From positions 1 through 64,000 of the forward strand of contig QIBA01000048.1 in NCBI GenBank assembly GCA_003225175.1: 64,000 nucleotides of DNA. The letters run 5' to 3'. The DNA is from Acidobacteriota bacterium. GTDB taxonomy: Bacteria > Acidobacteriota > Terriglobia > Terriglobales > Acidobacteriaceae. Below, in pieces: positions 1-64,000 of the stretch (position 1 is its first letter; every line of letters starts with the position of its first letter). The notes under the pieces are model-generated. The model had not been told where the DNA came from. It saw only the letters and a list, made by a program, of their open reading frames with translations, and made no database searches. The position numbers were made by a program, and so were the translations under genes.

Positions 1-91
1 CTCCTACGTGGATCATTCCGTGCCTCCTTCAGGGTTCTGTGCTTCGAGCACGAATGTACCCTCTGGGAGGCACGCCTGCTTTCATCACATC

Positions 92-240
92 TGAGCCCTC
101 TTCGTGCGAAGGATCTCCCGCGATATTTCAGACTTGATTGCTGTGTCTCGGCTCTTCGGTCCAGATTCTCGTAGAAAGCCGTGACAGGGCGATTTAGTCC
201 GACGAATCGCGGGAGATCCTTCGCCCACAAGAGGGGCTCA
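92..240. repeat. Long imperfect inverted repeat downstream of ppc
   Basis: The arms at 92-124 and 206-240 are nearly complementary over about 33 bases. They share an AAGGATCTCCCGCGAT core and enclose about 80 bp. The right arm is followed by CAGGATGACAG, similar in style to the ends of the elements at 21205-21357 and 36191-36372. The element lies 3' of ppc and could form a long stem-loop that ends transcription, or be a dispersed repeat copy. The rest of 1-297 shows no gene. A second small inverted pair (GTGCCTCC and GGAGGCAC) lies near 19-75. Confidence 0.6.
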
Positions 241-297
241 GGATGACAGGGCCTTATGTGGCTTTGATAACACGCAATTCCAATCCGAGCCACTTTC

Positions 298-3036
298 TCA
301 CCCCGTATTCCTCAAACCCGCGGCGATGCCATTGATCGTGGCTCCCAGCACGTAATCCAGATCCTCACTCTTCTCTTCGGCCCGCTTACGGCGCAACAGC
401 TCGGCCTGAAGGATGCTCATAGGATCGACATACGGATTTCTCAACCGAATCGAGCGCGCCAAAATCTGGTTGTTCTGGAGCAAACAAGGTTGGTCCGTGA
501 TCTGGAGCAGCAGCTTCTTTGTGCGCAAGAACTCCGATTCCAAAATGTTGAAGACTCGAGCACGCAACTCTTCATCGCTAACCAGTGTGGAATACAGCCG
601 TGCGATATTGAAGTCGGCCTTGGCGAGTCCCATTTCGGAATTTTCGAGCAGGTCGCTGAATAGCGGGAACTCTTTGTACATCCGTCGCAGCGTGTTCGCT
701 CCATCCGGGTTGGCCAGGAATTGCTCCAGGGCATGCCCAACGCCGAACCATGCAGGCAGCAGGCATCGGCTCTGCATCCAGCCGAAGACCCACGGAATCG
801 CGCGCAGATCTTCGAGGCTGCGCGTTTGTTTGCGTTTGGCAGGACGCGATCCGATCTTCACGTTCTGCAGCTCGCCGATGGGCGTGGACTGCTCGAAATA
901 CACCATCACGTCCGGATTTTCAGCTATGTTCCGGCGATAGAATTCGAAAGCTGTGCGCGAAAGCTCCTCCATGGCCGCTTCCCACTGCGCGTCGTCTCCC
1001 ACTTTGGGACCATTAGGACGAACAAGAGCTTCGAGTGAAGCCGCAACCATTAACTCGAGAGAGCGCTCAGCTAAAATCGGTTCCGCATACTTCCAGTTGA
1101 GCACTTCGCCCTGTTCCGTAATCTTGAAATGCCCGCTAAACGCTCCCACAGGCTGCGCCACCACCGCGCGATGTGTGGGACCTCCGCCGCGCCCGACCGT
1201 TCCGCCGCGCCCATGAAAGATAGTCAGATGAACATTGCACTCGCGTGCCACGCGATGCAGTTCCCGATGCGCTTTATAGATTTCCCACAGGCTGGTGAGC
1301 ATGCCTCCGTCTTTGTTGCTGTCGGAGTAGCCCAGCATCACTTCCTGTCTTCGCTGCCATGAATCGAGCAGCCGAGCGTAAGCAGGCGAACTCCACAATT
1401 CACGACAAATCGCGGGGCATGCGCGAAGATCCTGAATAGACTCAAATAGCGGAACGGGCATCAATCCCGGATCGTCGCCCTTGCCTTCCACTTGAACTCC
1501 CGAGATCGACGCCAGCCGAACCACATTAAAGACATCCTGGGCCGAGGTCGCGCCACTGATGACATAACTGCGAACTGCTTCGGGAGGATATCGACGCTTC
1601 AGCTCTCCCGTGGCTCGGGCTGTGTCGAGGACAAGCCGCATATTCTCCGAGGTGGATGTTAAGTCGTGGCCGGGCCGCGCAGTCAGAGTCTCGATAGCTT
1701 CAGAATGGAACTTGGCGTGTTGGCGAATGTCGAGCGTGTGCAGGTGAAAGCCAAAGGTCTCGACAATGATTAGCAGTGGATCAATGAGCTCCTCAGCGAT
1801 ACGCCCACCCCAGTTTTCGGCGAGACTCTCGCGCACCAATTGCAGATCCGCGATAAACTCGGCGGGTTTCGCATATGCGCCGTCAGCATCGGCGCTTTTG
1901 ACCGCCCGCGCCAGGCGCTCTTGTACATAGAGTAAGAAATGGCGATAGGCCTCGGTCTCCGAATATGTAAGAGCCCGCGCATGCACGTCGGAAAAACGCG
2001 TGGCGTAGTGCTTCAGTGCGTCTCCCAATTCGGTGGAAATTTTGCTGATGCTTGTGGCCGAGCTCAGGAGCACAAGAAGACCGCGAATCATTTGTCCATA
2101 GTTATGAAAAATCAATTCGCGCGCTAATTGCAGCGCCTGCTCCGTGCTGGCGACGGTAACGAAGGGATTCCCATCGCGATCGCCGCCGATCCAGGAACCG
2201 AAGGCAATCATACGTGGCAGATCGGAAATTCCGATATCGGACTGGAACTCTGCGTTCAGTGCCCGGGCAATGTTTTCGTAGACTTCCGGTACACTGCGGA
2301 TCAGGCTGGCACGGTAATAGTCCAGTCCCATTTTGATCTCATCACGCACAGTCGGCGTGCGACGGCGAACCTCGTCGCTCTGCCAAAGCGCGGTGATCTC
2401 GGCCGCGATTTCTTCAGCTACCTTCTCAGCTGTTTCATCGGTGAGCGGCGCGTTATCGAGACTCTCGAGCAGTCTTGATAATCGCTCGCGCTTCATCAGC
2501 ACCGTCCGCCTCGCGATCTCGGTCGGATGTGCCGTGAAGACCGGGATCGCGTAGACGCAGCGCATTGCCTTGATCACTTCCTCAAGACTGATTCCTGCAG
2601 CTTTGAAGCGGCGGAAACTCCCCGCGATCGTGCCTGCCTGCGGCTCGCTGTGATTCACTTGTGCTGCTCGCCGGCGGCGTTTGCGGTGGTTGGTCTCCGC
2701 CAGGTTGACTAGCTCGAAATAGATGGCGAACGCCCGCACCACCAGGAAGGCATGGCGCAAGTCCATCGTGCGCAGCGATGGGTCTTCCGCAATCTTTCCC
2801 TGCTCGCGCTGCTGAATGCTGAGATTCCGCAGTCGCTCAACTGAGTCGAAGACCTCCAGCCCAGCCTGCTCCTTGATCACCTCACCCAGGATCCGCCCGA
2901 GATTGCGCACGTCCCGGCGCAATGGAGCCTCTTTGAGCTCGGGATCGGAGGCGATCAGTTCGCGCAGATGCTGCTGCTGGTCCCGTACATGCCATAGTGG
3001 TTCTAGTGGACCTATCGCCTTGGACGCTCGCGGCAT
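298..3036 (-). CDS. ppc: Phosphoenolpyruvate carboxylase
   Basis: This cytosolic anaplerotic enzyme adds bicarbonate to phosphoenolpyruvate to give oxaloacetate and phosphate. The 912-residue product is full length for the bacterial family (about 880-930). Visible motifs are the catalytic-His signature TAHPTE with His at residue 170, GGDRDGNPFVT near 290, GYSDSNKDGG near 590, and the glycine-rich active-site loop FHGRGGTVGRGGGPTH near 625. The extreme C-terminus LRNTG matches the family's conserved Asn-Thr-Gly end, so the gene is complete. It is transcribed alone and divergently from the aldehyde oxidoreductase operon. No clear Shine-Dalgarno precedes the ATG, so the start could be a few codons off. 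Confidence 0.97.
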   Translation of the reverse strand: MPRASKAIGPLEPLWHVRDQQQHLRELIASDPELKEAPLRRDVRNLGRILGEVIKEQAGLEVFDSVERLRNLSIQQREQGKIAEDPSLRTMDLRHAFLVVRAFAIYFELVNLAETNHRKRRRRAAQVNHSEPQAGTIAGSFRRFKAAGISLEEVIKAMRCVYAIPVFTAHPTEIARRTVLMKRERLSRLLESLDNAPLTDETAEKVAEEIAAEITALWQSDEVRRRTPTVRDEIKMGLDYYRASLIRSVPEVYENIARALNAEFQSDIGISDLPRMIAFGSWIGGDRDGNPFVTVASTEQALQLARELIFHNYGQMIRGLLVLLSSATSISKISTELGDALKHYATRFSDVHARALTYSETEAYRHFLLYVQERLARAVKSADADGAYAKPAEFIADLQLVRESLAENWGGRIAEELIDPLLIIVETFGFHLHTLDIRQHAKFHSEAIETLTARPGHDLTSTSENMRLVLDTARATGELKRRYPPEAVRSYVISGATSAQDVFNVVRLASISGVQVEGKGDDPGLMPVPLFESIQDLRACPAICRELWSSPAYARLLDSWQRRQEVMLGYSDSNKDGGMLTSLWEIYKAHRELHRVARECNVHLTIFHGRGGTVGRGGGPTHRAVVAQPVGAFSGHFKITEQGEVLNWKYAEPILAERSLELMVAASLEALVRPNGPKVGDDAQWEAAMEELSRTAFEFYRRNIAENPDVMVYFEQSTPIGELQNVKIGSRPAKRKQTRSLEDLRAIPWVFGWMQSRCLLPAWFGVGHALEQFLANPDGANTLRRMYKEFPLFSDLLENSEMGLAKADFNIARLYSTLVSDEELRARVFNILESEFLRTKKLLLQITDQPCLLQNNQILARSIRLRNPYVDPMSILQAELLRRKRAEEKSEDLDYVLGATINGIAAGLRNTG

Positions 3037-3366
3037 TGTTCAAAAGCTACCAGACGCGGAGTAATTCCACCTACGCAGCCGAAGATTGGTCGTATTCGGC
3101 GCGAGCAGCGGTCCACGGGCCGCTGTCGGAAAGTTCCGCCTTTATTGTGTTACGACGGGTGCCCTGCGCTCCGTTTTTAAGAGGAGGCATTTTGGTTTAT
3201 CGATTTTGAAGATCTACACAGCGTCGCTCGACGCAGGCGCAAAGGATGGGGGGGGACCCTAAGCGTCTTCAGACCAATTTGTTCAGTAAAACGCATTCTG
3301 CAAAGAAACGGCCGTTGCGCTACCATTTCCGGTTACTTCTGAAGCACTCACAAAGGAGACCATAGG
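3037..3366. other. Divergent intergenic region between ppc and the Mo oxidoreductase operon
   Basis: This 330-bp gap must hold the promoters for ppc (minus) and the FeS-Moco-FAD operon (plus). I see no gene, no riboswitch-like structure and no convincing operator palindrome. An eight-G run lies near 3248-3255. A clear Shine-Dalgarno (AAAGGAG) sits just ahead of the plus-strand start at 3367. Confidence 0.5.
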
Positions 3367-3993
3367 ATGAGTGATCAGGAATCCCCCAAGGACTCAGGAA
3401 TTTCTCGGCGTAAGTTCCTGAAAATCTCCGCGATAACTACGTCTGCCCCGCTCGTTCTTGGCCCTACCGTTCTGGAAGTCGAAGGACAGGAAGTTCACGT
3501 CTTCGGTCCCGGTAAGGTTCCAGTTGCTCTCAACGTGAATGGCAAGCGCCTCGGCGCGAACCTTGAGCCTCGCGTGACTCTGCTCGACGCCCTCCGCGAA
3601 AAATTCGAGGTCACAGGACCAAAGCGAGTTTGTGACCGCGCAGCCTGCGGAGCTTGCACCGTTCTGCTGGATAACAAGGCCGTGTATTCCTGCTCGGTCT
3701 TGGCCATTGAGGCACAGGGTAAGCAGATCCTGACGACCGATGGCTTGGCTCCTCAGGGACAGCTGCATCCTGCTTCTGCCGCGTTCGTCGACAATGACGC
3801 GCAGCAGTGCGGCTTCTGCACGCCTGGATTCGTGATGGCCACTAAGGCCTTTGTCGATAAGCATCCGAATGCGACGCCTGAAGAGATAGCCCGGGGTCTA
3901 GGTGGCAACTTCTGCCGCTGCGGAACTTACGCGGGCATTAAAGGCGCTGTGGCCCAGCTCTCCGGACCCCAGCCACAGAAAGGCGGAGCATAG
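3367..3993 (+). CDS. Aldehyde/xanthine oxidoreductase [2Fe-2S] subunit with Tat signal
   Basis: This is the electron-transfer subunit of a xanthine-oxidase-family molybdenum hydroxylase. The N-terminus carries a twin-arginine motif SRRKFLK (residues 13-19) followed by a hydrophobic stretch, so the assembled complex is probably exported folded to the periplasm, as known for E. coli PaoABC (YagTSR). The plant-type ferredoxin cluster is bound by Cys89, Cys94, Cys97 and Cys109. The second helical cluster uses CGFC (148-151) and CRC (183-185). Length (208 residues) fits the family. The next gene starts 2 bp after the stop, so the subunits are co-translated. The substrate cannot be read from the sequence. 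An aldehyde is the most likely guess from the Pao-like layout. Confidence 0.93.
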   Translation: MSDQESPKDSGISRRKFLKISAITTSAPLVLGPTVLEVEGQEVHVFGPGKVPVALNVNGKRLGANLEPRVTLLDALREKFEVTGPKRVCDRAACGACTVLLDNKAVYSCSVLAIEAQGKQILTTDGLAPQGQLHPASAAFVDNDAQQCGFCTPGFVMATKAFVDKHPNATPEEIARGLGGNFCRCGTYAGIKGAVAQLSGPQPQKGGA

Positions 3994-3995
3994 TC

Positions 3996-6173
3996 ATGGC
4001 AGAGAACACTTATCAGTGGCCCGATGCGAGCAAGCGCAAGCTGATCGGCAAGCGCATCAACCGCGTCGATGGGCCTGCGAAGGCTTCAGGACGCGCCAAG
4101 TACACCTATGACATTGTTCGTCCCAACATGCTGTACGGCGATAGCGTCAAGTGCCCATACGCTCACGCGCGCGTAAAAAGCATCGACAGCTCGGCCGCCG
4201 AGAAGATGCCCGGCGTAAAGGCCGTCCACATCATTCATGGCCCAAACGACGGAGCCAAGGGCGAAGTCTTCTGGGCTGGGACAGATATTGTCGCTGTAGC
4301 TGCGGTTGACGAGCCGACAGCGGGTGATGCCGTGCGCGCGATCAAAGTCGAGTACGAGCAGCTTCCTCACTTCGTTCTGAACGATAAAGAGCCGAACCTC
4401 TCCGAGGCTCAGAAAGGCGAACTTTACAAAGTCGCTCAGAAGGAGACCGTAGGAGACCCCGTTTCGGCATTTCAGCAGTCTGAAGTCACGCACGAGGGCT
4501 ACTATGGCTCACCTGTGATCACTCACTGCTGCCTGGAAACCCACGGTAGCATCGCAGAGTGGACCGATCCGGATCATCTCTTCCTCCACATTTCCACGCA
4601 AAACGTTCCTGGAATTGGCGAACAGGTGGCTAAAGCCATCGACATGCCTGCGGCAAACGTTCACGTGCATCAGGACCATGTGGGTGGTGGATTCGGCAGC
4701 AAGCTTGGCCTCGATCCGTGGGGCATTGCCGCAGCGCAGCTCTCGAAAAAGGCAGGCGGTGTTCCGGTAAAGATGATGCTCAACCGAGCAACCGAACTGG
4801 AGACTGCGGGTTGCCGCCCATCGGCTTACGCTCGCGTGAAGGTGGGCGCGAAAAAAGACGGAACGCTCCTCGCATGGGAGTCTTACGCGTGGGGATCAGG
4901 CGGGCCCACCGCGCCCGGATCACTTGCCATTCCGTATATCTGGAAGATACCGAATCAGCAGAAACAGTACGTTGGCGTGGTAAACCATATCGGACCGTCG
5001 CGCGCTTGGCGTGCTCCAAACCATCCGCAGATGTGCGTACTCACCATGTGCGCGCTCGATGATCTTGCCGCGAAGTTAGGAATGGACGCCTTCGACTTGG
5101 TGAAGAAGAACATCGACCTGCTGGACCCGCGTTCGAAAATCTATTCTGAAGAGCTCGATGTGGCCAACGACCTCATGCAGTGGAAGTCGCTGTGGCATCC
5201 TCGCGGGGATAAGACCGATGGCCCAGTAAAACGCGGCCTTGGGCTCGCACTGCACACCTGGGGCGGACGCGGACATACCAGCAACTGCGATCTTTCAATC
5301 CATCCCGATGGATCAGTCGAAATCAAAATGGGAACACAGGATATCGGCACCGGAACCAGAACTTCAATACTGACGGTTGCCGCCGATACCCTCGGCATCC
5401 CTATGGAGGCAATCAGTCTTCAGATCGGCGACAACCAATATCCGCCCGACAGCGCCTCCGGCGGCAGCAGCACCATTGGCGGAGTCAGTTCGGCCACGTT
5501 CCGCGCTGCTACGGACGCAAAGAGGCAACTCCTTGCGAAAGTTGCTGCCACTCTGAATGCGCAGCCGAATGAGTTAGAGATCGTTGAGAGCCGGGTGCGC
5601 GTTGCCAGTGATCCAAACCGCGGCCTTGGCTGGAAGGAAGCCTGTTCCAGACTCGGGGCGCAGACGCTCACAGTACGCGGCACGAATCCGGGAGAAGGCG
5701 ACCTGATCAACAGCGGAGTGGGGGGCGTGCAGATGGCCGACGTGTCGGTCGACATTGAAACCGGCATCGTGAAAATCAACAAGATGGTTGCCGTCCAGGA
5801 CTGCGGTCTTGTGATCAGCCCCAAACAGGCCGAAAGCCAAGTTTTGGGCGCTATGATCATGGGCGTGAGTTACGCGCTGTACGAAGAGAAAGTGATGGAT
5901 CAGACGACCGGACTGATGCTGAACAACAGTATGGATAATTATCGCCTCGCAGGAATCGGCGATGTTGGCGAACTGGTGGTACGCCTGATGACTGGTCCCG
6001 GTTACGACGAAAGGGGAGTGATCGGAATTGGCGAGCCACCGACGGTCTCGCCAGGTGCGGCGATCTCGAATGCCGTAGCCAATGCTATTGGCGTGCGAGT
6101 TCCCTACTTGCCGCTTACTCCGGAGCGCGTCCTGGCAGCGCTTGAGGGCCAGTCGGAAGGAGGCCGCGCATGA
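3996..6173 (+). CDS. Molybdopterin-binding catalytic subunit, xanthine dehydrogenase family
   Basis: This large subunit carries the molybdenum cofactor and performs the hydroxylation of an aldehyde or N-heterocycle. The 725-residue length matches stand-alone Moco subunits such as PaoC. The cofactor loop GGGFGSK lies near residue 230, and the catalytic glutamate is in GIGEPP near residue 680, just ahead of the family's C-terminal GAAISNAVANA helix. There is no signal peptide of its own, so export would rely on the Tat signal of the FeS partner. It overlaps the FAD subunit by 4 bp (ATGA). Such enzymes need molybdate, and a modABC locus lies about 8 kb downstream. Confidence 0.93.
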   Translation: MAENTYQWPDASKRKLIGKRINRVDGPAKASGRAKYTYDIVRPNMLYGDSVKCPYAHARVKSIDSSAAEKMPGVKAVHIIHGPNDGAKGEVFWAGTDIVAVAAVDEPTAGDAVRAIKVEYEQLPHFVLNDKEPNLSEAQKGELYKVAQKETVGDPVSAFQQSEVTHEGYYGSPVITHCCLETHGSIAEWTDPDHLFLHISTQNVPGIGEQVAKAIDMPAANVHVHQDHVGGGFGSKLGLDPWGIAAAQLSKKAGGVPVKMMLNRATELETAGCRPSAYARVKVGAKKDGTLLAWESYAWGSGGPTAPGSLAIPYIWKIPNQQKQYVGVVNHIGPSRAWRAPNHPQMCVLTMCALDDLAAKLGMDAFDLVKKNIDLLDPRSKIYSEELDVANDLMQWKSLWHPRGDKTDGPVKRGLGLALHTWGGRGHTSNCDLSIHPDGSVEIKMGTQDIGTGTRTSILTVAADTLGIPMEAISLQIGDNQYPPDSASGGSSTIGGVSSATFRAATDAKRQLLAKVAATLNAQPNELEIVESRVRVASDPNRGLGWKEACSRLGAQTLTVRGTNPGEGDLINSGVGGVQMADVSVDIETGIVKINKMVAVQDCGLVISPKQAESQVLGAMIMGVSYALYEEKVMDQTTGLMLNNSMDNYRLAGIGDVGELVVRLMTGPGYDERGVIGIGEPPTVSPGAAISNAVANAIGVRVPYLPLTPERVLAALEGQSEGGRA

Positions 6174-7165
6174 GAGCCTTCGAATACACCAGTCCCAAAC
6201 AGAAACAGCAGGCCGTTGGTCTTCTCGGACAGCAATGGAACGATGCTGAGGTTCTTGCCGGCGGAAGCGATCTGCTTGCTTTGATGAAGGACGACATCGT
6301 CCATCCCAAGCGACTGGTGAACGTGAAGGATGTCCAGGAACTGCGGGGCCTCAGCTTCACTCCATCGCGAGGTTTGCGCATCGGTTCCCTCATGACATTG
6401 TTCGAAATCTCCGAGGACGCGCAAGTGAAAGAACATTACCCCATATTGGCGCAAGCTGCCGGAGATGCAGCCAGTCCGCAGATTCGCAATGTGGCCACCA
6501 TCGGTGGAAACATGTGCCAGCGTCCACGATGCTGGTGGTTCCGAAATGGATTCGGACTGCTTGCGATGGGTCCGAATGGAAAGTCGCTCGTGGTTGCTGG
6601 CGACAATCGTCATCACGCGGTTCTTGGGAATGAGGGACCGGCTTACTTTGTGAGCCCGTCCAGCGTTGCTCCCGCATTAATCGCTTATAACGCACGCATT
6701 CGTCTCTTTGGCCCAAAGGGACCTCGCGAGATCCCTCTCGAGAAGTTCTTCGTCATCCCGAAGAGCGAAAATGAGCGCGAGCATGATCTACGGCCCAATG
6801 AAATCGTCACCGACTTGATCGTTCCCGCCCAGCCCTCCGGAGCGAAGGCCTCTCACTATGAAGTGCGGCAAAAGGCAGCTTTCGATTGGCCGTATGCCAC
6901 TGCGTCAGTAGTGCTGGACATGAACGGCGGCACAGTTCGTTCCGCGCGCGTAGTCATGAGTCACGTTGCGCCCATTCCCTGGGTTTCGAATGAAGCCGCG
7001 CAGGCGGTTGCTGGAAAGACGATTTCGGAACAGACCGCAGACGCAGCGGGAGCTGCTGCCCTGGCGAATGCTAAAAGTTTGGGCCGAAATAAGCACAAGA
7101 TCCAGCTGGCGCGAGTAGCCGTAAAACGAGCTCTGCTTCAGGCTGCCAAAGGAGGACAGGCATGA
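6170..7165 (+). CDS. FAD-binding subunit, xanthine dehydrogenase family
   Basis: This medium subunit passes electrons from the FeS clusters to FAD. The FAD pyrophosphate loop LAGGSDLL is near residues 28-35, and NVATIGGNMCQRPRCWWFR near 106-124 marks the conserved flavin region. In PaoB-type and 4-hydroxybenzoyl-CoA-reductase-type subunits this region leads into a loop with further cysteines for an extra [4Fe-4S] cluster. Here only the two cysteines of CQRPRC are present, so the extra cluster is probably missing. Length (331 residues) is normal. It overlaps both neighbours by 4 bp, which suggests tight translational coupling. Confidence 0.92.
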   Translation: MRAFEYTSPKQKQQAVGLLGQQWNDAEVLAGGSDLLALMKDDIVHPKRLVNVKDVQELRGLSFTPSRGLRIGSLMTLFEISEDAQVKEHYPILAQAAGDAASPQIRNVATIGGNMCQRPRCWWFRNGFGLLAMGPNGKSLVVAGDNRHHAVLGNEGPAYFVSPSSVAPALIAYNARIRLFGPKGPREIPLEKFFVIPKSENEREHDLRPNEIVTDLIVPAQPSGAKASHYEVRQKAAFDWPYATASVVLDMNGGTVRSARVVMSHVAPIPWVSNEAAQAVAGKTISEQTADAAGAAALANAKSLGRNKHKIQLARVAVKRALLQAAKGGQA

Positions 7166-7395
7166 TTGTCAATGATTTCGACCGCTTTAATACGAGCCAT
7201 CCCGATCTCTGTCCGTCGCTGCGCTGGAAGCGTATCTATCTGAACGTGGAGCCCGATCCGACAGTGCCTCCGGCGAACGACGGCAACTACTGGTGTGTAC
7301 ACACGCAGACCTGCATTGGGCCCGACGGCCAAGTAGCTGAACCAGGCAATTGCCGTGCGCATCGTCCGTGTCACGGAACGGGCAAGTGCGGGTGA
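7162..7395 (+). CDS. Small Cys-rich protein coupled to the Mo oxidoreductase
   Basis: I do not recognise this 77-residue family. It is probably a real gene: its ATG overlaps the stop of the FAD subunit by 4 bp, on the same strand and in the same operon style as the other subunits. It has six cysteines, four of them in CVHTQTC and CHGTGKC, with several nearby histidines. That suggests a bound metal or FeS cluster, or disulfides if exported. There is no signal peptide or membrane segment. It could be an accessory or extra electron-transfer subunit, perhaps compensating for the cysteine-poor FAD subunit, but that is conjecture. Confidence 0.7.
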   Translation: MIVNDFDRFNTSHPDLCPSLRWKRIYLNVEPDPTVPPANDGNYWCVHTQTCIGPDGQVAEPGNCRAHRPCHGTGKCG

Positions 7396-7544
7396 TCTGG
7401 AGAAGGCGCATAAACACTGGACTTTTCGTCTCGCCAGAGAGACGATGAAAGAAGCGGTTTGCAGCGATTTTGCTGAGCGAAACAGCTGAGTGAAGCTAAA
7501 TTCTTTTCCGTTCTGGAACATCGAAGTCATTGAGGGAGTGCGGT

Positions 7545-8219
7545 ATGCGCAATGTTTGGAAAGGTCTACTAGTTACTCTGCTGAGTGGCGCAGTGGCCTT
7601 CGCGAGTCAAGGACAAAAGATTACCGGCGACTATCTCGAAAGTCGCAGCGCGGATGTCTATGTGGCGCAATGCTTCGCCAACGGTGAAGTGGGACTCGTC
7701 GGGGACCAGGCGCTGCTCGCGTGGCATGTCCGCAATGGAAGTTGGAACGGACAAAAGCTCGATGGGCTCACGGTAATTGCTGCTGTGAAGGCGAATGCAA
7801 CGCTCGGCGATCCGTATGCTAATCCATATCCCGCCAAGTCGGTAATGCTGGTCGATGAGCAGGCAACGCCTGCCCAACGGAAAGCGTTGGTTTCATTTGC
7901 GCAGCATATGGGTGGAAAGCTCACCGACACCGTTCTTCGGGTGATTCCGACGACGATTGAGATGAACGTGCTGCCCGATCACGCGCATCACGGAGAAGCA
8001 ACGCTGCGCGCAGGAACCTTTGCTGAAATCCAAACTCGTGCACTGAATGAAGGCGACCACACCTGCGGCGCTGAGACGACCTACTATCCGCCATTAACGA
8101 AACTTGAACACTCCATGGCGGCAGTAGCCATGACTGATGAATACCAAGGCCCAGGGTTAGGCGTAGATTGGGACCGTCATGGCAAGCGAAGCGCCTTCGT
8201 CGGCACCTTTGCTGAATAG
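7545..8219 (+). CDS. DUF1326-like exported protein
   Basis: The ATG at 7545 was chosen because GAGGGAG lies 7-13 bases upstream; an in-frame TTG at 7530 would start inside that Shine-Dalgarno. The first ~22 residues are a plausible signal peptide (VWKGLLVTLLSGAVAFAS). The mature part begins with GDYLESRSADVYVAQCF, like the opening GxYxExCxCxxxCPC of DUF1326 proteins but with fewer cysteines, and ends with RSAFVGTF. The function of the family is unknown. The gene lies 150 bp after the oxidoreductase operon on the same strand and may be co-transcribed with it. Confidence 0.7.
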   Translation: MRNVWKGLLVTLLSGAVAFASQGQKITGDYLESRSADVYVAQCFANGEVGLVGDQALLAWHVRNGSWNGQKLDGLTVIAAVKANATLGDPYANPYPAKSVMLVDEQATPAQRKALVSFAQHMGGKLTDTVLRVIPTTIEMNVLPDHAHHGEATLRAGTFAEIQTRALNEGDHTCGAETTYYPPLTKLEHSMAAVAMTDEYQGPGLGVDWDRHGKRSAFVGTFAE

Positions 8220-8311
8220 TCCAGAACCTCAAAGCTGGGTAGGCGGACGCTATGTTGGATTTGATTCTTTAAGCTGAGACAATCAGCGCAAGGCGTTCTG
8301 ATTCCTGCACT

Positions 8312-8464
8312 TTAAACGTAGTGGAGTAAGTACAGGATCAGAATGATTAGCAGAATCGTTCCGAGCGTGCCGCTTGGGTAGTAGCCCCATCCCCGGCTGT
8401 ACGGGTAAACCGGAGCTGTTCCCAGAGCCAGCACCAGCAGAATTACGAGAAGAATCAGAATCAT
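8312..8464 (-). CDS. DUF3309 membrane microprotein
   Basis: This 50-residue frame reads MILILLVILLVLALG, then a central YPYSRGWGYYPSG motif, then a second hydrophobic stretch ending LLHYV. That two-helix layout with the aromatic-glycine hinge is the signature of DUF3309, small membrane proteins common in Proteobacteria and Acidobacteriota, with no known function. CAGGAG lies directly ahead of the ATG. The gene follows the decayed acetyltransferase on the same strand. Confidence 0.85.
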   Translation of the reverse strand: MILILLVILLVLALGTAPVYPYSRGWGYYPSGTLGTILLIILILYLLHYV

Positions 8465-8510
8465 CTCCTGTGTCCTCACGAACTCTGATTCCGCTACCGG
8501 CCATTGGGGT

Positions 8511-9086
8511 TGGCGCGCACGCCATTCTTCGGCAGCGATTTCCCATACTTCTGTTGAAAGGCGCCCGCATACCTAATCGCGTTCTTCCACTGCCACAACG
8601 CGCATGCCTTCTTTTTCCCAGATCCGGCGCGACGCCGTATTCGCAACCGCTTTGGGAACTCGCAAGACTGGAAACTTCGGCGTACTGAACCAGTACTCGG
8701 TGACCACTTCGCAAGCTTCAGTCATTAGCCCTTGTCTTGCCAAGGCAGGCCCAGCCAGAAGCCACGGTTCGCGTCTTTGTTCTTCGTCAGGCCGATACTT
8801 CCGATCACCTCACTCGGAGCACTATTGAGCGTCAATATCCACTGCCAGGCATCTCCTCGCTCCATCGCAGGAATAGCGATGTTCGGTAGAACTGAAACGC
8901 GACGTCGGCTGGATAAGGCCATGGGACTTGAGCCGTCAGGTAACGGACTATCTCCCATTTTGGAAACAAGGCCTGCACCTGGTCAGCGTCGGCAAGCTCC
9001 AGAGGACGCAACGTGAGCCGCAGGGTTTGTAGCGTTGGGATAAGCACAAGCTGAGAATCGGTCACAGCAACAAAGGCGCGTGTCAC
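8511..9086 (-). pseudogene. GNAT (RimJ/RimL-type) acetyltransferase, decayed
   Basis: Three pieces in different frames together make one N-acetyltransferase. The first piece (to about 8885) has LQTLRLTLRPLELADADQV and a WPYPADVAFQFYR segment. After a one-base loss it continues in a second frame with IAIPAMERGDAWQW, IGSIGL and FWLGLPWQDKG, to a stop near 8737. After another one-base loss the third frame gives LMTEACEVVTEYWF and VPKAVANTASRRIWEKEG, with an in-frame TAG after VEERD. Two frameshifts and one nonsense codon in a single gene argue for true decay rather than one sequencing error. The GTG start overlaps the nuoI stop. Confidence 0.8.
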
Positions 9087-9589
9087 TAATGAGCGGCTTC
9101 CAGCTCTGGCTCAGGTTTCACTGGGCGAAGCTTACCTCCAGGAATCGGGGCGAGAAGCTGTTCCTTGCGATAAACGAGATTCGTCGCGTTGAAAGTGGCT
9201 AACTCGAAACCGTGGCCATGGGTGATTGCGTCGGTAGGACAGGCTTCCACGCAATAGCCGCAGAAGATGCATCGGTTGTAATCGATGTTATAGACCGCAG
9301 CATAACGCTCGGCGCCGCTGATGCGGTTCTCAGCTGTATTCTCGGCGGCTTCGATATAGATGCAGTTCGAAGGACACGCAGCGGCGCAGAGGAAGCAGGC
9401 AACACATTTCTCCAGACCGTTCTCGTCACGCTGAAGCACATGCAGACCGCGGAAGCGTTCCTGAAATCTGGCGCCACGAAGCGGTCCCGCGCCGTCGGGA
9501 TAGTTCTCGACAATCGTAGGCTGAAACATCTCCTTGAAGGTAATCGCCATCCCCTTGGCGATAGCTCCGATGTGCTTCACGATCGACAT
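9086..9589 (-). CDS. nuoI: NADH-quinone oxidoreductase subunit I
   Basis: This peripheral-arm subunit of complex I carries two [4Fe-4S] clusters (N6a and N6b) that pass electrons towards quinone. Both ferredoxin motifs are complete: CVACFLCAAACP and CIFCGYCVEACP, each Cx2Cx2Cx3CP. Length (167 residues) is typical. No other nuo gene is in the window, so this is a detached nuoI, sitting after acyl-CoA dehydrogenase and PilZ genes. It could be the only nuoI of a scattered complex, or a second copy serving another electron-transfer chain. A non-Nuo ferredoxin is less likely, given the N-terminal KHIGAIAKGMAITFKEMF helix typical of NuoI. Confidence 0.9.
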   Translation of the reverse strand: MSIVKHIGAIAKGMAITFKEMFQPTIVENYPDGAGPLRGARFQERFRGLHVLQRDENGLEKCVACFLCAAACPSNCIYIEAAENTAENRISGAERYAAVYNIDYNRCIFCGYCVEACPTDAITHGHGFELATFNATNLVYRKEQLLAPIPGGKLRPVKPEPELEAAH

Positions 9590-9633
9590 GTTTGGATTAT
9601 ACCCGTGGTTAGTTTTCGATCCGGAAGCGAGAG

Positions 9634-9924
9634 CTAGTCCGCTACTTTGTCCACGAACTGCAGGCCCAGGATGTTGCCTTCCAGACGACGCACAACAACA
9701 TCCACTACATTCGTTTCTCGCGAACTTGACTCGACGATGCTGATCCGCATTCTGCGGCCCGGTTCGAGCGACTGCGCAAACGGAAGTGATGAGACTTCGA
9801 TATTCATTCCATTGCCGCTGACTTGCGACAGCAGACCAAGTTCGCGCCCGGTGTCGTCGTAAACGCGCGCCTCTTCACCCACGAGCAGGCGCGGAAATCT
9901 GCGGCGATTGCTGCTTGATTTCAC
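9634..9924 (-). CDS. PilZ-domain protein
   Basis: This is a single-domain 96-residue protein. PilZ domains bind cyclic di-GMP through an RxxxR motif and a (D/N)xSxxG motif. Here RRRFPR (residues 7-12) fits the first and SQVSGNG the second, with the leading acidic residue replaced. It then has the usual beta-barrel ending LGLQFVD. Ligand binding is therefore plausible but not certain. The GTG start overlaps the acyl-CoA dehydrogenase stop (GTGA). A c-di-GMP-degrading HD-GYP regulator is encoded at 27745-28851. Confidence 0.8.
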   Translation of the reverse strand: MKSSSNRRRFPRLLVGEEARVYDDTGRELGLLSQVSGNGMNIEVSSLPFAQSLEPGRRMRISIVESSSRETNVVDVVVRRLEGNILGLQFVDKVAD

Positions 9925-11099
9925 TTTGAGAGCACTAGCTTGGCAATCGTCTGGAGCTGCATATTCGACGTGCCCTCGTAGATTTTGCCAATCTTCGAGT
10001 CGCGAAAGTATTTCTCCACCGGATACTCTTTGACGAATCCGTTACCGCCGTAGATCTCGACCGCCAGCGAACTCACGCGTTCGGCGACCTGCGAAGTGAA
10101 CAGCTTCGTCATCGCAGCTTCTTTCACGAAGTTCTGTCCAGCATCTTTCATGCGCGCTGCGTTATAAACCATCAATCTCGCGGCCTGAATGTCGGTCGCC
10201 ATCTGCGCCAGTTGAAACTGAATTCCCTGGAAGTCCGAAATGGGCTTGCCGAATTGCTTTCGCTCCTGCGAGTACTTTGCGGCGGCTTCCCACGCTCCTT
10301 GGGCGAGTCCCAGCATCTGCGCGCCGATACCAATGCGCCCCTCGTTCAAGGTCCCGATCGCGATCTTGTAACCTTTACCAACTTCGCCGAGGACATTCCC
10401 TTTTGGAACGCGCAGGTCCTCCATAATCAGCTCGCAGGTGCTGGAGGCGCGAATGCCCAGCTTGTCCTCCTTCCTGCCGACGGAGAAACCTGGAAATTCT
10501 CTTTCTACAATGAACGCGGTGATTCCTCGATATCCCGCTGAAGGATCGAGATTCGCGAACAATACAAAGACGCCGGCTTCCTTGCCGTTCGTGATCCAAA
10601 GTTTGCGGCCGTTAATGACGTATTCGTTACCGCGCAACTCAGCACGCGTTTGCATCGCGAATGCATCCGAACCAGAACCAGCCTCGCTCAACGCGTACGC
10701 GCCAACAGTGTCAGCTGACATGCGCGGCAAATACCGGTGCTTCTGCTCCTCATTCCCCCAGCGCAACAGGGCGTTGTTCACCAACGTATTCTGCACATCC
10801 ACGAGCACTCCCGCCGACGGATCAACGCGCGAGATCTCTTCGACCGCAACGATAGCTTCGAAAAAACCGCCTGCGCCGCCCCCATATTGCTCGGGAATTT
10901 CAATGCCCATCAGTCCAAGCTGGAAAAATTGCTCGATCAATCCGTGATCGAAAACCTGTTTCTCATCCATCTCGCGTACTAGCGGGCGCAGTTTCTCTTC
11001 GGCGAATTGGCGCACGTTGTCCCGAAACAGGACTTCATCCTCGGTAAAATTCGTGAGCGGCGCTGGTCGTGCGGCGGTTTCGATGAGTACTTGAGGCAT
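9921..11099 (-). CDS. Acyl-CoA dehydrogenase
   Basis: This FAD enzyme introduces the alpha-beta double bond into acyl-CoA thioesters in beta-oxidation or branched-chain amino acid breakdown. The start at 11099 (MPQVLIE) gives 392 residues, the usual size. The reading frame stays open upstream, but that extension is arginine- and cysteine-rich and unlike the family. Motifs are YALSEAGSGSDAFAM (acyl/FAD contact), LWITNGKEAGVFVLFA, GRIGIGAQMLG, and the catalytic base Glu in KIYEGTSN near the C-terminus, placed as in short-chain and butyryl-CoA dehydrogenases. It overlaps the PilZ gene by 4 bp. Confidence 0.95.
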   Translation of the reverse strand: MPQVLIETAARPAPLTNFTEDEVLFRDNVRQFAEEKLRPLVREMDEKQVFDHGLIEQFFQLGLMGIEIPEQYGGGAGGFFEAIVAVEEISRVDPSAGVLVDVQNTLVNNALLRWGNEEQKHRYLPRMSADTVGAYALSEAGSGSDAFAMQTRAELRGNEYVINGRKLWITNGKEAGVFVLFANLDPSAGYRGITAFIVEREFPGFSVGRKEDKLGIRASSTCELIMEDLRVPKGNVLGEVGKGYKIAIGTLNEGRIGIGAQMLGLAQGAWEAAAKYSQERKQFGKPISDFQGIQFQLAQMATDIQAARLMVYNAARMKDAGQNFVKEAAMTKLFTSQVAERVSSLAVEIYGGNGFVKEYPVEKYFRDSKIGKIYEGTSNMQLQTIAKLVLSK

Positions 11100-11208
11100 C
11101 AGGATGACTCCAAAAGGCAGACAAAGAGGTGATTTTAACATTTCGGGAACCGCGCCGCGTCGGGCAGAGGGCCAGGGATAAACTCGCGATTCGCAAGTTT
11201 CCAGGAGG

Positions 11209-12102
11209 TTACTTTGCGTGCGGAACGAGGCCCGGCTTGCGCCACACGATGCGCAGCTTCTCGTTTTCGAGGATCTTCTGCATTTGTCCACGAGCGTAGT
11301 TGGACCACGCTCCGACAGGATCCATGCGCACATACGCACGCCAGTGCGCGAGCGCTTTGCGCGGCTTACGCAAACGCTCATATGCCAGCGCGAGATTGTA
11401 ATGCGCATCGGCGTAGTTGGGAGCGATTGCAATGGCAGAACGATACGCTTCGACCGCCTCGGTCAGGCGTCCAGTCTCGTCAAGCACATTGCCCAGATCA
11501 AAGAAACCCAGCGCGTATCGCGCATCGATTTCCACTGCGCGGCGATAATGATTTTCGGCTTCGCGATAATTCTGCTGGTTGTAGTAGATGGTTCCCAAAT
11601 TGATACAAGCAGCAGCATGCCGCGGATCGAGCTCGAGCACACGCTTGTAGGTAGCCAGCGCCTCCTGCTGCCGCGCCGGATTCTCCTCCAGCGCAACCGC
11701 AACCACAAACAACTCAGAGGCCGTTTTAGCCATTCGCGGTTGCGCAGTCCGCGCCTCCACGATCTTTGGCCGATCAAACGCGAGCAGGAACTGGCCGGCG
11801 AGTGGATCGAGTTCACGTCCCTCATGCCGAAACGTAAGCCGCGAGCCGCGTGAAAAAACTCCGGCTTCGAGCAAGGGATTTTGCATGCCCGAAACCTGCC
11901 GCTGCATAGCATCGAGCGAGGCACGAATCATTGCAGGCCTGACTTTCTTGGCTCGCAGTTCGCTTAGTTTCCTGATCTGGAGAAGATCGTAAAAGGAGTA
12001 ACTTTCAGCAACAGCGATCAGTCCTGCGCGCTCCCATCCCGCCAACTGACGCGGGGTGATGCGCAGCATGCGGATTACTTCAGCTCGAAGATATCTTTCC
12101 AC
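11209..12102 (-). CDS. MerR-type HTH and TPR fusion protein
   Basis: The first ~70 residues read as a MerR-type winged helix: RITPRQLAGWERAGLI, then YSFYDLLQIRKLSELRAKKV. Residues about 140-275 hold at least three tetratricopeptide repeats, for example ACINLGTIYYNQQNYREAE, LGFFDLGNVLDETGRLTEA and AHYNLALAYERLRKPRKAL. This suggests a DNA-binding protein whose activity depends on protein contacts through the TPR part. There is no membrane segment, and the partner is unknown. It lies 110 bp upstream of the acyl-CoA dehydrogenase on the same strand and may regulate it. Confidence 0.8.
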   Translation of the reverse strand: MERYLRAEVIRMLRITPRQLAGWERAGLIAVAESYSFYDLLQIRKLSELRAKKVRPAMIRASLDAMQRQVSGMQNPLLEAGVFSRGSRLTFRHEGRELDPLAGQFLLAFDRPKIVEARTAQPRMAKTASELFVVAVALEENPARQQEALATYKRVLELDPRHAAACINLGTIYYNQQNYREAENHYRRAVEIDARYALGFFDLGNVLDETGRLTEAVEAYRSAIAIAPNYADAHYNLALAYERLRKPRKALAHWRAYVRMDPVGAWSNYARGQMQKILENEKLRIVWRKPGLVPHAK

Positions 12103-12315
12103 GGCTCCTGATTCGCCTCTTACCTGGCATGGTTGAGGTTCGTTTCACCTCAGGTTCGTAAGGCCATTCGCTTTCTTTTCACTCTGATTATGAGAAGGCA
12201 AAGAGTAAATATCAAGTGAAAAATCAGAGGGTTACCCGGAAAGTATGAGGAAAACCCGGTCACAATCTGCACCAGGGGAGAACGGCCCAATCGGAAATTT
12301 CAAACGAGTACCGGA

Positions 12316-12762
12316 TCACTCCTTCGTCGCACGTTTGACTCGCTTCTGCCGCCGGATATCTTCCGCTGAATACATGGTTCCACGGCAATTCTTAGAGCCG
12401 CAGAAGCAAGGAGCCGGATCATCTTCTGCTCCGTCGTAGAGCATGTAATCGTACGTGAGCTCTTCACCGGCTTCGATGTCGCGAATGGCGATGATCCAGA
12501 CGTGCCCATCGATCTCCTCGGTCTCGCAGTTGGCATCGCAAGAATGATTGATGAACATCGCCGTGCCGTGTCCATCGATGATGCGCTTACCATCTCGCAA
12601 TCCAAATAAGTACGTTGTCGAGCGTCCATCGTAGATTTCGTCGGCCTGCTCGGGCGAGATGAGTGGACCGGTGTACTCAACCACAAACGTTCCCTTGCGG
12701 ATCTTCGTCGTCGTGTAGCAGCCTGCAGCGTGAATGTCGGAGGAGCGAATGATGAGTCCCAT
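12316..12762 (-). CDS. SET-domain protein-lysine methyltransferase
   Basis: The 148-residue protein is almost entirely a SET domain, the fold that transfers methyl from S-adenosylmethionine to lysine side chains. Visible are GCYTTTKIRKGTFVVEYTG (substrate side), FINHSCDANC (the NHSCDPN-type knot motif), GEELTYDYMLY, and a post-SET zinc triad in CFCGSKNC together with the knot cysteine. The post-SET cysteines are typical of active enzymes. SET proteins are much rarer in bacteria than in eukaryotes, and their targets are mostly unknown. The gene stands alone between divergently oriented neighbours, and the frame contains no transport signal, so it is probably cytosolic. Confidence 0.92.
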   Translation of the reverse strand: MGLIIRSSDIHAAGCYTTTKIRKGTFVVEYTGPLISPEQADEIYDGRSTTYLFGLRDGKRIIDGHGTAMFINHSCDANCETEEIDGHVWIIAIRDIEAGEELTYDYMLYDGAEDDPAPCFCGSKNCRGTMYSAEDIRRQKRVKRATKE

Positions 12763-12839
12763 GCACAGCCTGCTTGCGCAATTGCGCTCGAATCGGCAGT
12801 ATATCCAACGCTGCGCCTATGGCAGTAAGAGGATGCAAC

Positions 12840-13247
12840 ATGAAGACCGCCGGTTACTCAGGCACTCCGCTATTCAAGAAGCTGGGCATTAAACCAGGAC
12901 AGAAAGCGTGGTTTGCCGGAAATCCATCCGGCTACGAAGAAGAACTCCGGAACATCGGGGACTTTCATCGAGCGCCGAAGCTCAGCAAAGGACTGGACTT
13001 CCTGCACTTTTTCACGTCAAGCCGAAAAGCATTGGACACGGAACTGCCCAAGCTGCGCGCCGCAATGAATACCAACGGCATGCTCTGGATCTCCTGGCCC
13101 AAGAAAGCTGCCGGCGTTGCCACGGATTTGGATGAGAATATCGTTCGCGAGATGGGCCTCAAAGCCGGACTCGTGGATGTGAAGGTTTGCGCAGTAGACC
13201 AGACATGGTCAGGGCTGAAATTCGTGTTTCGGTTAAAGGACAGGTGA
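12840..13247 (+). CDS. DUF3052 family protein
   Basis: The ATG at 12840 (MKTAGYSGTPL) is preceded by AAGAGG at good spacing. The frame is open upstream but unlike the family. The 135-residue product has the DUF3052 pattern: KKLGIKPGQKAWF, a middle FHFFTSS-like segment (LHFFTSSRKALDTELPKL), MLWISWPKKAAGVATDLDEN and a closing VCAVDQTWSGLKFVFRLKDR. The function is unknown. The central part resembles the Rossmann-like ends of some methyltransferases, but no SAM motif is visible. It is divergent from the SET gene with only about 77 bp between them, so the two may share a promoter region. Confidence 0.85.
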   Translation: MKTAGYSGTPLFKKLGIKPGQKAWFAGNPSGYEEELRNIGDFHRAPKLSKGLDFLHFFTSSRKALDTELPKLRAAMNTNGMLWISWPKKAAGVATDLDENIVREMGLKAGLVDVKVCAVDQTWSGLKFVFRLKDR

Positions 13248-13290
13248 ATCTAATCGATGTAGAGACGAGCGCCGAAGAGGGCACATGCGG

Positions 13291-13436
13291 TTTAGGGAGG
13301 GGCACCGGCTTTCGGTGCCGCCAGGATGCTCATTAAACAGTTCCGGCTTCAGCCGCCGCGGTACCCTGCGGACCTCAGTGGCTAAAACGCAATGCCAGTT
13401 CCTACTGCACGGCTGAAGCCGGTGCCCTCCCTAAAA
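13291..13436. repeat. Type A dispersed palindromic repeat, copy 1
   Basis: The ends are inverted copies of about 20 bp (TTTAGGGAGGGGCACCGGC at the left, its near-complement at the right). Inside the right arm, 13407-13421 reads GCACGGCTGAAGCCG, found identically in the copies at 16971-17166 and 35643-35844. It lies between the DUF3052 gene and msrA. There is no coding potential. It may form a large hairpin in RNA. Confidence 0.8.
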
Positions 13437-13524
13437 CTGCAGAATCGCCCGCTTCCGGCAATACTTCGGCTCGCCGTACTGTCGTTTCTGTTTGGACGAC
13501 ACTACAATCTCCTTAGGAGTCATC

Positions 13525-13995
13525 ATGGAAACCGCAACCTTTGGCGCTGGATGCTTTTGGGGAGTTGAAGAAAGTTTCCGGCAAATTCCGGGCGTTATCG
13601 ACACCGCCGTCGGCTATCTTGGTGGCGACATGCAGAACCCGACGTATCAGGACGTTTGCACCGATGAAACCGGCCACGCCGAAGTGGTTGAGGTGACATA
13701 CGATCCGGCAAAGGTTAGCTATGACCAGCTGCTGAACACATTTTGGGAATCGCACGATCCCACAACCCTGAATCGTCAAGGGCCCGACATCGGCACGCAA
13801 TACCGCTCAGCGATCTTCTTTCACTCGCCCGAACAAGAGCGCCTCGCCCGCGCCTCGAAAGAGAAGATGCAAGCCTCAGGTAGGTTCCGTCGCCAAATCG
13901 TGACGGAGATTACGCCCGCGTCCACGTTCTATCGCGCTGAGGAGTATCACCAGAAATATCTGGCAAAGCGGGGTTTGAGCCATTGCCACATTTAG
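13525..13995 (+). CDS. msrA: Peptide-methionine (S)-S-oxide reductase
   Basis: It repairs oxidised methionine by reducing the S-sulfoxide form with thioredoxin-supplied electrons. The ATG at 13525 is preceded by AGGAG with 5-base spacing. An earlier ATG at 13492 would add 11 residues and has no such signal. The catalytic cysteine is in [14 protein letters not shown] near residue 10. TGHAE near residue 54, the tyrosine-containing [11 protein letters not shown] and the C-terminal YHQKYL are all present. At 156 residues it is a stand-alone MsrA without an MsrB domain and without a signal peptide, so it is cytosolic. It is flanked on both sides by type A repeats. Confidence 0.96.
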
Positions 13996-14022
13996 ATGCT
14001 GAGCTGCTAAGCAGCTGGCTTA

Positions 14023-14204
14023 TGGAAGGGCGTCGGCTTTAGCCGCGCCGGACGAGGGATTAACCTTATTGCCGTTGTTAACTTTGCGACTGTGTATCAG
14101 AGAACTCAGGAAAAACTGGTTTGAAAAAAATAACACCGCGGCTAAAGTCGGAACATTAGGCCTGCGCACTTCAGCGGCATGGCCAAAACCAACGCCCTTC
14201 CTTA
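14023..14204. repeat. Type A dispersed palindromic repeat, copy 2 (diverged)
   Basis: The left end GGAAGGGCGTCGGCTTTAGC is matched inversely at the right end (14182-14202) with a few differences. Outside it, AGCTGCTAAGCAGCT just after the msrA stop and AGCTTAGCAGCT at about 14240-14252 form a further inverted pair, so the whole structure may span 13998-14253. This copy lacks the exact 15-mer of the other three. It sits between msrA and the HTH-TOBE gene. Confidence 0.65.
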
Positions 14205-14259
14205 GGCTCTCTGGACTTGAGCTCAGCAGCTGACAAGCTCAGAGCTTAGCAGCTATCTC

Positions 14260-14667
14260 ATGAAACTCTATACCCCGCGTGACGCCGCCCAAGTACTTGG
14301 CATCAGCTATCCTGCGATAAAACAGTGGATTTATCGAGGCAAGCTGAAGACAGTGCTCACTCCTGGCGGGCATCATCGCGTGCCCGAATCGGAACTGGAC
14401 AAGTATCTTGCTTCGATTCGCAAGCACGGCGCAGTCCCCAAACGTCGCCAGACCTTTCGCAAAATCAGCGGCCGAAACCAGCTCATCGGAAGAATCATGG
14501 ATCTCAAGATCGACGGACTTCTTGCTCAGGTGACGCTAGGCATCGGCGACCAGAAGATTACTTCCATCATCACTGCCGATGCTGCCCGGGAGATGCGCCT
14601 TGCCAAGGGCATGGTCGCCGTGGCATTGGTGAAATCGACCGAAGTAATGATTGTGCTGCCCGATTGA
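14260..14667 (+). CDS. HTH-TOBE molybdate-responsive regulator (MopR-like)
   Basis: The first ~50 residues form an excisionase/MerR-like helix-turn-helix: YTPRDAAQVLGISYPAIKQW, then GKLKTVLTPGGHHRVPESEL. From about residue 68 it has one TOBE/Mop domain: SGRNQLIGRIMDLKIDGLLA and a closing KSTEVMIVLPD, the fold that binds molybdate in ModE and ModC. A TOBE fused to a small DNA-binding domain just ahead of modABC suggests a molybdate-sensing regulator of that operon. It resembles ModE in logic, but not in its DNA-binding domain. Two palindromes between this gene and modA are candidate targets. Confidence 0.85.
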   Translation: MKLYTPRDAAQVLGISYPAIKQWIYRGKLKTVLTPGGHHRVPESELDKYLASIRKHGAVPKRRQTFRKISGRNQLIGRIMDLKIDGLLAQVTLGIGDQKITSIITADAAREMRLAKGMVAVALVKSTEVMIVLPD

Positions 14668-14692
14668 GTCCTCAGCTTCGTGTTAATCCGTA

Positions 14693-14728
14693 TTGACTAG
14701 TTAAGTCAAATCGTATGCAATCGTGCAT
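14693..14728 (+). promoter_or_regulatory. Candidate mod operator/promoter palindromes
   Basis: Two perfect inverted repeats lie ahead of modA: TTGACT-5-AGTCAA (14693-14709) and ATGCA-ATCG-TGCAT (14715-14728). The first half-site TTGACT could also be a -35 box, although no strong -10 box sits at ideal spacing. The position (about 90 bp before modA and 25 bp after the regulator gene) fits control by the HTH-TOBE protein. No binding evidence is available. Confidence 0.4.
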
Positions 14729-14817
14729 GCTGGATTCGGTGGATCCGGCCGCCTTCGGGCCAGGTTTTAAGCATTGGAGTAAAAAACCCGCGCGAAGGCT
14801 TCGGATCTACGTTCTGA

Positions 14818-15603
14818 ATGGTGCGAGAGAGCCGGTTGACACTCCTTCTTACCGTCACATTAATCTTCGCTAGCGCATTGCCGATCTTTGCCCAGGAAGA
14901 ACTGACAATCGCCGCCGCCGCCGATCTACAGCCGGTCATGAAGGAGATCGCGAGCCGCTTCGAAACGAACACCGGCAGCAAGGTGAAGCTGGTCTTCGGG
15001 TCCTCTGGAAACTTCTTTGCTCAGCTTCAGAACGGTGCTCCTTTTGATGTTTTCTTTTCTGCAGACTTGGAATATCCAAAGAAGCTGGAGGCTCAGGGGC
15101 TAACCGAGCCGGGATCGTTGTACGAGTGCGCCATAGGAAAGATTGTGCTTTGGGTTCCGAGCAATTCGCCGATCGACGTCAGCAAAGGTCTCAGTGTTGT
15201 TGCTGATCCGCAGATTCGCCGGCTTGCAATTGCCAACCCCGCACATGCTCCCTACGGTCGTGCCGCCAAAACTGTGCTTGGCAAAGCTGAGCTGTGGCAA
15301 AGCGTTTCCTCCAAACTCGTGCTTGGGGAAAACATCTCGCAAACGGCGCAATTTGCCAATTCCGGAAACGCCGATGCCGCGATCCTCGCGCTCTCGCTCG
15401 TGCTGGCTCCGGCCATGAAAGGCAACGGCACATATTTCATGATTCCGCAGGAACTGTATCCGCCGCTTCGGCAGGCTGCGGTTGTCATGAAAGCATCTGC
15501 CCATAAGAAGTCGGCACTACGTTTTGTCGAGTTCCTCGAGAGCGCGGAAACGCAATCTCTCTTCGCTGAAAACGGATTCCAACGGCCGGAGAAGGCGCAA
15601 TGA
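14818..15603 (+). CDS. modA: Molybdate ABC transporter substrate-binding protein
   Basis: This periplasmic protein binds molybdate (or tungstate) and delivers it to ModBC. It has a signal peptide (RLTLLLTVTLIFASALPIFAQ) cleaved after Ala-Gln-type residues near 26. The mature start LTIAAAADLQPVMKEIA and the segment VKLVFGSSGNFFAQLQNGAPFDVFFSAD are the two classic ModA oxyanion-binding stretches, with serines positioned to hold the anion. The 261-residue length is typical. The stop overlaps modB by 4 bp. No lipobox cysteine is present, so it should be soluble in the periplasm. Confidence 0.95.
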   Translation: MVRESRLTLLLTVTLIFASALPIFAQEELTIAAAADLQPVMKEIASRFETNTGSKVKLVFGSSGNFFAQLQNGAPFDVFFSADLEYPKKLEAQGLTEPGSLYECAIGKIVLWVPSNSPIDVSKGLSVVADPQIRRLAIANPAHAPYGRAAKTVLGKAELWQSVSSKLVLGENISQTAQFANSGNADAAILALSLVLAPAMKGNGTYFMIPQELYPPLRQAAVVMKASAHKKSALRFVEFLESAETQSLFAENGFQRPEKAQ

Positions 15604-16283
15604 ACTGGCCAGCCATTCTCCTGAGTTTCCGCCTTGCAGCGACTGTGTGTCTCGTGCTGCTGGTTATCGGCGCTCCTCTCGCATATTGGCTCGCACTCTC
15701 GCGAGGCCGCTGGAAGTTTCTGGTGGAAGCAGTGGTTGCACTGCCGCTGGTTCTGCCACCCACAGTGCTCGGCTATTACATGCTCGTAGCTCTTGGTCCA
15801 AGGAGTCCGCTTGGCCGGTTTGCCGAGTCCGTGCTCTCCACGCGGCTCACGTTTTCCTTTCCTGGATTGGTAATAGCATCAGTCCTTTACAGCCTGCCGT
15901 TTGCGGTTCAACCCATGGCAAATGCATTCGGCTCGGTGGATCCCAAGCTTCTCGACGCGGCAGCGGTGCTCGGCGCATCGCGGTGGCGCAGGTTCCAAAC
16001 AATCACGTTGCCTCTGGCAAAAGCCGGGGTACTCACAGGAGCAGTACTGAGCTTCGCGCATACCATCGGCGAATTTGGGGTGGTGCTGATGGTCGGCGGC
16101 AACATTCCCGGTGTGACACAGACGATCTCGATTGCGATCTACGATGAAGTGCAGGCTCTGGACTACACAGTCGCCGCGCGAACGTCAGTGCTGCTGCTGA
16201 TTTTCTCTTTCGTGACGCTCGCCCTCGTGTACGCTCTAAATCGACGAAGCTCACTCTGGTGGTCGAGCGCGCGCAACGCTTGA
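15600..16283 (+). CDS. modB: Molybdate ABC transporter permease
   Basis: This inner-membrane channel subunit has about five predicted membrane segments across 227 residues, starting WPAILLSFRLAATVCLVLLV. The EAA-type cytoplasmic loop that docks with the ATPase reads DAAAVLGASRWRRFQTITLPLA. VLPPTVLGYYMLVALG is the conserved ModB segment after the second helix. The reading frame overlaps modA (4 bp) and modC, so the three are co-translated. Confidence 0.95.
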   Translation: MNWPAILLSFRLAATVCLVLLVIGAPLAYWLALSRGRWKFLVEAVVALPLVLPPTVLGYYMLVALGPRSPLGRFAESVLSTRLTFSFPGLVIASVLYSLPFAVQPMANAFGSVDPKLLDAAAVLGASRWRRFQTITLPLAKAGVLTGAVLSFAHTIGEFGVVLMVGGNIPGVTQTISIAIYDEVQALDYTVAARTSVLLLIFSFVTLALVYALNRRSSLWWSSARNA

Positions 16284-16969
16284 ACGTACTTACAGCTGAA
16301 ATCCGACTGCAAATCTCTTCATCCTTCCAACTCGATTGTGCCTTCGAGGTTCCCTCCGGTTTTACCGTGCTCTTCGGCCATTCGGGAGCAGGCAAGACAT
16401 CAGTCCTGGATTGCATCGCCGGAATCAAGACGCCTGATTGCGGCAAAATCGCGATGAATAATCAAGTGCTGTTTGACTCAAAACAAGGCTTGAATCTTTG
16501 GCCTTCGCAGCGGCGACTCGCATATGTATTCCAAAGTCTTGCCTTGTTTCCACATCTCAGCGTTGCCGAAAATGTGTCCTATGGACTGCCCCACGAGCCG
16601 AGCAACACCGCGACTGAGCGCACCCGCAAGATGCTGGCGCAGTTTGGCATCGAAGGCTTGCAAGATCGCAAGCCGGGAGATCTGTCAGGAGGTGAGCGCC
16701 AGCGTGTCGCGCTGGCACGTTCGCTCGTCACAGAGCCACATGCACTTTTACTGGACGAACCACTGGCAGCGTTGGATCGGCCGACGCGAAAGAACATCGT
16801 CACCGATCTGCGCAATTGGAACACAGCCAGGACCGTCCCGGTCCTTTACGTGACGCATTCTGTTCGAGAAGCTCTCGCACTAGGCGAGCGAGTCCTCGTA
16901 ATGGAAGGTGGACGAATCATCGCCAGCGGTCCACCTGCCGAATTGCTGAACCCCGAAGATTGGGACTGA
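16259..16969 (+). CDS. modC: Molybdate ABC transporter ATPase lacking the TOBE domain
   Basis: This is the ATP-hydrolysing subunit: Walker A GHSGAGKTS, signature LSGGERQRVALARSL, Walker B LLLDEP and switch histidine in YVTHS. At about 236 residues it ends right after the ATPase core. Classical ModC is about 350 residues because it carries C-terminal TOBE domains that sense molybdate. That domain is absent here and is instead found in the HTH protein encoded just upstream. The GTG at 16259 is given as start. A TTG at 16280, overlapping the modB stop, is an equally plausible start and fits family N-termini better. Confidence 0.93.
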   Translation: MVERAQRLNVLTAEIRLQISSSFQLDCAFEVPSGFTVLFGHSGAGKTSVLDCIAGIKTPDCGKIAMNNQVLFDSKQGLNLWPSQRRLAYVFQSLALFPHLSVAENVSYGLPHEPSNTATERTRKMLAQFGIEGLQDRKPGDLSGGERQRVALARSLVTEPHALLLDEPLAALDRPTRKNIVTDLRNWNTARTVPVLYVTHSVREALALGERVLVMEGGRIIASGPPAELLNPEDWD

Positions 16970-16970
16970 T

Positions 16971-17166
16971 GTAGTGGAACGGGCATCGCTTTAGCCGTGC
17001 CGTTAAGCAATTGATGCAAAGTTTGTAAGCTTCAGCCGCTGAAGTCGCGAGTTATTCGCTGGAAGGATTGCCTGCATCGCGTTAGCTTTCAGGTGAGCTC
17101 AGCGGCTAAAGCCAAAGATTCTGACTGCTTCCTTAACGGCACGGCTGAAGCCGGCTTCTTCGCTAC
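16971..17166. repeat. Type A dispersed palindromic repeat, copy 3
   Basis: The left end GTAGTGGAACGGGCATCGC, followed by TTTAGCCGTGCCGTTAAG, is mirrored by the right end at 17131-17166. The shared 15-mer GCACGGCTGAAGCCG is at 17139-17153. It directly follows the modC stop and may act as the 3' end of the mod transcript. Inner segments (TCAGCGGCTAAAGCC) are also shared with copy 4. Confidence 0.8.
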
Positions 17167-17221
17167 AAGTATGAGTCATTCGGAATAGCACCGGCTGTTT
17201 ACGTGTTGTCATCCAATTCAT

Positions 17222-18559
17222 ATGGAATCATTTCAACCTGACGTGCTCATCATCGGTGCTGGAGTCGCAGGCTTAGCCGCCGCGGGAAAGCTCTCCCAGG
17301 CTGGAGTTCGCGTCTTTGTTCTCGAAGCACGAGACCGCATTGGTGGGCGGGTTCTCACAATCCATCCGTCAGAATTCGAAACTGCGGTCGAGCTTGGAGC
17401 TGAGTTCGTGCACGGGCATCCCCCGGAGGTTTTCGACTTAATCAGCGGCGCCGACATTCGCGCGGTAAAAATCAAAGGACAACCCTTTTGCTCAAACGAG
17501 CATGGCATCGGCAAATGCGATTTCTGGGAACGCATCGAAAAAGTTCTCGACGCGATGAAGAAGCACGGATTGCCGCAGCAATCCTTCGAGGCTTTCGTAA
17601 AACAACTCCAAGACCCGGAGATCAGCGACGAAGACAAGCGAGCAGCCTGTATGTACGTTCGCGGATTTCACGCCGCGCATCCTGAGGAGATCAGTGTGCA
17701 ATCGCTCATTGAAGGCATCGAGGCCGAAGAGAAGATCGATGGCGATAGCCAGTTCCGCCTGCCGCAAGGATATGGTCATCTCGTCGCTGCGCTTTCCCGA
17801 AACCTCCGCGGGAATGTCGCCAAACTTGAGCTGAGCACGGTTGTTACTCAAGTGAAGTGGAGACAGGGCTCCGTAGAAGTCGGCGCAATTCGCAACAGCA
17901 ATTCTCGATTCACGATCTCAGCTCCTCGGCTTCTCTCGACTTTGCCTCTCGCCCTGGTCCAGAAACAGGGCGCCACGAACCGTGTGATCCGGTTCGATCC
18001 GCCTCTCGCAGAAAAGGCGAGATCTCTCTCAGCGCTCCGCGTGGGTGACGTGATCCGCGTGAGCATGACCTTTCGCAGACGTTTCTGGGCGGACATGAAT
18101 GCGGAGGGACAGCCGCTTGCGAAGATGTCGTTTCTGTTTTCTAGAGATCCGGATTTTCCCACGTGGTGGGCTTTCGCACCTCTTGACGTGCCGCTGCTTA
18201 CCGGATGGGCTCCAGCCGATGCAGCCGAGCGACTTTCGCTCTTAAGTGATGATCAGATTTGTGAGCGCGCGCTCAATTCGCTTGCGCGCGTCTTCCACAT
18301 CCCAGTTGAGCGTTGTCACGAAGAGCTAACGCATACCTACACGCATAATTGGCAGAACGATCCGTATTCTCAAGGCGCATACAGCTATGTGGCACGGGGC
18401 GGCTGCGATATGCAGCGCGAGTTCGCTGCGCCCATTGCCAACACGCTGTTCTTCGCCGGCGAGGCCACAAATTTCGCCGGACATCACGGAACAGTTCACG
18501 GCGCAATCGCCAGCGGATACCGAGCGGCGAAGGAGATTCTGAGCTCGCCGGCATCCTAA
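17222..18559 (+). CDS. Flavin amine oxidase family protein
   Basis: This FAD enzyme of the monoamine oxidase superfamily has 445 residues. The dinucleotide-binding motif VLIIGAGVAGLAAAGKLSQ opens the protein, followed by LEARDRIGGRV and the flavin-contacting ELGAEFVHG. The C-terminal FAD motif is LFFAGEATNFAGHHGTVHGA. No cysteine sits at the covalent flavin position of mammalian MAO, so FAD is probably non-covalent. There is no signal peptide. The substrate cannot be assigned; polyamines or aromatic amines are possible. It is transcribed alone after the mod repeat. Confidence 0.88.
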   Translation: MESFQPDVLIIGAGVAGLAAAGKLSQAGVRVFVLEARDRIGGRVLTIHPSEFETAVELGAEFVHGHPPEVFDLISGADIRAVKIKGQPFCSNEHGIGKCDFWERIEKVLDAMKKHGLPQQSFEAFVKQLQDPEISDEDKRAACMYVRGFHAAHPEEISVQSLIEGIEAEEKIDGDSQFRLPQGYGHLVAALSRNLRGNVAKLELSTVVTQVKWRQGSVEVGAIRNSNSRFTISAPRLLSTLPLALVQKQGATNRVIRFDPPLAEKARSLSALRVGDVIRVSMTFRRRFWADMNAEGQPLAKMSFLFSRDPDFPTWWAFAPLDVPLLTGWAPADAAERLSLLSDDQICERALNSLARVFHIPVERCHEELTHTYTHNWQNDPYSQGAYSYVARGGCDMQREFAAPIANTLFFAGEATNFAGHHGTVHGAIASGYRAAKEILSSPAS

Positions 18560-18655
18560 AGATTTCGATATTCCAGAACTCTGTCATGTTAACCGGAAGA
18601 GTCCTCCCGCGGGTTTCCGGGCCGTCGAGCGCTGGTGTGCGCTCGATCGGCCCAT

Positions 18656-19438
18656 TCACCGCGCTATCGCCAACTGCTGCGCAGGCGTGAAGATTCGGTG
18701 ACGGATCAAGCCCGTGGAGATGAGCGACGTTAGTCCGGATGAAGCAAAGATCATGGCAATCACGACGAACTGATAAATCGCCGCATAGAGCGGCGAAGAT
18801 CCCGTCAGCACCATGCCTGCCATGAGACCCGGAATCCAAACCAATCCCAGGGAGCGCAGGTTATTCAGCGCTGGAATCAGACTCGCAGAGAATGACTTCT
18901 CGACTGCCGGAGAAACGCTAACGTCGGGTGCAGCGCCCAGCGCCAGGGCTGATTCGATCTCGCCGACGTGTGACTCCACCTCAGCCCAAAATCGATCGAG
19001 CGCGAGAGCATTCGTGTTCATCGCATTGGCGATAATCATGCTGCCCACGGGAACGATGGATGTTATGGCCCCATCGATGACGCCAGCCCAGGTCATCACA
19101 GCGATCACCGAACCCGATCCGAGCAGGATGGACCAGAATGAAACTTGAAACGAACCAGGGATTTTCTTTGTCCTCCGCGCCGATGTAGCTCCAGCCGCGA
19201 TCACCATCGCTGAGAGCATGAAGGCGCTCGTCCATTGCGGGCCTTTGAGCATCAAGACGAGCACAAACCCTACGGCAACAATCTGCGCCAATCCACGACC
19301 GAGCGCGATCAGGGTCTCCAATTCGACGTGAATACCGCGCTTGCGGGCTGCAAACCCAACGATCATGGCGAGCACTGCCGTTACTCCAGCTTGGGCAAAT
19401 CCAAGCGCTACTTGATTAGGAAAGAGCTGTTTCAACAT
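18656..19438 (-). CDS. fetB: FetB-type (UPF0014) ABC permease
   Basis: This membrane subunit of the FetAB family, implicated in E. coli in iron export and resistance to peroxide, has about seven hydrophobic segments in 260 residues. Family features are VAVGFVLVLMLKGPQWTSAF near residue 60 and the conserved IVPVGSMIIANAMN core, followed by EIESALALGA and a GLVWIPGLMAGMVLTG helix. Its start overlaps the end of the ATPase gene, so the two form a two-gene operon. The transported substrate here is an inference from the family. Confidence 0.92.
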   Translation of the reverse strand: MLKQLFPNQVALGFAQAGVTAVLAMIVGFAARKRGIHVELETLIALGRGLAQIVAVGFVLVLMLKGPQWTSAFMLSAMVIAAGATSARRTKKIPGSFQVSFWSILLGSGSVIAVMTWAGVIDGAITSIVPVGSMIIANAMNTNALALDRFWAEVESHVGEIESALALGAAPDVSVSPAVEKSFSASLIPALNNLRSLGLVWIPGLMAGMVLTGSSPLYAAIYQFVVIAMIFASSGLTSLISTGLIRHRIFTPAQQLAIAR

Positions 19439-20093
19439 TCAGCACCTCGGATACAGGTCCGACTCGGACCAGCTTGCCGAACGCAAGTTGAGCAGCGCGC
19501 ATGGCCAGCCGGCGCGCCTGGCGAAAGTCGTGCGTAACCATCACGCAGGTCACTCCCTGCGCCGAAATCCTGCGAATCACTGTTTCCACGTCAAGCTTGG
19601 CAGTTTCGTCGAGCGCCGATGTAGGCTCGTCCAGCAGGAGAACGGCAGGCTGATTCGCCAGAGCGCGAGCGAAGCACACGCGCTGGGCTTCGCCTCCGGA
19701 AAGATGCCTGACATCCTGGCCGGCATAGCCTATGAGTCCGACATCCCGCAGCAGCTGCTCGATCTCGTCATCGGTAGGAGTTCGTCCTTGCTGCTGCGGA
19801 CCAAAGCCAAGATTCTCTGCAACTGTGCCAGGGAAGACGAAGGGTCGCTGCATGACCATGCCGACGCGACGTCGTAAATCTCGCGTGGAAATTTCGCGAT
19901 AATCCTTGCCTTCGACGAGTACAGTGCCGCTTGTGGGTTCGTCCAGTCGATTGAGCAACCGCAGCAGCGATGACTTCCCTGCCCCGCTAGGCCCGACGAT
20001 CGCTAGCAACTCGCCGGCGTTCACATCGAAGCTGACGTCGTTCACGATGATCTTGCTTCTTACAGCACGAGTCAGGTGCTGGGCTTGAAGCAT
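19416..20093 (-). CDS. fetA: FetA-type ABC transporter ATPase
   Basis: The ATPase partner of the UPF0014 permease has 225 residues from the ATG at 20093 (MLQAQHLTRAV). The frame stays open to about 20282, but the extension falls in the inverted repeat region and is unlike the family. Walker A is VGPSGAGKSSLLRLLNRL, the Q-loop lies in VGMVMQRPFVFPGTV, the signature is LSGGEAQRVCFARAL, and Walker B is LLLDEPTSAL. The overlap with fetB suggests co-translation. Confidence 0.92.
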   Translation of the reverse strand: MLQAQHLTRAVRSKIIVNDVSFDVNAGELLAIVGPSGAGKSSLLRLLNRLDEPTSGTVLVEGKDYREISTRDLRRRVGMVMQRPFVFPGTVAENLGFGPQQQGRTPTDDEIEQLLRDVGLIGYAGQDVRHLSGGEAQRVCFARALANQPAVLLLDEPTSALDETAKLDVETVIRRISAQGVTCVMVTHDFRQARRLAMRAAQLAFGKLVRVGPVSEVLNVETALS

Positions 20094-20209
20094 GATGGGC
20101 ACGAGGAAAAGGATACAGGCTGCAGCGTCATGAGGGTTCAGTCGTTGAGTTTCGTAAACTAGTTTTAGCAGGAAGGACTTCAGCTCGTTAAAGCGGCCCG
20201 TTATCTTTT

Positions 20210-20402
20210 TGGCACCGCCGCCCTCGGCTGTGGCTCCGCCCAAATTCAAACTCCGGCCATTTTCCGCCACCATTAGGGACACGAGTTTCTACTGCATTCC
20301 TTCTACATGGAAGGATGGATGATGGCGGCTTGAGGCTTCGCGGTGCATGCATGCTAGCTGCCTTGGCTTTGGGCAGAGCCACAGCCGAGGGCGGCTGTGC
20401 CA
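20210..20402. repeat. Type C inverted repeat with 32-bp arms
   Basis: The arm at 20210-20241 and the arm at 20371-20402 are complementary over 32 bases with only two differences. The shared core is CCACAGCCGAGGGCGGC. They are 129 bp apart, in the gap between fetA and queC, and could form a large stem. A related core, GCCGAGGGCGGCTCGG, occurs at about 31376-31391 between hpnE and hpnD. The enclosed sequence has no gene. Confidence 0.75.
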
Positions 20403-20479
20403 CAAGAATTTTCAAAGGCTCTTAAGCTGCTACAAACTTCCGTAGGAAGCACGACAGAATCCAGATGGTGGAAATACAA

Positions 20480-21160
20480 ATGAAACCCAAAGCAGTGGTC
20501 CTACTCAGCGGCGGCCTCGATTCAGCCACCGTGCTCGCGATCGCGCGTCGCGATGGCTTCGCACCGCACGCGCTCAGCTTCGATTACGGTCAGCGACATC
20601 GGGTCGAATTGCACGCAGCGAAGAAGCTGGCGGCGGTTTTTGGCGCTGAGCATTCCGTGATTTCCTTTGATCTGCGCCAATTTGGGGGCTCTGCACTTAC
20701 CGGGGACATCGATGTGCCGAAGGATCGTCCCGAATCGCAAATATCGAATGCCATTCCCATCACGTACGTGCCCGCGCGCAACGCCATTTTTCTATCGTTC
20801 GCACTCGGATTAGCTGAGGTTATCGCATCCACTGACATATTCGTCGGGGTGAACGCGCGGGATTACAGCGGTTATCCCGACTGCCGTCCGGAGTTCATCG
20901 ACGCCTTTCAAAGACTGGCGAACCTTGCAACTAAGGCAGGTGTCGAAGGTCATAGAGTCAGAATCCATGCGCCCTTAATTCAAATGTCGAAAGCGCAAAT
21001 CATCGCGACAGGTTGCGAACTCGGCGTGGACTACTCACTCACTTCGAGCTGCTATGACCCTTCTCCAGAAGGACTCGCCTGCGGACGCTGTGACTCATGC
21101 CAGCTGCGGCATAAAGGATTTACCGAAGCGGGAATTCCCGATCCGACAAAGTACGGATAA
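20480..21160 (+). CDS. queC: 7-cyano-7-deazaguanine synthase
   Basis: QueC converts 7-carboxy-7-deazaguanine to preQ0 using ATP and ammonia, on the path to the tRNA base queuosine. The PP-loop ATP motif [16 protein letters not shown] opens the protein, and the C-terminal zinc site is [14 protein letters not shown] with an upstream cysteine in [22 protein letters not shown] and the [16 protein letters not shown] block are family hallmarks. I prefer the ATG at 20480, with GGTGGA 7 bases upstream; an in-frame ATG at 20465 would add five residues. No other que gene is in the window. Confidence 0.96.
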
Positions 21161-21204
21161 CTGCACTTGAACACGGAGTTCTGGATCCTTGTTCGAACCG
21201 CTGC

Positions 21205-21357
21205 TTTTCGGCGGTAAGGAATCCTGCGGACTGCGATAGGTCTGTTTCAGCTCTAGGAGCTGCCGAGGGTTGGAAGCACAACTTCTGGCGTGCTCAGAGC
21301 ATTTTAGCATTTCATAGGGATTCCTGACCGCCCATGCCTCGGCGGTTCGGAATGATA
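21205..21357. repeat. Type B imperfect inverted repeat, between queC and htrA
   Basis: The left arm near 21208-21230 contains GGCGGTAAGGAATCC and the right arm near 21317-21333 contains GGATTCCTGACCGCC. They are imperfect complements with about 90 bp between. The element ends CGGTTCGGAATGATAA, like the end of the copy at 36191-36372. It sits between two convergent genes, where it could serve as a bidirectional transcription end. Confidence 0.6.
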
Positions 21358-21440
21358 ATAAAAAGATCCTCCGTATCCTCAATGTTCAGTTTTGGGTTTA
21401 TGCGAAGAAAGTGGTGCATATGATGCACCGCCTTCTCGAA

Positions 21441-22966
21441 CTAGCCCTGATTCCCAGAGTGCATCACTCGGAAGGTGCTTCCGCCCTGGCTCCAGATCCG
21501 GACCAGAGCATCCTCTCCGTTGGGAATCTTCGACAGGGCTTCTTTCACATCTGCCGCAGATTGCGTCGGTTTGCGGTTTACCGACTGAATAACATCGCCC
21601 GCCGCCAGACCAGCATTGTCCGCAGGGCTGCCCGGTTGTACGCGGGCTACAACCGCGCCTTTAACGTCGTCAGGAGCTTGAAGTTGAGCACGAGTCTCAG
21701 AATTCAATTCGCTCAGGCGGATGCCCCAGCGAGCCTTGCCTTCGGGATTCGCGGCGCTCTCCTCGTCGCTGCCTCTGTTTTGCCGAGTTCTTCAACGGTA
21801 ACCGGCAGAGTGAGCTCCTTGCCATCGCGCATCACCCGGAGTTCCACCTTTTCGCCAGGCTGCTTCTGCCCGATTTCCACCTGCAACTGGCCGGCATCGC
21901 TCACTTCGTATCCGTCGACTTTAGTGATCACGTCGCCAACTTTGAGTCCGGCTTTCGCTCCAGGCGAGTTCGGTTCCACTTGCGTTATAACAGCACCCGA
22001 AGCCTTCGACATCTGGAAGAACTTGGAGTTCTCTGGCGTGACGTCGGTGATACCAATCCCGATATAGGAATGACGAACTTTTCCATACCGGATGAGCTTG
22101 TCAACGATTGGCTTCACGATCTGCGTGGGGATGGCAAAGCCCATTCCCGAAAAGGCACCGGAAGGCGAGATAAGGAACGTGTTGATTCCCACTACCTCTC
22201 CGTGAGCATCGACCAGCGGACCGCCGGAATTCCCCTGGTTAATGGCCGCGTCGGTCTGAATGAACTGTCCAGGCTTATGCGGATCGCTCGAATCCGGATT
22301 AGGACGGTTCAATGCGCTCACGATGCCGCGAGTCACGCTGAAACGGAATCCCAAAGGATTGCCGAATGCCAGCACGGTTTGTCCAGGCTGCAGCTCGGTA
22401 GAGTCGCCGAATGGCACGCTTGGAAAATTGCTGCCATTGACTTTGATTACAGCCAAATCGGTGAGCGGATCTGCTCCGACGAGCTTGGCTTTTAGAATTC
22501 GCTTGTTGCTCATGGTGACGCGAATGTCCGTAGCCCCGTCGACAACGTGGTTGTTGGTCACGATGTATCCGTCAGGAGAGATGAAGACGCCACTTCCGAG
22601 TCCATGCACGATGCGGTTCTGAGGCTGCATCGGATGTCCGAAGAACTGCCCGAAGCCTTGCATGCCGTTGGGGAGTTCCGGCATTCCCTCAGCCGAGAGA
22701 TCTACTTTCGTCTTTGACGTAACCGTGACATTCACGATCGCCGGAGTGACGCGGGCAGCCAAAGTCTCCATCGCCTTGTCGAGCGACAGCAACGCGCTGA
22801 CGCTGTTGTCGTCCAGAGCCGCTGCGGCCGGCGCTGGAGTTCCGACTGCAGCTTGCGCCACGTCTGGCTTAAAGAATTCATGTGCTCCAAGAGACATGAT
22901 CGTCGCCAAAGCAATCGCCGGCGCAACCATGCGTTTTGAGAGCGCTGTTTTCCATCTACTACTCAT
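21441..22966 (-). pseudogene. HtrA/DegP-type periplasmic serine protease, frameshifted between PDZ1 and PDZ2
   Basis: The first 417 residues (to 21713) give an N-terminal signal/anchor (RMVAPAIALATIMSLGAH), a complete trypsin-like triad (His in TNNHVVDG, Asp in DPLTDLAVIKV, Ser in QGNSGGPLVD) and a first PDZ domain. Near 21775 one base appears lost: the frame runs into RRAPRIPKARL and stops. The neighbouring frame continues with EESAANPEGKARWGIRLSEL and a second PDZ domain ending at 21441 (GSPADNAGLAAGDVIQSV). The shortened product keeps protease and PDZ1 and could still work. A sequencing error is also possible. Function: quality control of misfolded envelope proteins. Confidence 0.85.
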
Positions 22967-22987
22967 CTGCTTTTGTCTCCTTCGTAA

Positions 22988-23003
22988 AACTAATTAATTA
23001 GTT
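22988..23003. promoter_or_regulatory. Candidate BlaI-type operator ahead of htrA
   Basis: AACTAATTAATTAGTT is a perfect 16-bp palindrome located 22-37 bp upstream of the htrA start, in the gap after the M56 peptidase gene. A near-identical palindrome lies upstream of the blaI-like gene (24895-24910). BlaI and MecI repressors bind such A/T-rich dyads, so shared control of protease and regulator is likely but unproven. Confidence 0.6.
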
Positions 23004-23023
23004 GATATGTTGAAAAAAAAGCC

Positions 23024-24472
23024 CTAAATCGACTTGGAGCCGTTTCCGTTTTGGGCTTGATTCAGTGTTTGCTGCACGGTTAAAACTTGCCACGACCTGA
23101 CGCTTACGAAGCAATTCCCGTATTCATCGCAAATCACGGTCTGCATTACTAGCAGCAGAGTGGGCACTATCGCCGCTTGATTCGCAGTCATTTGTTCTTG
23201 GTTCCAGTTTGCACGTGCAAGCCTGAGCGATGGCTTTAGCTTCGCGTTCGTCTCAATATCATTCGTGAGCACACTTTTTGTTAGTGCTGAATTGATTAGC
23301 GCTGCATTTCTGGAACCTCTCGCACCTCGAGTTCGCAGCTCCGCTTTCCGGAGAGCCGGATGCAAAAGACCTTCCCCCATGCTGGTTTCAATTTGGGCCG
23401 ACGTCGACACGATTGCAGCGATCGATTGTGCGACGTTGGCTACCGCAGGATGATTTTGTGCAATGGTCGCTGGAGCCGCATCGCTGAACACGACGATCGC
23501 AGGCATACGCGGCATTTCGATCAGAAAAGCCAGGGTCAATGTCGCAAAAGTCGCTAGGACTGGCTTGCATACTTGGGTTCCTGCCGGTCGGTTCTGATCG
23601 AGAATCCGTGTGAGACGCGCAGTAGTCTCGCGAATCCGGCTGACCGCCGCAACGGCAACCGCAAATGGGCGCCGTCCCACGCTTTTTTCCGCAACAGAGA
23701 CCAGGCATTTGGCGTAGCCGCGAGCATCACAGGTTTTCGCAACGACCAGGTCATCACAGGCAGCCTCGCGTTCCAACGCAAGTCGCGAATCGATCCACCA
23801 CACCGCAGGATGAAAGAAGAGCAGAGCCTGCAAGATTTTTTGTGCGAGATTGGTCCAATCGTCCCGGCGGCGAAGATGCCCGAGTTCGTGCAGCAGAATT
23901 GAGTTGAGTTCGTCGGCCGAAAGTTCTCTCATCGCCCACGAAGGAAGCAGGATCGCGGGTCGAAAGAAGCCGAGCGCTGTTGGTACTGACACGTCATCGG
24001 AAATGCAAAGCGCGACAGGCCGGTTCGCAGTCTCGGCGAGGTTCAAGTTCAATGTCGGATCCGACTTAAGCAGCGCACGAGCTGCTGATCCAGAAGCAAC
24101 GCTCTCGGCCAGTTCTACGCTACGGCGACGGATTCTATGAACGCGCCACAGTCCTGCGGCGATCCTGATGAGTCCAATTCCAGCGCCGACCATCCAAAGA
24201 CCAAAAAGGGCGAGAGCCCATCGGCTTGGAATAGCGATGCCTTCAGCCGACTGAACTCCCGTGACATGACCACTGACAAAGCAGGAGGCGATAGGGAGAA
24301 AGGCAACTGCCACGAGGGTTAGAAAGCAAACCGCAAATCTAGTGCTGGAAGTGCGGAAAGCTCGAATCACCACAGCAGTCAGCGCGGCCAGGAGGAGCCC
24401 TGCGGCTAGTCCTGATATCAGGCGTCCGCCGACGACTTGAGCAGCGGATTGAATTGCTGAAAGCACGCTCAT
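23024..24472 (-). CDS. BlaR1/M56-type membrane metallopeptidase
   Basis: This 482-residue protein has several N-terminal membrane helices (SGLAAGLLLAALTAVVIRAF, FAVCFLTLVAVAFLPIASCF, WALALFGLWMVGAGIGLIRI). A cytoplasmic zinc-protease domain has HELGH near residue 195 and EREAACDD downstream as third metal ligand. A further hydrophobic stretch is near 320. The C-terminal ~150 residues are low-complexity (Ala/Thr/Asn/Leu) and lack the penicillin-binding sensor of true BlaR1, so the signal is not a beta-lactam by this route. It overlaps the repressor gene by 4 bp. By family logic it would cleave or inactivate that repressor on sensing envelope stress. Confidence 0.9.
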   Translation of the reverse strand: MSVLSAIQSAAQVVGGRLISGLAAGLLLAALTAVVIRAFRTSSTRFAVCFLTLVAVAFLPIASCFVSGHVTGVQSAEGIAIPSRWALALFGLWMVGAGIGLIRIAAGLWRVHRIRRRSVELAESVASGSAARALLKSDPTLNLNLAETANRPVALCISDDVSVPTALGFFRPAILLPSWAMRELSADELNSILLHELGHLRRRDDWTNLAQKILQALLFFHPAVWWIDSRLALEREAACDDLVVAKTCDARGYAKCLVSVAEKSVGRRPFAVAVAAVSRIRETTARLTRILDQNRPAGTQVCKPVLATFATLTLAFLIEMPRMPAIVVFSDAAPATIAQNHPAVANVAQSIAAIVSTSAQIETSMGEGLLHPALRKAELRTRGARGSRNAALINSALTKSVLTNDIETNAKLKPSLRLARANWNQEQMTANQAAIVPTLLLVMQTVICDEYGNCFVSVRSWQVLTVQQTLNQAQNGNGSKSI

Positions 24473-24852
24473 TTGCGCTCGCTCGCCTCTAAGATTTGCC
24501 GCAGCTGCTTGATCTCCTCAGCGTTGAGTTCCTGCTCTTGCAGAAGATTCAAGAGAAGAGAGTGATGAGAATTACCGAAGAACCGGCTGACTAGATGTCG
24601 CACCTCCGACCTGCTCGCCTCGTCACGCGCGATTACTGGGCGATAAATGTGCGCACGACCATCCTTGGTGTGCTTCAAATAGCCCTTGTTTTCTAATATG
24701 CGGATCGTGGTGAGAACCGAGTTGTAAGCCAGGTCGTAGTCCGTGGCGAGCCAGTCGAGCACCTGCTGTACTGTGGCTGGCCCCTTACTCCAGAGCACGT
24801 TCATTAACCGCAGCTCCGCTTGTGTCAGGGTTTCGGACTGCTTGCGCGGCAT
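24469..24852 (-). CDS. BlaI/MecI/CopY-type transcriptional repressor
   Basis: This winged-helix repressor has 127 residues: TQAELRLMNVLWSKGPATVQ, then YNSVLTTIRILENKGYLKH as recognition helix and wing, then the dimerisation part with VSRFFGNSHHSLLLNLLQ. In this family the membrane M56 partner causes cleavage between the two halves and so relieves repression. The stop overlaps the M56 gene (ATGA), so the two are co-expressed. A palindrome 43-58 bp upstream is the expected self-regulatory operator. Confidence 0.95.
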   Translation of the reverse strand: MPRKQSETLTQAELRLMNVLWSKGPATVQQVLDWLATDYDLAYNSVLTTIRILENKGYLKHTKDGRAHIYRPVIARDEASRSEVRHLVSRFFGNSHHSLLLNLLQEQELNAEEIKQLRQILEASERK

Positions 24853-24894
24853 CCTTCTCCTCTGCTTGATTAGACGACTAGGCAGAAAAAAAGT

Positions 24895-24910
24895 AACTAA
24901 TTATTTAGTT
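24895..24910. promoter_or_regulatory. Candidate BlaI-type operator ahead of blaI
   Basis: AACTAATTATTTAGTT is a dyad with perfect six-base half-sites (AACTAA and TTAGTT) and a mismatched centre. It matches the htrA-side palindrome at 15 of 16 positions. Its place upstream of the repressor start suits autoregulation. Confidence 0.6.
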
Positions 24911-25248
24911 GCTAATCTGGATGGCTTTTCCATGTGAGTGTCAGCGGACACTGGGCAGAGGAGTTGTGCGGCTGAGACTGCTCGAGATATTCCCTGTGCA
25001 TGCCCGAAAAATGTTTTTCGAGGCCCCGAAGGGGGGTAACGTGCTTTGCTTACCGGTGCGTGCGAGCAAAATGCCCGACGATCACTGTTAACTCCCTGGC
25101 TATAAACAAGATTTACAGAATTCGACGACTTCGGTGCAATTTTCGAAAACGTCCCCTGCATTTTTCCGTGTTCTTGCTCTCTCTCACTTTCAGAGTCGGT
25201 AAGTGCCGCAATACTGAGCACGAACAGTAAACCTTGTACCATTGCTCC
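24911..25248. other. Intergenic region between blaI and glmU
   Basis: This gap of about 340 bp between divergent genes has no supported gene. It should contain the glmU promoter. A GGCCCCGAAGGGGGG hairpin-like stretch lies near 25022-25035. I see no known riboswitch or glmS-like ribozyme pattern. Confidence 0.4.
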
Positions 25249-26646
25249 ATGCCATCACAGGACTTTGCGATCGCGATTATGGCGGCGGGAAAAGGGACTC
25301 GTTTGAAATCAAAGCGTCCCAAAGTTTTGCACGAGGTTGGAGGCAAGCCACTGGTCGCGCATGTGATTCGCTCGGCAGCGGAGGTTGTGCCCCCGCCGAA
25401 CATCTACGTAATCATTGGATACGAAGCGGAGAGCGTTCGTTCAGCGGTCGCCCACACGGGAGTGAATTTCGTGCTTCAAGCTGAGCAACGCGGCACAGGA
25501 CACGCAATCCAGACAGCTCAGCGAGAGCTGGCTCGGCACGCACACTTCCTGGTGTTGTCAGGAGATGCGCCACTGATTCATCCGGAAACGATTCGGCGCA
25601 TTCGTGATTTTCATATCGAAGAAGATGCGGCGATGACCATTCTTACCGCGGCGCCCGCGGATCCCACTGGTTATGGACGCGTGTTGCGCGAGGGCTCAAC
25701 AAACCGGGTCGCGGCAATTGTGGAGCAGAAGTCCCTTCGGCCGGAACAGTCGAATATCGGGGAGATCAATTCGGGATTCTACGCATTCAGTTCTAAGCCG
25801 TTGTTCGCCCACATCCATCGCCTTCAGACGAACAATCCTCACGGCGAATACTACCTCACCGATATGGCCGCTCTTTTGGTAGCCGAGGGCCAGAAGGTCA
25901 TGGCCATTCGCGCGCATGATCCGGATGAGGTTTTGGGCGGCAACACGATCGCAGAACTCGCGGGTCTCGACGCAAACATGCGCATGCGCAAGGCCCGTCA
26001 ACTGATGAGCGAAGGCGTAACGATTTTCAAGCCTGAAACGTGCGTGATTGACGAAGAAGTACGCGTTGCTCCGGACGCTACGATCGAGCCTTTTGTACAG
26101 CTACGCTCCAATACCGTAGTCGGCGAGGGTAGCCGGATACGCTCGTATTCAGTGATCACGAATTCGCAGATTGGAAAGAATGTAAATGTGCTCCCGGGCT
26201 GCGTCTTCGACGACAGTTCAGTCGCTGATGGCGCAATCGTCGGTCCCTACTCCCGATTACGTCCGGGAAGCGAGATTGGTGAAGGTGCGCATGTGGGGAA
26301 CTTCGTCGAGATGAAGAAGGTGCGCCTCGGCCGCGGCTCGAAAGCCAATCACCTCACCTACCTGGGAGATGCGGAAGTCGGCGCCGGCGTAAATGTTGGC
26401 GCGGGCACCATCATTTGCAATTACGATGGAGTAAGCAAGCACAAGACTGTCATCGAAGATGGAGTTTTTGTAGGCAGCGACTCTACTCTCGTCGCTCCGG
26501 TGAAGATCGGACATGGAGCATACATTGGCGCTGCGTCGTGCATCACCGCTGAAGTACCCGCAGACTCATTGGCTATCGCCCGCGGAACGCAGGTGGTGAA
26601 AGAAGGTTGGGCTAAGAGAAAGAGAGAAGAACGCCAAAAGAAGTGA
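25249..26646 (+). CDS. glmU: Bifunctional GlmU: glucosamine-1-P acetyltransferase / GlcNAc-1-P uridyltransferase
   Basis: It makes UDP-N-acetylglucosamine, the precursor of peptidoglycan and lipid A, in two steps. The N-terminal uridyltransferase has MAAGKGTRLKSKRPKVLHEVGG. The linker is followed by a left-handed beta-helix of hexapeptide repeats with the acetyltransferase signatures GPYSRLRPGSEIGEGAHVGN, KANHLTYLGDAEVG and GAGTIICNYDG. The protein is 465 residues from the ATG at 25249. An in-frame ATG five codons upstream is less family-like. The C-terminus ends in a lysine/arginine-rich tail (KRKREERQKK). Confidence 0.97.
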   Translation: MPSQDFAIAIMAAGKGTRLKSKRPKVLHEVGGKPLVAHVIRSAAEVVPPPNIYVIIGYEAESVRSAVAHTGVNFVLQAEQRGTGHAIQTAQRELARHAHFLVLSGDAPLIHPETIRRIRDFHIEEDAAMTILTAAPADPTGYGRVLREGSTNRVAAIVEQKSLRPEQSNIGEINSGFYAFSSKPLFAHIHRLQTNNPHGEYYLTDMAALLVAEGQKVMAIRAHDPDEVLGGNTIAELAGLDANMRMRKARQLMSEGVTIFKPETCVIDEEVRVAPDATIEPFVQLRSNTVVGEGSRIRSYSVITNSQIGKNVNVLPGCVFDDSSVADGAIVGPYSRLRPGSEIGEGAHVGNFVEMKKVRLGRGSKANHLTYLGDAEVGAGVNVGAGTIICNYDGVSKHKTVIEDGVFVGSDSTLVAPVKIGHGAYIGAASCITAEVPADSLAIARGTQVVKEGWAKRKREERQKK

Positions 26647-26680
26647 ATCCTGCCTATTCCCCTCCAACCTTATAGGGATA

Positions 26681-27196
26681 TTAGTTTGCCAGAATTTCTC
26701 GCAGCTTCAGTCGAGCCTGGAACAACCCGGCTTTTGATTCGGTTTCCGTGATCCCAATGGTTCTCGCGATGCGTGCATGATCGTAGTTCTCGACGTCGTG
26801 CATGAGGAAGATGAGCCTCTCGGTGGATGGGAGTTGGACAACCGCATTCTCCAGATCAGCCCTTCTTGTATTTCGACGAACCTGGCTCACCTGCTCTGTC
26901 GGTTTGCATTGAATCGTAAGATTCCCAATAGGCGTGAGTTCACGCAGCTCAGTCACCAGCGCCCGGTCGATTGTTTCCGCTTCCGGCTTTGAGCTTGTCG
27001 CAAAAGCGCGGCAAAAAGTGCTAGTCATGACGTCTTCGGCAGTGAGCTCGTTTGCCGTCATGTAGAAGGCCAGTGAATACACGCGGTGACGATTGCCTTC
27101 GAAAACATCTTTATAACGATCTACAGAAGCCTGTTCGGCATGCTGAACGATGGGGAGAAAAGTCGCCAATTGGATTCCGTCCACCAGACTCGACAT
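26681..27196 (-). CDS. Small sigma-70-like (ECF-type) factor
   Basis: This 171-residue protein has a region-2-like segment near residues 30-65 (RHRVYSLAFYMTANELTAED) and a region-4-like helix-turn-helix near 118-165 (LPSTERLIFLMHDVENYDHA, then RIARTIGITETESKAGLFQA). The region 2 part is weaker than in standard ECF factors. AAGGA precedes the ATG. No anti-sigma gene adjoins it. It converges on glmU with only 34 bp between stops. It could instead be a sigma-like regulator that no longer binds a -10 element. Confidence 0.75.
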   Translation of the reverse strand: MSSLVDGIQLATFLPIVQHAEQASVDRYKDVFEGNRHRVYSLAFYMTANELTAEDVMTSTFCRAFATSSKPEAETIDRALVTELRELTPIGNLTIQCKPTEQVSQVRRNTRRADLENAVVQLPSTERLIFLMHDVENYDHARIARTIGITETESKAGLFQARLKLREILAN

Positions 27197-27744
27197 TCAG
27201 GGGTCCTTTTCTTGCGTTGCTCAGTCTTTCGAGTGGCGATTGCTGACGTTCTGCCATTACCGTTGCAGTTAGCTCTCCAATTCTTTGTAGCTGGACGGTG
27301 CTGGCCGGAGGCAGCTCAGGAATAACGGGAACACGCCCAAGCATCGGCCAAAATCCTGCCCAAACGAAGGATTTTCCGGCATTTCGAGGCCTCAGGTAAT
27401 CGCGGGAGGAATCTATCGAACTCCGGAAGGAACTTATCTGGGAGTTTTCCACAGGAACTACAAAGCTCATAGTTGGTATCTGGATACCAATCTTTCCCAA
27501 AAAGCTTGCTTTGAAGCTCGTGTAATCCTTACATAGGATTATCCCGGTAATCTGCGTCTGGATAGGACGGCCATATCCACGGTTTCGAAGCTTCTCCTCT
27601 CTTGTAAAGCTAATGAGGTGGAGGTGTCCCTTGGGACTCAACAAAGTTACTTCCGGTAGTGTCCTAGAGAAAAGCCCAAGAGTTGAAAAGCATTCCTACG
27701 TTTAGAATGTGAGGGCTCTCACCAACAAGTAAACCAACCACTCG
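27197..27744. other. Long intergenic region with two perfect dyads
   Basis: Between the divergent sigma gene and the HD-GYP gene lies about 550 bp with lower GC. A minus-strand frame here (27111-27644) has no family resemblance and overlaps the sigma gene, so I do not call it. Two exact inverted repeats stand out: TTGGTAT-CTGG-ATACCAA (27473-27490) and TAATCCT-TACAT-AGGATTA (27523-27541). They may be operators or part of a small RNA. Confidence 0.45.
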
Positions 27745-28851
27745 ATGACATCCGAACGAATCCTGGTCGTTGACGACGAAGAGGCGATACGCGAGATCGT
27801 CACGTCCATGCTGCAAAATGCTGGGTACACGGCCATGCAGGCAGCGTCTGGAAAGCAGGCGTTGGAAGTCTTGGGCTCAGGAGAAGAATTCCAGCTCATG
27901 CTCTCCGACCTGATGATGGCCGAGATGGATGGCATTGCGCTGCTCGACCGCGTTCAGGATTGTTATCCGGATATGCCGGCAATAATGGTGACGGCAGTCC
28001 ACGACATTTCCGTGGCTTTGGCAGCGATCCGGAATGGCGCGTATGACTATCTGCTGAAGCCGTTTGAGCGTGAGCAGCTCCTCGCTATGGTAAGGCGCGC
28101 GTTGGAGCATCGTAAGCTGCGCCTCGAGAACCGCTCCTATCAATCCAATCTGGAATCGCTGGTCGCCGCCCGTACCGAGCAACTCCGCCAAACAATGGCC
28201 GACCTCGAGCGTTCCTACGACATTACACTCGAAGCTCTCGGCGACGCTCTCGATCTCAAAGACGCCGAAACTGAGGGACACTCCAAGCGCGTAACCGCCT
28301 TCACCATTGCTATGGCGCGAGCGATGGGAATGTCCGGCGACAAGATCCGCGTAATTGCGCGCGGCGCTTTCCTGCACGACATCGGAAAGATGGCTATTCC
28401 CGACGCCATTCTTCGTAAGCCCGGAGCGCTCACCGAGCAGGAAGTAATGATTATGCGTGAGCATTGCGCGCGCGGATATCACATGCTGAAGAAGATTCCG
28501 TTCCTCACCGAGGCGGCAGAGATCGTCTACGCGCATCAGGAACGCTACGAGGGGTCCGGCTACCCGCGTGGCCTTGTGGGCGATGAAATTCCAATTGGCG
28601 CTCGTCTGTTTGCGGTTGCAGACACTTTAGACGCCATCACCTCTGATCGGCCGTATCGCGCAGCGCAGCCTATTCAGGCAGCGCGCGAAGAAATCAAGCG
28701 TTTTTCCGGATCGCAGTTCGACCCCAAGGTCGTCGAGATTTTCTTGGGAATGCCCGACTCGATCTGGGAAGACTTACGCCGCGAGATTAACTCCCACGCA
28801 CGCAAATATGCCTATCCATCCAAATTTGCCCAGTCCCACAGCCTGAGCTAA
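27745..28851 (+). CDS. Response regulator with HD-GYP c-di-GMP phosphodiesterase domain
   Basis: The receiver domain (residues 1-120) has the acidic pair VVDDEE, the phospho-acceptor Asp in LMLSDLMM near 53, and the Lys in LLKPFE. A coiled linker (about 125-160) is followed by an HD-GYP domain: HSKRVTAFTIAM, FLHDIGKMAIPD, HQERYEGSGYPRGL and DTLDAITSDRPYR, all metal- and substrate-binding signatures. It should degrade cyclic di-GMP when phosphorylated. No histidine kinase gene adjoins it, so it is an orphan regulator. The only other c-di-GMP-related gene in the window is the PilZ protein at 9634-9924. Confidence 0.95.
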   Translation: MTSERILVVDDEEAIREIVTSMLQNAGYTAMQAASGKQALEVLGSGEEFQLMLSDLMMAEMDGIALLDRVQDCYPDMPAIMVTAVHDISVALAAIRNGAYDYLLKPFEREQLLAMVRRALEHRKLRLENRSYQSNLESLVAARTEQLRQTMADLERSYDITLEALGDALDLKDAETEGHSKRVTAFTIAMARAMGMSGDKIRVIARGAFLHDIGKMAIPDAILRKPGALTEQEVMIMREHCARGYHMLKKIPFLTEAAEIVYAHQERYEGSGYPRGLVGDEIPIGARLFAVADTLDAITSDRPYRAAQPIQAAREEIKRFSGSQFDPKVVEIFLGMPDSIWEDLRREINSHARKYAYPSKFAQSHSLS

Positions 28852-28925
28852 CTCGAGGTCTACGGCTGTTTTCGGCAGGTGGTTCACATTCTCCTACAGA
28901 TCCTTTAGCCCTGTACTCTTAAGAA

Positions 28926-29396
28926 ATGCAAGAGACGGAACAGACTTCCTCCATGAGCCAGCACGTACATAGCATGAGCTTGCTGCGTTACTCTTTGCTG
29001 GCCCTCATTGTCCTCGCCAGCACATTCGGCGATGTTTACCTCGCCAAAGGCATGAAGCAGATTGGTGAGATCTCTCCCAGTCGCTGGCACGATTTGCTAT
29101 TTGCACCTCTGAATCCGACCGTAGCCTTCGGCATCGTGCTGTTGATGATTTTTTATCTTTCCTATCTGGCATCTCTATCATGGGCTGACCTCTCGTACAT
29201 CATGCCGGCAACGACATTTGGATATGTTCTTACGGCACTACTTGCTCATTTCATGCTGGGTGAACACATCCCCCTGACTCGCTGGATCGGGATTTTCATG
29301 ATCACGGTTGGCGTCGGGTTCGTTACCGGCGGGCCGTCGCTCACGGTAACGCCCACACCAGAAGGCCCTACTCTTCACCTCGAGGTCCACTCATGA
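28926..29396 (+). CDS. Small DMT/EamA-type membrane protein 1
   Basis: This 156-residue protein has four predicted helices (for example LRYSLLALIVLASTFGDVYL and AFGIVLLMIFYLSYLASLSW) in the style of half-size drug/metabolite transporters, ending with a short polar tail. The first ATG is given. In-frame ATGs at 28953 and 28974 would bring it closer to the first helix. Its stop overlaps the next gene, which encodes a similar half-size protein, so the two probably form a heterodimer. Position just upstream of hpnE (convergent) suggests a link to the squalene/hopanoid block, but this is not shown. Confidence 0.8.
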   Translation: MQETEQTSSMSQHVHSMSLLRYSLLALIVLASTFGDVYLAKGMKQIGEISPSRWHDLLFAPLNPTVAFGIVLLMIFYLSYLASLSWADLSYIMPATTFGYVLTALLAHFMLGEHIPLTRWIGIFMITVGVGFVTGGPSLTVTPTPEGPTLHLEVHS

Positions 29397-29782
29397 GGCA
29401 TCTTGGCGTCGTCGCCACGTGGCTCATGATTTTTCTGCTAGTTGGACTGAACTCCGCCGGAGATATGTCGACCGCGAGAGCAATGAGACGTGTTGGTGAC
29501 TTCGGCGAATTGCGTCGGAAATTCGGAATCTTGGGCGTCGCTCGCGCCGTGCTTACCGAGCCATGGTTCTATATCGGCTTATCCATTATGGCGCTCAGCT
29601 TCTTCAGTTTGCTCACGGCTTTGTCGCTGATTGATTTGAGCATCGTGATTCCCGCTTCAGCGTCACTGACGTTTCTATCGAACCTGGTGGGAGCGAAGTT
29701 CTTCCTCAAAGAGCATGTCAGTCGCCGAAGGTGGATCTCGGGGTTGCTGGTACTCGGCGGAATTATGCTGCTAAGGACTTGA
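29393..29782 (+). CDS. Small DMT/EamA-type membrane protein 2
   Basis: This 129-residue protein again has four helices (VVATWLMIFLLVGLNSAGD, FYIGLSIMALSFFSLLTALS, IVIPASASLTFLSNLVGAKF, WISGLLVLGGIMLL). The pattern SIVIPASASLTFLSNLVGA and the EHVSRRRW loop match the last half of EamA transporters. The ATG overlaps the stop of the preceding gene by 4 bp. Paired half-size members usually work as antiparallel heterodimers. The substrate is unknown; lipid carriers or amphiphiles are possibilities by context only. Confidence 0.8.
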   Translation: MRHLGVVATWLMIFLLVGLNSAGDMSTARAMRRVGDFGELRRKFGILGVARAVLTEPWFYIGLSIMALSFFSLLTALSLIDLSIVIPASASLTFLSNLVGAKFFLKEHVSRRRWISGLLVLGGIMLLRT

Positions 29783-29823
29783 GCGGTTACGTGAGTCCGC
29801 TGATCACGAGTGTCTGCTGAAGC

Positions 29824-31257
29824 TCATCCGAAAAGCCGCATTAGGCCTGAAGCTCCCAGATCGGGAACAAGAACCCTAGTGCTTTGTCCAGTCTCTCTCA
29901 TCAGTTCCTCCGCCGCCCTGTAGCCACTCCTCACTGCCCCCTCCATCGTTGCAGGCCATCCGGTAGCGGTCCAGTCGCCAGCGAGGAGGATTCGTGGCCA
30001 GGGCGTTCGCGAACATGGACGGTTCGAATCCGATCCTGGTTGCGCAGAATAAGTCGCATGAACTTCCTTCACGACCGTGGCTTTCAACAGCTGGGCGTCG
30101 CGAACAACGGGAAAGAACTCGGCCAACTCGCGAAGGCCTAGATCAACGATCTCCTGCCGTCCCATCGTCACAAGCGATTTGGACGAACTAACCACCAACT
30201 CAACATAGCTGCCCTCTTGTTCAGGTCCTTGACGCTGAGGCTGGAGCTTCGACTTTTGGAACATCCACTGGATTGTCCGGTCGAGCAGCACGGCATGAGG
30301 AAGTTCCGTAATCTCGCGATCAAACCACAAGTGAATACCAGTGATCGGAGAGCTTTCCAGCTTTGCAATTTGCGCATGTAGATGAGCACTCGCTTCAGCT
30401 GATCCGTTTTGGGAGGGCAAGAGCTTACCCAGGGCATTGTGCGGAACAGCTAGCACAACGAAATCGAAGCGTTCCGCCGCTCCAGTGGGCTGGAGGACTA
30501 CGCTGTCCTGTTCTGAAATTAATCCTTCTACACTAGTCCGCAGATGCACCTTTCCGTCTCTTCGCTCCATGTAAGCAATAGCCTCGCTGTACAGATCGGA
30601 AAGCGGAACAGTAGGTACGCCCATTCTTCCGGCTTCGGCAGATTTCAGAAACGATTCACGAAAAACCTGAGCGCCATAGCGAACGGAAATCCGATCCAAG
30701 TCCTCGTTAATAGCGCTCACCAGTATTGCCTTCCAGAAGCGGTCGATCGCCTTTGGCGTCTGACGATGCTCTCGTAGCCAATCAGCGAAGCTCTTCGAGC
30801 TGTCATCCGGAAGCGGGCCCATCAATGCCAGCATGGCGCGCGAGATCCCGATCTTGTCAGGCCAAGACAGAGATGAGGCTCGTAGGAAAGATAGCGAAGC
30901 ATGGAAAGGCGCCGGCAATCCTGATGGACTAATCTCTGACCGCCGGCCGCCCGGCTGAATGAACGTGAGTCGATCGAACCACTGGATCTTATCGGAGACT
31001 CTGATACGTCCGTAAAAGTCAAGCAGGTTTGTGCAGCATCCGAGTAACACATGCTGACAGTTGTCCACAGTCTCGCCGGTTCCTGGGTGTTCATAGGAGG
31101 AAGCTCGGCCGCCAACGAAAGGTCTGCGCTCAAATACGGTGACTCGGAATCCGGAGTCGACCAAGGCGCAGCCGGCGGCGAGTCCGGCAATGCCTCCACC
31201 TACGATTCCGACTGTCGTTTGTTGTTTGTCCTTGTTATTCAAAGTTATGCGGAACAA
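29824..31257 (-). CDS. hpnE: Hydroxysqualene dehydroxylase (HpnE)
   Basis: This FAD-dependent enzyme is the third step of bacterial squalene synthesis (presqualene diphosphate to hydroxysqualene to squalene). The N-terminal FAD motif is VGIVGGGIAGLAAGCALVDS with ERRPFVGGRASS, the middle has HVLLGCCTNLLDFYGR as in the HpnE family, and the C-terminus has ILLAGDWTATGWPATMEGAV. The 477-residue length is typical. It is downstream of hpnD and hpnC on the same strand, in the order C-D-E. The 150-bp gap to hpnD contains a type C repeat core. Confidence 0.93.
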   Translation of the reverse strand: MFRITLNNKDKQQTTVGIVGGGIAGLAAGCALVDSGFRVTVFERRPFVGGRASSYEHPGTGETVDNCQHVLLGCCTNLLDFYGRIRVSDKIQWFDRLTFIQPGGRRSEISPSGLPAPFHASLSFLRASSLSWPDKIGISRAMLALMGPLPDDSSKSFADWLREHRQTPKAIDRFWKAILVSAINEDLDRISVRYGAQVFRESFLKSAEAGRMGVPTVPLSDLYSEAIAYMERRDGKVHLRTSVEGLISEQDSVVLQPTGAAERFDFVVLAVPHNALGKLLPSQNGSAEASAHLHAQIAKLESSPITGIHLWFDREITELPHAVLLDRTIQWMFQKSKLQPQRQGPEQEGSYVELVVSSSKSLVTMGRQEIVDLGLRELAEFFPVVRDAQLLKATVVKEVHATYSAQPGSDSNRPCSRTPWPRILLAGDWTATGWPATMEGAVRSGYRAAEELMRETGQSTRVLVPDLGASGLMRLFG

Positions 31258-31409
31258 ACGTGCATCCGGCCGCGCTCGGGTGGGTGTTCATGACTGAGCG
31301 ATGAGTCGCCGGTATCCTTTTGAAACTTTGCATCACCAGATCATCAATTTGGCGATTCACGAAAAACTCAAACCGGCCGAGGGCGGCTCGGATCCCAGGT
31401 TTGCTGCCC

Positions 31410-32372
31410 TCAGATTCTGTCGAATATAGATTTGATGATACCGCGCGTGAGAATTCCCGTCTTTTCCGTCCCACTGAGCCGCACTCGTCCATGCAAAACA
31501 TCGTAGTTCTTCTCGGCGATGCGTTCGAGTAAGCGCTTATAAATGCTAACCATTACCCAAAGAGCAGATCGGCTGTCTTCATGAATGAGCGGGATCAGTT
31601 CGTTCGCCGATGCGTAGTAGTCGTGGGCACGTTGCGCTTGAAATTCGAGCAGCGGCCATAACCGCGATTGCTCGAGCCGTGCGCCTTTGTCCCGAAGGAA
31701 ATCGTCTACCGTCAAACCAAAGCGGTGCAGATCCTCTTCAGGGAGGTACACGCGTCCCACAGCTGCGTCTTCTTTCACATCGCGGATGATGTTCGTGAGT
31801 TGAAACGCAACGCCGCAACGCTCCGCCAGTTCTTCGGCGCGAGGGTCTTCATATTGGTACACACGGATGCAGACCAATCCAACTACCGAAGCTACGTAGT
31901 AGCAATAGTCATAGAGCTCCGCAAAGGTTCGGTGCACGCGAATAGGGAATGCTGCGACCGCAGTGTTGCCTTCGAAGTTGGAAGAGGCATCGCTCTCATC
32001 AATCGGACTCTGCAGATCCATGCTGGTTCCCTGCACCAGCTGATCCAGCAACGCCGGAGGAATGCGGTACTTCTTCTGCGCATCGGCCAGAGCGACAAAT
32101 ATCGGATCACTACTGGGCGTTCCAGCCTGGATCTTGTGCCATTCTTCCAGCCAGTGTTGTAATCGTTGGCGCCGCTCGAGTACAGGGACCCGTTCATCAT
32201 CACTGATGTCGTCTGCGTGCCGCATGAACGCGTATACGGCAGAGAGAGCATTTCGTTTTACCGAAGGCAGCGCGAGAAAGGAGTAGTAAAAATTACGAGC
32301 CCGGCGACGTGCGATGCCGCGGCAAACTGCGTATGCAGTTGTGAGTTGAGAAGCGCTCACAGGCGATTCCAC
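31410..32372 (-). CDS. hpnD: Presqualene diphosphate synthase (HpnD)
   Basis: It condenses two farnesyl diphosphates to presqualene diphosphate in the HpnCDE route. The two aspartate-rich magnesium motifs are RHADDISDDER near residues 50-60 and IIRDVKEDAAVGRVYLPEED in the second half. ARNFYYSFLALPSVKRNALS opens the fold as in phytoene/squalene synthases. It overlaps the end of hpnC by 16 bp. The HpnD rather than HpnC assignment rests on similarity of these motifs and on being second in the C-D-E order. Confidence 0.93.
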   Translation of the reverse strand: MESPVSASQLTTAYAVCRGIARRRARNFYYSFLALPSVKRNALSAVYAFMRHADDISDDERVPVLERRQRLQHWLEEWHKIQAGTPSSDPIFVALADAQKKYRIPPALLDQLVQGTSMDLQSPIDESDASSNFEGNTAVAAFPIRVHRTFAELYDYCYYVASVVGLVCIRVYQYEDPRAEELAERCGVAFQLTNIIRDVKEDAAVGRVYLPEEDLHRFGLTVDDFLRDKGARLEQSRLWPLLEFQAQRAHDYYASANELIPLIHEDSRSALWVMVSIYKRLLERIAEKNYDVLHGRVRLSGTEKTGILTRGIIKSIFDRI

Positions 32373-33307
32373 AGAGCCTGCGCGGCGGCGCTCGCCACAA
32401 GCGCGAGCTGGCGTGGTTTGGAGATCACGGGACGCGCGCGCAGCACGTCATAATCCCGCCGCTCGATGCAGTTCAGAATTTCTTCTCCGCCACGCGTGAA
32501 AAGTTCGATATCGATCGCCAGCTCACGCTCAACCATTGCAATCAAAGCTCGTCCCCTCTGAAACCACTCACGCGCCCGCTCTACTTCGAAGCGCATAAGT
32601 TCGCCGAACGCAGCAGAAAAGCGCCTTTGAGCAATGTCGCTCTCCTGCACACCAAAGCGAATGAGGTCTTCGAGCGGCAAATAGATACGTCCTTTGGCGT
32701 AATCGACAGAGACGTCCTGCCAGAAGTTTGCGAGCTGCAGTGCAGTGCAAGTGAAATCAGAGAGCTCATGCCTCTCCCGATCGGAATATCCGCAGGCGTA
32801 CAGCACCAGCCTGCCAACCGGATTGGCGGAGTTCACGCAATAACCTAAAACATCGTCGAAGGTTCGATAGCGCGTGAAAGTTTGATCCTGGCGAAACGCT
32901 TTCAACAGATCTGCAAAGGGGTCGCGGGGAATACTGCAACTGAGAATGGTCGGACGCAGCGCCACAAATACCGGATGCCGCGGAACACCAGCATAGCAAG
33001 CATCTAACTCCTCCTCCCACTCATTCAGCAGGATCAGCGACTGCTGCGGGTCACCGACTTCATCTCCCAGATCGTCAGAAATCCGGCAATATGCGTAGAT
33101 TCCGTAGAAGTGCGGCCGCAGCTTTGCCGGCAAGAACCAGGTCGCCACACTGAAATTTTCGTAGTGGCTCCTGGCCAGGCGCTCGCAATAAGCTCGTGCC
33201 TCTTCGAGCGACGGAGCCGTTTCGGGAATTGCATATTCAGGAGGGAGGGCAGCCCAACCCTTAGCCGATTCGCTGGAGGCAACCGAAACTTGTGTACGCG
33301 ACGACAT
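32357..33307 (-). CDS. hpnC: Hydroxysqualene synthase (HpnC)
   Basis: It converts presqualene diphosphate to hydroxysqualene. Motifs are YCRISDDLGDEVGD near residue 75 and NFWQDVSVDYAKGRIYLPLE in the second half, plus the N-terminal RSHYENFSVATWFLPAKLRP characteristic of HpnC. The frame is complete at 316 residues. Together with hpnD and hpnE it provides squalene for hopanoids or sterol-like lipids. The squalene-hopene cyclase gene is not in this window. Confidence 0.93.
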   Translation of the reverse strand: MSSRTQVSVASSESAKGWAALPPEYAIPETAPSLEEARAYCERLARSHYENFSVATWFLPAKLRPHFYGIYAYCRISDDLGDEVGDPQQSLILLNEWEEELDACYAGVPRHPVFVALRPTILSCSIPRDPFADLLKAFRQDQTFTRYRTFDDVLGYCVNSANPVGRLVLYACGYSDRERHELSDFTCTALQLANFWQDVSVDYAKGRIYLPLEDLIRFGVQESDIAQRRFSAAFGELMRFEVERAREWFQRGRALIAMVERELAIDIELFTRGGEEILNCIERRDYDVLRARPVISKPRQLALVASAAAQALWNRL

Positions 33308-33313
33308 CCGCGA

Positions 33314-34354
33314 TCAGTTCCGGCCCGGGATGATGGCGGTCTTGATTTGTCCGCTGCGATCCACCATTTTGCGTAGCACTTCTTTCAAGTGGGAAAGCGG
33401 AGCCTCGCCGGTAACGTAATCGGCGCTCTGAATCTTGTTCTGTGTAATTAGGGCGAACGCTTTGCGCACCATCTCGGGAGTATGATGGAACGTAGCTTTC
33501 AGAGTGATCTGAGAATAGTGGAGTCGTTGTGTATCAAGTTCCAGTTTGGTACCGCTGGCGCATCCTCCGAAGAAGTTGACCGTGCCGCCTTTGCGTACCA
33601 TATCCACAGCCCATTGCCACGCCTGCGGGCGTCCCACGGCTTCAATTACAACGTCCGCTCCGCGCTTCTTAGGCGTGAGGGCACGGACAGCACTGATAGG
33701 ATCAGCGACGGCAGTGATCTGCACCGTCTCGTCGGCACCGAAGCGACGGGCGTCCTTCACTTGCTCATCGCGCTTTACTACGGCGATTACTCGCAATCCG
33801 CTGAGTTTTGCGACCTGCATGAACATCAGTCCGATCGGTCCTGCCCCAATAATTACGACGCTATCGCCTTTCTCCGCATGAGTCTCATTCAATCCGTGCA
33901 GTACGCAAGCGAGCGGCTCACACATCGCAGCCGCCTCAAAGCTGACCTTGTCTGGGATGCGCAGCATGTTGCCGGCGACAATTCGACGAGGCACCTTGAT
34001 GTATTCCGCGTACGCGCCGTTGTTGAAGAGAAGGTCTTCGCAAAGATTCGGCTGCTTCTTCAAGCAGAAGAAGCACACGCCGCAAGGAGCTGAATTCAGG
34101 GCGACGACGCGCATTCCGCGCCGGAACTCCTTCACGCCCGCTCCTACTTCCTCGATGGTTCCAGCGAGCTCGTGTCCAAAGAGAGCTGGAGGCTGGATCA
34201 TGCGTGCATGATAGCCGCGCTGAAAGACCTTTAGATCGGTGCCGCAGGTGAGGGCAACCTGCACCTTGATAAGAACCTCCCCTGGGTCCAGGCGGGGAAT
34301 CGGCACCTTCTCGATCTTTATGTCCTCTTTGCCGTAGAGGACCGCGGCTTTCAT
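33314..34354 (-). CDS. Zinc-dependent medium-chain alcohol dehydrogenase 2
   Basis: This MDR-family NAD(P) dehydrogenase has 346 residues from the ATG at 34354 (MKAAVLYGKEDI). Catalytic zinc ligands are Cys in LTCGTDLK, then GHELAG. The structural zinc lobe is CGVCFFCLKKQPNLC. The Rossmann motif is VVIIGAGPIGLMFMQVAKL. It begins 40 bp after the next dehydrogenase, and the stop is 6 bp before the hpnC start, so it is probably co-transcribed with the hopanoid genes. The substrate is unknown; sorbitol/threonine dehydrogenase-like enzymes are the closest type. Confidence 0.9.
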   Translation of the reverse strand: MKAAVLYGKEDIKIEKVPIPRLDPGEVLIKVQVALTCGTDLKVFQRGYHARMIQPPALFGHELAGTIEEVGAGVKEFRRGMRVVALNSAPCGVCFFCLKKQPNLCEDLLFNNGAYAEYIKVPRRIVAGNMLRIPDKVSFEAAAMCEPLACVLHGLNETHAEKGDSVVIIGAGPIGLMFMQVAKLSGLRVIAVVKRDEQVKDARRFGADETVQITAVADPISAVRALTPKKRGADVVIEAVGRPQAWQWAVDMVRKGGTVNFFGGCASGTKLELDTQRLHYSQITLKATFHHTPEMVRKAFALITQNKIQSADYVTGEAPLSHLKEVLRKMVDRSGQIKTAIIPGRN

Positions 34355-34397
34355 GGTTCCGTTCAAGCTCTGCTTTCTTCGCTCCTGACCGAAAACA

Positions 34398-35516
34398 TCA
34401 CTGCGCAACCGTCGTTAGTCCAGGCTGAATCACGATCTTCATGGAATCCGGCTTAGGATTTGCGGCGAGATGCAGCGCCTCCACCGCTCCGCGCAGCGGA
34501 AAACGGTGTGAAATCAGGCTTTCCAGATCGATCTCACGATTGAAAACAAGTCGCGCACTCTCATCCTGCAGCTCAACGGACGCGCTATACGAACCCAAGA
34601 GCGTCTTCTCATCGACACAGATCGCTGCCGGATCAATGCTCGCTTCGCCTCGCGCTGTCTGGGCAAAGAGCATCACCCGCCCCCCATATCGGACCGAATC
34701 CATGGCGGTAGGAATCAGGCTGTTGCCGCCCACTGCCAGCAGCACCGCATCAGCGCCGCGCCCCTCGGTCAATGTGCGTACCTCCTGGACCAGGTCTCCC
34801 GTGGAGGCGTCAATCGTTTCCAAAAGCTGATGGGCCTTGGATATTGTAAGCCGCTGCTCGTACAAATCGGAAACAATCACCCGGGCGCCCGCCCGCAGTG
34901 CCAAAGACGCCAAAATGATGCCAATCGGCCCTTGGCCTATCACTAGCACAGTTTCCCCAGGTTCCAGCCGCAGGGCTTCGACTCCCTTAAGACATGTGTT
35001 GACCGGCTCAACAAAGATAGCCTGCTCGAAAGAGACTCCGTCGGGAATCTTCACCAGACCACACTGCACGATCCAATCCATGACCCGGACGTACTCGGAA
35101 AATCCGCCGCCGGAAGGCTCGAATCCGGCGGTACAACCAACCTTCTTATAAACCGGACATTGCGCAAATACTTTTCGTTCACAGTAAAAGCACTCGCCGC
35201 AAGGAATGTGGTGGAAGACCATGACGCGATCACCAACTGAGAATTCCTCCACCTCGGTGCCGATTGCGGCAATCACACCTGACGTTTCATGTCCGAAGAT
35301 CCGTGGAGCGGAATGGGAACCAGTATGAATCTTTTTGAGATCGGTGCCGCATATGCCGCAAGTGTGCACCCGAATCAGCACCTCTCCCGTGCCAATCTCT
35401 GGCACCGGGACGGTCTCGACGCGAACGTCATTGATGCCACGATAAACAGCGGCTTGCATGTGGGTAGGAATTGCACATTGCTCCCGAAGGTGGGAAGGAT
35501 GCGTGAGCGTAGCCAT
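34398..35516 (-). CDS. Zinc-dependent medium-chain alcohol dehydrogenase 1
   Basis: A second MDR dehydrogenase, clearly paralogous to its downstream neighbour. It has ICGTDLKKIH, GHETSG, a four-cysteine lobe CGECFYCERKVFAQC and the nucleotide motif VLVIGQGPIGIILASLAL. The first ATG gives 372 residues. A second ATG at 35459 (MQAAVYRG) matches the family start better and may be the true one. It is the first gene of the set that runs into hpnCDE. A role in modifying an isoprenoid alcohol or a hopanoid side chain is conceivable but only by location. Confidence 0.88.
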   Translation of the reverse strand: MATLTHPSHLREQCAIPTHMQAAVYRGINDVRVETVPVPEIGTGEVLIRVHTCGICGTDLKKIHTGSHSAPRIFGHETSGVIAAIGTEVEEFSVGDRVMVFHHIPCGECFYCERKVFAQCPVYKKVGCTAGFEPSGGGFSEYVRVMDWIVQCGLVKIPDGVSFEQAIFVEPVNTCLKGVEALRLEPGETVLVIGQGPIGIILASLALRAGARVIVSDLYEQRLTISKAHQLLETIDASTGDLVQEVRTLTEGRGADAVLLAVGGNSLIPTAMDSVRYGGRVMLFAQTARGEASIDPAAICVDEKTLLGSYSASVELQDESARLVFNREIDLESLISHRFPLRGAVEALHLAANPKPDSMKIVIQPGLTTVAQ

Positions 35517-35642
35517 GCGTGACTAGCTCAATTGTAAATGGCATGAGCAAAACTACCCGTTGTACCGCTTTTGGAGATTCGTTTCGGAAGTCACTCGTGG
35601 CCTTAAGTCGCTGGGACTGAGCTCACAAGCGGAGCGATTGCA

Positions 35643-35844
35643 GGGAGGGGCATCGGCTTCAGCAGTGCCATTCTGAGGCGCAATCAGTACTCTCGGCTTT
35701 AGCCACTGAGCTTTCCCTTACGAGAGCCGATACCGAGCAAGCCGCATTCCAACTCTCCGCAATCACGTCTGACCTCAGAGGCTAAAGCCAGACGACTTAG
35801 CGGTTCCTAAACGGCACGGCTGAAGCCGATGCCCCTCATACCTC
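35643..35844. repeat. Type A dispersed palindromic repeat, copy 4
   Basis: The ends GGGAGGGGCATCGGCTTCAG (35643-35662) and the inverse at about 35809-35844 pair over more than 20 bases. The common 15-mer GCACGGCTGAAGCCG is at 35814-35828. Inner blocks GGCTTTAGCC and GAGGCTAAAGCC match copy 3. It fills most of the 350-bp gap upstream of the dehydrogenase genes. Confidence 0.8.
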
Positions 35845-35866
35845 CGGTCTCACGACGGAAGAGTGG

Positions 35867-36103
35867 CTACGACGCCTCCTGCTTGTGCAGATCCCGCTGG
35901 GTCACACGGTCACCCTGGGGCGCCATCTTGGGCGGCTGAATCAATGCGCGCTGTGCCTGGACGACCTTGTGCACAACGCCTTCGCTTAGTCCGAAGCGTC
36001 GAGCGATATCAGGTGGACGTACGCCCATCTCGCGCAGTTTGAAAATCTTCTGCTTCTCGATGTCTGTGAGTCGGAAAATCGCCTTGATCATGAGCGCCGA
36101 CAT
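35867..36103 (-). CDS. Small helix-turn-helix protein
   Basis: From the ATG at 36103 (or the next at 36091) the product is 74-78 residues. The core FRLTDIEKQKIFKLREMG, then VRPPDIARRFGLSEGVVHKV, is a clear helix-turn-helix like those of sigma region 4, transposase or resolvase DNA-binding parts. The tail is polar with GDRVTQRD. The frame extends further upstream, but that part lies in a repeat. No partner is obvious. It may regulate the ABC operon or the dehydrogenase genes. Confidence 0.6.
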   Translation of the reverse strand: MSALMIKAIFRLTDIEKQKIFKLREMGVRPPDIARRFGLSEGVVHKVVQAQRALIQPPKMAPQGDRVTQRDLHKQEAS

Positions 36104-36190
36104 TGTGCATACAGCACCGGAACTTGTGCAGTGGGGCGGAATCTGGGGAGTAAACAGTGGTTCTTTCTTTGTTGATTCCGAACTGCCGGT

Positions 36191-36372
36191 GTGTGGCGGT
36201 GAGGAATCCCTACGGACTACTACTGTGCCTTCGCTATGCGAAGCTTTCCTGCTGCTACTGGTCCACATCGCCGCATTTGGAGGACGCAGACTCTGGCTTC
36301 TCGAATCAGATTGAGAGCATGGAAGTGGTGGGGATTCCTCATCGCCAAAAAAACCGGCGCTTCGGAATGACA
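36191..36372. repeat. Type B imperfect inverted repeat, upstream of the small HTH gene
   Basis: The left arm contains GGCGGTGAGGAATCCCTACG (36195-36214) and the right arm contains GGGGATTCCTCATCGCCA (36330-36347), which are imperfect complements. The left arm shares GGCGGT-AGGAATCC with the element at 21205-21357, and the end TTCGGAATGACAA is similar too. No gene is supported in the element. Confidence 0.6.
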
Positions 36373-36383
36373 AGATGCCGCGA

Positions 36384-37241
36384 TCACTCCGCGACGTAGC
36401 TGATCTCGAGCTTGCGGACTAGCTTACAGGCAAGCAGGAGAACGAATGCGGCGAGAATGATCGGCCCAAGGATGGCTGCGACGGTACCCACTGGCTGGCT
36501 TACAACCGTGAACAGAGCCAACAAGCCCTCCCCGGGAATCGAGACGGGGCAGAGTTGCTTCAGGTAATAAGTGATGCTGAAGCGTTGCACGATGGAAGGC
36601 AATACCGGTGTGAAGGTCTCCCATCCCAGTACGAGAATCGCGGGAATGACCGGATTCTTGAACAGCAGACTGAGCGCCAAGAACACCGATCCGTATCCGA
36701 TGCATGCCAGAACCGTGACACCGAGATATGCCAGCAGTTGTCCCATTCCGGGACCATTGAAGATGTAGTACTGCCCCGCATCTCCGAAGCGCAGGTACAT
36801 CATCGCGAACGAAGCGAAAACGCCCAATCCAAACAGCGTGACTGACGTGACCAGTCCTCCGACGAACTTGCCGAGCAACAGTACTTCGCGTTTCACTGGC
36901 GCAAGGAAGTAGTAATGCAGACTCTTTTCGATGATCTCGCCGCGAAATAGCCAGGTGAAGATACCCAGGCAGCCAAAGAAGATTCCCAGCCGCAGATAGA
37001 AAAATTGAAAGATGCCGGCAAGCACTTCAGTATCTTCGCGCATGGAGCCAGAGTGACGATCGATAATCGCGTGAAGTGTGATGATTACAACCGGCGCAAA
37101 TGCCAACAAATAGATCCAGATGCCGCGACGCGACAGGAAATTCTTGCGCAGATCCATGCGCAGGACTGCGGCGATTTGCCGCGTCCACAGCTCCCAGGGC
37201 TGTTCAGCTAATGTAGTACGCAGTCGCGCGAGGCGTGTCAT
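36384..37241 (-). CDS. ABC-2 type permease B
   Basis: This 285-residue membrane protein has six predicted helices (for example [20 protein letters not shown] and [20 protein letters not shown]). The [20 protein letters not shown] segment near residues 97-116 is the conserved ABC-2 motif in which the linker helix precedes REVLLLGKF. It overlaps the ATPase gene by 4 bp and is the last gene of the operon. ABC-2 permeases usually export lipids, polysaccharides, peptides or drugs. Confidence 0.88.
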
Positions 37242-38281
37242 ATGGTCTTGTTCTCCGAGCCGATCAGATACTGATACACGGAGTTCACGTCATCATCGGC
37301 AGGCGCTACCGTGTCTAGAGAGAGCTTCTCTTTCACGACCAATTGGTTTAACAAGAGATAAAAAGCGTCAGCATCCCGAGTGCGGACGAGCACGCCTTTG
37401 CCATCGTCGATTAGTTTGGCTTCTACAACGTGGTCCTGAGCGAAAACCCGTGACGCAAGCAGATTCGGATCGGAGCAGCGAATCAGTATCTGCATCGGGT
37501 GCTCTTTCACTTCCGTGCGCACGGTATGAATCTGGCCTTCGGCCACAACGTAGCCGCTGCTCATCAGGATGACCTGGTCAGACATCTTGTCGACTTCGTG
37601 CAAGATGTGGCTGGAGATGATTACGTGCAACCCTTGCTTGCCCAGCGCCTGGAATAGTTCCAGGGACTCGGCGCGCGCCATGGGATCGAGGCCGTTCAGT
37701 GGCTCGTCGAGCACAAGCACCGTGGGATGGTGCGCGATGGCCTGCGCTAACCGAATTCGCTGGCGCATGCCCTTGCTGTATCCCGCAACCTTTCTTAGCG
37801 CCGGCTCAGTCATGCCGACGCGTTCCATGGCCTCTTGGCTAAGCCGAACCGCCTCGCGATCGTCAAGCCCCTGCAGGCGTAGGGTGTTGTAGATGAACGA
37901 GAATCCCGTGACCCCTTTCGGGAACGAGTCGAACTGCGCGCAATATCCGACGCGACGAAACAGCTCTTCTGGCCGAGTCGGAGAAATCCCAAGCACGCTG
38001 ACACGACCTTCGGTTGGATGGATGAGCCCGGTCATCAGGTTCATCAAGGTCGTCTTGCCCGAGCCGTTCGGGCCGACAAGGCCGGTGACTCCCGGCGGAA
38101 TCGACAGGTTCACTCGGTTTACACCCAGGACCTCGCCGTAGAACTTGGAGACGTTCTCGAGAATGATTCGATCTTGTCCATTCGCGTCGGAATGGCGAGG
38201 AACGGAAGCAGAAACGACATTCGACGTTCTGTCTTCCCTGTCCCCTGTAACCTGTACCCTGTCCCCTAAACTCGCGCTCAT
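37238..38281 (-). CDS. ABC transporter ATPase B
   Basis: The ATG at 38281 overlaps the stop of the preceding permease (ATGA), which supports this start although the next ~45 residues are not family-like. The ATPase core has Walker [18 protein letters not shown], a Q-loop in [15 protein letters not shown], the variant signature [15 protein letters not shown] and Walker [12 protein letters not shown]. The first ~15 codons are formed by a short tandem repeat (38229-38268), an insertion or slippage product that became coding. The C-terminal ~100 residues are a non-catalytic extension common in ABC-2 ATPases of the CcmA/NatA type. Confidence 0.88.
38229..38268. repeat. Degenerate short tandem repeat in the N-terminus of ATPase B
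   Basis: CCTGT recurs four times at about 8-10-bp spacing (minus strand ACAGG). It encodes residues about 5-16 of the ATPase and has no counterpart in such proteins. Similar ACAGG repeats are familiar as intergenic elements, so this may be one captured in a coding start. Confidence 0.6.
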
Positions 38282-39168
38282 CCTCGTACCACCTCTCGCG
38301 CCTTGAGCCGTCGATTCAGCAGGAATAACGATAAGCCGCAAGTCCCGGCAACGGAGCACCACGCTGCCCATTGTGGGATGCCCAGCATATTGAAAGTCTG
38401 AGCCGTTGATACCGGCACGCGAAACAATCCGACCCAGATCAATTTGACGGCATAGAGGACATCAAGCATGTGTCCCCAATTTGTTCCCAGAGTGAAATTG
38501 ATAGCAGCTCCGAAGCCGGGCCCGACGAAGAAGAATGCGAGCATGAGAGCGCTGGCGGCAACTCGCCATTTGAGCCATGTAGATGCGGCTAGCGCTACCA
38601 GCCCGACAATGGCTATCCACATCCATGACGCAAGCAGAATCGAGCCGAGCATCCAAAAGTGTGACCAAATCCAGCCGTTGCCTTCCATTCCACCGTTCAA
38701 AAAGAAGAGAAGGAGCGTAGGAATCCAAGTAACGGCTGATACCAGGCTCGCGATCACCAGGAATTTTCCGAGAACGTACTCCGTACGTGAGATCGGACGG
38801 CCCAGGATCAAAGGGAGCGCATTGTTTGCCAAATCAGAGGCGATCAACTGCGGTCCTTGCCAAGTAATCAGCAGGAACGAAAGCCAGGACTGTATTCCCA
38901 AAAATGCAAGAAAGAAATAATTATTGATTTGCGCAGTGTTCGGACCGGGACCGCGCACCTGCAATAGCGCCCGCAACGTAGCGCTATGAGCGAAGTAGAT
39001 TCCCGCCACGGCGATCAGGAACGGAACGAAGCTAAGAACAAACGCTCCGGTAAACGGACGGGAATCAAACAATCCGGAAAAGCCGTAACGTGTGAGCACG
39101 AGAAAGCGCCATCGATCCGAGGTAGTGCCTCCTTCGTATGGCTTATAGCTGCGCTTATAGACTGCCAT
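38278..39168 (-). CDS. ABC-2 type permease A
   Basis: The ATG at 39168 ([14 protein letters not shown]) has GGGAG at proper spacing, and overlaps the end of the ATPase gene by 14 bp. This 296-residue protein has about six helices ([55 protein letters not shown], and others) and the motif [20 protein letters not shown], typical of ABC-2 permeases. It pairs with the ATPase at 39155-40093. The order ATPase-permease-ATPase-permease indicates two related exporters made together or one heteromeric exporter. Confidence 0.88.
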
Positions 39169-40093
39169 TGCGCGCTCCCACTTCCTGCATTGCTTTGAGG
39201 AAGATATCTTCAAGCGAATCGCGGCGGTAATTCATCCGGCGGATCTGCACATCGCGTTGAGCGGCGATCTGGTATAGCTCGCGAATCTCAATTGTCTCGG
39301 GTAAAACGACTTTCATTCTTCCCTTCCCGAACAAGGCACACTCGCAGCCGAGCTGCTGTACGGCGTCAGCAAAAGAATTGTCCTCGCCGTTCGTCTCCAG
39401 CTCCAGAAATTTGCGATTCAGTCGACGTTCCTCTTCGAGATTACAGATGCCTGCGATGTTGCCGTCGCGCAGAATGATGACCTCGTCGCAGCATTCGTCG
39501 ACATCGCGCAGAAGATGCGATGAGATCACGACATGCATATTGCCGGCATCGCGAATCTCGCGGATGAGCTGGATCATGCGATTGCGCGCCGGCGGATCCA
39601 GACCATTTGTCGGCTCGTCGAGGAACACTAATCGCGGACCATGCGCAATCGCCTGTGCCAGCTTCGCAAGCTGCTTCATGCCAAGCGAGTACGTCCCGAC
39701 TTTGCGATAGCGCACCTCACCCAGCCCAACATAGAAGAGCGCCTCATGTGCACGTTCGAGAGCATGCGTCGAGGGTAAACCCGATAGCTCCGCCATGTAA
39801 CGGACGAAACGCACGCCGGTCAGGTTGGAGATGAAGGCATCGCTCTCCGGCATGTAACCGATCAATCCCCGAAGTTCGCGGCTGTGCTCGCCGATGTCCT
39901 TTCCAAAAATCCGCGCGGTACCCCGTGCCGGAGGATAGAACCCAAGCAGCGTGTTCAGCAGCGTCGACTTGCCCGATCCATTAGGACCGAGCAAGCCAAT
40001 GCAGCGTCCGTGAAGTTCGCCCTTGAGTTGCTTCAGAACAGAGCGCGAGCCGAAGCGAACTTCCAGGCCATCGAGTTCTATAACGGGAGCCAT
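39155..40093 (-). CDS. ABC transporter ATPase A
   Basis: This 312-residue ATPase starts 9 bp after the stop of the large anti-sigma/FecR-like gene. Walker A is [17 protein letters not shown], the Q-loop is in [11 protein letters not shown], the signature is [15 protein letters not shown] and Walker B is [11 protein letters not shown]. The carboxy part ([21 protein letters not shown]-like region near residue 290) is an accessory domain. It resembles ABC-2 export ATPases (Gld/Nat type) rather than importers. Confidence 0.9.
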
Positions 40094-40101
40094 GCTTTCC
40101 T

Positions 40102-42741
40102 TTACGGAGTCACCCCCTTCGGAGTTCCCGATTTGAGCTGTTGGAGCAACGAGGAGATCGCCAGCGACTTCAGATCGAGTCCGAGACTCTTGCTGTTGCT
40201 GGCAAGTTCAATCTGGCTTTCGTCGCCGTACGCACAAATAACGGATGGTTCGCTGTTCTGGGCCAGAGTCTGCATGGACTGCAACTGCGACGGCGAGAGC
40301 TGCTTCGCAATCGGTCCGATCGCCGGAGCAAGGTTCTGGTATATCAACCCAGAGACGTTCACGTGTTGATCCCTTGGGAACAGAGCTTTGAATTTCTCCG
40401 ACTGCGCGATGCTGTTGCTGTCTCTATTTGCGCGAGTGTGAATTGCTTCCGCCACCAATTCCTCACTCGGACCAGCCACGAGGTATCCGTCGGAGAACGC
40501 GTAATGGACCTCGACCGGAAACACCGCATCGAGCGACCGGACTGAATAATAAGTTCGCTGACGTGACTGATGTTCTTCGAGCTTCAGCCCCTGACGATTG
40601 TTTTTCGCTGCTTCAAGGTTGAAATCCTCGACAAGGCGGCCAAGGCTGTATTGAAGCTTGCTTGGATCGTAAACCTCGACAACCAGCTTCCACGAAGGAG
40701 TCGGGAGTAGCGGACCATCCAGCGCTAATGCACCTTCACCTCCAAGAGAAGCGGCGAGATCGTTGCGAATATCGAGATTGAGTTCCGCCTGATGTCGCTG
40801 CCAGGAGTCTCCCGCCTGCGGATCTGCCTTGGTGATGACCTGTAAGAGATCGTCCACCATCAATGCAGGACTCTTCGAGACAAACGCACCCACCGCTGCG
40901 GCGTTTGGCGTGATGAAGTCGAGCGCACCAATCGGCGCCGGCGCGGCCAGCCATGAAGCTACACCAGTACGCGCGCCACTGAAGCTCAGCTCCGCCGTGT
41001 TGGACGCCTTGCCGTCATAATCCTTGCGTTGCGCAATCAGGTACTTTGCATTCGCAAAGCCGCTGCTTTCCAGCATTCCTTCATGACGATCAACTTGTGC
41101 CGCTACAGCATGATCGGCCCTCATCTGCTCCAGATTGACCGCGATCAATAGTCCCGCGCCGGAGGAATATTCGGAGGCAATGCGCTTCCCAAAACCACTC
41201 TGCGCGAAACCGGAAGCTTCTCCAGCAGACCAGCGTCTATTTAGATCCGCCAGGGTCGAGATATTAGGCGATGCTGCGACGAACTTCGCAGTGATTAGGA
41301 CATACAGATCGCGGTCGCTACCTTGGCTTACAGCACCGAGATCCTGCGGAGACACCAGATGAATTTTGTCTGGAGAGTCGCTCTTCGCAATTTGGCCGGC
41401 AAGATACTCTTGCAATCCAGACTTCGCGATCTCAGCCATCGCAACTACGTTGGCGTGTTGTCCTGTAACTGTTGATGCGCTGAAGACGATTTCGTCACCA
41501 AGGAACGTGCTGAGGCCATGAATTATGTCGATTACGCGACTGAAATCGGGACTGTTCTGCGCGCTACCCGGTCCGCGCTGCTGCCACCATTCCCGCAGCA
41601 GGGCACTTTGCGAGAGCTGCTGCTGGAACAGTTGATTCGCCTGCTGCAGCGCTTCTCCGTAATTGGGAACGCCGGCATAGACCACGGTACCGTCAACAAC
41701 AAAATTGAGGAGATGAGATTCGTAGCGAAGATCGGGCAGCTTGATGCTCTGCAACTTCTTCTCAAGCTTCGAGAACTCGGCAAGTAAGGCAAGATACTTG
41801 TCACGGTCCTGACTCCAGGAGATCTCATCTCGAACTGGGACCTCTCCCATGCTCGTGCTGGTCGTAACCTGATCGCCGGCCTGGAGCACGGCGTCTCCAG
41901 CAGCCTGGGCAACGTGCACGGTGCCTTCAATGACAGAGACTCGTGATCCCTTGATGCCGGAGTTCACTGAGAAAATCGTGCCTGTGACGGCGACGCGCGC
42001 GTCTGCGGTCTTCACATAAAGATGTCCGGTACGGCGCTTCGCTGCCTGCACAATAACGATGCCTCGGCCAAGATTTACAGTCGTACTTCTCCAGCCGAGC
42101 GAGACGTAGAGTTCACTGCGTCCATTCATCTCGACCAGCGAACCATCGCGCAAGCGCAACATGGCCCGCGAGCCAGAGGCGGTGCGAACAGTCTCGCCTT
42201 CGCCAAATTGCTCTCCGCTTTTAGCTTGATGCTCGCCCGTGGCATCTACGCGATACAGAACTCCATTCACCGACTCAAGCGCAGCGCGATATCCCGAAGG
42301 CGCCAGAATTCCGCTTCGTCCAATCGCAATGCCCAGTACAGCGGCAACCAGAACGCCGGCGGCAACCGCGTACTGACCAAAGCTCCAATGCCTTGGACGC
42401 ATTACGGAATTTGCCCGCCATGGCAGAACGCTCTCGGCACCCTTATTTGTCTTGGCATGCACGCGGCACACAGCGCATTCGCGCAGGTGATCTGCAACCA
42501 GCATGGCGCGCGCCGGACTTAGCCGATGTGCTTCGAAGTCAGCGAGCAAGCTTTGGACATCGGCGCAGCCCTCGATGCGACTTAGCGGAGCAACCGTCGC
42601 CTCGATGCCGACGGCCAGGCTGATCCTCTGCCATGCGTTCGCGGTCGCAGTATCAATAGTCTGAGTATCGGGCTGATCGTCGCGAACTGCGGCGATCGCC
42701 TTATCAAGAATGAAATTCGGATTGTTATGATTGCCTTTCAT
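40102..42741 (-). CDS. Large anti-sigma-like membrane protein: zinc finger, FecR and DUF3352-like domains
   Basis: This 879-residue protein begins with a zf-HC2 anti-sigma zinc finger (Cys59, His85, Cys89, Cys92), then one membrane helix near 123-141, then a FecR-like beta domain (about 165-290: [20 protein letters not shown], then [20 protein letters not shown]). The remaining ~560 residues are periplasmic and resemble DUF3352 ([40 protein letters not shown]). The start overlaps the sigma gene stop by 4 bp. It probably holds the sigma factor inactive until an envelope signal acts on the periplasmic part. The DUF3352 reading is an inference from pattern, not a search. Confidence 0.8.
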
Positions 42742-43400
42742 TCGTTGCCTTCCATATAGGCACGGAAGTCTTTCTTCAGCAGAGAGCGGGTACGGTGGAG
42801 GGTGACTGCTACGGTTGCCCTGGACGTCTTGAGAATCTTTGCGATCTCGCTGTTGTCGCGTCCTTCGATGTAGCGCAGGACGAACATCTCAGCAGATCGT
42901 GTTCCCAATTTAGGCATCGCCTGACGCAGCCAGCGCCGTAACTCCAGCGGACTGTATTCACCTTCGCCGCGCGACGCCAGCTCCAAAGGACGCGATACTT
43001 CTGCATCCTCCAGTGGCATGTTTTGCGCGTCGCGGCGCAGGCGAATCATATCGAGAGCGGCGTTTACCGCGGCTCGATGAAGATATCCGCCGATGTTCTG
43101 GATATCGTCAACGATGTCGCCAAGTTCACGGCGCGCGAGTTTCAAAAAGACGCTTTGAACTACGTCCTCAGAATCGCTCACGCTGCCGGTAACGCGATAC
43201 GCCGCCCGAAACACGCGTTCTTTATGCTCTACAAACACGCGCTCTAGCGACACACGTTCCAGCACACTCGGATCTGCTTGCGCAGGTCGCGCGCCCGTCA
43301 GACTTCTGTCAACTGCCGCTGGCAATACTGCCTCCACGTGGCCTGCTCCTCTGCCGGTCCCGCGTGCCGCCCTTGAGTCGACAAGCAGGTTTCCGTGCAC
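42738..43400 (-). CDS. ECF-type RNA polymerase sigma factor
   Basis: It has 220 residues. Region 2 lies at about 55-120 (LERVFVEHKERVFRAAYRVT, then DSEDVVQSVFLKLA) and region 4 at about 155-210 (PKLGTRSAEMFVLRYIEGRD, then NSEIAKILKTSRATVAVTLH). The first ~45 residues are variable. It is the first gene of a six-gene minus-strand set with overlapping or nearly touching coding regions: sigma, anti-sigma/FecR-like, ATPase A, permease A, ATPase B, permease B. A matching promoter pattern lies upstream. Confidence 0.9.
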   Translation of the reverse strand: MHGNLLVDSRAARGTGRGAGHVEAVLPAAVDRSLTGARPAQADPSVLERVSLERVFVEHKERVFRAAYRVTGSVSDSEDVVQSVFLKLARRELGDIVDDIQNIGGYLHRAAVNAALDMIRLRRDAQNMPLEDAEVSRPLELASRGEGEYSPLELRRWLRQAMPKLGTRSAEMFVLRYIEGRDNSEIAKILKTSRATVAVTLHRTRSLLKKDFRAYMEGNE

Positions 43401-43449
43401 TTGGGAGACGGGGCTAAGCGGGATTAATTAACAACCCGTGAAGCGTAGC

Positions 43450-43475
43450 TACGGATTTTTGCTGGTTTTTGTTCA
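43450..43475 (-). promoter_or_regulatory. Candidate ECF promoter of the sigma operon
   Basis: On the minus strand TGAAC (43475-43471) is followed after 16 bp by CCGTA (43454-43450). GAAC-N16/17-CGT is the general pattern recognised by many ECF sigma factors. It lies 50 bp upstream of the sigma start, which suits autoregulation. The pattern is short and may be chance. Confidence 0.4.
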
Positions 43476-43697
43476 TTTAGCCAGCATTTTCAAGCGCATC
43501 TAGCTGGCGCTAATCAAGTCTGGGCCTTTCTAAACCCCAATGCCGCCATTGAACAACTGTTGCCTCTCGGGCTTTTCAGCCCTCAATCTTCTGGTTTCAT
43601 ACCTGATATGGAACTTTTAGGAAACTCGGGACATTTTCTCTTCGTTTCAACGTCTATAGCTCGTAGTCGCAAGCGCCGTTGCAGAAGGAGGGCATTG

Positions 43698-46133
43698 ATG
43701 GAGAGCATGAGTTGGTTCTGGCAAGACCTGCGCTATGGAGCAAGATCTTTGCGCAAAGATCGAGGCTTTTCCCTGCTGGCGATGTTTGCGCTGGCTTTGG
43801 GAATTGGCGCTACTACAGTGATTTTCAGTGTTCTCGATAACGTTTTGCTGGAGCCCTTTCCTTATAAAGATTCTGATCGACTGGCCGGGTTTTTTATTCA
43901 CGACAACTCGCGGGCAGATCAAGATGGACGCGGCGACTTCTCAATTGCCGAGTACCTCGATTTCAAAGACCAGAACCACGTCTTCGAAAACATCATTGGC
44001 AACCGCGGCTTGGACGTGCTCTACACCGATAAGGAAGGCACAAAACAATTCCAAGGAGGTGAGACCACCGCTGACGCATTTGAATTTCTCGGTATCAATG
44101 CGTTCTTAGGTCGTGGCCTTGTTCCGGACGACGCAAGAGCGGGCGCTCCTCCGGTTGCGGTGATGAGCCATCGCATTTGGCAGAAGGACTTCAATGCGGA
44201 TCCTTCCATCGTTGGCAGCCTTGTCACGCTTAACGGAAAGCAGGTGACGCTGATTGGCGTAATGCCCCCGCGGTTTCTATTCGGGAACCAAGATTTCTGG
44301 CTGCCGCTGACTCTCGATCGCGGCGATACGCTCCCGTTTCATGGCGTATGGACACTGTCTCGCCTGAAGCCCGGTATCAGCCTGCAAGCCGCAGCCTCGG
44401 ATCTCGACGTTGTAGCTCGCCGATTGTCCAAGGTCTATCCCAAGGAGTATCCCGCAAACTTCAGCATCAAGACCATGAGTCTCGCCGACCAGGTTGTAGG
44501 TCGATTCCGCATCATGCTCTTCGCGCTGATGGGAGCTGTGAGCATGCTTCTGTTAATTGCGTGCAGCAATGTTGCCAACCTGCTGCTTGCGCGCGCTACA
44601 GTACGCGAGAAAGAAATTGCCATTCGCGCGTCCATGGGTGCGAGCCGCTCACGGCTGATCCTGCAGCTCATGGTTGAAAGCTTCATTCTTGCGATCGTGG
44701 GCTGTCTGGCCGGATGTCTGCTCGCTTACGCCGGCATCAAGGGAGTGCTCGCCGCTCTGCCTCCAGACATCATTCCTGCTGAGACGGTCATTACGCTGAA
44801 CATGCGCGTGTTAGCCTTCTCCGTCGGCATAACGCTGATCACAACCCTGCTATGCGGCCTGGCGCCAGCCTTCCATGCGGTTCGCGGTGAGCTTCACAAT
44901 CGATTGAAAGACACTGGAAAGGGAACGCCGACAGGATTCCGCCACGGCCGCTTTCGTTCCGGCCTCGTAGTCTCGCAAATAGCGCTGTCGATCGTGCTCC
45001 TTGTCGGGGCGGGGCTCATGATGCGCAGCCTGTTCGCGCTTCAGAATGTTGATCTTGGGCTCAAGCCGGACCACATCCTGGTAGCGCGCACTCCATTGCC
45101 GAAGGGCCGTTACGAAACCGCAGAACAGAAGCGTATTTTCTTCCGTCAGGTCTTGCAGAAGGTCTCGGCTTTGCCCGGAGTGGTGGCGGTAACTGAGACG
45201 AGCACCCTTCCTCCATATGGCGGCATTCCCAGCGAAGTCACCGTTCCGGGTACGACGCATGCTGAAACATGGCATTCGATTTTTCAACTCTGCAGCGAAG
45301 GTTATTTCCCAACGCTAGGAATTCGATTAGAGCGGGGCCGACTGCTCACCGAGAGCGACGTCGAAGCCGCTCGGCGCGTGATCGTTGTCAACCAAACGCT
45401 CGTCCGCAATTTCTTCGGGAAAGAAGATCCCATCGGCAGGTCGATCAAGTTCAATCTGCTCGACACCGCGCCGGCCTCACCGAAAGACGCTTACTTTGAG
45501 ATTATCGGGGTGGTGGCCGATGTAAAGAATCGTGGGCTACAGGAAAGCCCGCAGCCCGAAGCGTTCATGCCCTATAGCATCTCGGGCGCCTTCGAGCGCG
45601 GATTTTTGGTGCGAACTGCAGTCGAGCCGTTGTCGATGCTGTTGAACTTGCGCCGGGAGATTTGGTCTGTAGATCGCGGGGTCGCGCTTACGTTTACCGG
45701 GACACTCGAAGGCTACTTGCAGCAATTCTCCTATTCCCAGCCGCGTTTCGGATTGATTCTGTTCGGAGTGTTCGCAAGCATCGGAATCGCGCTTGTAGCA
45801 ATCGGCGTCTTTAGCGTGATGGCCTATTCAGTTTCTCTCCAGACTCATGAGATCGGCATCCGCATGGCTCTGGGCGCGCAGCAAAGCACAGTTCTCAAAA
45901 TGATCCTGCGTAAAGGTTTGGTAATCATCGCAGTTGGGATCTTGGTCGGTGAAGTCGCAAGCCTGCTCCTGACGCGTGTGATTCAGAGCCAGATCTGGGG
46001 AGTATCTGCGCATGACCCGGTGACATTCGGAGCTGTGCTCGCTGTCTTAATCGCGGTGGGAGTCTTCGCTTGCCTGGTGCCGGCAAGAAGGGCAACACAA
46101 GTGGACCCGCTGGTCGCGCTGCGGTACAACTGA
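43698..46133 (+). CDS. ADOP-family (acidobacterial duplicated orphan) permease
   Basis: The ATG at 43698 (MESMSWFWQDLRYGARSLRK) has AGAAGGAGG six bases upstream. An open extension to 43560 is not family-like. This 811-residue protein has two FtsX/MacB-type membrane blocks (near 315-435 and 670-800) with periplasmic MacB-PCD domains, for example LLIACSNVANLLLARATVRE and AYSVSLQTHEIGIRMALGAQ. Such proteins have no adjacent ATPase, as here. The family is expanded in Acidobacteriota, which is my main taxonomic clue. The function of ADOP members is not known; export of a lipid, peptide or drug is an inference from MacB. Confidence 0.9.
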   Translation: MESMSWFWQDLRYGARSLRKDRGFSLLAMFALALGIGATTVIFSVLDNVLLEPFPYKDSDRLAGFFIHDNSRADQDGRGDFSIAEYLDFKDQNHVFENIIGNRGLDVLYTDKEGTKQFQGGETTADAFEFLGINAFLGRGLVPDDARAGAPPVAVMSHRIWQKDFNADPSIVGSLVTLNGKQVTLIGVMPPRFLFGNQDFWLPLTLDRGDTLPFHGVWTLSRLKPGISLQAAASDLDVVARRLSKVYPKEYPANFSIKTMSLADQVVGRFRIMLFALMGAVSMLLLIACSNVANLLLARATVREKEIAIRASMGASRSRLILQLMVESFILAIVGCLAGCLLAYAGIKGVLAALPPDIIPAETVITLNMRVLAFSVGITLITTLLCGLAPAFHAVRGELHNRLKDTGKGTPTGFRHGRFRSGLVVSQIALSIVLLVGAGLMMRSLFALQNVDLGLKPDHILVARTPLPKGRYETAEQKRIFFRQVLQKVSALPGVVAVTETSTLPPYGGIPSEVTVPGTTHAETWHSIFQLCSEGYFPTLGIRLERGRLLTESDVEAARRVIVVNQTLVRNFFGKEDPIGRSIKFNLLDTAPASPKDAYFEIIGVVADVKNRGLQESPQPEAFMPYSISGAFERGFLVRTAVEPLSMLLNLRREIWSVDRGVALTFTGTLEGYLQQFSYSQPRFGLILFGVFASIGIALVAIGVFSVMAYSVSLQTHEIGIRMALGAQQSTVLKMILRKGLVIIAVGILVGEVASLLLTRVIQSQIWGVSAHDPVTFGAVLAVLIAVGVFACLVPARRATQVDPLVALRYN

Positions 46134-46304
46134 TTAAAGTATCGGCTGATCCGTCATGGAGGAAACACTCTTAAATGGCAAGGCTAGTTCGCCACTGGCC
46201 GCGGCCAATCAAGAGCGTCCAGACTGAGTGAACGACGGCGACTTAGTGAATCCACCGCTGTTACTCTGTTTGCTCCAATCGGCCCCAACGATTAGCATGA
46301 AGCT

Positions 46305-46604
46305 ATGCTGGTGCACGGCACCGCGGATCGCGGTTGCAAACTCTTTGTAGTTCTGTTGCTGCTCCTAGTTGCAACAGCGATCTCGGCCCAGGCTGTTCAT
46401 TTTCATTCTCCGAACGAAATCGCATCGGCCAGACATTGCACATTATGTGAAGTAACCCCCGGGATACTTCCCATTCTGACCATTAGCATCCTCTCGACTC
46501 CTGGTTCCGTAGATGCTGTCGAAGCGGACGAACTCCAGATCAATCTCCAGTTCCCTGAGGGTTCCAATCTTTCCGTCCGTCCGCCTCCTTCCGTACCTAA
46601 CTAG
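46305..46604 (+). CDS. Small exported HCxxC protein at the head of the zinc locus
   Basis: This 99-residue protein has a signal peptide or anchor (KLFVVLLLLLVATAISAQA), then a short mature part with HFH and a HCTLC motif near residues 44-48, reminiscent of DUF2946-type metal-binding proteins. It precedes a porin-like gene and the ZnuA/ZnuB-like genes on the same strand, with gaps under 60 bp, so it is probably in their operon. Metal binding is an inference from the His/Cys pattern and position. Confidence 0.7.
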   Translation: MLVHGTADRGCKLFVVLLLLLVATAISAQAVHFHSPNEIASARHCTLCEVTPGILPILTISILSTPGSVDAVEADELQINLQFPEGSNLSVRPPPSVPN

Positions 46605-46658
46605 CGGCTCTCGGCGGTAATCTTCGCAACGGAAAAAATGCTCGAAGGAGTTTCCCGA

Positions 46659-48023
46659 ATGAGGAAGCATCTTGCACTGTGTGTGTTGCTGATCGCCCCT
46701 GCAGCTTTCGCTCAGGCACCAGGTACGAATACCGCAGCAAATGAAAATGCGGCTCTTGAACAAAAGATCCGGGATCTGGAAGACCGAATCGTCGCCCTCG
46801 AGGGGCAAGTGCGCATCCTTAAATCGCAGCCCGGCGCTTCGGCAGCTCCCGGTGTTACTCAAGCCCAGCCCGCTCCGGCGGCGCCGACTCCATCTCCAAC
46901 TTCGACGGAGGCAACAGCCCAGGCTGGAGTGCAGACTGCACCGCAGGAACCTGTACGCCTGGGCGGCGCAGGCACTGCAGCCGCCAAGGCCTTGAATCCG
47001 GATATCAGCATGATCGGCGACTTCATCGCGACTACCGGACAAAATCACGTACTTTCAGCTCCCGTGATGGAGATGCATGAGTCGGAGCTGGGCGTGCAGG
47101 CGATTATTGATCCCTACGCCCGTGGCGACTTCTTCCTCTCTTTCGGCGAAGAGGGCGTCAATCTTGAGGAGGGATTCATAACCTTCACCGCTCTTCCTGG
47201 AGGAATCGTGGCCAAGGCGGGCAAGATGCGTTCTGCTTTCGGAAAAGTGAACACATTGCACAATCACGTGTTGCCCTGGATCGATCGGCCCGTGGTGAGC
47301 GGCAATCTTGTCGGAGGCGAGGATGGCATCGACGATGCCGGCTTCTCCGTCACTCGCATTTTGCCTGCGCCAAAAGGATTGTTTCTCGAAGGCACCGGCC
47401 AACTGTTTCGCGGCGACTCTTCCGATGTGTTCAAGAGCTCGCAGCGGAGTGACGTAAGCGTAGTCGGGCATCTGCGCGGCTACGGAGATATCTCTGAATC
47501 CACAAATCTGGATCTGGGCGTCTCCTATGCCAGAGGTCACAACGATCTTGGAAGCGCTTTTACGACGAGTCTTTACGGAATCGACGCCACCCTCAGGTAC
47601 AAACCGCTGCGACGCGCAATCTATAAGTCTTTTGTAGGCCGCGGTGAATTCATCTGGAGCCAGCGTCAGCAGCCGGTTGGATCTGCATGTCTTCCGGGGA
47701 CTTGCCCATCGGGTATCGCACCCAACTTCCAGCGCGCCTTCGGGTTTTATACATCAGCGGATTACCAATTTGCGCGCCGCTGGTTCCTCGGAGGGCGCCT
47801 CGACCGCTCCGGCCGTGCCCGAGATGCACGCATCACTGATGACGGCACTTCCATTGTGCTTACGTATTGGCCGAGCGAGTTCGCGCAGGTTCGGGGACAA
47901 TATCGCTTCACTCGTTATGGAGCGCCGATTTCGACGCTATCTCCTCCCGGCAAAGAAGACGCGAACGAACTGTTGATGCAGATTCAATTCTCCCTGGGCG
48001 CCCATGGTGCGCATCCGTTCTAA
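46659..48023 (+). CDS. Porin-like outer-membrane protein with coiled coil
   Basis: The ATG at 46659 follows AAGGAG with 8-base spacing. The protein is about 454 residues: a signal peptide (HLALCVLLIAPAAFAQ), a coiled coil near 30-60 (LEQKIRDLEDRIVALEGQVR), a Pro/Ala-rich linker, and a C-terminal beta-strand-rich region ending in a residue pattern typical of a barrel (ANELLMQIQFSLGAHGAHPF). Location between the small HCxxC gene and the ZnuA-like gene suggests an outer-membrane channel for metal entry. Family assignment beyond porin-like is not possible from sequence alone. Confidence 0.72.
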   Translation: MRKHLALCVLLIAPAAFAQAPGTNTAANENAALEQKIRDLEDRIVALEGQVRILKSQPGASAAPGVTQAQPAPAAPTPSPTSTEATAQAGVQTAPQEPVRLGGAGTAAAKALNPDISMIGDFIATTGQNHVLSAPVMEMHESELGVQAIIDPYARGDFFLSFGEEGVNLEEGFITFTALPGGIVAKAGKMRSAFGKVNTLHNHVLPWIDRPVVSGNLVGGEDGIDDAGFSVTRILPAPKGLFLEGTGQLFRGDSSDVFKSSQRSDVSVVGHLRGYGDISESTNLDLGVSYARGHNDLGSAFTTSLYGIDATLRYKPLRRAIYKSFVGRGEFIWSQRQQPVGSACLPGTCPSGIAPNFQRAFGFYTSADYQFARRWFLGGRLDRSGRARDARITDDGTSIVLTYWPSEFAQVRGQYRFTRYGAPISTLSPPGKEDANELLMQIQFSLGAHGAHPF

Positions 48024-48045
48024 CCAAAAAGGACCTAAGAAATAG

Positions 48046-48966
48046 ATGATGAAAAGACTTACGTTTTTCGGATTACTGGCAACGCTACTGCTGCCGTCCC
48101 TTGCCTTTGCCAAGAAGCTCATTGTCGTCACCTCTACCACCGATCTGGCCGCTCTGACGCAGGAGGTCGGAGGTGATCGAATCAATGTGGAGGCGATCGC
48201 CAGGGGATATCAGGATCCGCATTTCGTCGAGGCCAAACCCAGCTTCCTGCTGAAATTGAGGAACGCCGACTTGCTCGTCAGTGTGGGTCTCGACTTGGAA
48301 ATTGGCTGGCTGCCGCCATTGATCACGCAGTCCGGCAACGGGCGAATTCAGCGCGGAGCAAACGGATATCTCGACGCTTCTCAGTTCGCCGAGATCCTCG
48401 AAATTCCGCAAGGCACAGTAACGCGCGCCGAGGGTGACGTGCATCCTTTGGGCAATCCGCACTACTGGCTTGATCCGGACAATGGCAGACGCCTGGCAAA
48501 GGGAATCGCCGGAAAGCTCGGCGAACTCGATCCAGGAGATTCAAGTTACTTTCAGCAACGCGTTGCTGACTTCGACAAGCGTCTTTCCGAGGCGGAAAAG
48601 CGTTGGGACGCGCAAATGCTTCCCTATCACGGACGCAAAGTTGTGACTTATCACCGTTCCTGGCCAAATTTTGCCAAGCATTTTGGTCTCGATGTCGTCG
48701 GCTACGTTGAACCTCGCCCGGGCATTCCCCCTACACCTTCGCACACGCTCGATCTCATCAACCTTATGAAGCGCGAGAACGTTAAGGTCATGCTGATTGA
48801 ACCTTATTTCGATCTGAAAACACCGAATAGTGTCGCAAGTCAAACCGGAGCCAAGGTGCTGGTAATGACGCCTTCTGTCGGCGGCGAGAAGGGCGTGGAA
48901 GACTACTTCAAGCTCTTCGACTACGATTTGAACCTGCTCAAGCAGGCATTTGATTCGACAAAATAA
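48046..48966 (+). CDS. ZnuA-like metal-binding lipid-free periplasmic protein
   Basis: This 306-residue solute-binding protein of the zinc/manganese (cluster A-I) family has a signal peptide (FFGLLATLLLPSLAFA). Likely metal ligands are His59 (YQDPHFVEAKPS), His139 (NPHYWLDPDN), His203 (TYHRSW) and Asp256 (EPYFDLKTPN). There is no long histidine-rich loop. It is followed 5 bp later by a permease gene. No lipobox is present. Zinc is the most likely metal, but manganese or iron cannot be excluded. Confidence 0.92.
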   Translation: MMKRLTFFGLLATLLLPSLAFAKKLIVVTSTTDLAALTQEVGGDRINVEAIARGYQDPHFVEAKPSFLLKLRNADLLVSVGLDLEIGWLPPLITQSGNGRIQRGANGYLDASQFAEILEIPQGTVTRAEGDVHPLGNPHYWLDPDNGRRLAKGIAGKLGELDPGDSSYFQQRVADFDKRLSEAEKRWDAQMLPYHGRKVVTYHRSWPNFAKHFGLDVVGYVEPRPGIPPTPSHTLDLINLMKRENVKVMLIEPYFDLKTPNSVASQTGAKVLVMTPSVGGEKGVEDYFKLFDYDLNLLKQAFDSTK

Positions 48967-48971
48967 AATCC

Positions 48972-49844
48972 ATGGAAATACTGCAATTTCTCATTCTTCC
49001 CTTTGTCGCCAGCCTGATTCTCACTGGCATTCATGCGTACCTTGGCGTACATGTCGTCGAGCGCGGTGTGATCTTCGTCGACCTCGCCCTCGCGCAAATC
49101 GCGGCGCTGGGTGCAACCATCGCAATTCTGTTCGGCATGGACCCTCATGGCTCGGCAGCCTATTGGTTCAGTCTTGGATTTACGTTCTTGGGCGCCGCGA
49201 TCTTTGCCTTGGTGCGTTCGCGGCACAAACGAATCCCGTTAGAGGCGATCATTGGAATTACCTATGCCGTCGCTTCTGCGGGCGCCATCCTGGCGATGAG
49301 CAAGGCCACGGGCGAAACCGAGCACCTGAAAGACATGCTCGTCGGCAACATCCTTGCAGTTTCACGGCACGACGTTATTAAGACGGCAATCCTATACGGC
49401 GCGATTGGAACCTTTCACTACATCTTTCGGCGAAAGTTTCTCCTGATTTCTTTGAATGAGGACGCAGCCCGGGCGAGCGGTATCAACGTAAGGCTTTGGG
49501 ACTTTCTTTTCTATGCCTCCTTCGGTTTTGTGGTTACTTCGTCTGTCGCCATTGCCGGAGTGCTACTCGTCTTTTGTTATCTCATCGTTCCCTCAGTAGG
49601 AGCCATGCTTTTCGCGGACCGTATTGGATCTCGCCTGGCGATCGGATGGACCATGGGAACGTTAGTGTCCGCCCTGGGCTGTTATGTGTCAGTTTGGGCC
49701 GACTTGCCTACTGGCGCCACGATCGTGTGCACCTTCGGCGCAGTGCTTGTTGCGATGGCATTACTCAAAACCACCTACTTCGCCTTGCGGCGTCGCACTC
49801 AACATGCTCAACCGGAGCTGCATAAGTCGGTTCGCGCAAAATAG
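48972..49844 (+). CDS. ZnuB-like metal ABC permease
   Basis: This 290-residue permease of the metal ABC-3 family has about eight helices (QFLILPFVASLILTGIHAYL, GVIFVDLALAQIAALGATIA, VTSSVAIAGVLLVFCYLIVP, and others). The DLALAQIAALG and DFLFYASFGFVVTSS blocks are family features. It normally works with a ZnuC-type ATPase, but no ATPase gene adjoins it here. The next gene, starting 118 bp later, encodes an outer-membrane protein. The ATPase could be supplied from elsewhere in the genome. Confidence 0.92.
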   Translation: MEILQFLILPFVASLILTGIHAYLGVHVVERGVIFVDLALAQIAALGATIAILFGMDPHGSAAYWFSLGFTFLGAAIFALVRSRHKRIPLEAIIGITYAVASAGAILAMSKATGETEHLKDMLVGNILAVSRHDVIKTAILYGAIGTFHYIFRRKFLLISLNEDAARASGINVRLWDFLFYASFGFVVTSSVAIAGVLLVFCYLIVPSVGAMLFADRIGSRLAIGWTMGTLVSALGCYVSVWADLPTGATIVCTFGAVLVAMALLKTTYFALRRRTQHAQPELHKSVRAK

Positions 49845-49962
49845 TTGCGGACGTTTGGAGCGTGAGCAGGCGGGCTGAAATCCGGGATCGGGACTCATCT
49901 GGCGTTTTCATGATCAGGATCTCGTCGCCGGCGCTCCGAGACCAGATTGCTAGAATCTCCGA

Positions 49963-50736
49963 ATGACGCGCTGGCTTCCGCTGCTTTTCCTGGTTGTGTG
50001 GACTGGTGCGCTGTTCAGCCAGTCCGAGCCGATCACGCCCGAAGCCAATCCCGGCAGACCGACAGTTTCGACACCGGCGACCTTGACGCCGATCGGCTAC
50101 CTGCAATTCGAAACCGGAGCATTTGGAGCAACGGACTCGCCGGAATTTTCCACGCGAATAAGCGCGAATGAAGTTGTGAAACTCACAGTTCATCCGCGGG
50201 TTCAGTTATTGCTTGGTTTTGAACCCATCGCGCACACTATCGGGGAGAAGCGCGCGACCCAATTCGGGGATGCCTTCGTTGGACTCCAATCGGTTGTCGC
50301 ACGTACTCGAGATGACCGCTCCACGCTTTCAGTTAGTCTGTTGCATCAGATTCGAGATAGCGGTGCACCTGACGTCGACTTCGGCAGTCCGCGTAACTCC
50401 GCTGTGCTCCTCTTCAGTGCCGACACACTGGGCTTTCACGTTGACGCAAACGCGTTAGCCAACGAACTGGTAAACGAGACGACCCGGAGAGCGCAATTCG
50501 GGCAGACTCTCTCCATATCTCATCCAGTGAAGAGGTTCATTGTGTCAGGAGAGATTTGGCACTTTACGCAGCCGTTTCTGCATGGTCACGCCATTGGGAA
50601 TTTGTGGGCTATTGCCTACCCTATACGGAAGAACCTCGTGGTCGATACCGGTTTTGATCGCGGCCTGACCAGCACTTCAACTCAGTGGGAAACGTTTGCG
50701 GGATTTACTTTTATGCTTCCCCATCGGCTGTGGTAG
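49963..50736 (+). CDS. Outer-membrane beta-barrel protein (MetA-pathway-like)
   Basis: This 257-residue protein has a signal peptide (LPLLFLVVWTGALFSQS), then alternating hydrophobic strands (GYLQFETGAFG, VKLTVHPRVQLLLGFEP, FAGFTFMLPHRLW). Such barrels resemble the putative MetA-pathway phenol-degradation family, which usually denotes an outer-membrane channel. The final aromatic Trp fits outer-membrane sorting. It is on the same strand as the metal-transport genes and may be the last gene of that operon, followed by a hairpin at 50758. Confidence 0.65.
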   Translation: MTRWLPLLFLVVWTGALFSQSEPITPEANPGRPTVSTPATLTPIGYLQFETGAFGATDSPEFSTRISANEVVKLTVHPRVQLLLGFEPIAHTIGEKRATQFGDAFVGLQSVVARTRDDRSTLSVSLLHQIRDSGAPDVDFGSPRNSAVLLFSADTLGFHVDANALANELVNETTRRAQFGQTLSISHPVKRFIVSGEIWHFTQPFLHGHAIGNLWAIAYPIRKNLVVDTGFDRGLTSTSTQWETFAGFTFMLPHRLW

Positions 50737-50757
50737 TAGACGTCACCAAAACAACAA

Positions 50758-50781
50758 GGCCGATCCCATACGGGATCGGCC
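50758..50781 (-). terminator. Hairpin terminator between convergent genes
   Basis: GGCCGATCCC and GGGATCGGCC form a perfect 10-bp stem with a 4-base loop. On the minus strand it is followed by TTGTTGTTTTG, suitable for ending the XRE gene transcript. For plus-strand transcription the stem is there but no T-run follows. Confidence 0.75.
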
Positions 50782-50808
50782 ATTACGCGAGCGTGAGCAG
50801 GGATATGT

Positions 50809-51345
50809 TTAAATCTTGCGACGTGGACGCGTTGCCAGATCGCGCATTTGCATCATCAGACTCGAGCGCTGCATGGGATCAAGCGTGAAAATGAATGGCG
50901 CGACCTCGGCCACGAATGGATCAGCAGCGAGAGACGCGATTTCGTCCTCGCGCGCGCGTCCATCTCCACGCAGCAAATCAGGAATCGTGACCTCCAGCGC
51001 CCTGGCCAACCGTGCGAGCGACGACAATGTTGGCGTCGCCTTCTCATTTTCGATCTTCGATACGTAGGTGCGCGGCACCTGCATGCGTCCGGCAAGCTGG
51101 CGTTGGCTCAGCCCGGAGCGGCGGCGCAGCGAACGAATCGCGAGCGCAATTTGAATCTGCGGAAGAGAGCTGTTGCTATCTGTTGTGGGGATGACTTCAG
51201 GCGCAACAACAATCGGCTCGGGCTCGTTGTCGAGTGACGTTCGGCACTTACGGCAATTATTGTTATTGGTCCGAAATTGGACGAGGTGACAATGGTCGCA
51301 TCTCACCACCTCTCGGGAATCAACAGGCGCGAGCGTCGTTGCCAT
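50809..51345 (-). CDS. XRE-family regulator with N-terminal zinc ribbon
   Basis: The ATG at 51345 (MATTLAPVDSREVV) was chosen because upstream sequence is not family-like. This 178-residue protein has a four-cysteine ribbon CDHCHL...CRKC near residues 16-36, a linker with EPIVVAPEVIP, and a lambda-Cro type HTH near 75-130 (ALAIRSLRRRSGLSQRQLAG, RTYVSKIENEKATPTLSSLA). A short C-terminal helical part follows. It is divergent from the HD hydrolase with 180 bp between. The C4 ribbon suggests DNA or metal sensing. Confidence 0.85.
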   Translation of the reverse strand: MATTLAPVDSREVVRCDHCHLVQFRTNNNNCRKCRTSLDNEPEPIVVAPEVIPTTDSNSSLPQIQIALAIRSLRRRSGLSQRQLAGRMQVPRTYVSKIENEKATPTLSSLARLARALEVTIPDLLRGDGRAREDEIASLAADPFVAEVAPFIFTLDPMQRSSLMMQMRDLATRPRRKI

Positions 51346-51525
51346 GTAGTTTGGGAGTTGCCAGAGCGGGGCACTCTCAAACAAAAGCTCGAATCCGGGA
51401 TGAGTTCCCCGTAATTCAGCCACGGTTACTCTGCGGTACTCTGCAGTGGAAGTCAAGCAAAAACCGGAAGAAAACACGATTAAACTAGCAATAAACACCG
51501 GAGAAACAAGGGAGAAAACAGGTAA

Positions 51526-52146
51526 ATGATCGGACAATCTCGTGACTCGGCGTGGAGTTTACTAACTGAATACACCCAGTCGGAAAGCCTGCGGAAGCAT
51601 GCTAAGGCGGTTGAGGCATGTATGCGCGCTTATGCGCGAAAGTTCGCGCGCGAGCAGGGCCTCAGCCCCTCGGCAACTGATGAGCTTGAGCACAAGTACA
51701 GCGTAACCGCACTGCTTCACGACTTCGACTATGAGCGCTTTCCCACGCCGGAACAGCATCCTTACGTCGGCAATAAGATCCTTGAAGAACGTGGATATGC
51801 CGAGGACATCCGTCGCGCAATCATGTCGCATGCGGACTACACGGGTGTTCAGAGACAAACGCATATGGAGAAAGTCCTGTTTGCTTGCGACGAGCTCGCT
51901 GGATTCATCACCGCCACTGCGCTAGTGAAGCCCTCGAAGTCACTGGCCGAGGTGGACGCCAAATCCATTCGCAAGAAGATGAAGGACAAAGCTTTCGCTC
52001 GCAGCGTATCGCGAGAGGATATTGTGAACGGCGCTGCGGACCTCGGGGTTGATCTCGACGAGCACATTGCCTTCTGCATTGAGGCTATGCAGAGGATCGC
52101 CGCGGATTTGGGGCTGGCCGGCAATGCTGCCGCAAGCGCCGGTTAA
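51526..52146 (+). CDS. HD-domain phosphohydrolase
   Basis: This 206-residue HD-superfamily protein has the metal-binding histidines and aspartates in RKHAKAVEACM, TALLHDFDYERFP and a later AIMSHADYTG segment, with Asp in CDELAGF. The family hydrolyses phosphate esters, often of nucleotides. This type is annotated in many genomes as an HDIG-type hydrolase of unknown substrate. It has AAGGGAGAAAAC-type purine-rich sequence ahead of the ATG. The XRE regulator divergent to it may control it. Confidence 0.88.
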   Translation: MIGQSRDSAWSLLTEYTQSESLRKHAKAVEACMRAYARKFAREQGLSPSATDELEHKYSVTALLHDFDYERFPTPEQHPYVGNKILEERGYAEDIRRAIMSHADYTGVQRQTHMEKVLFACDELAGFITATALVKPSKSLAEVDAKSIRKKMKDKAFARSVSREDIVNGAADLGVDLDEHIAFCIEAMQRIAADLGLAGNAAASAG

Positions 52147-52160
52147 CGTTCTTGGATTAG

Positions 52161-55100
52161 CTAGTCCCCGGCTTCCGGCTGCTGCACAGGACGCGGGCCC
52201 AATTTGGGTTTGCGAACAAAACGCAGTCGGAAGCGATCAAGATAGAGGTAAATCACTGGCGTTGTGAACAGCGTCAGCATCTGGCTGACGAGCAGGCCAC
52301 CTACGATTGCGATTCCCAGTGGACGACGCATTTCGCTTCCCGTTCCGGTACCGATCGCCAGCGGCAGAGCGCCAAACATGGCCGCCATCGTCGTCATCAT
52401 GATGGGACGAAAGCGTAACAAACAGGCTTCGCGCACCGCATCTTCTGGCGATTTACCTCCTTCACGTTCGCTCTGCAGCGCAAAATCGATCATCATGATG
52501 GCATTCTTCTTGACGATACCAATCAGCAGGATGATGCCGATCATCGCGATGACGGTGAATTCGGTATTGGTGAGCAGCAGAAAGATCAATGCGCCCAAGC
52601 CGGCTGAGGGCAGCGTGGAAAGAATCGTGACGGGATGCACAATGCTTTCGTAGAGCATTCCCAAGACGATATACACGGCGGCGAGTGCTGTGAGAATCAG
52701 AATCGGCTCGCTTTGTAGTGACGCCTGGAAGGCCTGCGCTGTGCCCTGGAAGCCCCCATGAATCGTGGATGGCATGCCCATCGTACGCGCAGCGTCTTCA
52801 ACCGCCGCTTCTGCTTTGTCGAGCGAAACACCAGGACCGAGATTGAACGAAATGGTCACCGCTGGGAACTGCCCCTGGTGTGCGACCGCGATGGCTGTTT
52901 CCGTGGGTTGAAAGTGAGCAAAGGCGCTGAGCGGCACCTCAGTTCCATTACGGGAATGAACATAAATGTTCCTTAGCGCCTCAGGTCCCTGACTGAACTT
53001 GGGATCCACTTCCATGACAACGTGATACTGATTGATGCCGCTATACATCACGGAAACCTGGCGCTGCCCAAAGGCGTCATAGAGCGTGCTGTCGATTTGT
53101 GCCGGCGTAACTCCGAGACGTCCCGCGGTCTCGCGATCGATCACGACCGTCACCTCCAGCCCATGATTCTGCTGGTCACTGGAGACGTCTCTCAGCTCCG
53201 GCATGCGCCGCATTTTCTCCACAAGCTGGGGAGCCCATTGCAGCAGGTCCTGAAGATTGTCGCCCTGAAGCGTGTATTGGAACTGAGAGTTGCTTCCTCG
53301 GCCGCCGATGTTCACGTCCTGCACTGGAACCATGAATAGCTGGGCGCCCGGAATGCGCGAGAGCTTGGGACGCAAACGGTTGACCACGTCGAAAGCCGAT
53401 TCCTTCCGCCCTTCTCCGAGCGGCTTGAGTTGGATGAACATGTTGGCTGAGTTTGTTCCGCCGCGTCCGCCGCCGCCTGTGAAGCTAATCGCGGTGTCAA
53501 TCGCGGGGTCTTTTAACACGATGCTGTTCAGGAGTTGCAGCTTCGCCTTCATCGCCTCAAATGAGACATCCTGCTGGCCGATCATGCTGCCAGAAATCCG
53601 TCCTGTGTCCTGTTGCGGGAAAAATCCTTTAGGGATGATGTAGTAGAGGTAAATGTTCAGCGTAATCGTAAGCAGCGTGATTACCAGCACCAGCGGTTGA
53701 TGGTCCAGAACCCAGTCGAGCGAATGGCGATATCCGTCGTGCAGCCAGTTGAAGGCACGTTCGCCCGCGTTATAGAGACGGCCATGCTTCCGGCCGTGTT
53801 CTGAGCGGAGAAATTTGGCGCACATCATGGGAGTGGTCGTGAGCGAAAAAACCAGCGACAGTAGTACGGCAACACTTAGTGTGACCGCGAACTCCCGAAA
53901 CAAACGCCCTACAATTCCACCCATCGCCAAAATGGGAATGAACACCGCAATGAGCGAGGTGCTCATCGAGAGCACAGTAAAGCCGATCTCCTTTGCTCCA
54001 AGCAGGGCCGCAGCCATGGGCTGCATGCCGGCCTCGAGATGGCGAGTAATGTTCTCGATAACTACGATCGCATCGTCAACCACAAATCCGGTAGAGATCG
54101 TCAACGCCATCAGGGACAAGTTGTCCAGCGTGTAGCCGGCGAGATACATCACGCCGAACGTTCCCACCAGAGACAGTGGTACGGCCACGCTGGGGATAAC
54201 TGTGGCCCATCCGCTGCGCAGAAAGAGGAAGACAACAAGGACAACCAGGCCTACTGAGATCGCCAGTGTGCGCTGCACGTCCCTTACCGAAGCTCGGATC
54301 GTGGTCGTGCGATCCATCACAACCTGCAACTTAACCGTCGGCGACACGGATGCCTGCAATTGCGGCAACAGCTCACGGACCCGATCGACGGTGCCAATGA
54401 TGTTCGCGCCCGGCTGTCGAGAAATCACCAGCAGTACAGCCGGCTTCCCGTTCGCGAGGCCTGCATTCTGGGTGTTTTCAACGGAGTCGCGAACGTCAGC
54501 AACTTCGTGCAGGAATACCGGCGTTCCACTCTTGGAGGTTACGATCAGATTCTGATAGTCGACGGCTTTAAAGATCTGGTCGTTAGTACCGATGCTCCAC
54601 GCGCTTTGGACGCCGCTGATCTGTCCCTTGGCGGAATGCGCATTCGCTGAACTAATTGCTGTCCGCACCGCATCGATGCCGACGTTCAGTTTGCTCAGCA
54701 ATAACGGATTCGCTTCTGCACGCACTGCAGGACGAGAACTTCCTCCTACAAAAACATTGCCAACCCCCTGGATCTGCGAAATCTTCTGCGCGAGCACCGA
54801 ATCAGCGATGTCGTACATCTGCTGCTGCGTCTGTATATCGGAGGTCAGAGCGACGATCATGATCGGCGCGTCAGCCGGATTCACCTTGCGCCAATTCGGA
54901 TTGCTCGGCAGGTTCGCAGGCAGTTGTCCCCGCGCAGCGTTGATGGCAGCTTGAACATCGCGCGCAGCCGCGTCGATATTTCGGCTTAGATCAAACTGCA
55001 GAGTGATGCCAGTTTGTCCAAGACCGCTGGACGAGGTCATTTGTGTGACGCCAGCAATGCGGCCAAATTGCCGTTCGAGGGGTGTTGCGACCGCAGAGGC

Positions 55101-55277
55101 CATCGTCTCCGGGCTTGCCCCCGGCAGACCAGCGTTCACCGAAACCGTGGGAAATTCCACTTCGGGAAGTGGAGCTACCGGCAACTTTGAATACGCCAGC
55201 GCTCCAGCCAGCAACACGGCAACACTGAGCAGCGATGTGCCAACCGGCCGGCGAATAAATGGAGTCGAAATGCTCAT
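52161..55277 (-). CDS. RND efflux transporter, MdtC-type permease
   Basis: This 1038-residue inner-membrane drug/proton antiporter begins MSISTPFIRRPVGTSLLSVA. It has the duplicated RND layout: 12 helices and two large periplasmic loops. The TM4 proton-relay pair is in [29 protein letters not shown]-type sequence is seen as [20 protein letters not shown] in TM10-11. It follows MdtB-type and MdtA-type genes in the order A-B-C of the enterobacterial mdtABC operon, and probably forms a B2C trimer. An outer-membrane factor gene is not adjacent. The 15-bp gap to the HD gene makes the two convergent. Confidence 0.93.
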   Translation of the reverse strand: MSISTPFIRRPVGTSLLSVAVLLAGALAYSKLPVAPLPEVEFPTVSVNAGLPGASPETMASAVATPLERQFGRIAGVTQMTSSSGLGQTGITLQFDLSRNIDAAARDVQAAINAARGQLPANLPSNPNWRKVNPADAPIMIVALTSDIQTQQQMYDIADSVLAQKISQIQGVGNVFVGGSSRPAVRAEANPLLLSKLNVGIDAVRTAISSANAHSAKGQISGVQSAWSIGTNDQIFKAVDYQNLIVTSKSGTPVFLHEVADVRDSVENTQNAGLANGKPAVLLVISRQPGANIIGTVDRVRELLPQLQASVSPTVKLQVVMDRTTTIRASVRDVQRTLAISVGLVVLVVFLFLRSGWATVIPSVAVPLSLVGTFGVMYLAGYTLDNLSLMALTISTGFVVDDAIVVIENITRHLEAGMQPMAAALLGAKEIGFTVLSMSTSLIAVFIPILAMGGIVGRLFREFAVTLSVAVLLSLVFSLTTTPMMCAKFLRSEHGRKHGRLYNAGERAFNWLHDGYRHSLDWVLDHQPLVLVITLLTITLNIYLYYIIPKGFFPQQDTGRISGSMIGQQDVSFEAMKAKLQLLNSIVLKDPAIDTAISFTGGGGRGGTNSANMFIQLKPLGEGRKESAFDVVNRLRPKLSRIPGAQLFMVPVQDVNIGGRGSNSQFQYTLQGDNLQDLLQWAPQLVEKMRRMPELRDVSSDQQNHGLEVTVVIDRETAGRLGVTPAQIDSTLYDAFGQRQVSVMYSGINQYHVVMEVDPKFSQGPEALRNIYVHSRNGTEVPLSAFAHFQPTETAIAVAHQGQFPAVTISFNLGPGVSLDKAEAAVEDAARTMGMPSTIHGGFQGTAQAFQASLQSEPILILTALAAVYIVLGMLYESIVHPVTILSTLPSAGLGALIFLLLTNTEFTVIAMIGIILLIGIVKKNAIMMIDFALQSEREGGKSPEDAVREACLLRFRPIMMTTMAAMFGALPLAIGTGTGSEMRRPLGIAIVGGLLVSQMLTLFTTPVIYLYLDRFRLRFVRKPKLGPRPVQQPEAGD

Positions 55278-55412
55278 CTAGTTCAATCGCGTGATCGAGT
55301 GAAGCGAAACCTTGGCTATCAGCTTTCGGCTTTCGGCCAATAACCTTCATGGCAGTTCACGAAACCGCGAATAGGTTGAAAGCGCGATGCCCAACGCATG
55401 TTTTTACTTCAC

Positions 55413-55441
55413 CCGATGACGCGATCACCCGATCACCCGAT
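55413..55441. repeat. Short tandem repeat between the two RND permease genes
   Basis: GATCACCC occurs twice in tandem with a third partial unit, next to related CACCCGATGACGC sequence. The 170-bp spacer between the permease genes holds nothing else I can name. A CTTTCGG duplication lies at about 55322-55335. Confidence 0.5.
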
Positions 55442-55447
55442 TTCTTT

Positions 55448-58400
55448 TTAGTCCGCTCCTACGGGTTCCTCAACTACCTGGTTAATTCGGAAGCGGCCCA
55501 CCCTTCGGGCCATCCGATCGAAGAACAGGTAGACGACAGGAGTTGTGTACAAAGTGAGGACTTGGCTGACCAGCAGTCCTCCGACGATCGTGACGCCGAG
55601 TGGACGGCGCAGCTCCGATCCCGTTCCGGAACCGAGCGCCAGCGGCAGTCCACCAAACATCGCAGCAAAGGTTGTCATCAGGATTGGGCGGAAGCGAAGC
55701 AGGCAAGCCTGATAGATCGCGTCGCGTGGCGGTTTACCTTGGTCGCGTTCTGCTTCCAGCGCAAAATCGATCATCATGATGGCATTCTTCTGCACAATGC
55801 CGATCAGCAGGATGATGCCGATCAATGCGACTACCCCAAATTCAAGCCGGAACAGCAGTAAGGCGAGAATCGCTCCAACACCAGCCGAGGGCAGCGTCGA
55901 AAGGATCGTGAGCGGATGAATATAACTCTCGTACAACACACCCAACACGATGTACACAGTAATGAGCGCCGCTAGCACCAGATAGGGTTCATTGGCCAGC
56001 GAGCTCTGGAAGACCGCCGCCGTGCCCTGGAAACTCGGATGAATGCTGGCCGGCATTCCAATCTCGGCACGCGCAGCATCAATCAATTTGGTCGCTTCGC
56101 CCAGCGACGCTCCAGGAGCGAGATTGAAGGAGACCGTAGCCACCGGGAACTGTCCCTGGTGATAGATCGCCACTGGAGTTGTTGTGGTCTCAATGTGGGC
56201 AAAAGCACTCAGCGGAATGATTTGCGATCTTCCGCTGGCCACGTTCGGGACAGGAGCACTGCCTGTGCCGCTGCTCGCCTGTGTTGAGCTCCCTGCCGAC
56301 GATCCACTTGAAGTCTGATTCGCAGCCGCAGCGCCTACGGACGCACCGCCAACGCCGCCTCCGCTCGTTGCCGGGGGGGGCCCACCGGGAGAGGCATGCA
56401 CATAAATGTCGTTGAGATCGTTCGGCGTGAGCTGGTGGTCTGGCGAAACCTCCAGCACCACGTGATATTGGTTGAGCTGCGTAAAGATGGTCGAGATGAG
56501 CCGCTGCCCAAAGGCGTCGTATAGAGTGTCGTCGATCATTTGCGGCGTCACACCGAGGCGAGAGGCGGTATTGCGATCTACGACCAGATCTGCTTCGAGA
56601 CTGCCCGATCCCTGATCGCTGGCAACATCGCGCAACTCGGGAATCTGCTGCAATCTTTGAAGCAGCTTGGGAACGTATTCCGTCAGGTCATTGGCGTTCG
56701 CGCTTTCCAATGTGTACTGAAACTGAGTGCGACTGATGCGGTTCTCGACGGTAATGTCCTGCACCGGCTGCATGTACAGGATGATGCCTGGAATCTGACT
56801 CACATTGGGCTGCAACCGGCGGATAATCTCGGAAGCGCTGGCCTTACGTTCCTCGCGCGGTTTCAGATTGATCTGAATGCGGCCTACGTTCGGCGTCATG
56901 TTCGTGCCGTCAACACCGATAAACGACGACAGGCTCTCGACGTCGGCATCCTTCAGCACAATATCCGCCAACTGCTGTTGTCGAGCCGCCATCGCCTTGA
57001 ACGAAGAGGTCTCCGGCGCTTCCGTGATTCCGAGAATCACCCCCGTGTCCTGAACTGGGAAAAATCCCTTCGGAACAATAATGAAAAGAAATATGGTCAA
57101 GGCAAGGGTGCCGACTGTCACCAGCAACGTGATTGGCTGCTGCTCCAGAACAACTCTCAGAGTGGAGGCATAGGCGTCGCGCAGCCGGTTGAAGGCTCTT
57201 TCCGAACCTCGCGCAAACCAACTCTCGTGCTTTTTGTCCGTCTTCTTCAGCAGGCGCGCCGACATCATCGGCGTGAGAGTGAGCGAGACAAACGCAGAGA
57301 CGAGAATGGTGACGCTCAAAGTCACTGCAAACTCACGGAACAGCCGGCCAACAATGTCCCCCATGAAAAGCAGCGGAATGAGCACCGCGATGAGAGAAAC
57401 CGTCAACGACACAATGGTGAAGCCGATCTGCTTCGATCCCATCAGAGCGGCTTCCAGCGGCGGATGCCCTTCTTCAATGAAGCGATCGATGTTTTCGATC
57501 ATCACAATGGCGTCGTCTACGACGAATCCGGTTGAGATTGTGAGAGCCATCAAAGAAAGATTGTCGAGTGAATAGCCGAGCAGGTACATCACTCCAAAGG
57601 TGCCGACAATCGACAGCGGCACAGCGACGCTGGGAATGATGGTCGCAGCGACGTGTCGCAGGAACACAAAGATGACCATTACTACGAGCGCAATCGTCAG
57701 GAGCAACTCAAATTCGACATCCCGCACCGAAGCCCGAATGGTTACAGTCCGATCCGTCAGCACTGTAACCTTTACCGTTGGCGGCAGCGCGGCATTGAGC
57801 TGCGGCAGCAGCTTCACGATCCGGTCCACAACGTTGATGATGTTCGCGCCGGGCTGCCGTTGAACGTTCACGATCACCGCCGGCGTCCTGTTCATCCAGG
57901 CAGATTGCTGTACATTCTCGACGCCGTCGATAACGTTGGCTACATCCTGCACGCGAACCGGCGCACCGTTTCGATAAGCGATGATGATGGGTTTGTAGTC
58001 GTCGCCGGAATAAATTTGATCGTTTGCGCCGATACTGAACGATTGCTGCGGCCCCTGGATGTTGCCTTTGGCTTGATCTGTATTGGCGGCGGCGAGTCCG
58101 CTGCGTAAATCTTCGAGACTCAGACCGTATGACGCCAGAGCTGTCGGATTCGCCTGAATCCGCACTGCCGGCTTTTGTCCACCACTGATGGTTACCAGTC
58201 CCACTCCGGGAAGCTGGGAGATCTTCTGGGCCAGAGTTGTATCGGCCAAATCCTCGACTTTGCTCAATGGCAATTGATCCGAGGTGAGCGCCAGAGTCAA
58301 AATCGGCGAATCCGCCGGATTCACCTTGCTATAAATAGGAGGATTTGGCAGATCACGCGGTAGATATGTTCCTGCAGCGTTGATGGCTGCCTGAACCTCC

Positions 58401-58717
58401 TGCTCAGCCACATCGATGTTCTGTTGCAGCTCGAATTGCAGGGTGATCAGCGAGCCCCCGTAGGAGCTGACGGATGTCATCTGGTTCAGTCCCGGAATCT
58501 CTCCGAACTGCCGCTCCATCGGAGCGGTCACAGACGACGTCATCACATCCGGACTCGCGCCCGGATAAAAAGTCAGAATCTGAATTGTAGGGTAATCAAC
58601 CTGCGGCAGCGCTGATACAGGTAGCTGTCGGTACGCCACCATGCCGGCGAGCAGGATGCCGACCATTAACAGCGACGTTGCGACCGGTCGCAGAATAAAA
58701 ATGCGAGACGGATTCAT
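55448..58717 (-). CDS. RND efflux transporter, MdtB-type permease
   Basis: This 1089-residue RND permease begins [20 protein letters not shown]. The TM4 motif is [38 protein letters not shown]-like sequence (preceded by VQ) is near the TM10-11 boundary. It is about 50 residues longer than its partner, mainly because of a Gly/Ser/Ala-rich insertion near residues 772-832 in the second periplasmic loop. This low-complexity segment is not typical of MdtB and may be a flexible linker or a slippage product. It overlaps mdtA (4 bp). Confidence 0.93.
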
Positions 58718-60009
58718 GCTCCATGACCGGCGCGCCGGCCTGCTCCTCCAGGACGGCCCGAGGGAGTCGCCTGCCCAGGCTGCTGTCCCGGTATTTGCGC
58801 ATCAACGCGGCTGCCCGGCTGTAACTTCTCTTGACCGTCCGTCACGACCTGCTCCCCAGGATTAACTCCGGAGTCAACCACGGCACTAAGGCCTTCAGTA
58901 AGCGCGACCTTGATCGGCCTTTGTTCTACGGTCTTGTCCTCTTTCAGCGCGTAAACGTAGGTACCCTGTGCGCCTCGCTGCACCGCCGTGGCCGGAATCG
59001 TAATGGCATTCTGGCGCGTGTAGACCTCCAGGCGTGCGTTCACAAACTGATTCGGATACAAGGCATTATCACGATTATCAAAGACTGCCTTCAGGCGAAA
59101 TGTTCCCGTATTGGGATCGATCTGATTGTCGATCGTTTCCAGGCGACCGTCCGCGATCTGTTGCGTGTCGTCGCGATTCCAAGCCTGTACCTCCAGCCGG
59201 CCGCTCCTCATGTGCTGAGTCACCATTGGCAAGTTGTCCTCGGGCAAGGTGAAGAGGACAGAAATCGGCTGCAGCTGAGTAATCACCAGCAATCCATTCG
59301 CATCGGAGGCATGAACCATGTTGCCAGGATCGACTAGTCGCAATCCGACTTGGCCGTCGATTGGAGCCTTGATGTGGCTGTAGGTAAGGTTCAGCTTGGC
59401 ATTATTGATCTGGGCATCGTCGGCACGCACCAGACCTTCCTGTTGGGCCACCAGCGATTCCTGTGTGTTGTATTGCTGCTGGGCGATTACGCCTTGCTTG
59501 TAGAGATCGGCATAGCGCTGCAAATCGCGCCGCGCATTTTCGAGGTTTGCCTGGTCCTTGAACTTTGTCGCTTCAGCCTGCGCGACCTGCACTTCGTAAG
59601 GTCGAGGGTCGATCAACGCGAGTTCATCGCCTTTGCGGATGTGCTGTCCTTCGCGGAAATTCACCTGCATCAGCTGGCCATCCACACGACTGTGAATAGT
59701 CACCGTGTAATAGGCCTGAACATTCCCCAATCCCTCGAGGTAAACGGGCATGTCACGCTGCTGCACGGGAGCAACTGAGACGGGGATGGCGCGATTGGCA
59801 TCAGCCCCAGCGGCACCACGACCTCCCTGCCCACGAGCGGAGTTCTGATCTGGCGCCTTGTGCAGCGATCGAAGCCCAAACATACCCAGCGCAATAACAG
59901 CAAAGATGACAATGATCCAGATGACCGTTTTTCGGCCGCCCGAGCTACGCCGCGGTGGGATTTCCACTTCTCTTAGATCGGGTGGTGGAGTTATGAGTGG
60001 TTGTGCCAT
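58714..60009 (-). CDS. RND periplasmic adaptor, MdtA-type
   Basis: This 431-residue membrane-fusion protein links the inner-membrane permeases with an outer-membrane channel. It has an N-terminal anchor ([20 protein letters not shown]), then a lipoyl/hairpin region ([40 protein letters not shown]) and a beta-barrel/MP domain ([40 protein letters not shown]). The Pro/Gly-rich tail ends ...[14 protein letters not shown]. The gene is first in the A-B-C order, so the promoter should be upstream of 60009. Confidence 0.93.
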
Positions 60010-60095
60010 TCGTAATGTCGTGCCCCAAAAGGCGCATTGAATCCAACTAATTTACAGCATCCAAGCGCCTGAAACGCCTGCTGAAGCCAGGGAAA

Positions 60096-60107
60096 CTCTT
60101 ATAAGAG
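60096..60107. promoter_or_regulatory. Palindrome upstream of mdtA
   Basis: CTCTTATAAGAG is a perfect 12-bp palindrome 87 bp upstream of the adaptor start. RND operons are commonly controlled by a local repressor, but none is encoded here. The rest of the 286-bp gap (60010-60295) shows no gene. Confidence 0.3.
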
Positions 60108-60295
60108 AATCGCGGCCGCAAGTTGGTTTGCCCAAGCCCGGGCCGCATCAGTCAGGAGTGTCTTTCCGGTTCATTCAATTAGACGACCGGTACCAAGCAA
60201 AAGTACTCGCAATTCCGCCAGGATAGCGGGTTAAGTTTTGTTAATTCTATGGCTTGAGCGAAACGTTCTGGTTGCACTTCGGCAACTGGATCATG

Positions 60296-61141
60296 CTATG
60301 GCGCAAGAAGGCTGGCCAAATCAGCCGGTGGACAGCGCAACCCGACGAAGAACGTGCCGAAGAGTGCGTAAACGGCGCTGACCTCGTCAAAACGCATTTC
60401 GTAGATCAGCCGTTTGAATACGAGCGGGTCATCGGCGAAGAGCGTGACCCCCCACTCCCAATCATCGAAGCCGATCGACCCGGAGATGATCTGCTTTACC
60501 TCGCCGGCGTAACGTCGTCCCACGAGACCATGCTCATTCATCTGCCGCTGGCGCTCTTCAATGGGAAGCGTGTACCAGTTCTTGTCTTCTCCTCGGCGAC
60601 GGTCCATTGGATAAAAGCAGATGTACCGGTTAGGCGGCATTTGCGGAAACAGCCGCGGCTGCATAGCTTCGCGCTGTCGCGCAAGCGTGTCCTCGATGGC
60701 TCGCTTCCATTCGTCGGAGTGCGGTTCGATCCCCGCGTCGAGCAGTGAGCGATAGGTCTTTATGCTGGACTCATATAAGCCAAGCTCTATGACAGACAAA
60801 TAGGAACTGGAATGCTCCAGAAAGTCACCAAGCCTCGTGCGTGCGAGTGCCAACTCTGCCTGGTTCAGGGCAGCAAACGATTCCCGAAAATGGACGAACA
60901 TCAAGTCGCCCTTATGCCCGAGCAAGGAGAACAGAGCCGATTGTCCGATCGCGTTCTGCTCCATCTCTTCGAGAACTTTTGCGGCTTCGCCAATGATCTC
61001 GTTTTTTTGCACACCGCTCAGTTGCCGCCACGCGGGCCAGCGGAACTTCATCATCTGATGAAGAACGCTGTAACCCTCGATGGTGAGAGGCACCTCTGGG
61101 AGCGAGGCTGTTTGAGGACGCGCTGTACGAGCAGTCGACAT
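60296..61141 (-). CDS. chdC: Coproheme decarboxylase / HemQ (chlorite-dismutase family)
   Basis: It performs the last step of the coproporphyrin-dependent heme pathway, converting coproheme to heme b with peroxide. The 281 residues contain the two-domain ferredoxin-like fold. Signatures are the proximal-His block MNEHGLVGRRYAG (His204) and the catalytic Tyr in ICFYPMD (Tyr177). In Firmicutes HemQ a Lys follows the Tyr by four positions; here it appears to be Arg181 (from memory of the family). The N-terminal ~20 residues are a variable tail. No other heme gene is nearby. Confidence 0.9.
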   Translation of the reverse strand: MSTARTARPQTASLPEVPLTIEGYSVLHQMMKFRWPAWRQLSGVQKNEIIGEAAKVLEEMEQNAIGQSALFSLLGHKGDLMFVHFRESFAALNQAELALARTRLGDFLEHSSSYLSVIELGLYESSIKTYRSLLDAGIEPHSDEWKRAIEDTLARQREAMQPRLFPQMPPNRYICFYPMDRRRGEDKNWYTLPIEERQRQMNEHGLVGRRYAGEVKQIISGSIGFDDWEWGVTLFADDPLVFKRLIYEMRFDEVSAVYALFGTFFVGLRCPPADLASLLAP

Positions 61142-61164
61142 AGGCTAGCTAAGCGGGGCTGTAC

Positions 61165-62334
61165 CTATTTTATATCTGCCAATCGAACGCAGTGCCGCGC
61201 AATTTGCAGGTCTTCATCTGTCGGGATCACTCGAACAGCGCATCCACTGTTCGCGGCGCTAATTTGCTCCGCGTCCCTCTCGTTGGCCGATTGGTCTAAG
61301 ACGATCCCAAGATATTGGAGGCGTGAGCAAACCCTTGAGCGTACCATCGCGGCGTGCTCGCCGATTCCTGCCGTGAATACGAGCAGATCAATGCCATTTA
61401 GCGCCGCAGCCATGGCGCCAATAAATTTCGCAATGGAATAGCAAAACATCTCAACCGCAAGTGCCGCATTTGGATTGTTGCTATCGGCAAGCAATTGGCG
61501 CATGTCGCTGGATGTGCCGGAAACGCCTCGAAGTCCGGCCTCGTGGTTCATAAGTTGATCCAGTTCCTCTGCCGAATATTTCTCATGCTGAAGCAACCGC
61601 AACAGCACGCCCGGATCGAGATCTCCGCAGCGCGTTCCCATCATCACACCACCTGTGGGGGTTAGTCCCATTGTGGTATCGATGGATCGGCCGTCTTGGA
61701 CTGCGCACAGGCTGCAGCCATTTCCCAGATGCGCAATTACTACCTTTTTAGGCACCTTCGGGCCCAGAGTCTCAACGATGAATTCGAAGGAAAGACCATG
61801 GAAGCCATATCGCCTCAGACCTCGCTTCCAGAGGACATCGGAAAACGGTAACCGAGCGGCAGGTTCGGGAAGCGTTCGGTGGAATGCCGTGTCGAAGCAG
61901 GCAACTTGAAACGCTCGCGGAAAGCGTTCCGCGGCGTAGTCAAGTACTTCGAGTGCGGCGGGAAGATGCAGCGGCGCAAATGGCACTGCCTCACGGAGCA
62001 AGCCCAGGACTCGAGCAGTGATCTGCTGATGCTCGCGAAGTTGCGGACCACCATGCACGATGCGATGGCCAATGATGTGGGGTTCGGGAAAGAGTCTCTG
62101 CTTCAGCTCCTCGAGAAGATACTCTGCGGCTTGCCTGGCATCGCGAAATACAAGGTTTCCCTGAAGGAGCGCTTCCTTGCCCCGCTTCAGGGAGATGCGT
62201 CCCGCGCTGCTCCCAATCTCCTCCGCCGCTCCCGAAACCAGTTTAGAGGTAGTTCCATTCCGGAACTCATACAGGGACAACTTGAGGGAGGAGGAGCCGC
62301 TGTTGAGTGCGAGAATTATCTTGGAGTCTGGGAT
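61165..62334 (-). CDS. ackA: Acetate kinase with no canonical start codon
   Basis: It makes acetate plus ATP from acetyl phosphate, or the reverse. Motifs are GHRIVHGGPQL, CFDTAFHRTLPEPAARLPF, RRYGFHGLSFEF, HLGNGCSLCAVQDGRSIDTT, LTPTGGVMMGTRCGDLDPGV and FTAGIGEHAAMVR. The conserved N-terminal motif LALNSGSSSLKLSLYE is read in frame upstream of the first usable TTG (62280). No ATG, GTG or TTG occurs in that frame between an upstream stop and the motif. ATC at 62334, six bases after GGGAG, is the best candidate and gives 389 residues. Alternatives are a mutated ATG or an undetected frameshift. No pta gene adjoins. Confidence 0.85.
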   Translation of the reverse strand: MPDSKIILALNSGSSSLKLSLYEFRNGTTSKLVSGAAEEIGSSAGRISLKRGKEALLQGNLVFRDARQAAEYLLEELKQRLFPEPHIIGHRIVHGGPQLREHQQITARVLGLLREAVPFAPLHLPAALEVLDYAAERFPRAFQVACFDTAFHRTLPEPAARLPFSDVLWKRGLRRYGFHGLSFEFIVETLGPKVPKKVVIAHLGNGCSLCAVQDGRSIDTTMGLTPTGGVMMGTRCGDLDPGVLLRLLQHEKYSAEELDQLMNHEAGLRGVSGTSSDMRQLLADSNNPNAALAVEMFCYSIAKFIGAMAAALNGIDLLVFTAGIGEHAAMVRSRVCSRLQYLGIVLDQSANERDAEQISAANSGCAVRVIPTDEDLQIARHCVRLADIK

Positions 62335-62549
62335 CGTGTTCTCCCGGAGTTTTGAAAAGATCGTTTCAATGGAGCATGTTCATTGCCGCCGCAAAACTCG
62401 GCCGAGCCGAGGTCCCGGCAATTGCTGATGTTGCGCTCGCCGGGTGGTTACTCGGATTACGCATATCTGGTAGATCAGCAAACCTGAGCTCAAACGTATC
62501 CGTGAGATCCGTCTCAGGTGCAATCCGTGTCATGTTTTTTGCATTTTGA

Positions 62550-63842
62550 TTATTTCTTCTGCATCAACTCCAACAGCTCCGTCACTTCGCTCTGGATCGC
62601 GGTTCTCAGGGTCGGTTGAAAGTCAGGAGCAAACAGAGCCGAGTGCAGAGAGGGCAATTGCGCTCCCGATTGCTGGGCTTCAGCAAACTTATCCGGATTC
62701 ACGGCCCCTACGTGAAACATCGCCTCAGGAATGCCATCCTGAGCGTAGTAGCTGAAATCTTCGCTGACCATTTTGGGCGGCATTTCGACCACATTGGAAT
62801 CGCCAAGAGAACGACGCAACGATCCGACGAGCCGCTCCGTGAGCTTTGGATCGTTGTAGACCGCAATCGTGCCTTCCGTAGTCTTCACTTCCGGCGCGCG
62901 AGGAGCGCCGGCCAGCTCGGCCTCTGCCTTGGCAACACGTTCGATGCCCTGCAAGATCCGCTCGCGGACCTCTTTCTTATAAGTGCGCACGGAGAGACCA
63001 AGCATCACCTGATCGGGGATGATGTTGTTTTTCGTTCCACCATGAATTTGGCCCACGGTGACCACGACCGGATCGAGCGGATTGTTTTGCCGGGAGACCA
63101 GCGTCTGGAGCCCGCTAATGATACGAGCAGCGATCACGATCGGATCGATCGTCATCTGCGGCTGCGCCCCATGTCCTCCTTTGCCAAAAACGGTGATGTC
63201 GATGGAATCGGAGTTCGCGAGCGCATAACCGGGCGTGTAGCCAACTTTTCCCGCCGGTAAATTATCAGCGTCATGAATTGCCACTGCGAAGTTCGGTTTT
63301 GGGAAACGGGTGTAAAGACCATCGGCCAGCATTGCCTTTGCACCCTTGACGACTTCTTCTGCAGGCTGCGCGATCATGATCAACGTGCCGCTCCACTGCT
63401 GCTTGTGCGCGGCCATCCATGTAGCCGTGCCAATCCACGCGGTCATGTGCAGATCATGGCCGCATGCATGCATCACCGGTGTGCCTTCGGCGGTACGAAC
63501 CTTGCTGGCAAACGGAAGCCCGGTCTTCTCTTCCACCGGGAGAGCGTCAGTGTCAGTCCGCAACAAAACATTTGGACCGTTGCCATTCCGGAGCACAGCC
63601 ACCACGCCGTAACCCCCGACGCCAGAGGTAACCTCGTACCCTAACGGCTTCAGTTCCGACACCAGCTTGGCCGCGGTCTTTTGTTCGTGGAGCGACAGTT
63701 CGGGAGTTTGATGAAAATCGACGTAGAGCTTTTCCAGATTGGGATAAAGCTGATCGAAGTCTGTGGACGAAACCGGTGGATTCGCGCTGAAGGCAGCTAG
63801 CTTGATGAATAAGACTGCAAGTACAAGGTCACGCAAATGCAT
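62550..63842 (-). CDS. Exported M20-family metallopeptidase/amidohydrolase
   Basis: The ATG at 63842 (MHLRDLVLAVLFIKLAAF) gives a 430-residue product with a signal peptide and leaves a mature enzyme of about 410 residues. Zinc-binding and catalytic elements of the M20D (HipO/AmaB) type are seen: DTDALPVEE, HACGHDLHMTAWIG, IAQPAEEVVKGAKAML and EDFSYYAQDGIPEAMFHVG. The lid domain is near 190-310. Such enzymes remove acyl groups from amino acids or hydrolyse small peptides. Being exported, it probably acts in the periplasm. The longer frame to 63983 is unlikely. Sequence after 63843 to the window end holds no supported gene. Confidence 0.9.
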   Translation of the reverse strand: MHLRDLVLAVLFIKLAAFSANPPVSSTDFDQLYPNLEKLYVDFHQTPELSLHEQKTAAKLVSELKPLGYEVTSGVGGYGVVAVLRNGNGPNVLLRTDTDALPVEEKTGLPFASKVRTAEGTPVMHACGHDLHMTAWIGTATWMAAHKQQWSGTLIMIAQPAEEVVKGAKAMLADGLYTRFPKPNFAVAIHDADNLPAGKVGYTPGYALANSDSIDITVFGKGGHGAQPQMTIDPIVIAARIISGLQTLVSRQNNPLDPVVVTVGQIHGGTKNNIIPDQVMLGLSVRTYKKEVRERILQGIERVAKAEAELAGAPRAPEVKTTEGTIAVYNDPKLTERLVGSLRRSLGDSNVVEMPPKMVSEDFSYYAQDGIPEAMFHVGAVNPDKFAEAQQSGAQLPSLHSALFAPDFQPTLRTAIQSEVTELLELMQKK

Positions 63843-64000
63843 TATCGGAGTCTCCCGGAGGAGTGAGTATACGGGACAGCGAGGCGACCAGCTTTTCCAG
63901 TCGCTGTCGAATGACTGTTCCGGAAGAAAGGGGCATACAGGCTCGCGAGTGGTTAATGCCATCTTGAAACATGTCAACAACATTGCGGCCCGCCAGCGAT

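Follow-up and report, generated by a model that had tools for sequence, protein, structure and literature searches.

A BlaI-like repressor, an M56 sensor and an HtrA protease form a conserved, probably self-contained regulatory operon in Acidobacteriota

The BlaI/MecI systems of staphylococci rely on a TACA/TGTA dyad and divergent promoters. Beyond beta-lactam resistance, we know of no described signal or output for most BlaI/M56 pairs. According to the relevant section of PMC9834060, BlaR1 cuts BlaI at an Asn-Phe site. Two repressors of Clostridium thermocellum, BlaI_0696 and BlaI_1845, are described in sections of PMC8457756 as having very small autoregulatory regulons, their operons including BlaR1-type genes; the BlaI_0696 site is an inverted repeat, and the sites of the two repressors are built on GTCTAT/GACTAT.

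We analysed a 64,000-nt stretch (the window) of the genome of an Acidobacteriota bacterium, whose nearest named relatives belong to Acidobacteria gp1. The first-pass annotation had described three genes on one strand, in the order BlaI-like repressor, M56 peptidase and HtrA. This arrangement was confirmed (Table 1): all three are on the minus strand, the first two overlap by 4 bases and a gap of 57 bp separates the M56 gene from htrA. Of 61 loci, 59 keep this order, and in the remaining two the sequence ends too early to show it. All but 11 of the 72 close places found were fetched. The related-locus search yielded 8 loci in all, 1 of them from Terriglobia, 2 from Marinicaulis, 1 from Maricaulis and the others from Acidobacteria gp1 or other Acidobacteria bins; four of its loci (L050-L053) appear to duplicate contigs already in the set.

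Table 1. Features of the repressor-M56-HtrA locus in the window.
Feature	Coordinates	Strand	Evidence
Operator O1, before the blaI-like gene, AACTAATTATTTAGTT on the + strand	24895..24910		Motif search and conservation before blaI
BlaI/MecI-family repressor, 127 aa	24469..24852	-	PF03965, 6.8e-35
Codons N102-L103, aligned to the BlaR1 cut site of BlaI	24544..24549	-	Repressor alignment
M56 peptidase, membrane sensor/transducer, 482 aa	23024..24472	-	PF05569, 8.6e-31; Foldseek to 8exq
HELGH zinc-peptidase motif, M56 residues 195-199	23876..23890	-	M56 alignment
Predicted beta-hairpin, M56 residues 438-464, after a disordered stretch	23081..23161	-	AlphaFold2
Conserved M56 extreme C-terminus K-S-I, proposed HtrA PDZ ligand	23027..23035	-	C-terminus comparison
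Operator O2, before htrA, AACTAATTAATTAGTT	22988..23003		Motif search and clade-1 conservation
HtrA/DegP-type serine protease: N-terminal hydrophobic segment, protease domain and PDZ1	21713..22966	-	Trypsin_2, PDZ_2
PDZ2 of the window htrA, displaced by a 1-base frameshift	21441..21707	-	PDZ_6, 4.6e-14; in frame in L058

The repressor matches Penicillinase_R (PF03965) with 120.3 bits (cut-off 22.6) and MecI by phmmer (7.5e-13), and 6 of the 12 positions of its recognition helix are invariant over 61 repressor rows. None of the NCBIfam equivalog/exception models for the named BlaI, MecI and CopY subfamilies exceeded its cut-off (the best, CopY_TcrY, gave 74.1 against 121.95 bits, and the other four listed were also below). 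The position aligned to the BlaR1 cut differs between the two clades: it is Asn in all 46 clade-1 rows, including the window, and Ser, Ala or Thr, never Asn, in all 15 clade-2 rows.

The second protein has a Peptidase_M56 domain, in which H195, E196 and H199 are invariant in a 42-row alignment; all 60 complete M56 proteins contain HExxH (that of L089 runs off its stretch). The model of the window protein resembles BlaR1 (8exq; Foldseek E 2.4e-7). Its score against blaR1_generic is 78.8 bits with a cut-off of 400. A Pfam search (E 0.001) detected no penicillin-binding or transpeptidase family in this protein, as the first-pass annotation had proposed. The region in which BlaR1 has its sensor domain is modelled as disorder followed by a beta-hairpin (AlphaFold2 mean pLDDT 79-80 over residues 441-460), which is probably periplasmic.

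The window HtrA shows similarity to Trypsin_2 (2.3e-38) and PDZ_2 (7.3e-20), both PDZ1 and PDZ2 being detected with Pfam; the frame-truncated ORF scored 396.9 bits (1.1e-118) against TIGR02037 (Do family), for which the cut-off is 416.2. The gene is not a single open frame, as the ORF stops after PDZ1 and PDZ2 lies in a different frame. Alignment with the closest relative, L058, revealed a single 1-base gap near position 21780, plus two 3-base gaps. The htrA frame is also broken in L077 and L084. The frameshift of the window gene is one of three observations that go beyond the first-pass annotation, together with the conserved sensor tail and the in-gene operator of clade 2 described below.

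The palindrome O2 was located 22-37 bp before the htrA ATG (22966), and its one-mismatch copy, O1, 43-58 bp before the blaI ATG (24852), exactly as first annotated. With up to 3 mismatches allowed, the 16-mer matches the window three times (two of these matches overlap at the blaI site), compared with a mean of 0.04 in 100 shuffles. The repressor's own operon is thus preceded by a palindromic operator, as judged from sequence. At this position 57 of 61 loci carry AACTAA-N4-TTAGTT with 11-12 of its 12 fixed bases (12 in 50 loci, 11 in 7, 10 in 3 and 9 in 1). The corresponding figure before htrA is 40 of 44 clade-1 loci (12 bases in 35, 11 in 5, 10 in 3 and 9 in 1); L080 has just 9 of 12 matches at each of its two sites. 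A search around the operator sites gave no consensus sigma-70 promoter; 1.2 would be expected by chance.

The 15 clade-2 loci have the htrA site within the coding sequence and not upstream of it. In 14 of them it begins 12 bases into the gene, at codons 4-9, and in L109, going by the ORF as called, it occupies codons 7-12. All 15 keep AACTAAT intact. The Leu codon of the site is TTA in 13 and CTA in 2, whereas these genes use TTA for just 17 of their 1452 Leu codons; the same bases would therefore be under both regulatory and coding constraint. The position of the htrA site maps as a single change on the HtrA tree (support 100/100; 38 + 14 rows), which also included G063 and from which rows of up to 480 aa, the window HtrA among them, were left out.

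The genome-wide scan for AACTAA-N4-TTAGTT suggested in the first-pass annotation revealed that the motif is not common at random positions but nearly confined to the operon. The 5.73-Mb assembly contains three exact copies (backward control, 1), namely O1, O2 and a third that falls within an integrase-like ORF; its contig, of 4.4 kb and 32% GC, we read, on inspection of its Gag/RT/integrase-like ORFs, as a contaminating eukaryotic retroelement. By hand count, 47 of the 55 exact sites in 26 ortholog-bearing genomes fall within the repressor-M56-HtrA operon. The other eight comprise (i) one on the retroelement-like contig, (ii) five with AACTAACTGGTTAGTT (on either strand), (iii) one with AACTAACCGTTTAGTT and (iv) one in G119, and no wider regulon defined by the motif was found. 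Four of the eight were examined, i.e. the retroelement-like contig (L048), L172 and L174, each just 5′ of a TetR-like ORF, and the G119 site (L171), which has an ORF 205 bp downstream. Among the family genomes, 79 have no close ortholog, and the scan also covered 57 of these (those left out were G036, which has a broken copy, and 21 others); 7 exact sites were found in 5 of the 57. No htrA lies beside the motif at the four of these sites that were examined (L168, L169, L170 and L173), whose neighbours are two Phd/YefM-like antitoxin ORFs, one prolyl-tRNA-synthetase-like and one TetR-like ORF (these labels, like those above, are by ORF inspection).

Such neighbours indicate that other proteins can use similar sites, so the palindromes might belong to another regulator, or might have arisen by chance. 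We consider this very improbable, since the two sites are conserved as a pair over 61 loci and the site is absent where the repressor is absent; moreover, 9 of 20 other loci of the family, 8 of 19 loci outside it and 3 of 4 further named loci have the CTAA-N4-TTAG core in the 250 bp preceding blaI. One relative, G063, has this HtrA and neither BlaI/M56 nor the site. Together with the near confinement of the motif to the operon, it makes HtrA a well supported output of BlaI control via O1 and O2. The regulatory link between BlaI and htrA drawn in the first-pass annotation is thereby strongly supported, both by the conservation of the paired sites and by the relocated clade-2 site. G054, of the same genus, has neither a repressor ortholog nor a close HtrA, and the module is therefore dispensable. 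The second BlaI of the window genome (C53) was considered as a co-regulator and rejected, as no site scoring at least 9 was found on its 7-kb stretch (forward strand of the palindromic pattern). The regulon thus looks like one operon, and many members of this family of soil bacteria appear to run one envelope quality-control protease by means of a dedicated repressor and membrane sensor.

Based on these features, we propose the following mode of action. The BlaI-like repressor would bind AACTAA-N4-TTAGTT at O1, before its own operon, and at O2, at the start of htrA, and when bound would keep sensor and protease low. The M56 protein, by analogy with its family, would be an inner-membrane protein whose zinc-protease domain faces the cytoplasm, and its periplasmic tail would consist of a disordered linker, the beta-hairpin and a free, conserved C-terminus. 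Once activated, it would cut the repressor near N102, as BlaR1 does with BlaI, which would free both O1 and O2 and cause HtrA to rise. A PDZ domain of the adjacent HtrA would read the sensor C-terminus: free HtrA would hold (or trim) the tail and keep the sensor quiet, thus closing a feedback loop, and misfolded periplasmic proteins would occupy HtrA and release the tail. To this explanation as a whole (a one-operon switch, M56 cutting the repressor, and a sensor tail read by the HtrA PDZ) we assign a probability of roughly one half. Envelope stress is the candidate signal, given that HtrA is the conserved output; the binding of HtrA to the tail, and its sign, are speculative.

The sensor C-terminus is '-KSI'-like in clade 1 and '-GWLVIQL'-like in clade 2. 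It was compared with a control set of 39 M56 proteins from other BlaI loci, around which no HtrA match was found in the stretches fetched (L123, L124, L157 and L054 had no M56 match, and L155, an in-family positive, was kept out). The last residue is I, T, L or V in 45 of 45 clade-1 proteins versus 3 of 39 controls; [KNRSH]-x-[ITLV] ends 41 of 45 clade-1 sensors, and W-[LIFY]-[VIL]-[IVLF]-[QKE]-[LI] all 15 clade-2 sensors, neither being found in any of the 39 controls. Identical proteins were counted once in the tail comparison and permutation, which retained 44 of 45 clade-1 rows; the permutation used random unaligned triplets, and so indicates that the ending is not random without placing it above the hairpin, which is also conserved. 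Nine of the 44 distinct clade-1 tails end in Thr, which is unusual for HtrA PDZ ligands. A cause at the DNA level for the clade-1 tail was rejected, as the Ser and Ile codons vary synonymously and all three stop codons occur; the distance from sensor stop to operator ranges from 17 to 66 bases. On the HtrA side, the PDZ1 loop Y-[MIL]-G-[IVL], which we take to be the carboxylate-binding loop, is present in 24 of the 26 clade-1 rows listed (42 aligned) and in 14 of 15 clade-2 rows.

These endings raise the possibility, which we hold tentatively and at somewhat less than even odds, that a BlaR1-like receptor senses periplasmic folding via its own product, with the tail as PDZ ligand and HtrA occupancy setting repressor cleavage. 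Alternatively, BlaI and M56 might form a simple switch that has HtrA as its output but receives no feedback from it, a reading we rate as possible, though less likely than not. The sensor would then perceive a periplasmic ligand, perhaps by the hairpin, which is the main confidently modelled part past the last transmembrane helix, and BlaR1 itself is described in a section of PMC9834060 as responding to a ligand of its sensor domain. The C-terminus would in that case have another role, in folding or in contact with the membrane, or as a target of tail-specific proteases such as Prc or of another PDZ protein. The difference in sensor ending between the two clades fits such a switch, and the clade-2 model places the last residues in a strand of a weak terminal hairpin, which could serve folding rather than binding. 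It accounts less well for clade 1, in which the conserved residues lie at the free terminus of a segment modelled with pLDDT below 50, after a linker of variable sequence, and for the absence of the ending from the control proteins, none of which has an HtrA match in the stretch fetched.

HtrA might also act upstream of the sensor, in the role of a site-1 protease: like DegS on RseA, it would cut the periplasmic tail of the sensor and so switch it on, or finish its turnover once it has signalled. DegS is described in part of PMC7593790 as a sensor protease of the HtrA family that recognizes C-termini with its PDZ, and the HtrA His, Asp and Ser positions are each kept in 56 of 57 aligned rows (the exception, L077, has a broken frame and its match stops at residue 133). 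We regard this as unlikely, because HtrA is itself the regulated product: the feedback would then be positive, and no brake on it is evident.

If folding is indeed sensed through the tail and HtrA, the operon would add to anti-sigma and two-component systems a further architecture by which the level of an envelope protease is fitted to need, and tail and PDZ would have been re-matched independently in each clade. Binding of the tail to HtrA would also mean that these Acidobacteriota rely on a BlaR1-type switch for envelope proteostasis. The locus provides a BlaI/M56 pair with a constant output (59/61 loci), an apparently one-operon regulon and a short, testable sensor element.

The operon shares with BlaI-BlaR1 and MecI-MecR1 of Staphylococcus aureus, as far as they are covered in sections of PMC9834060 and PMC7593790, the repressor family, the M56 core with HExxH, a repressor encoded beside the sensor and, in clade 1 only, Asn at the aligned cut position. 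It differs from them in that (i) the sensor has no penicillin-binding domain, (ii) the effector is an HtrA protease and not, as in those accounts, a beta-lactamase or PBP2a, and (iii) the genes are all co-directional, with the operator AACTAA-N4-TTAGTT. BlaI_0696 and BlaI_1845 of C. thermocellum resemble it in their small autoregulatory regulon and the BlaR1-type gene in the operon, whereas the other genes of those operons are hypothetical or putatively involved in peptidoglycan synthesis, no HtrA being described in the corresponding sections of PMC8457756. Other BlaI/M56 pairs of Acidobacteriota and Maricaulis/Marinicaulis have BlaI and M56 in common with it and, in part, the CTAA-N4-TTAG core, but no HtrA match in the fetched stretches and neither tail among the 39 M56 proteins compared. 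As in DegS-RseA-sigmaE, in the outline given in part of PMC7593790, a periplasmic HtrA-family PDZ protease would be tied to an envelope stress response; here, in contrast, there is no anti-sigma factor, regulation is by a repressor that binds DNA and is presumably cut by an M56 peptidase facing the cytoplasm, and HtrA is the output.

The first-pass annotation had described, within positions 21441-24910 of the window, two near-identical palindromes, 43-58 bp ahead of a blaI-like gene (operator O1) and 22-37 bp ahead of htrA (operator O2), with an M56 peptidase gene encoded between them. Both palindromes and the gene arrangement were seen at these distances, with all genes on the minus strand. 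Each of the three gene families received strong Pfam scores, and none of the curated BlaI, MecI, CopY, BlaR1 and MecR1 models listed scored over its cut-off. The control of HtrA by the BlaI-type repressor, which had been inferred from the BlaI family, is well supported at the level of sequence, as the paired sites are kept across loci and their motif (AACTAA-N4-TTAGTT; 12 fixed bases) is nearly confined to this operon.

Genes of the BlaI-M56-HtrA locus in the window
Feature	Position	Strand	Remark
blaI-like gene	24469-24852	minus	4-base overlap with the M56 gene
M56 gene	23024-24472	minus	4-base overlap with the blaI-like gene
htrA	start 22966	minus	

In the window, a one-base frameshift, seen as a gap near 21780 relative to the related locus L058, splits htrA (21441-22966) between PDZ1 and PDZ2. 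Past it, PDZ2 still shares 91% identity with the relative; the frameshift is either a recent mutation or an assembly error. The htrA frame is also broken in loci L077 and L084. Elsewhere in the window (52161-60009), an HlyD-type partner gene accompanies two adjoining RND transporter genes, each matching ACR_tran at >1000 bits.

We searched 150 genomes of the family, taken from a larger group, and 71 of them contained close repressor relatives, 72 in all (E ≤6.7e-32, hand count; next match 3.5e-25). Among 61 loci (the window and 60 fetched relatives), which include 60 different repressor sequences and 60 different sensor (M56) sequences, the M56 gene and then htrA follow in 59; the sequence of the other two (L068 and L089) stops before htrA. 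In the 250 bp ahead of blaI, the highest-scoring site matched all 12 fixed bases in 50 loci, 11 in 7, 10 in 3 and 9 in 1, and letter-shuffled upstream regions (1,300 trials) reached a score of 11 once and 12 never. On the htrA side, the 44 loci of the window's clade (clade 1) gave 12/12 in 35, 11 in 5, 10 in 3 and 9 in 1.

The remaining 15 loci (clade 2, L103-L117) contain no site scoring at least 10 in the 300 bp before htrA, and carry one inside the gene, beginning 12 bases from the gene start in 14 loci, at codons 4-9, and spanning codons 7-12 of the called ORF in L109. AACTAAT is unbroken in all 15 of these sites, whose best scores are 12 in 1, 11 in 11, 10 in 1 and 9 in 2. The site encodes Thr-Asn-x-Leu, and its bases seem to be held for their own sake, because the Leu codon is TTA in 13/15 loci and CTA in 2/15, while across M56 and the remainder of HtrA of the same loci TTA makes up 17 of 1452 Leu codons. 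A single branch of the HtrA tree, with 100/100 support, sets the 38 rows of the upstream type apart from the 14 rows of the in-gene type.

The genome-wide scan proposed with the original annotation found the motif to be rare: the 5.73-Mb assembly contains three exact copies, two of them at this operon. The third falls within an integrase-like ORF of contig C86 (L048, 1-4357; 32% GC), which, from ORFs that we read as Gag-, reverse transcriptase- and integrase-like, is probably eukaryotic retroelement contamination. Across 26 ortholog-bearing genomes, 47 of the 55 exact sites fall within this operon (hand count), and genome G054, in which the repressor ortholog is absent, has none. Of 57 family genomes that lack a close ortholog, 5 have exact sites (7 in total), and none of the four that were opened adjoins htrA. 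Exact motifs also lie directly upstream of Phd/YefM-like ORFs (L168:1617, L169:1853) in genomes without a BlaI ortholog, and AACTAACTGGTTAGTT or AACTAACCGTTTAGTT directly upstream of TetR-like ORFs (L172:1614, L173:1469, L174:1587), perhaps the look-alike operator of a separate regulator.

This HtrA was present in all five ortholog-bearing genomes searched; among 11 genomes without a close ortholog, the same search gave no match at E 1e-60 in eight, partial matches (45-46%) in G033 and G139, and a full-length relative in G063 (69% against the window ORF). The 4.2-kb HtrA locus of G063 contains no blaI match, no M56 match and no site scoring at least 9, and the exact site was not found in its whole genome. 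As its HtrA is placed within the upstream-operator side of the tree, G063 looks like a single natural case of joint loss of repressor, sensor and operator.

Control loci (20 second-tier BlaI loci of the family and 19 from outside it) gave no HtrA match in stretches extending 0.6-4.3 kb past the blaI start. The core CTAA-N4-TTAG occurs within 250 bp before blaI in 9/20 in-family loci, 8/19 outside loci and 3/4 other named loci, which suggests a general BlaI-type site; what sets this operon apart is the AA/TT flanks together with HtrA. Locus L155, an in-family locus obtained in the same fetch, carries the entire module, including the clade-2 sensor tail. The second BlaI gene of the window's own genome, followed by a 325-aa M56-like ORF (L049:2235-3754, contig C53), is without this operator in the 7-kb stretch scanned.

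The M56 model has BlaR1-like transmembrane and protease parts; all six Foldseek matches at E ≤0.001 were BlaR1 cryo-EM chains (best 2.4e-7, with modest TM-scores). After these come a last helix (303-322) and about 90 disordered residues; the hairpin beyond them (438-464) is modelled with a mean pLDDT of 79-80 over 441-460 and precedes a disordered tail. In clade 1, entropy over the final 40 positions is lowest at the last three, in a gapless count from the end that favours the end; the sum for these three is 5.83 bits, and random unaligned triplets drawn from this region average 11.07 (0/5000 as low). In 44 distinct proteins the terminal residue is I in 31, T in 9, L in 3 and V in 1, preceded by Ser at -2 in 22 and Lys at -3 in 23. 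The ending [KNRSH]-x-[ITLV] is found in 41/45 clade-1 proteins and W-[LIFY]-[VIL]-[IVLF]-[QKE]-[LI] in 15/15 clade-2 proteins; neither occurs in 39 control M56 proteins (18 in-family, 18 outside, 3 Maricaulis-type), three of which end in I, T, L or V. Codon variation places the conservation of the clade-1 tail at the protein level. The M56 proteins of four loci outside the family (L145, L146, L147 and L150) end in -QF, -SF, -QF and -AF, perhaps a further conserved tail of such sensors.

PDZ domains often read C-termini, as DegS does (PMC7593790). Because a short free C-terminus is conserved in a sensor whose neighbouring gene encodes a two-PDZ protease, we infer that the sensor tail may be a PDZ ligand of this HtrA; terminal Thr in 9/44 clade-1 tails and the hairpin predicted at the clade-2 sensor end count against this reading.

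BlaR1 of S. aureus is reported to cut BlaI directly between Asn101 and Phe102 (PMC9834060). At the aligned position, all 46 clade-1 repressors have Asn followed by I, L or V; in those of clade 2 the residue is S, A or T, with L or V after it. In the simplest mechanism proposed, the repressor would sit at O1 and O2, the activated sensor would cleave it, sensor and HtrA levels would rise, and HtrA occupancy would be reported back via the sensor tail. The sign of this feedback is our choice: since HtrA is the product, silencing of the sensor by free HtrA would make for a stable loop.

A literature search covering few subscription papers found BlaI, M56 and HtrA together in no paper, and further searches, judged on titles and abstract openings among the matches listed, gave no such module. 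Similarly tiny BlaI regulons are reported for C. thermocellum (PMC8457756). The module stays within the BlaI/M56 kind, with new features, and is not a separate kind of system.
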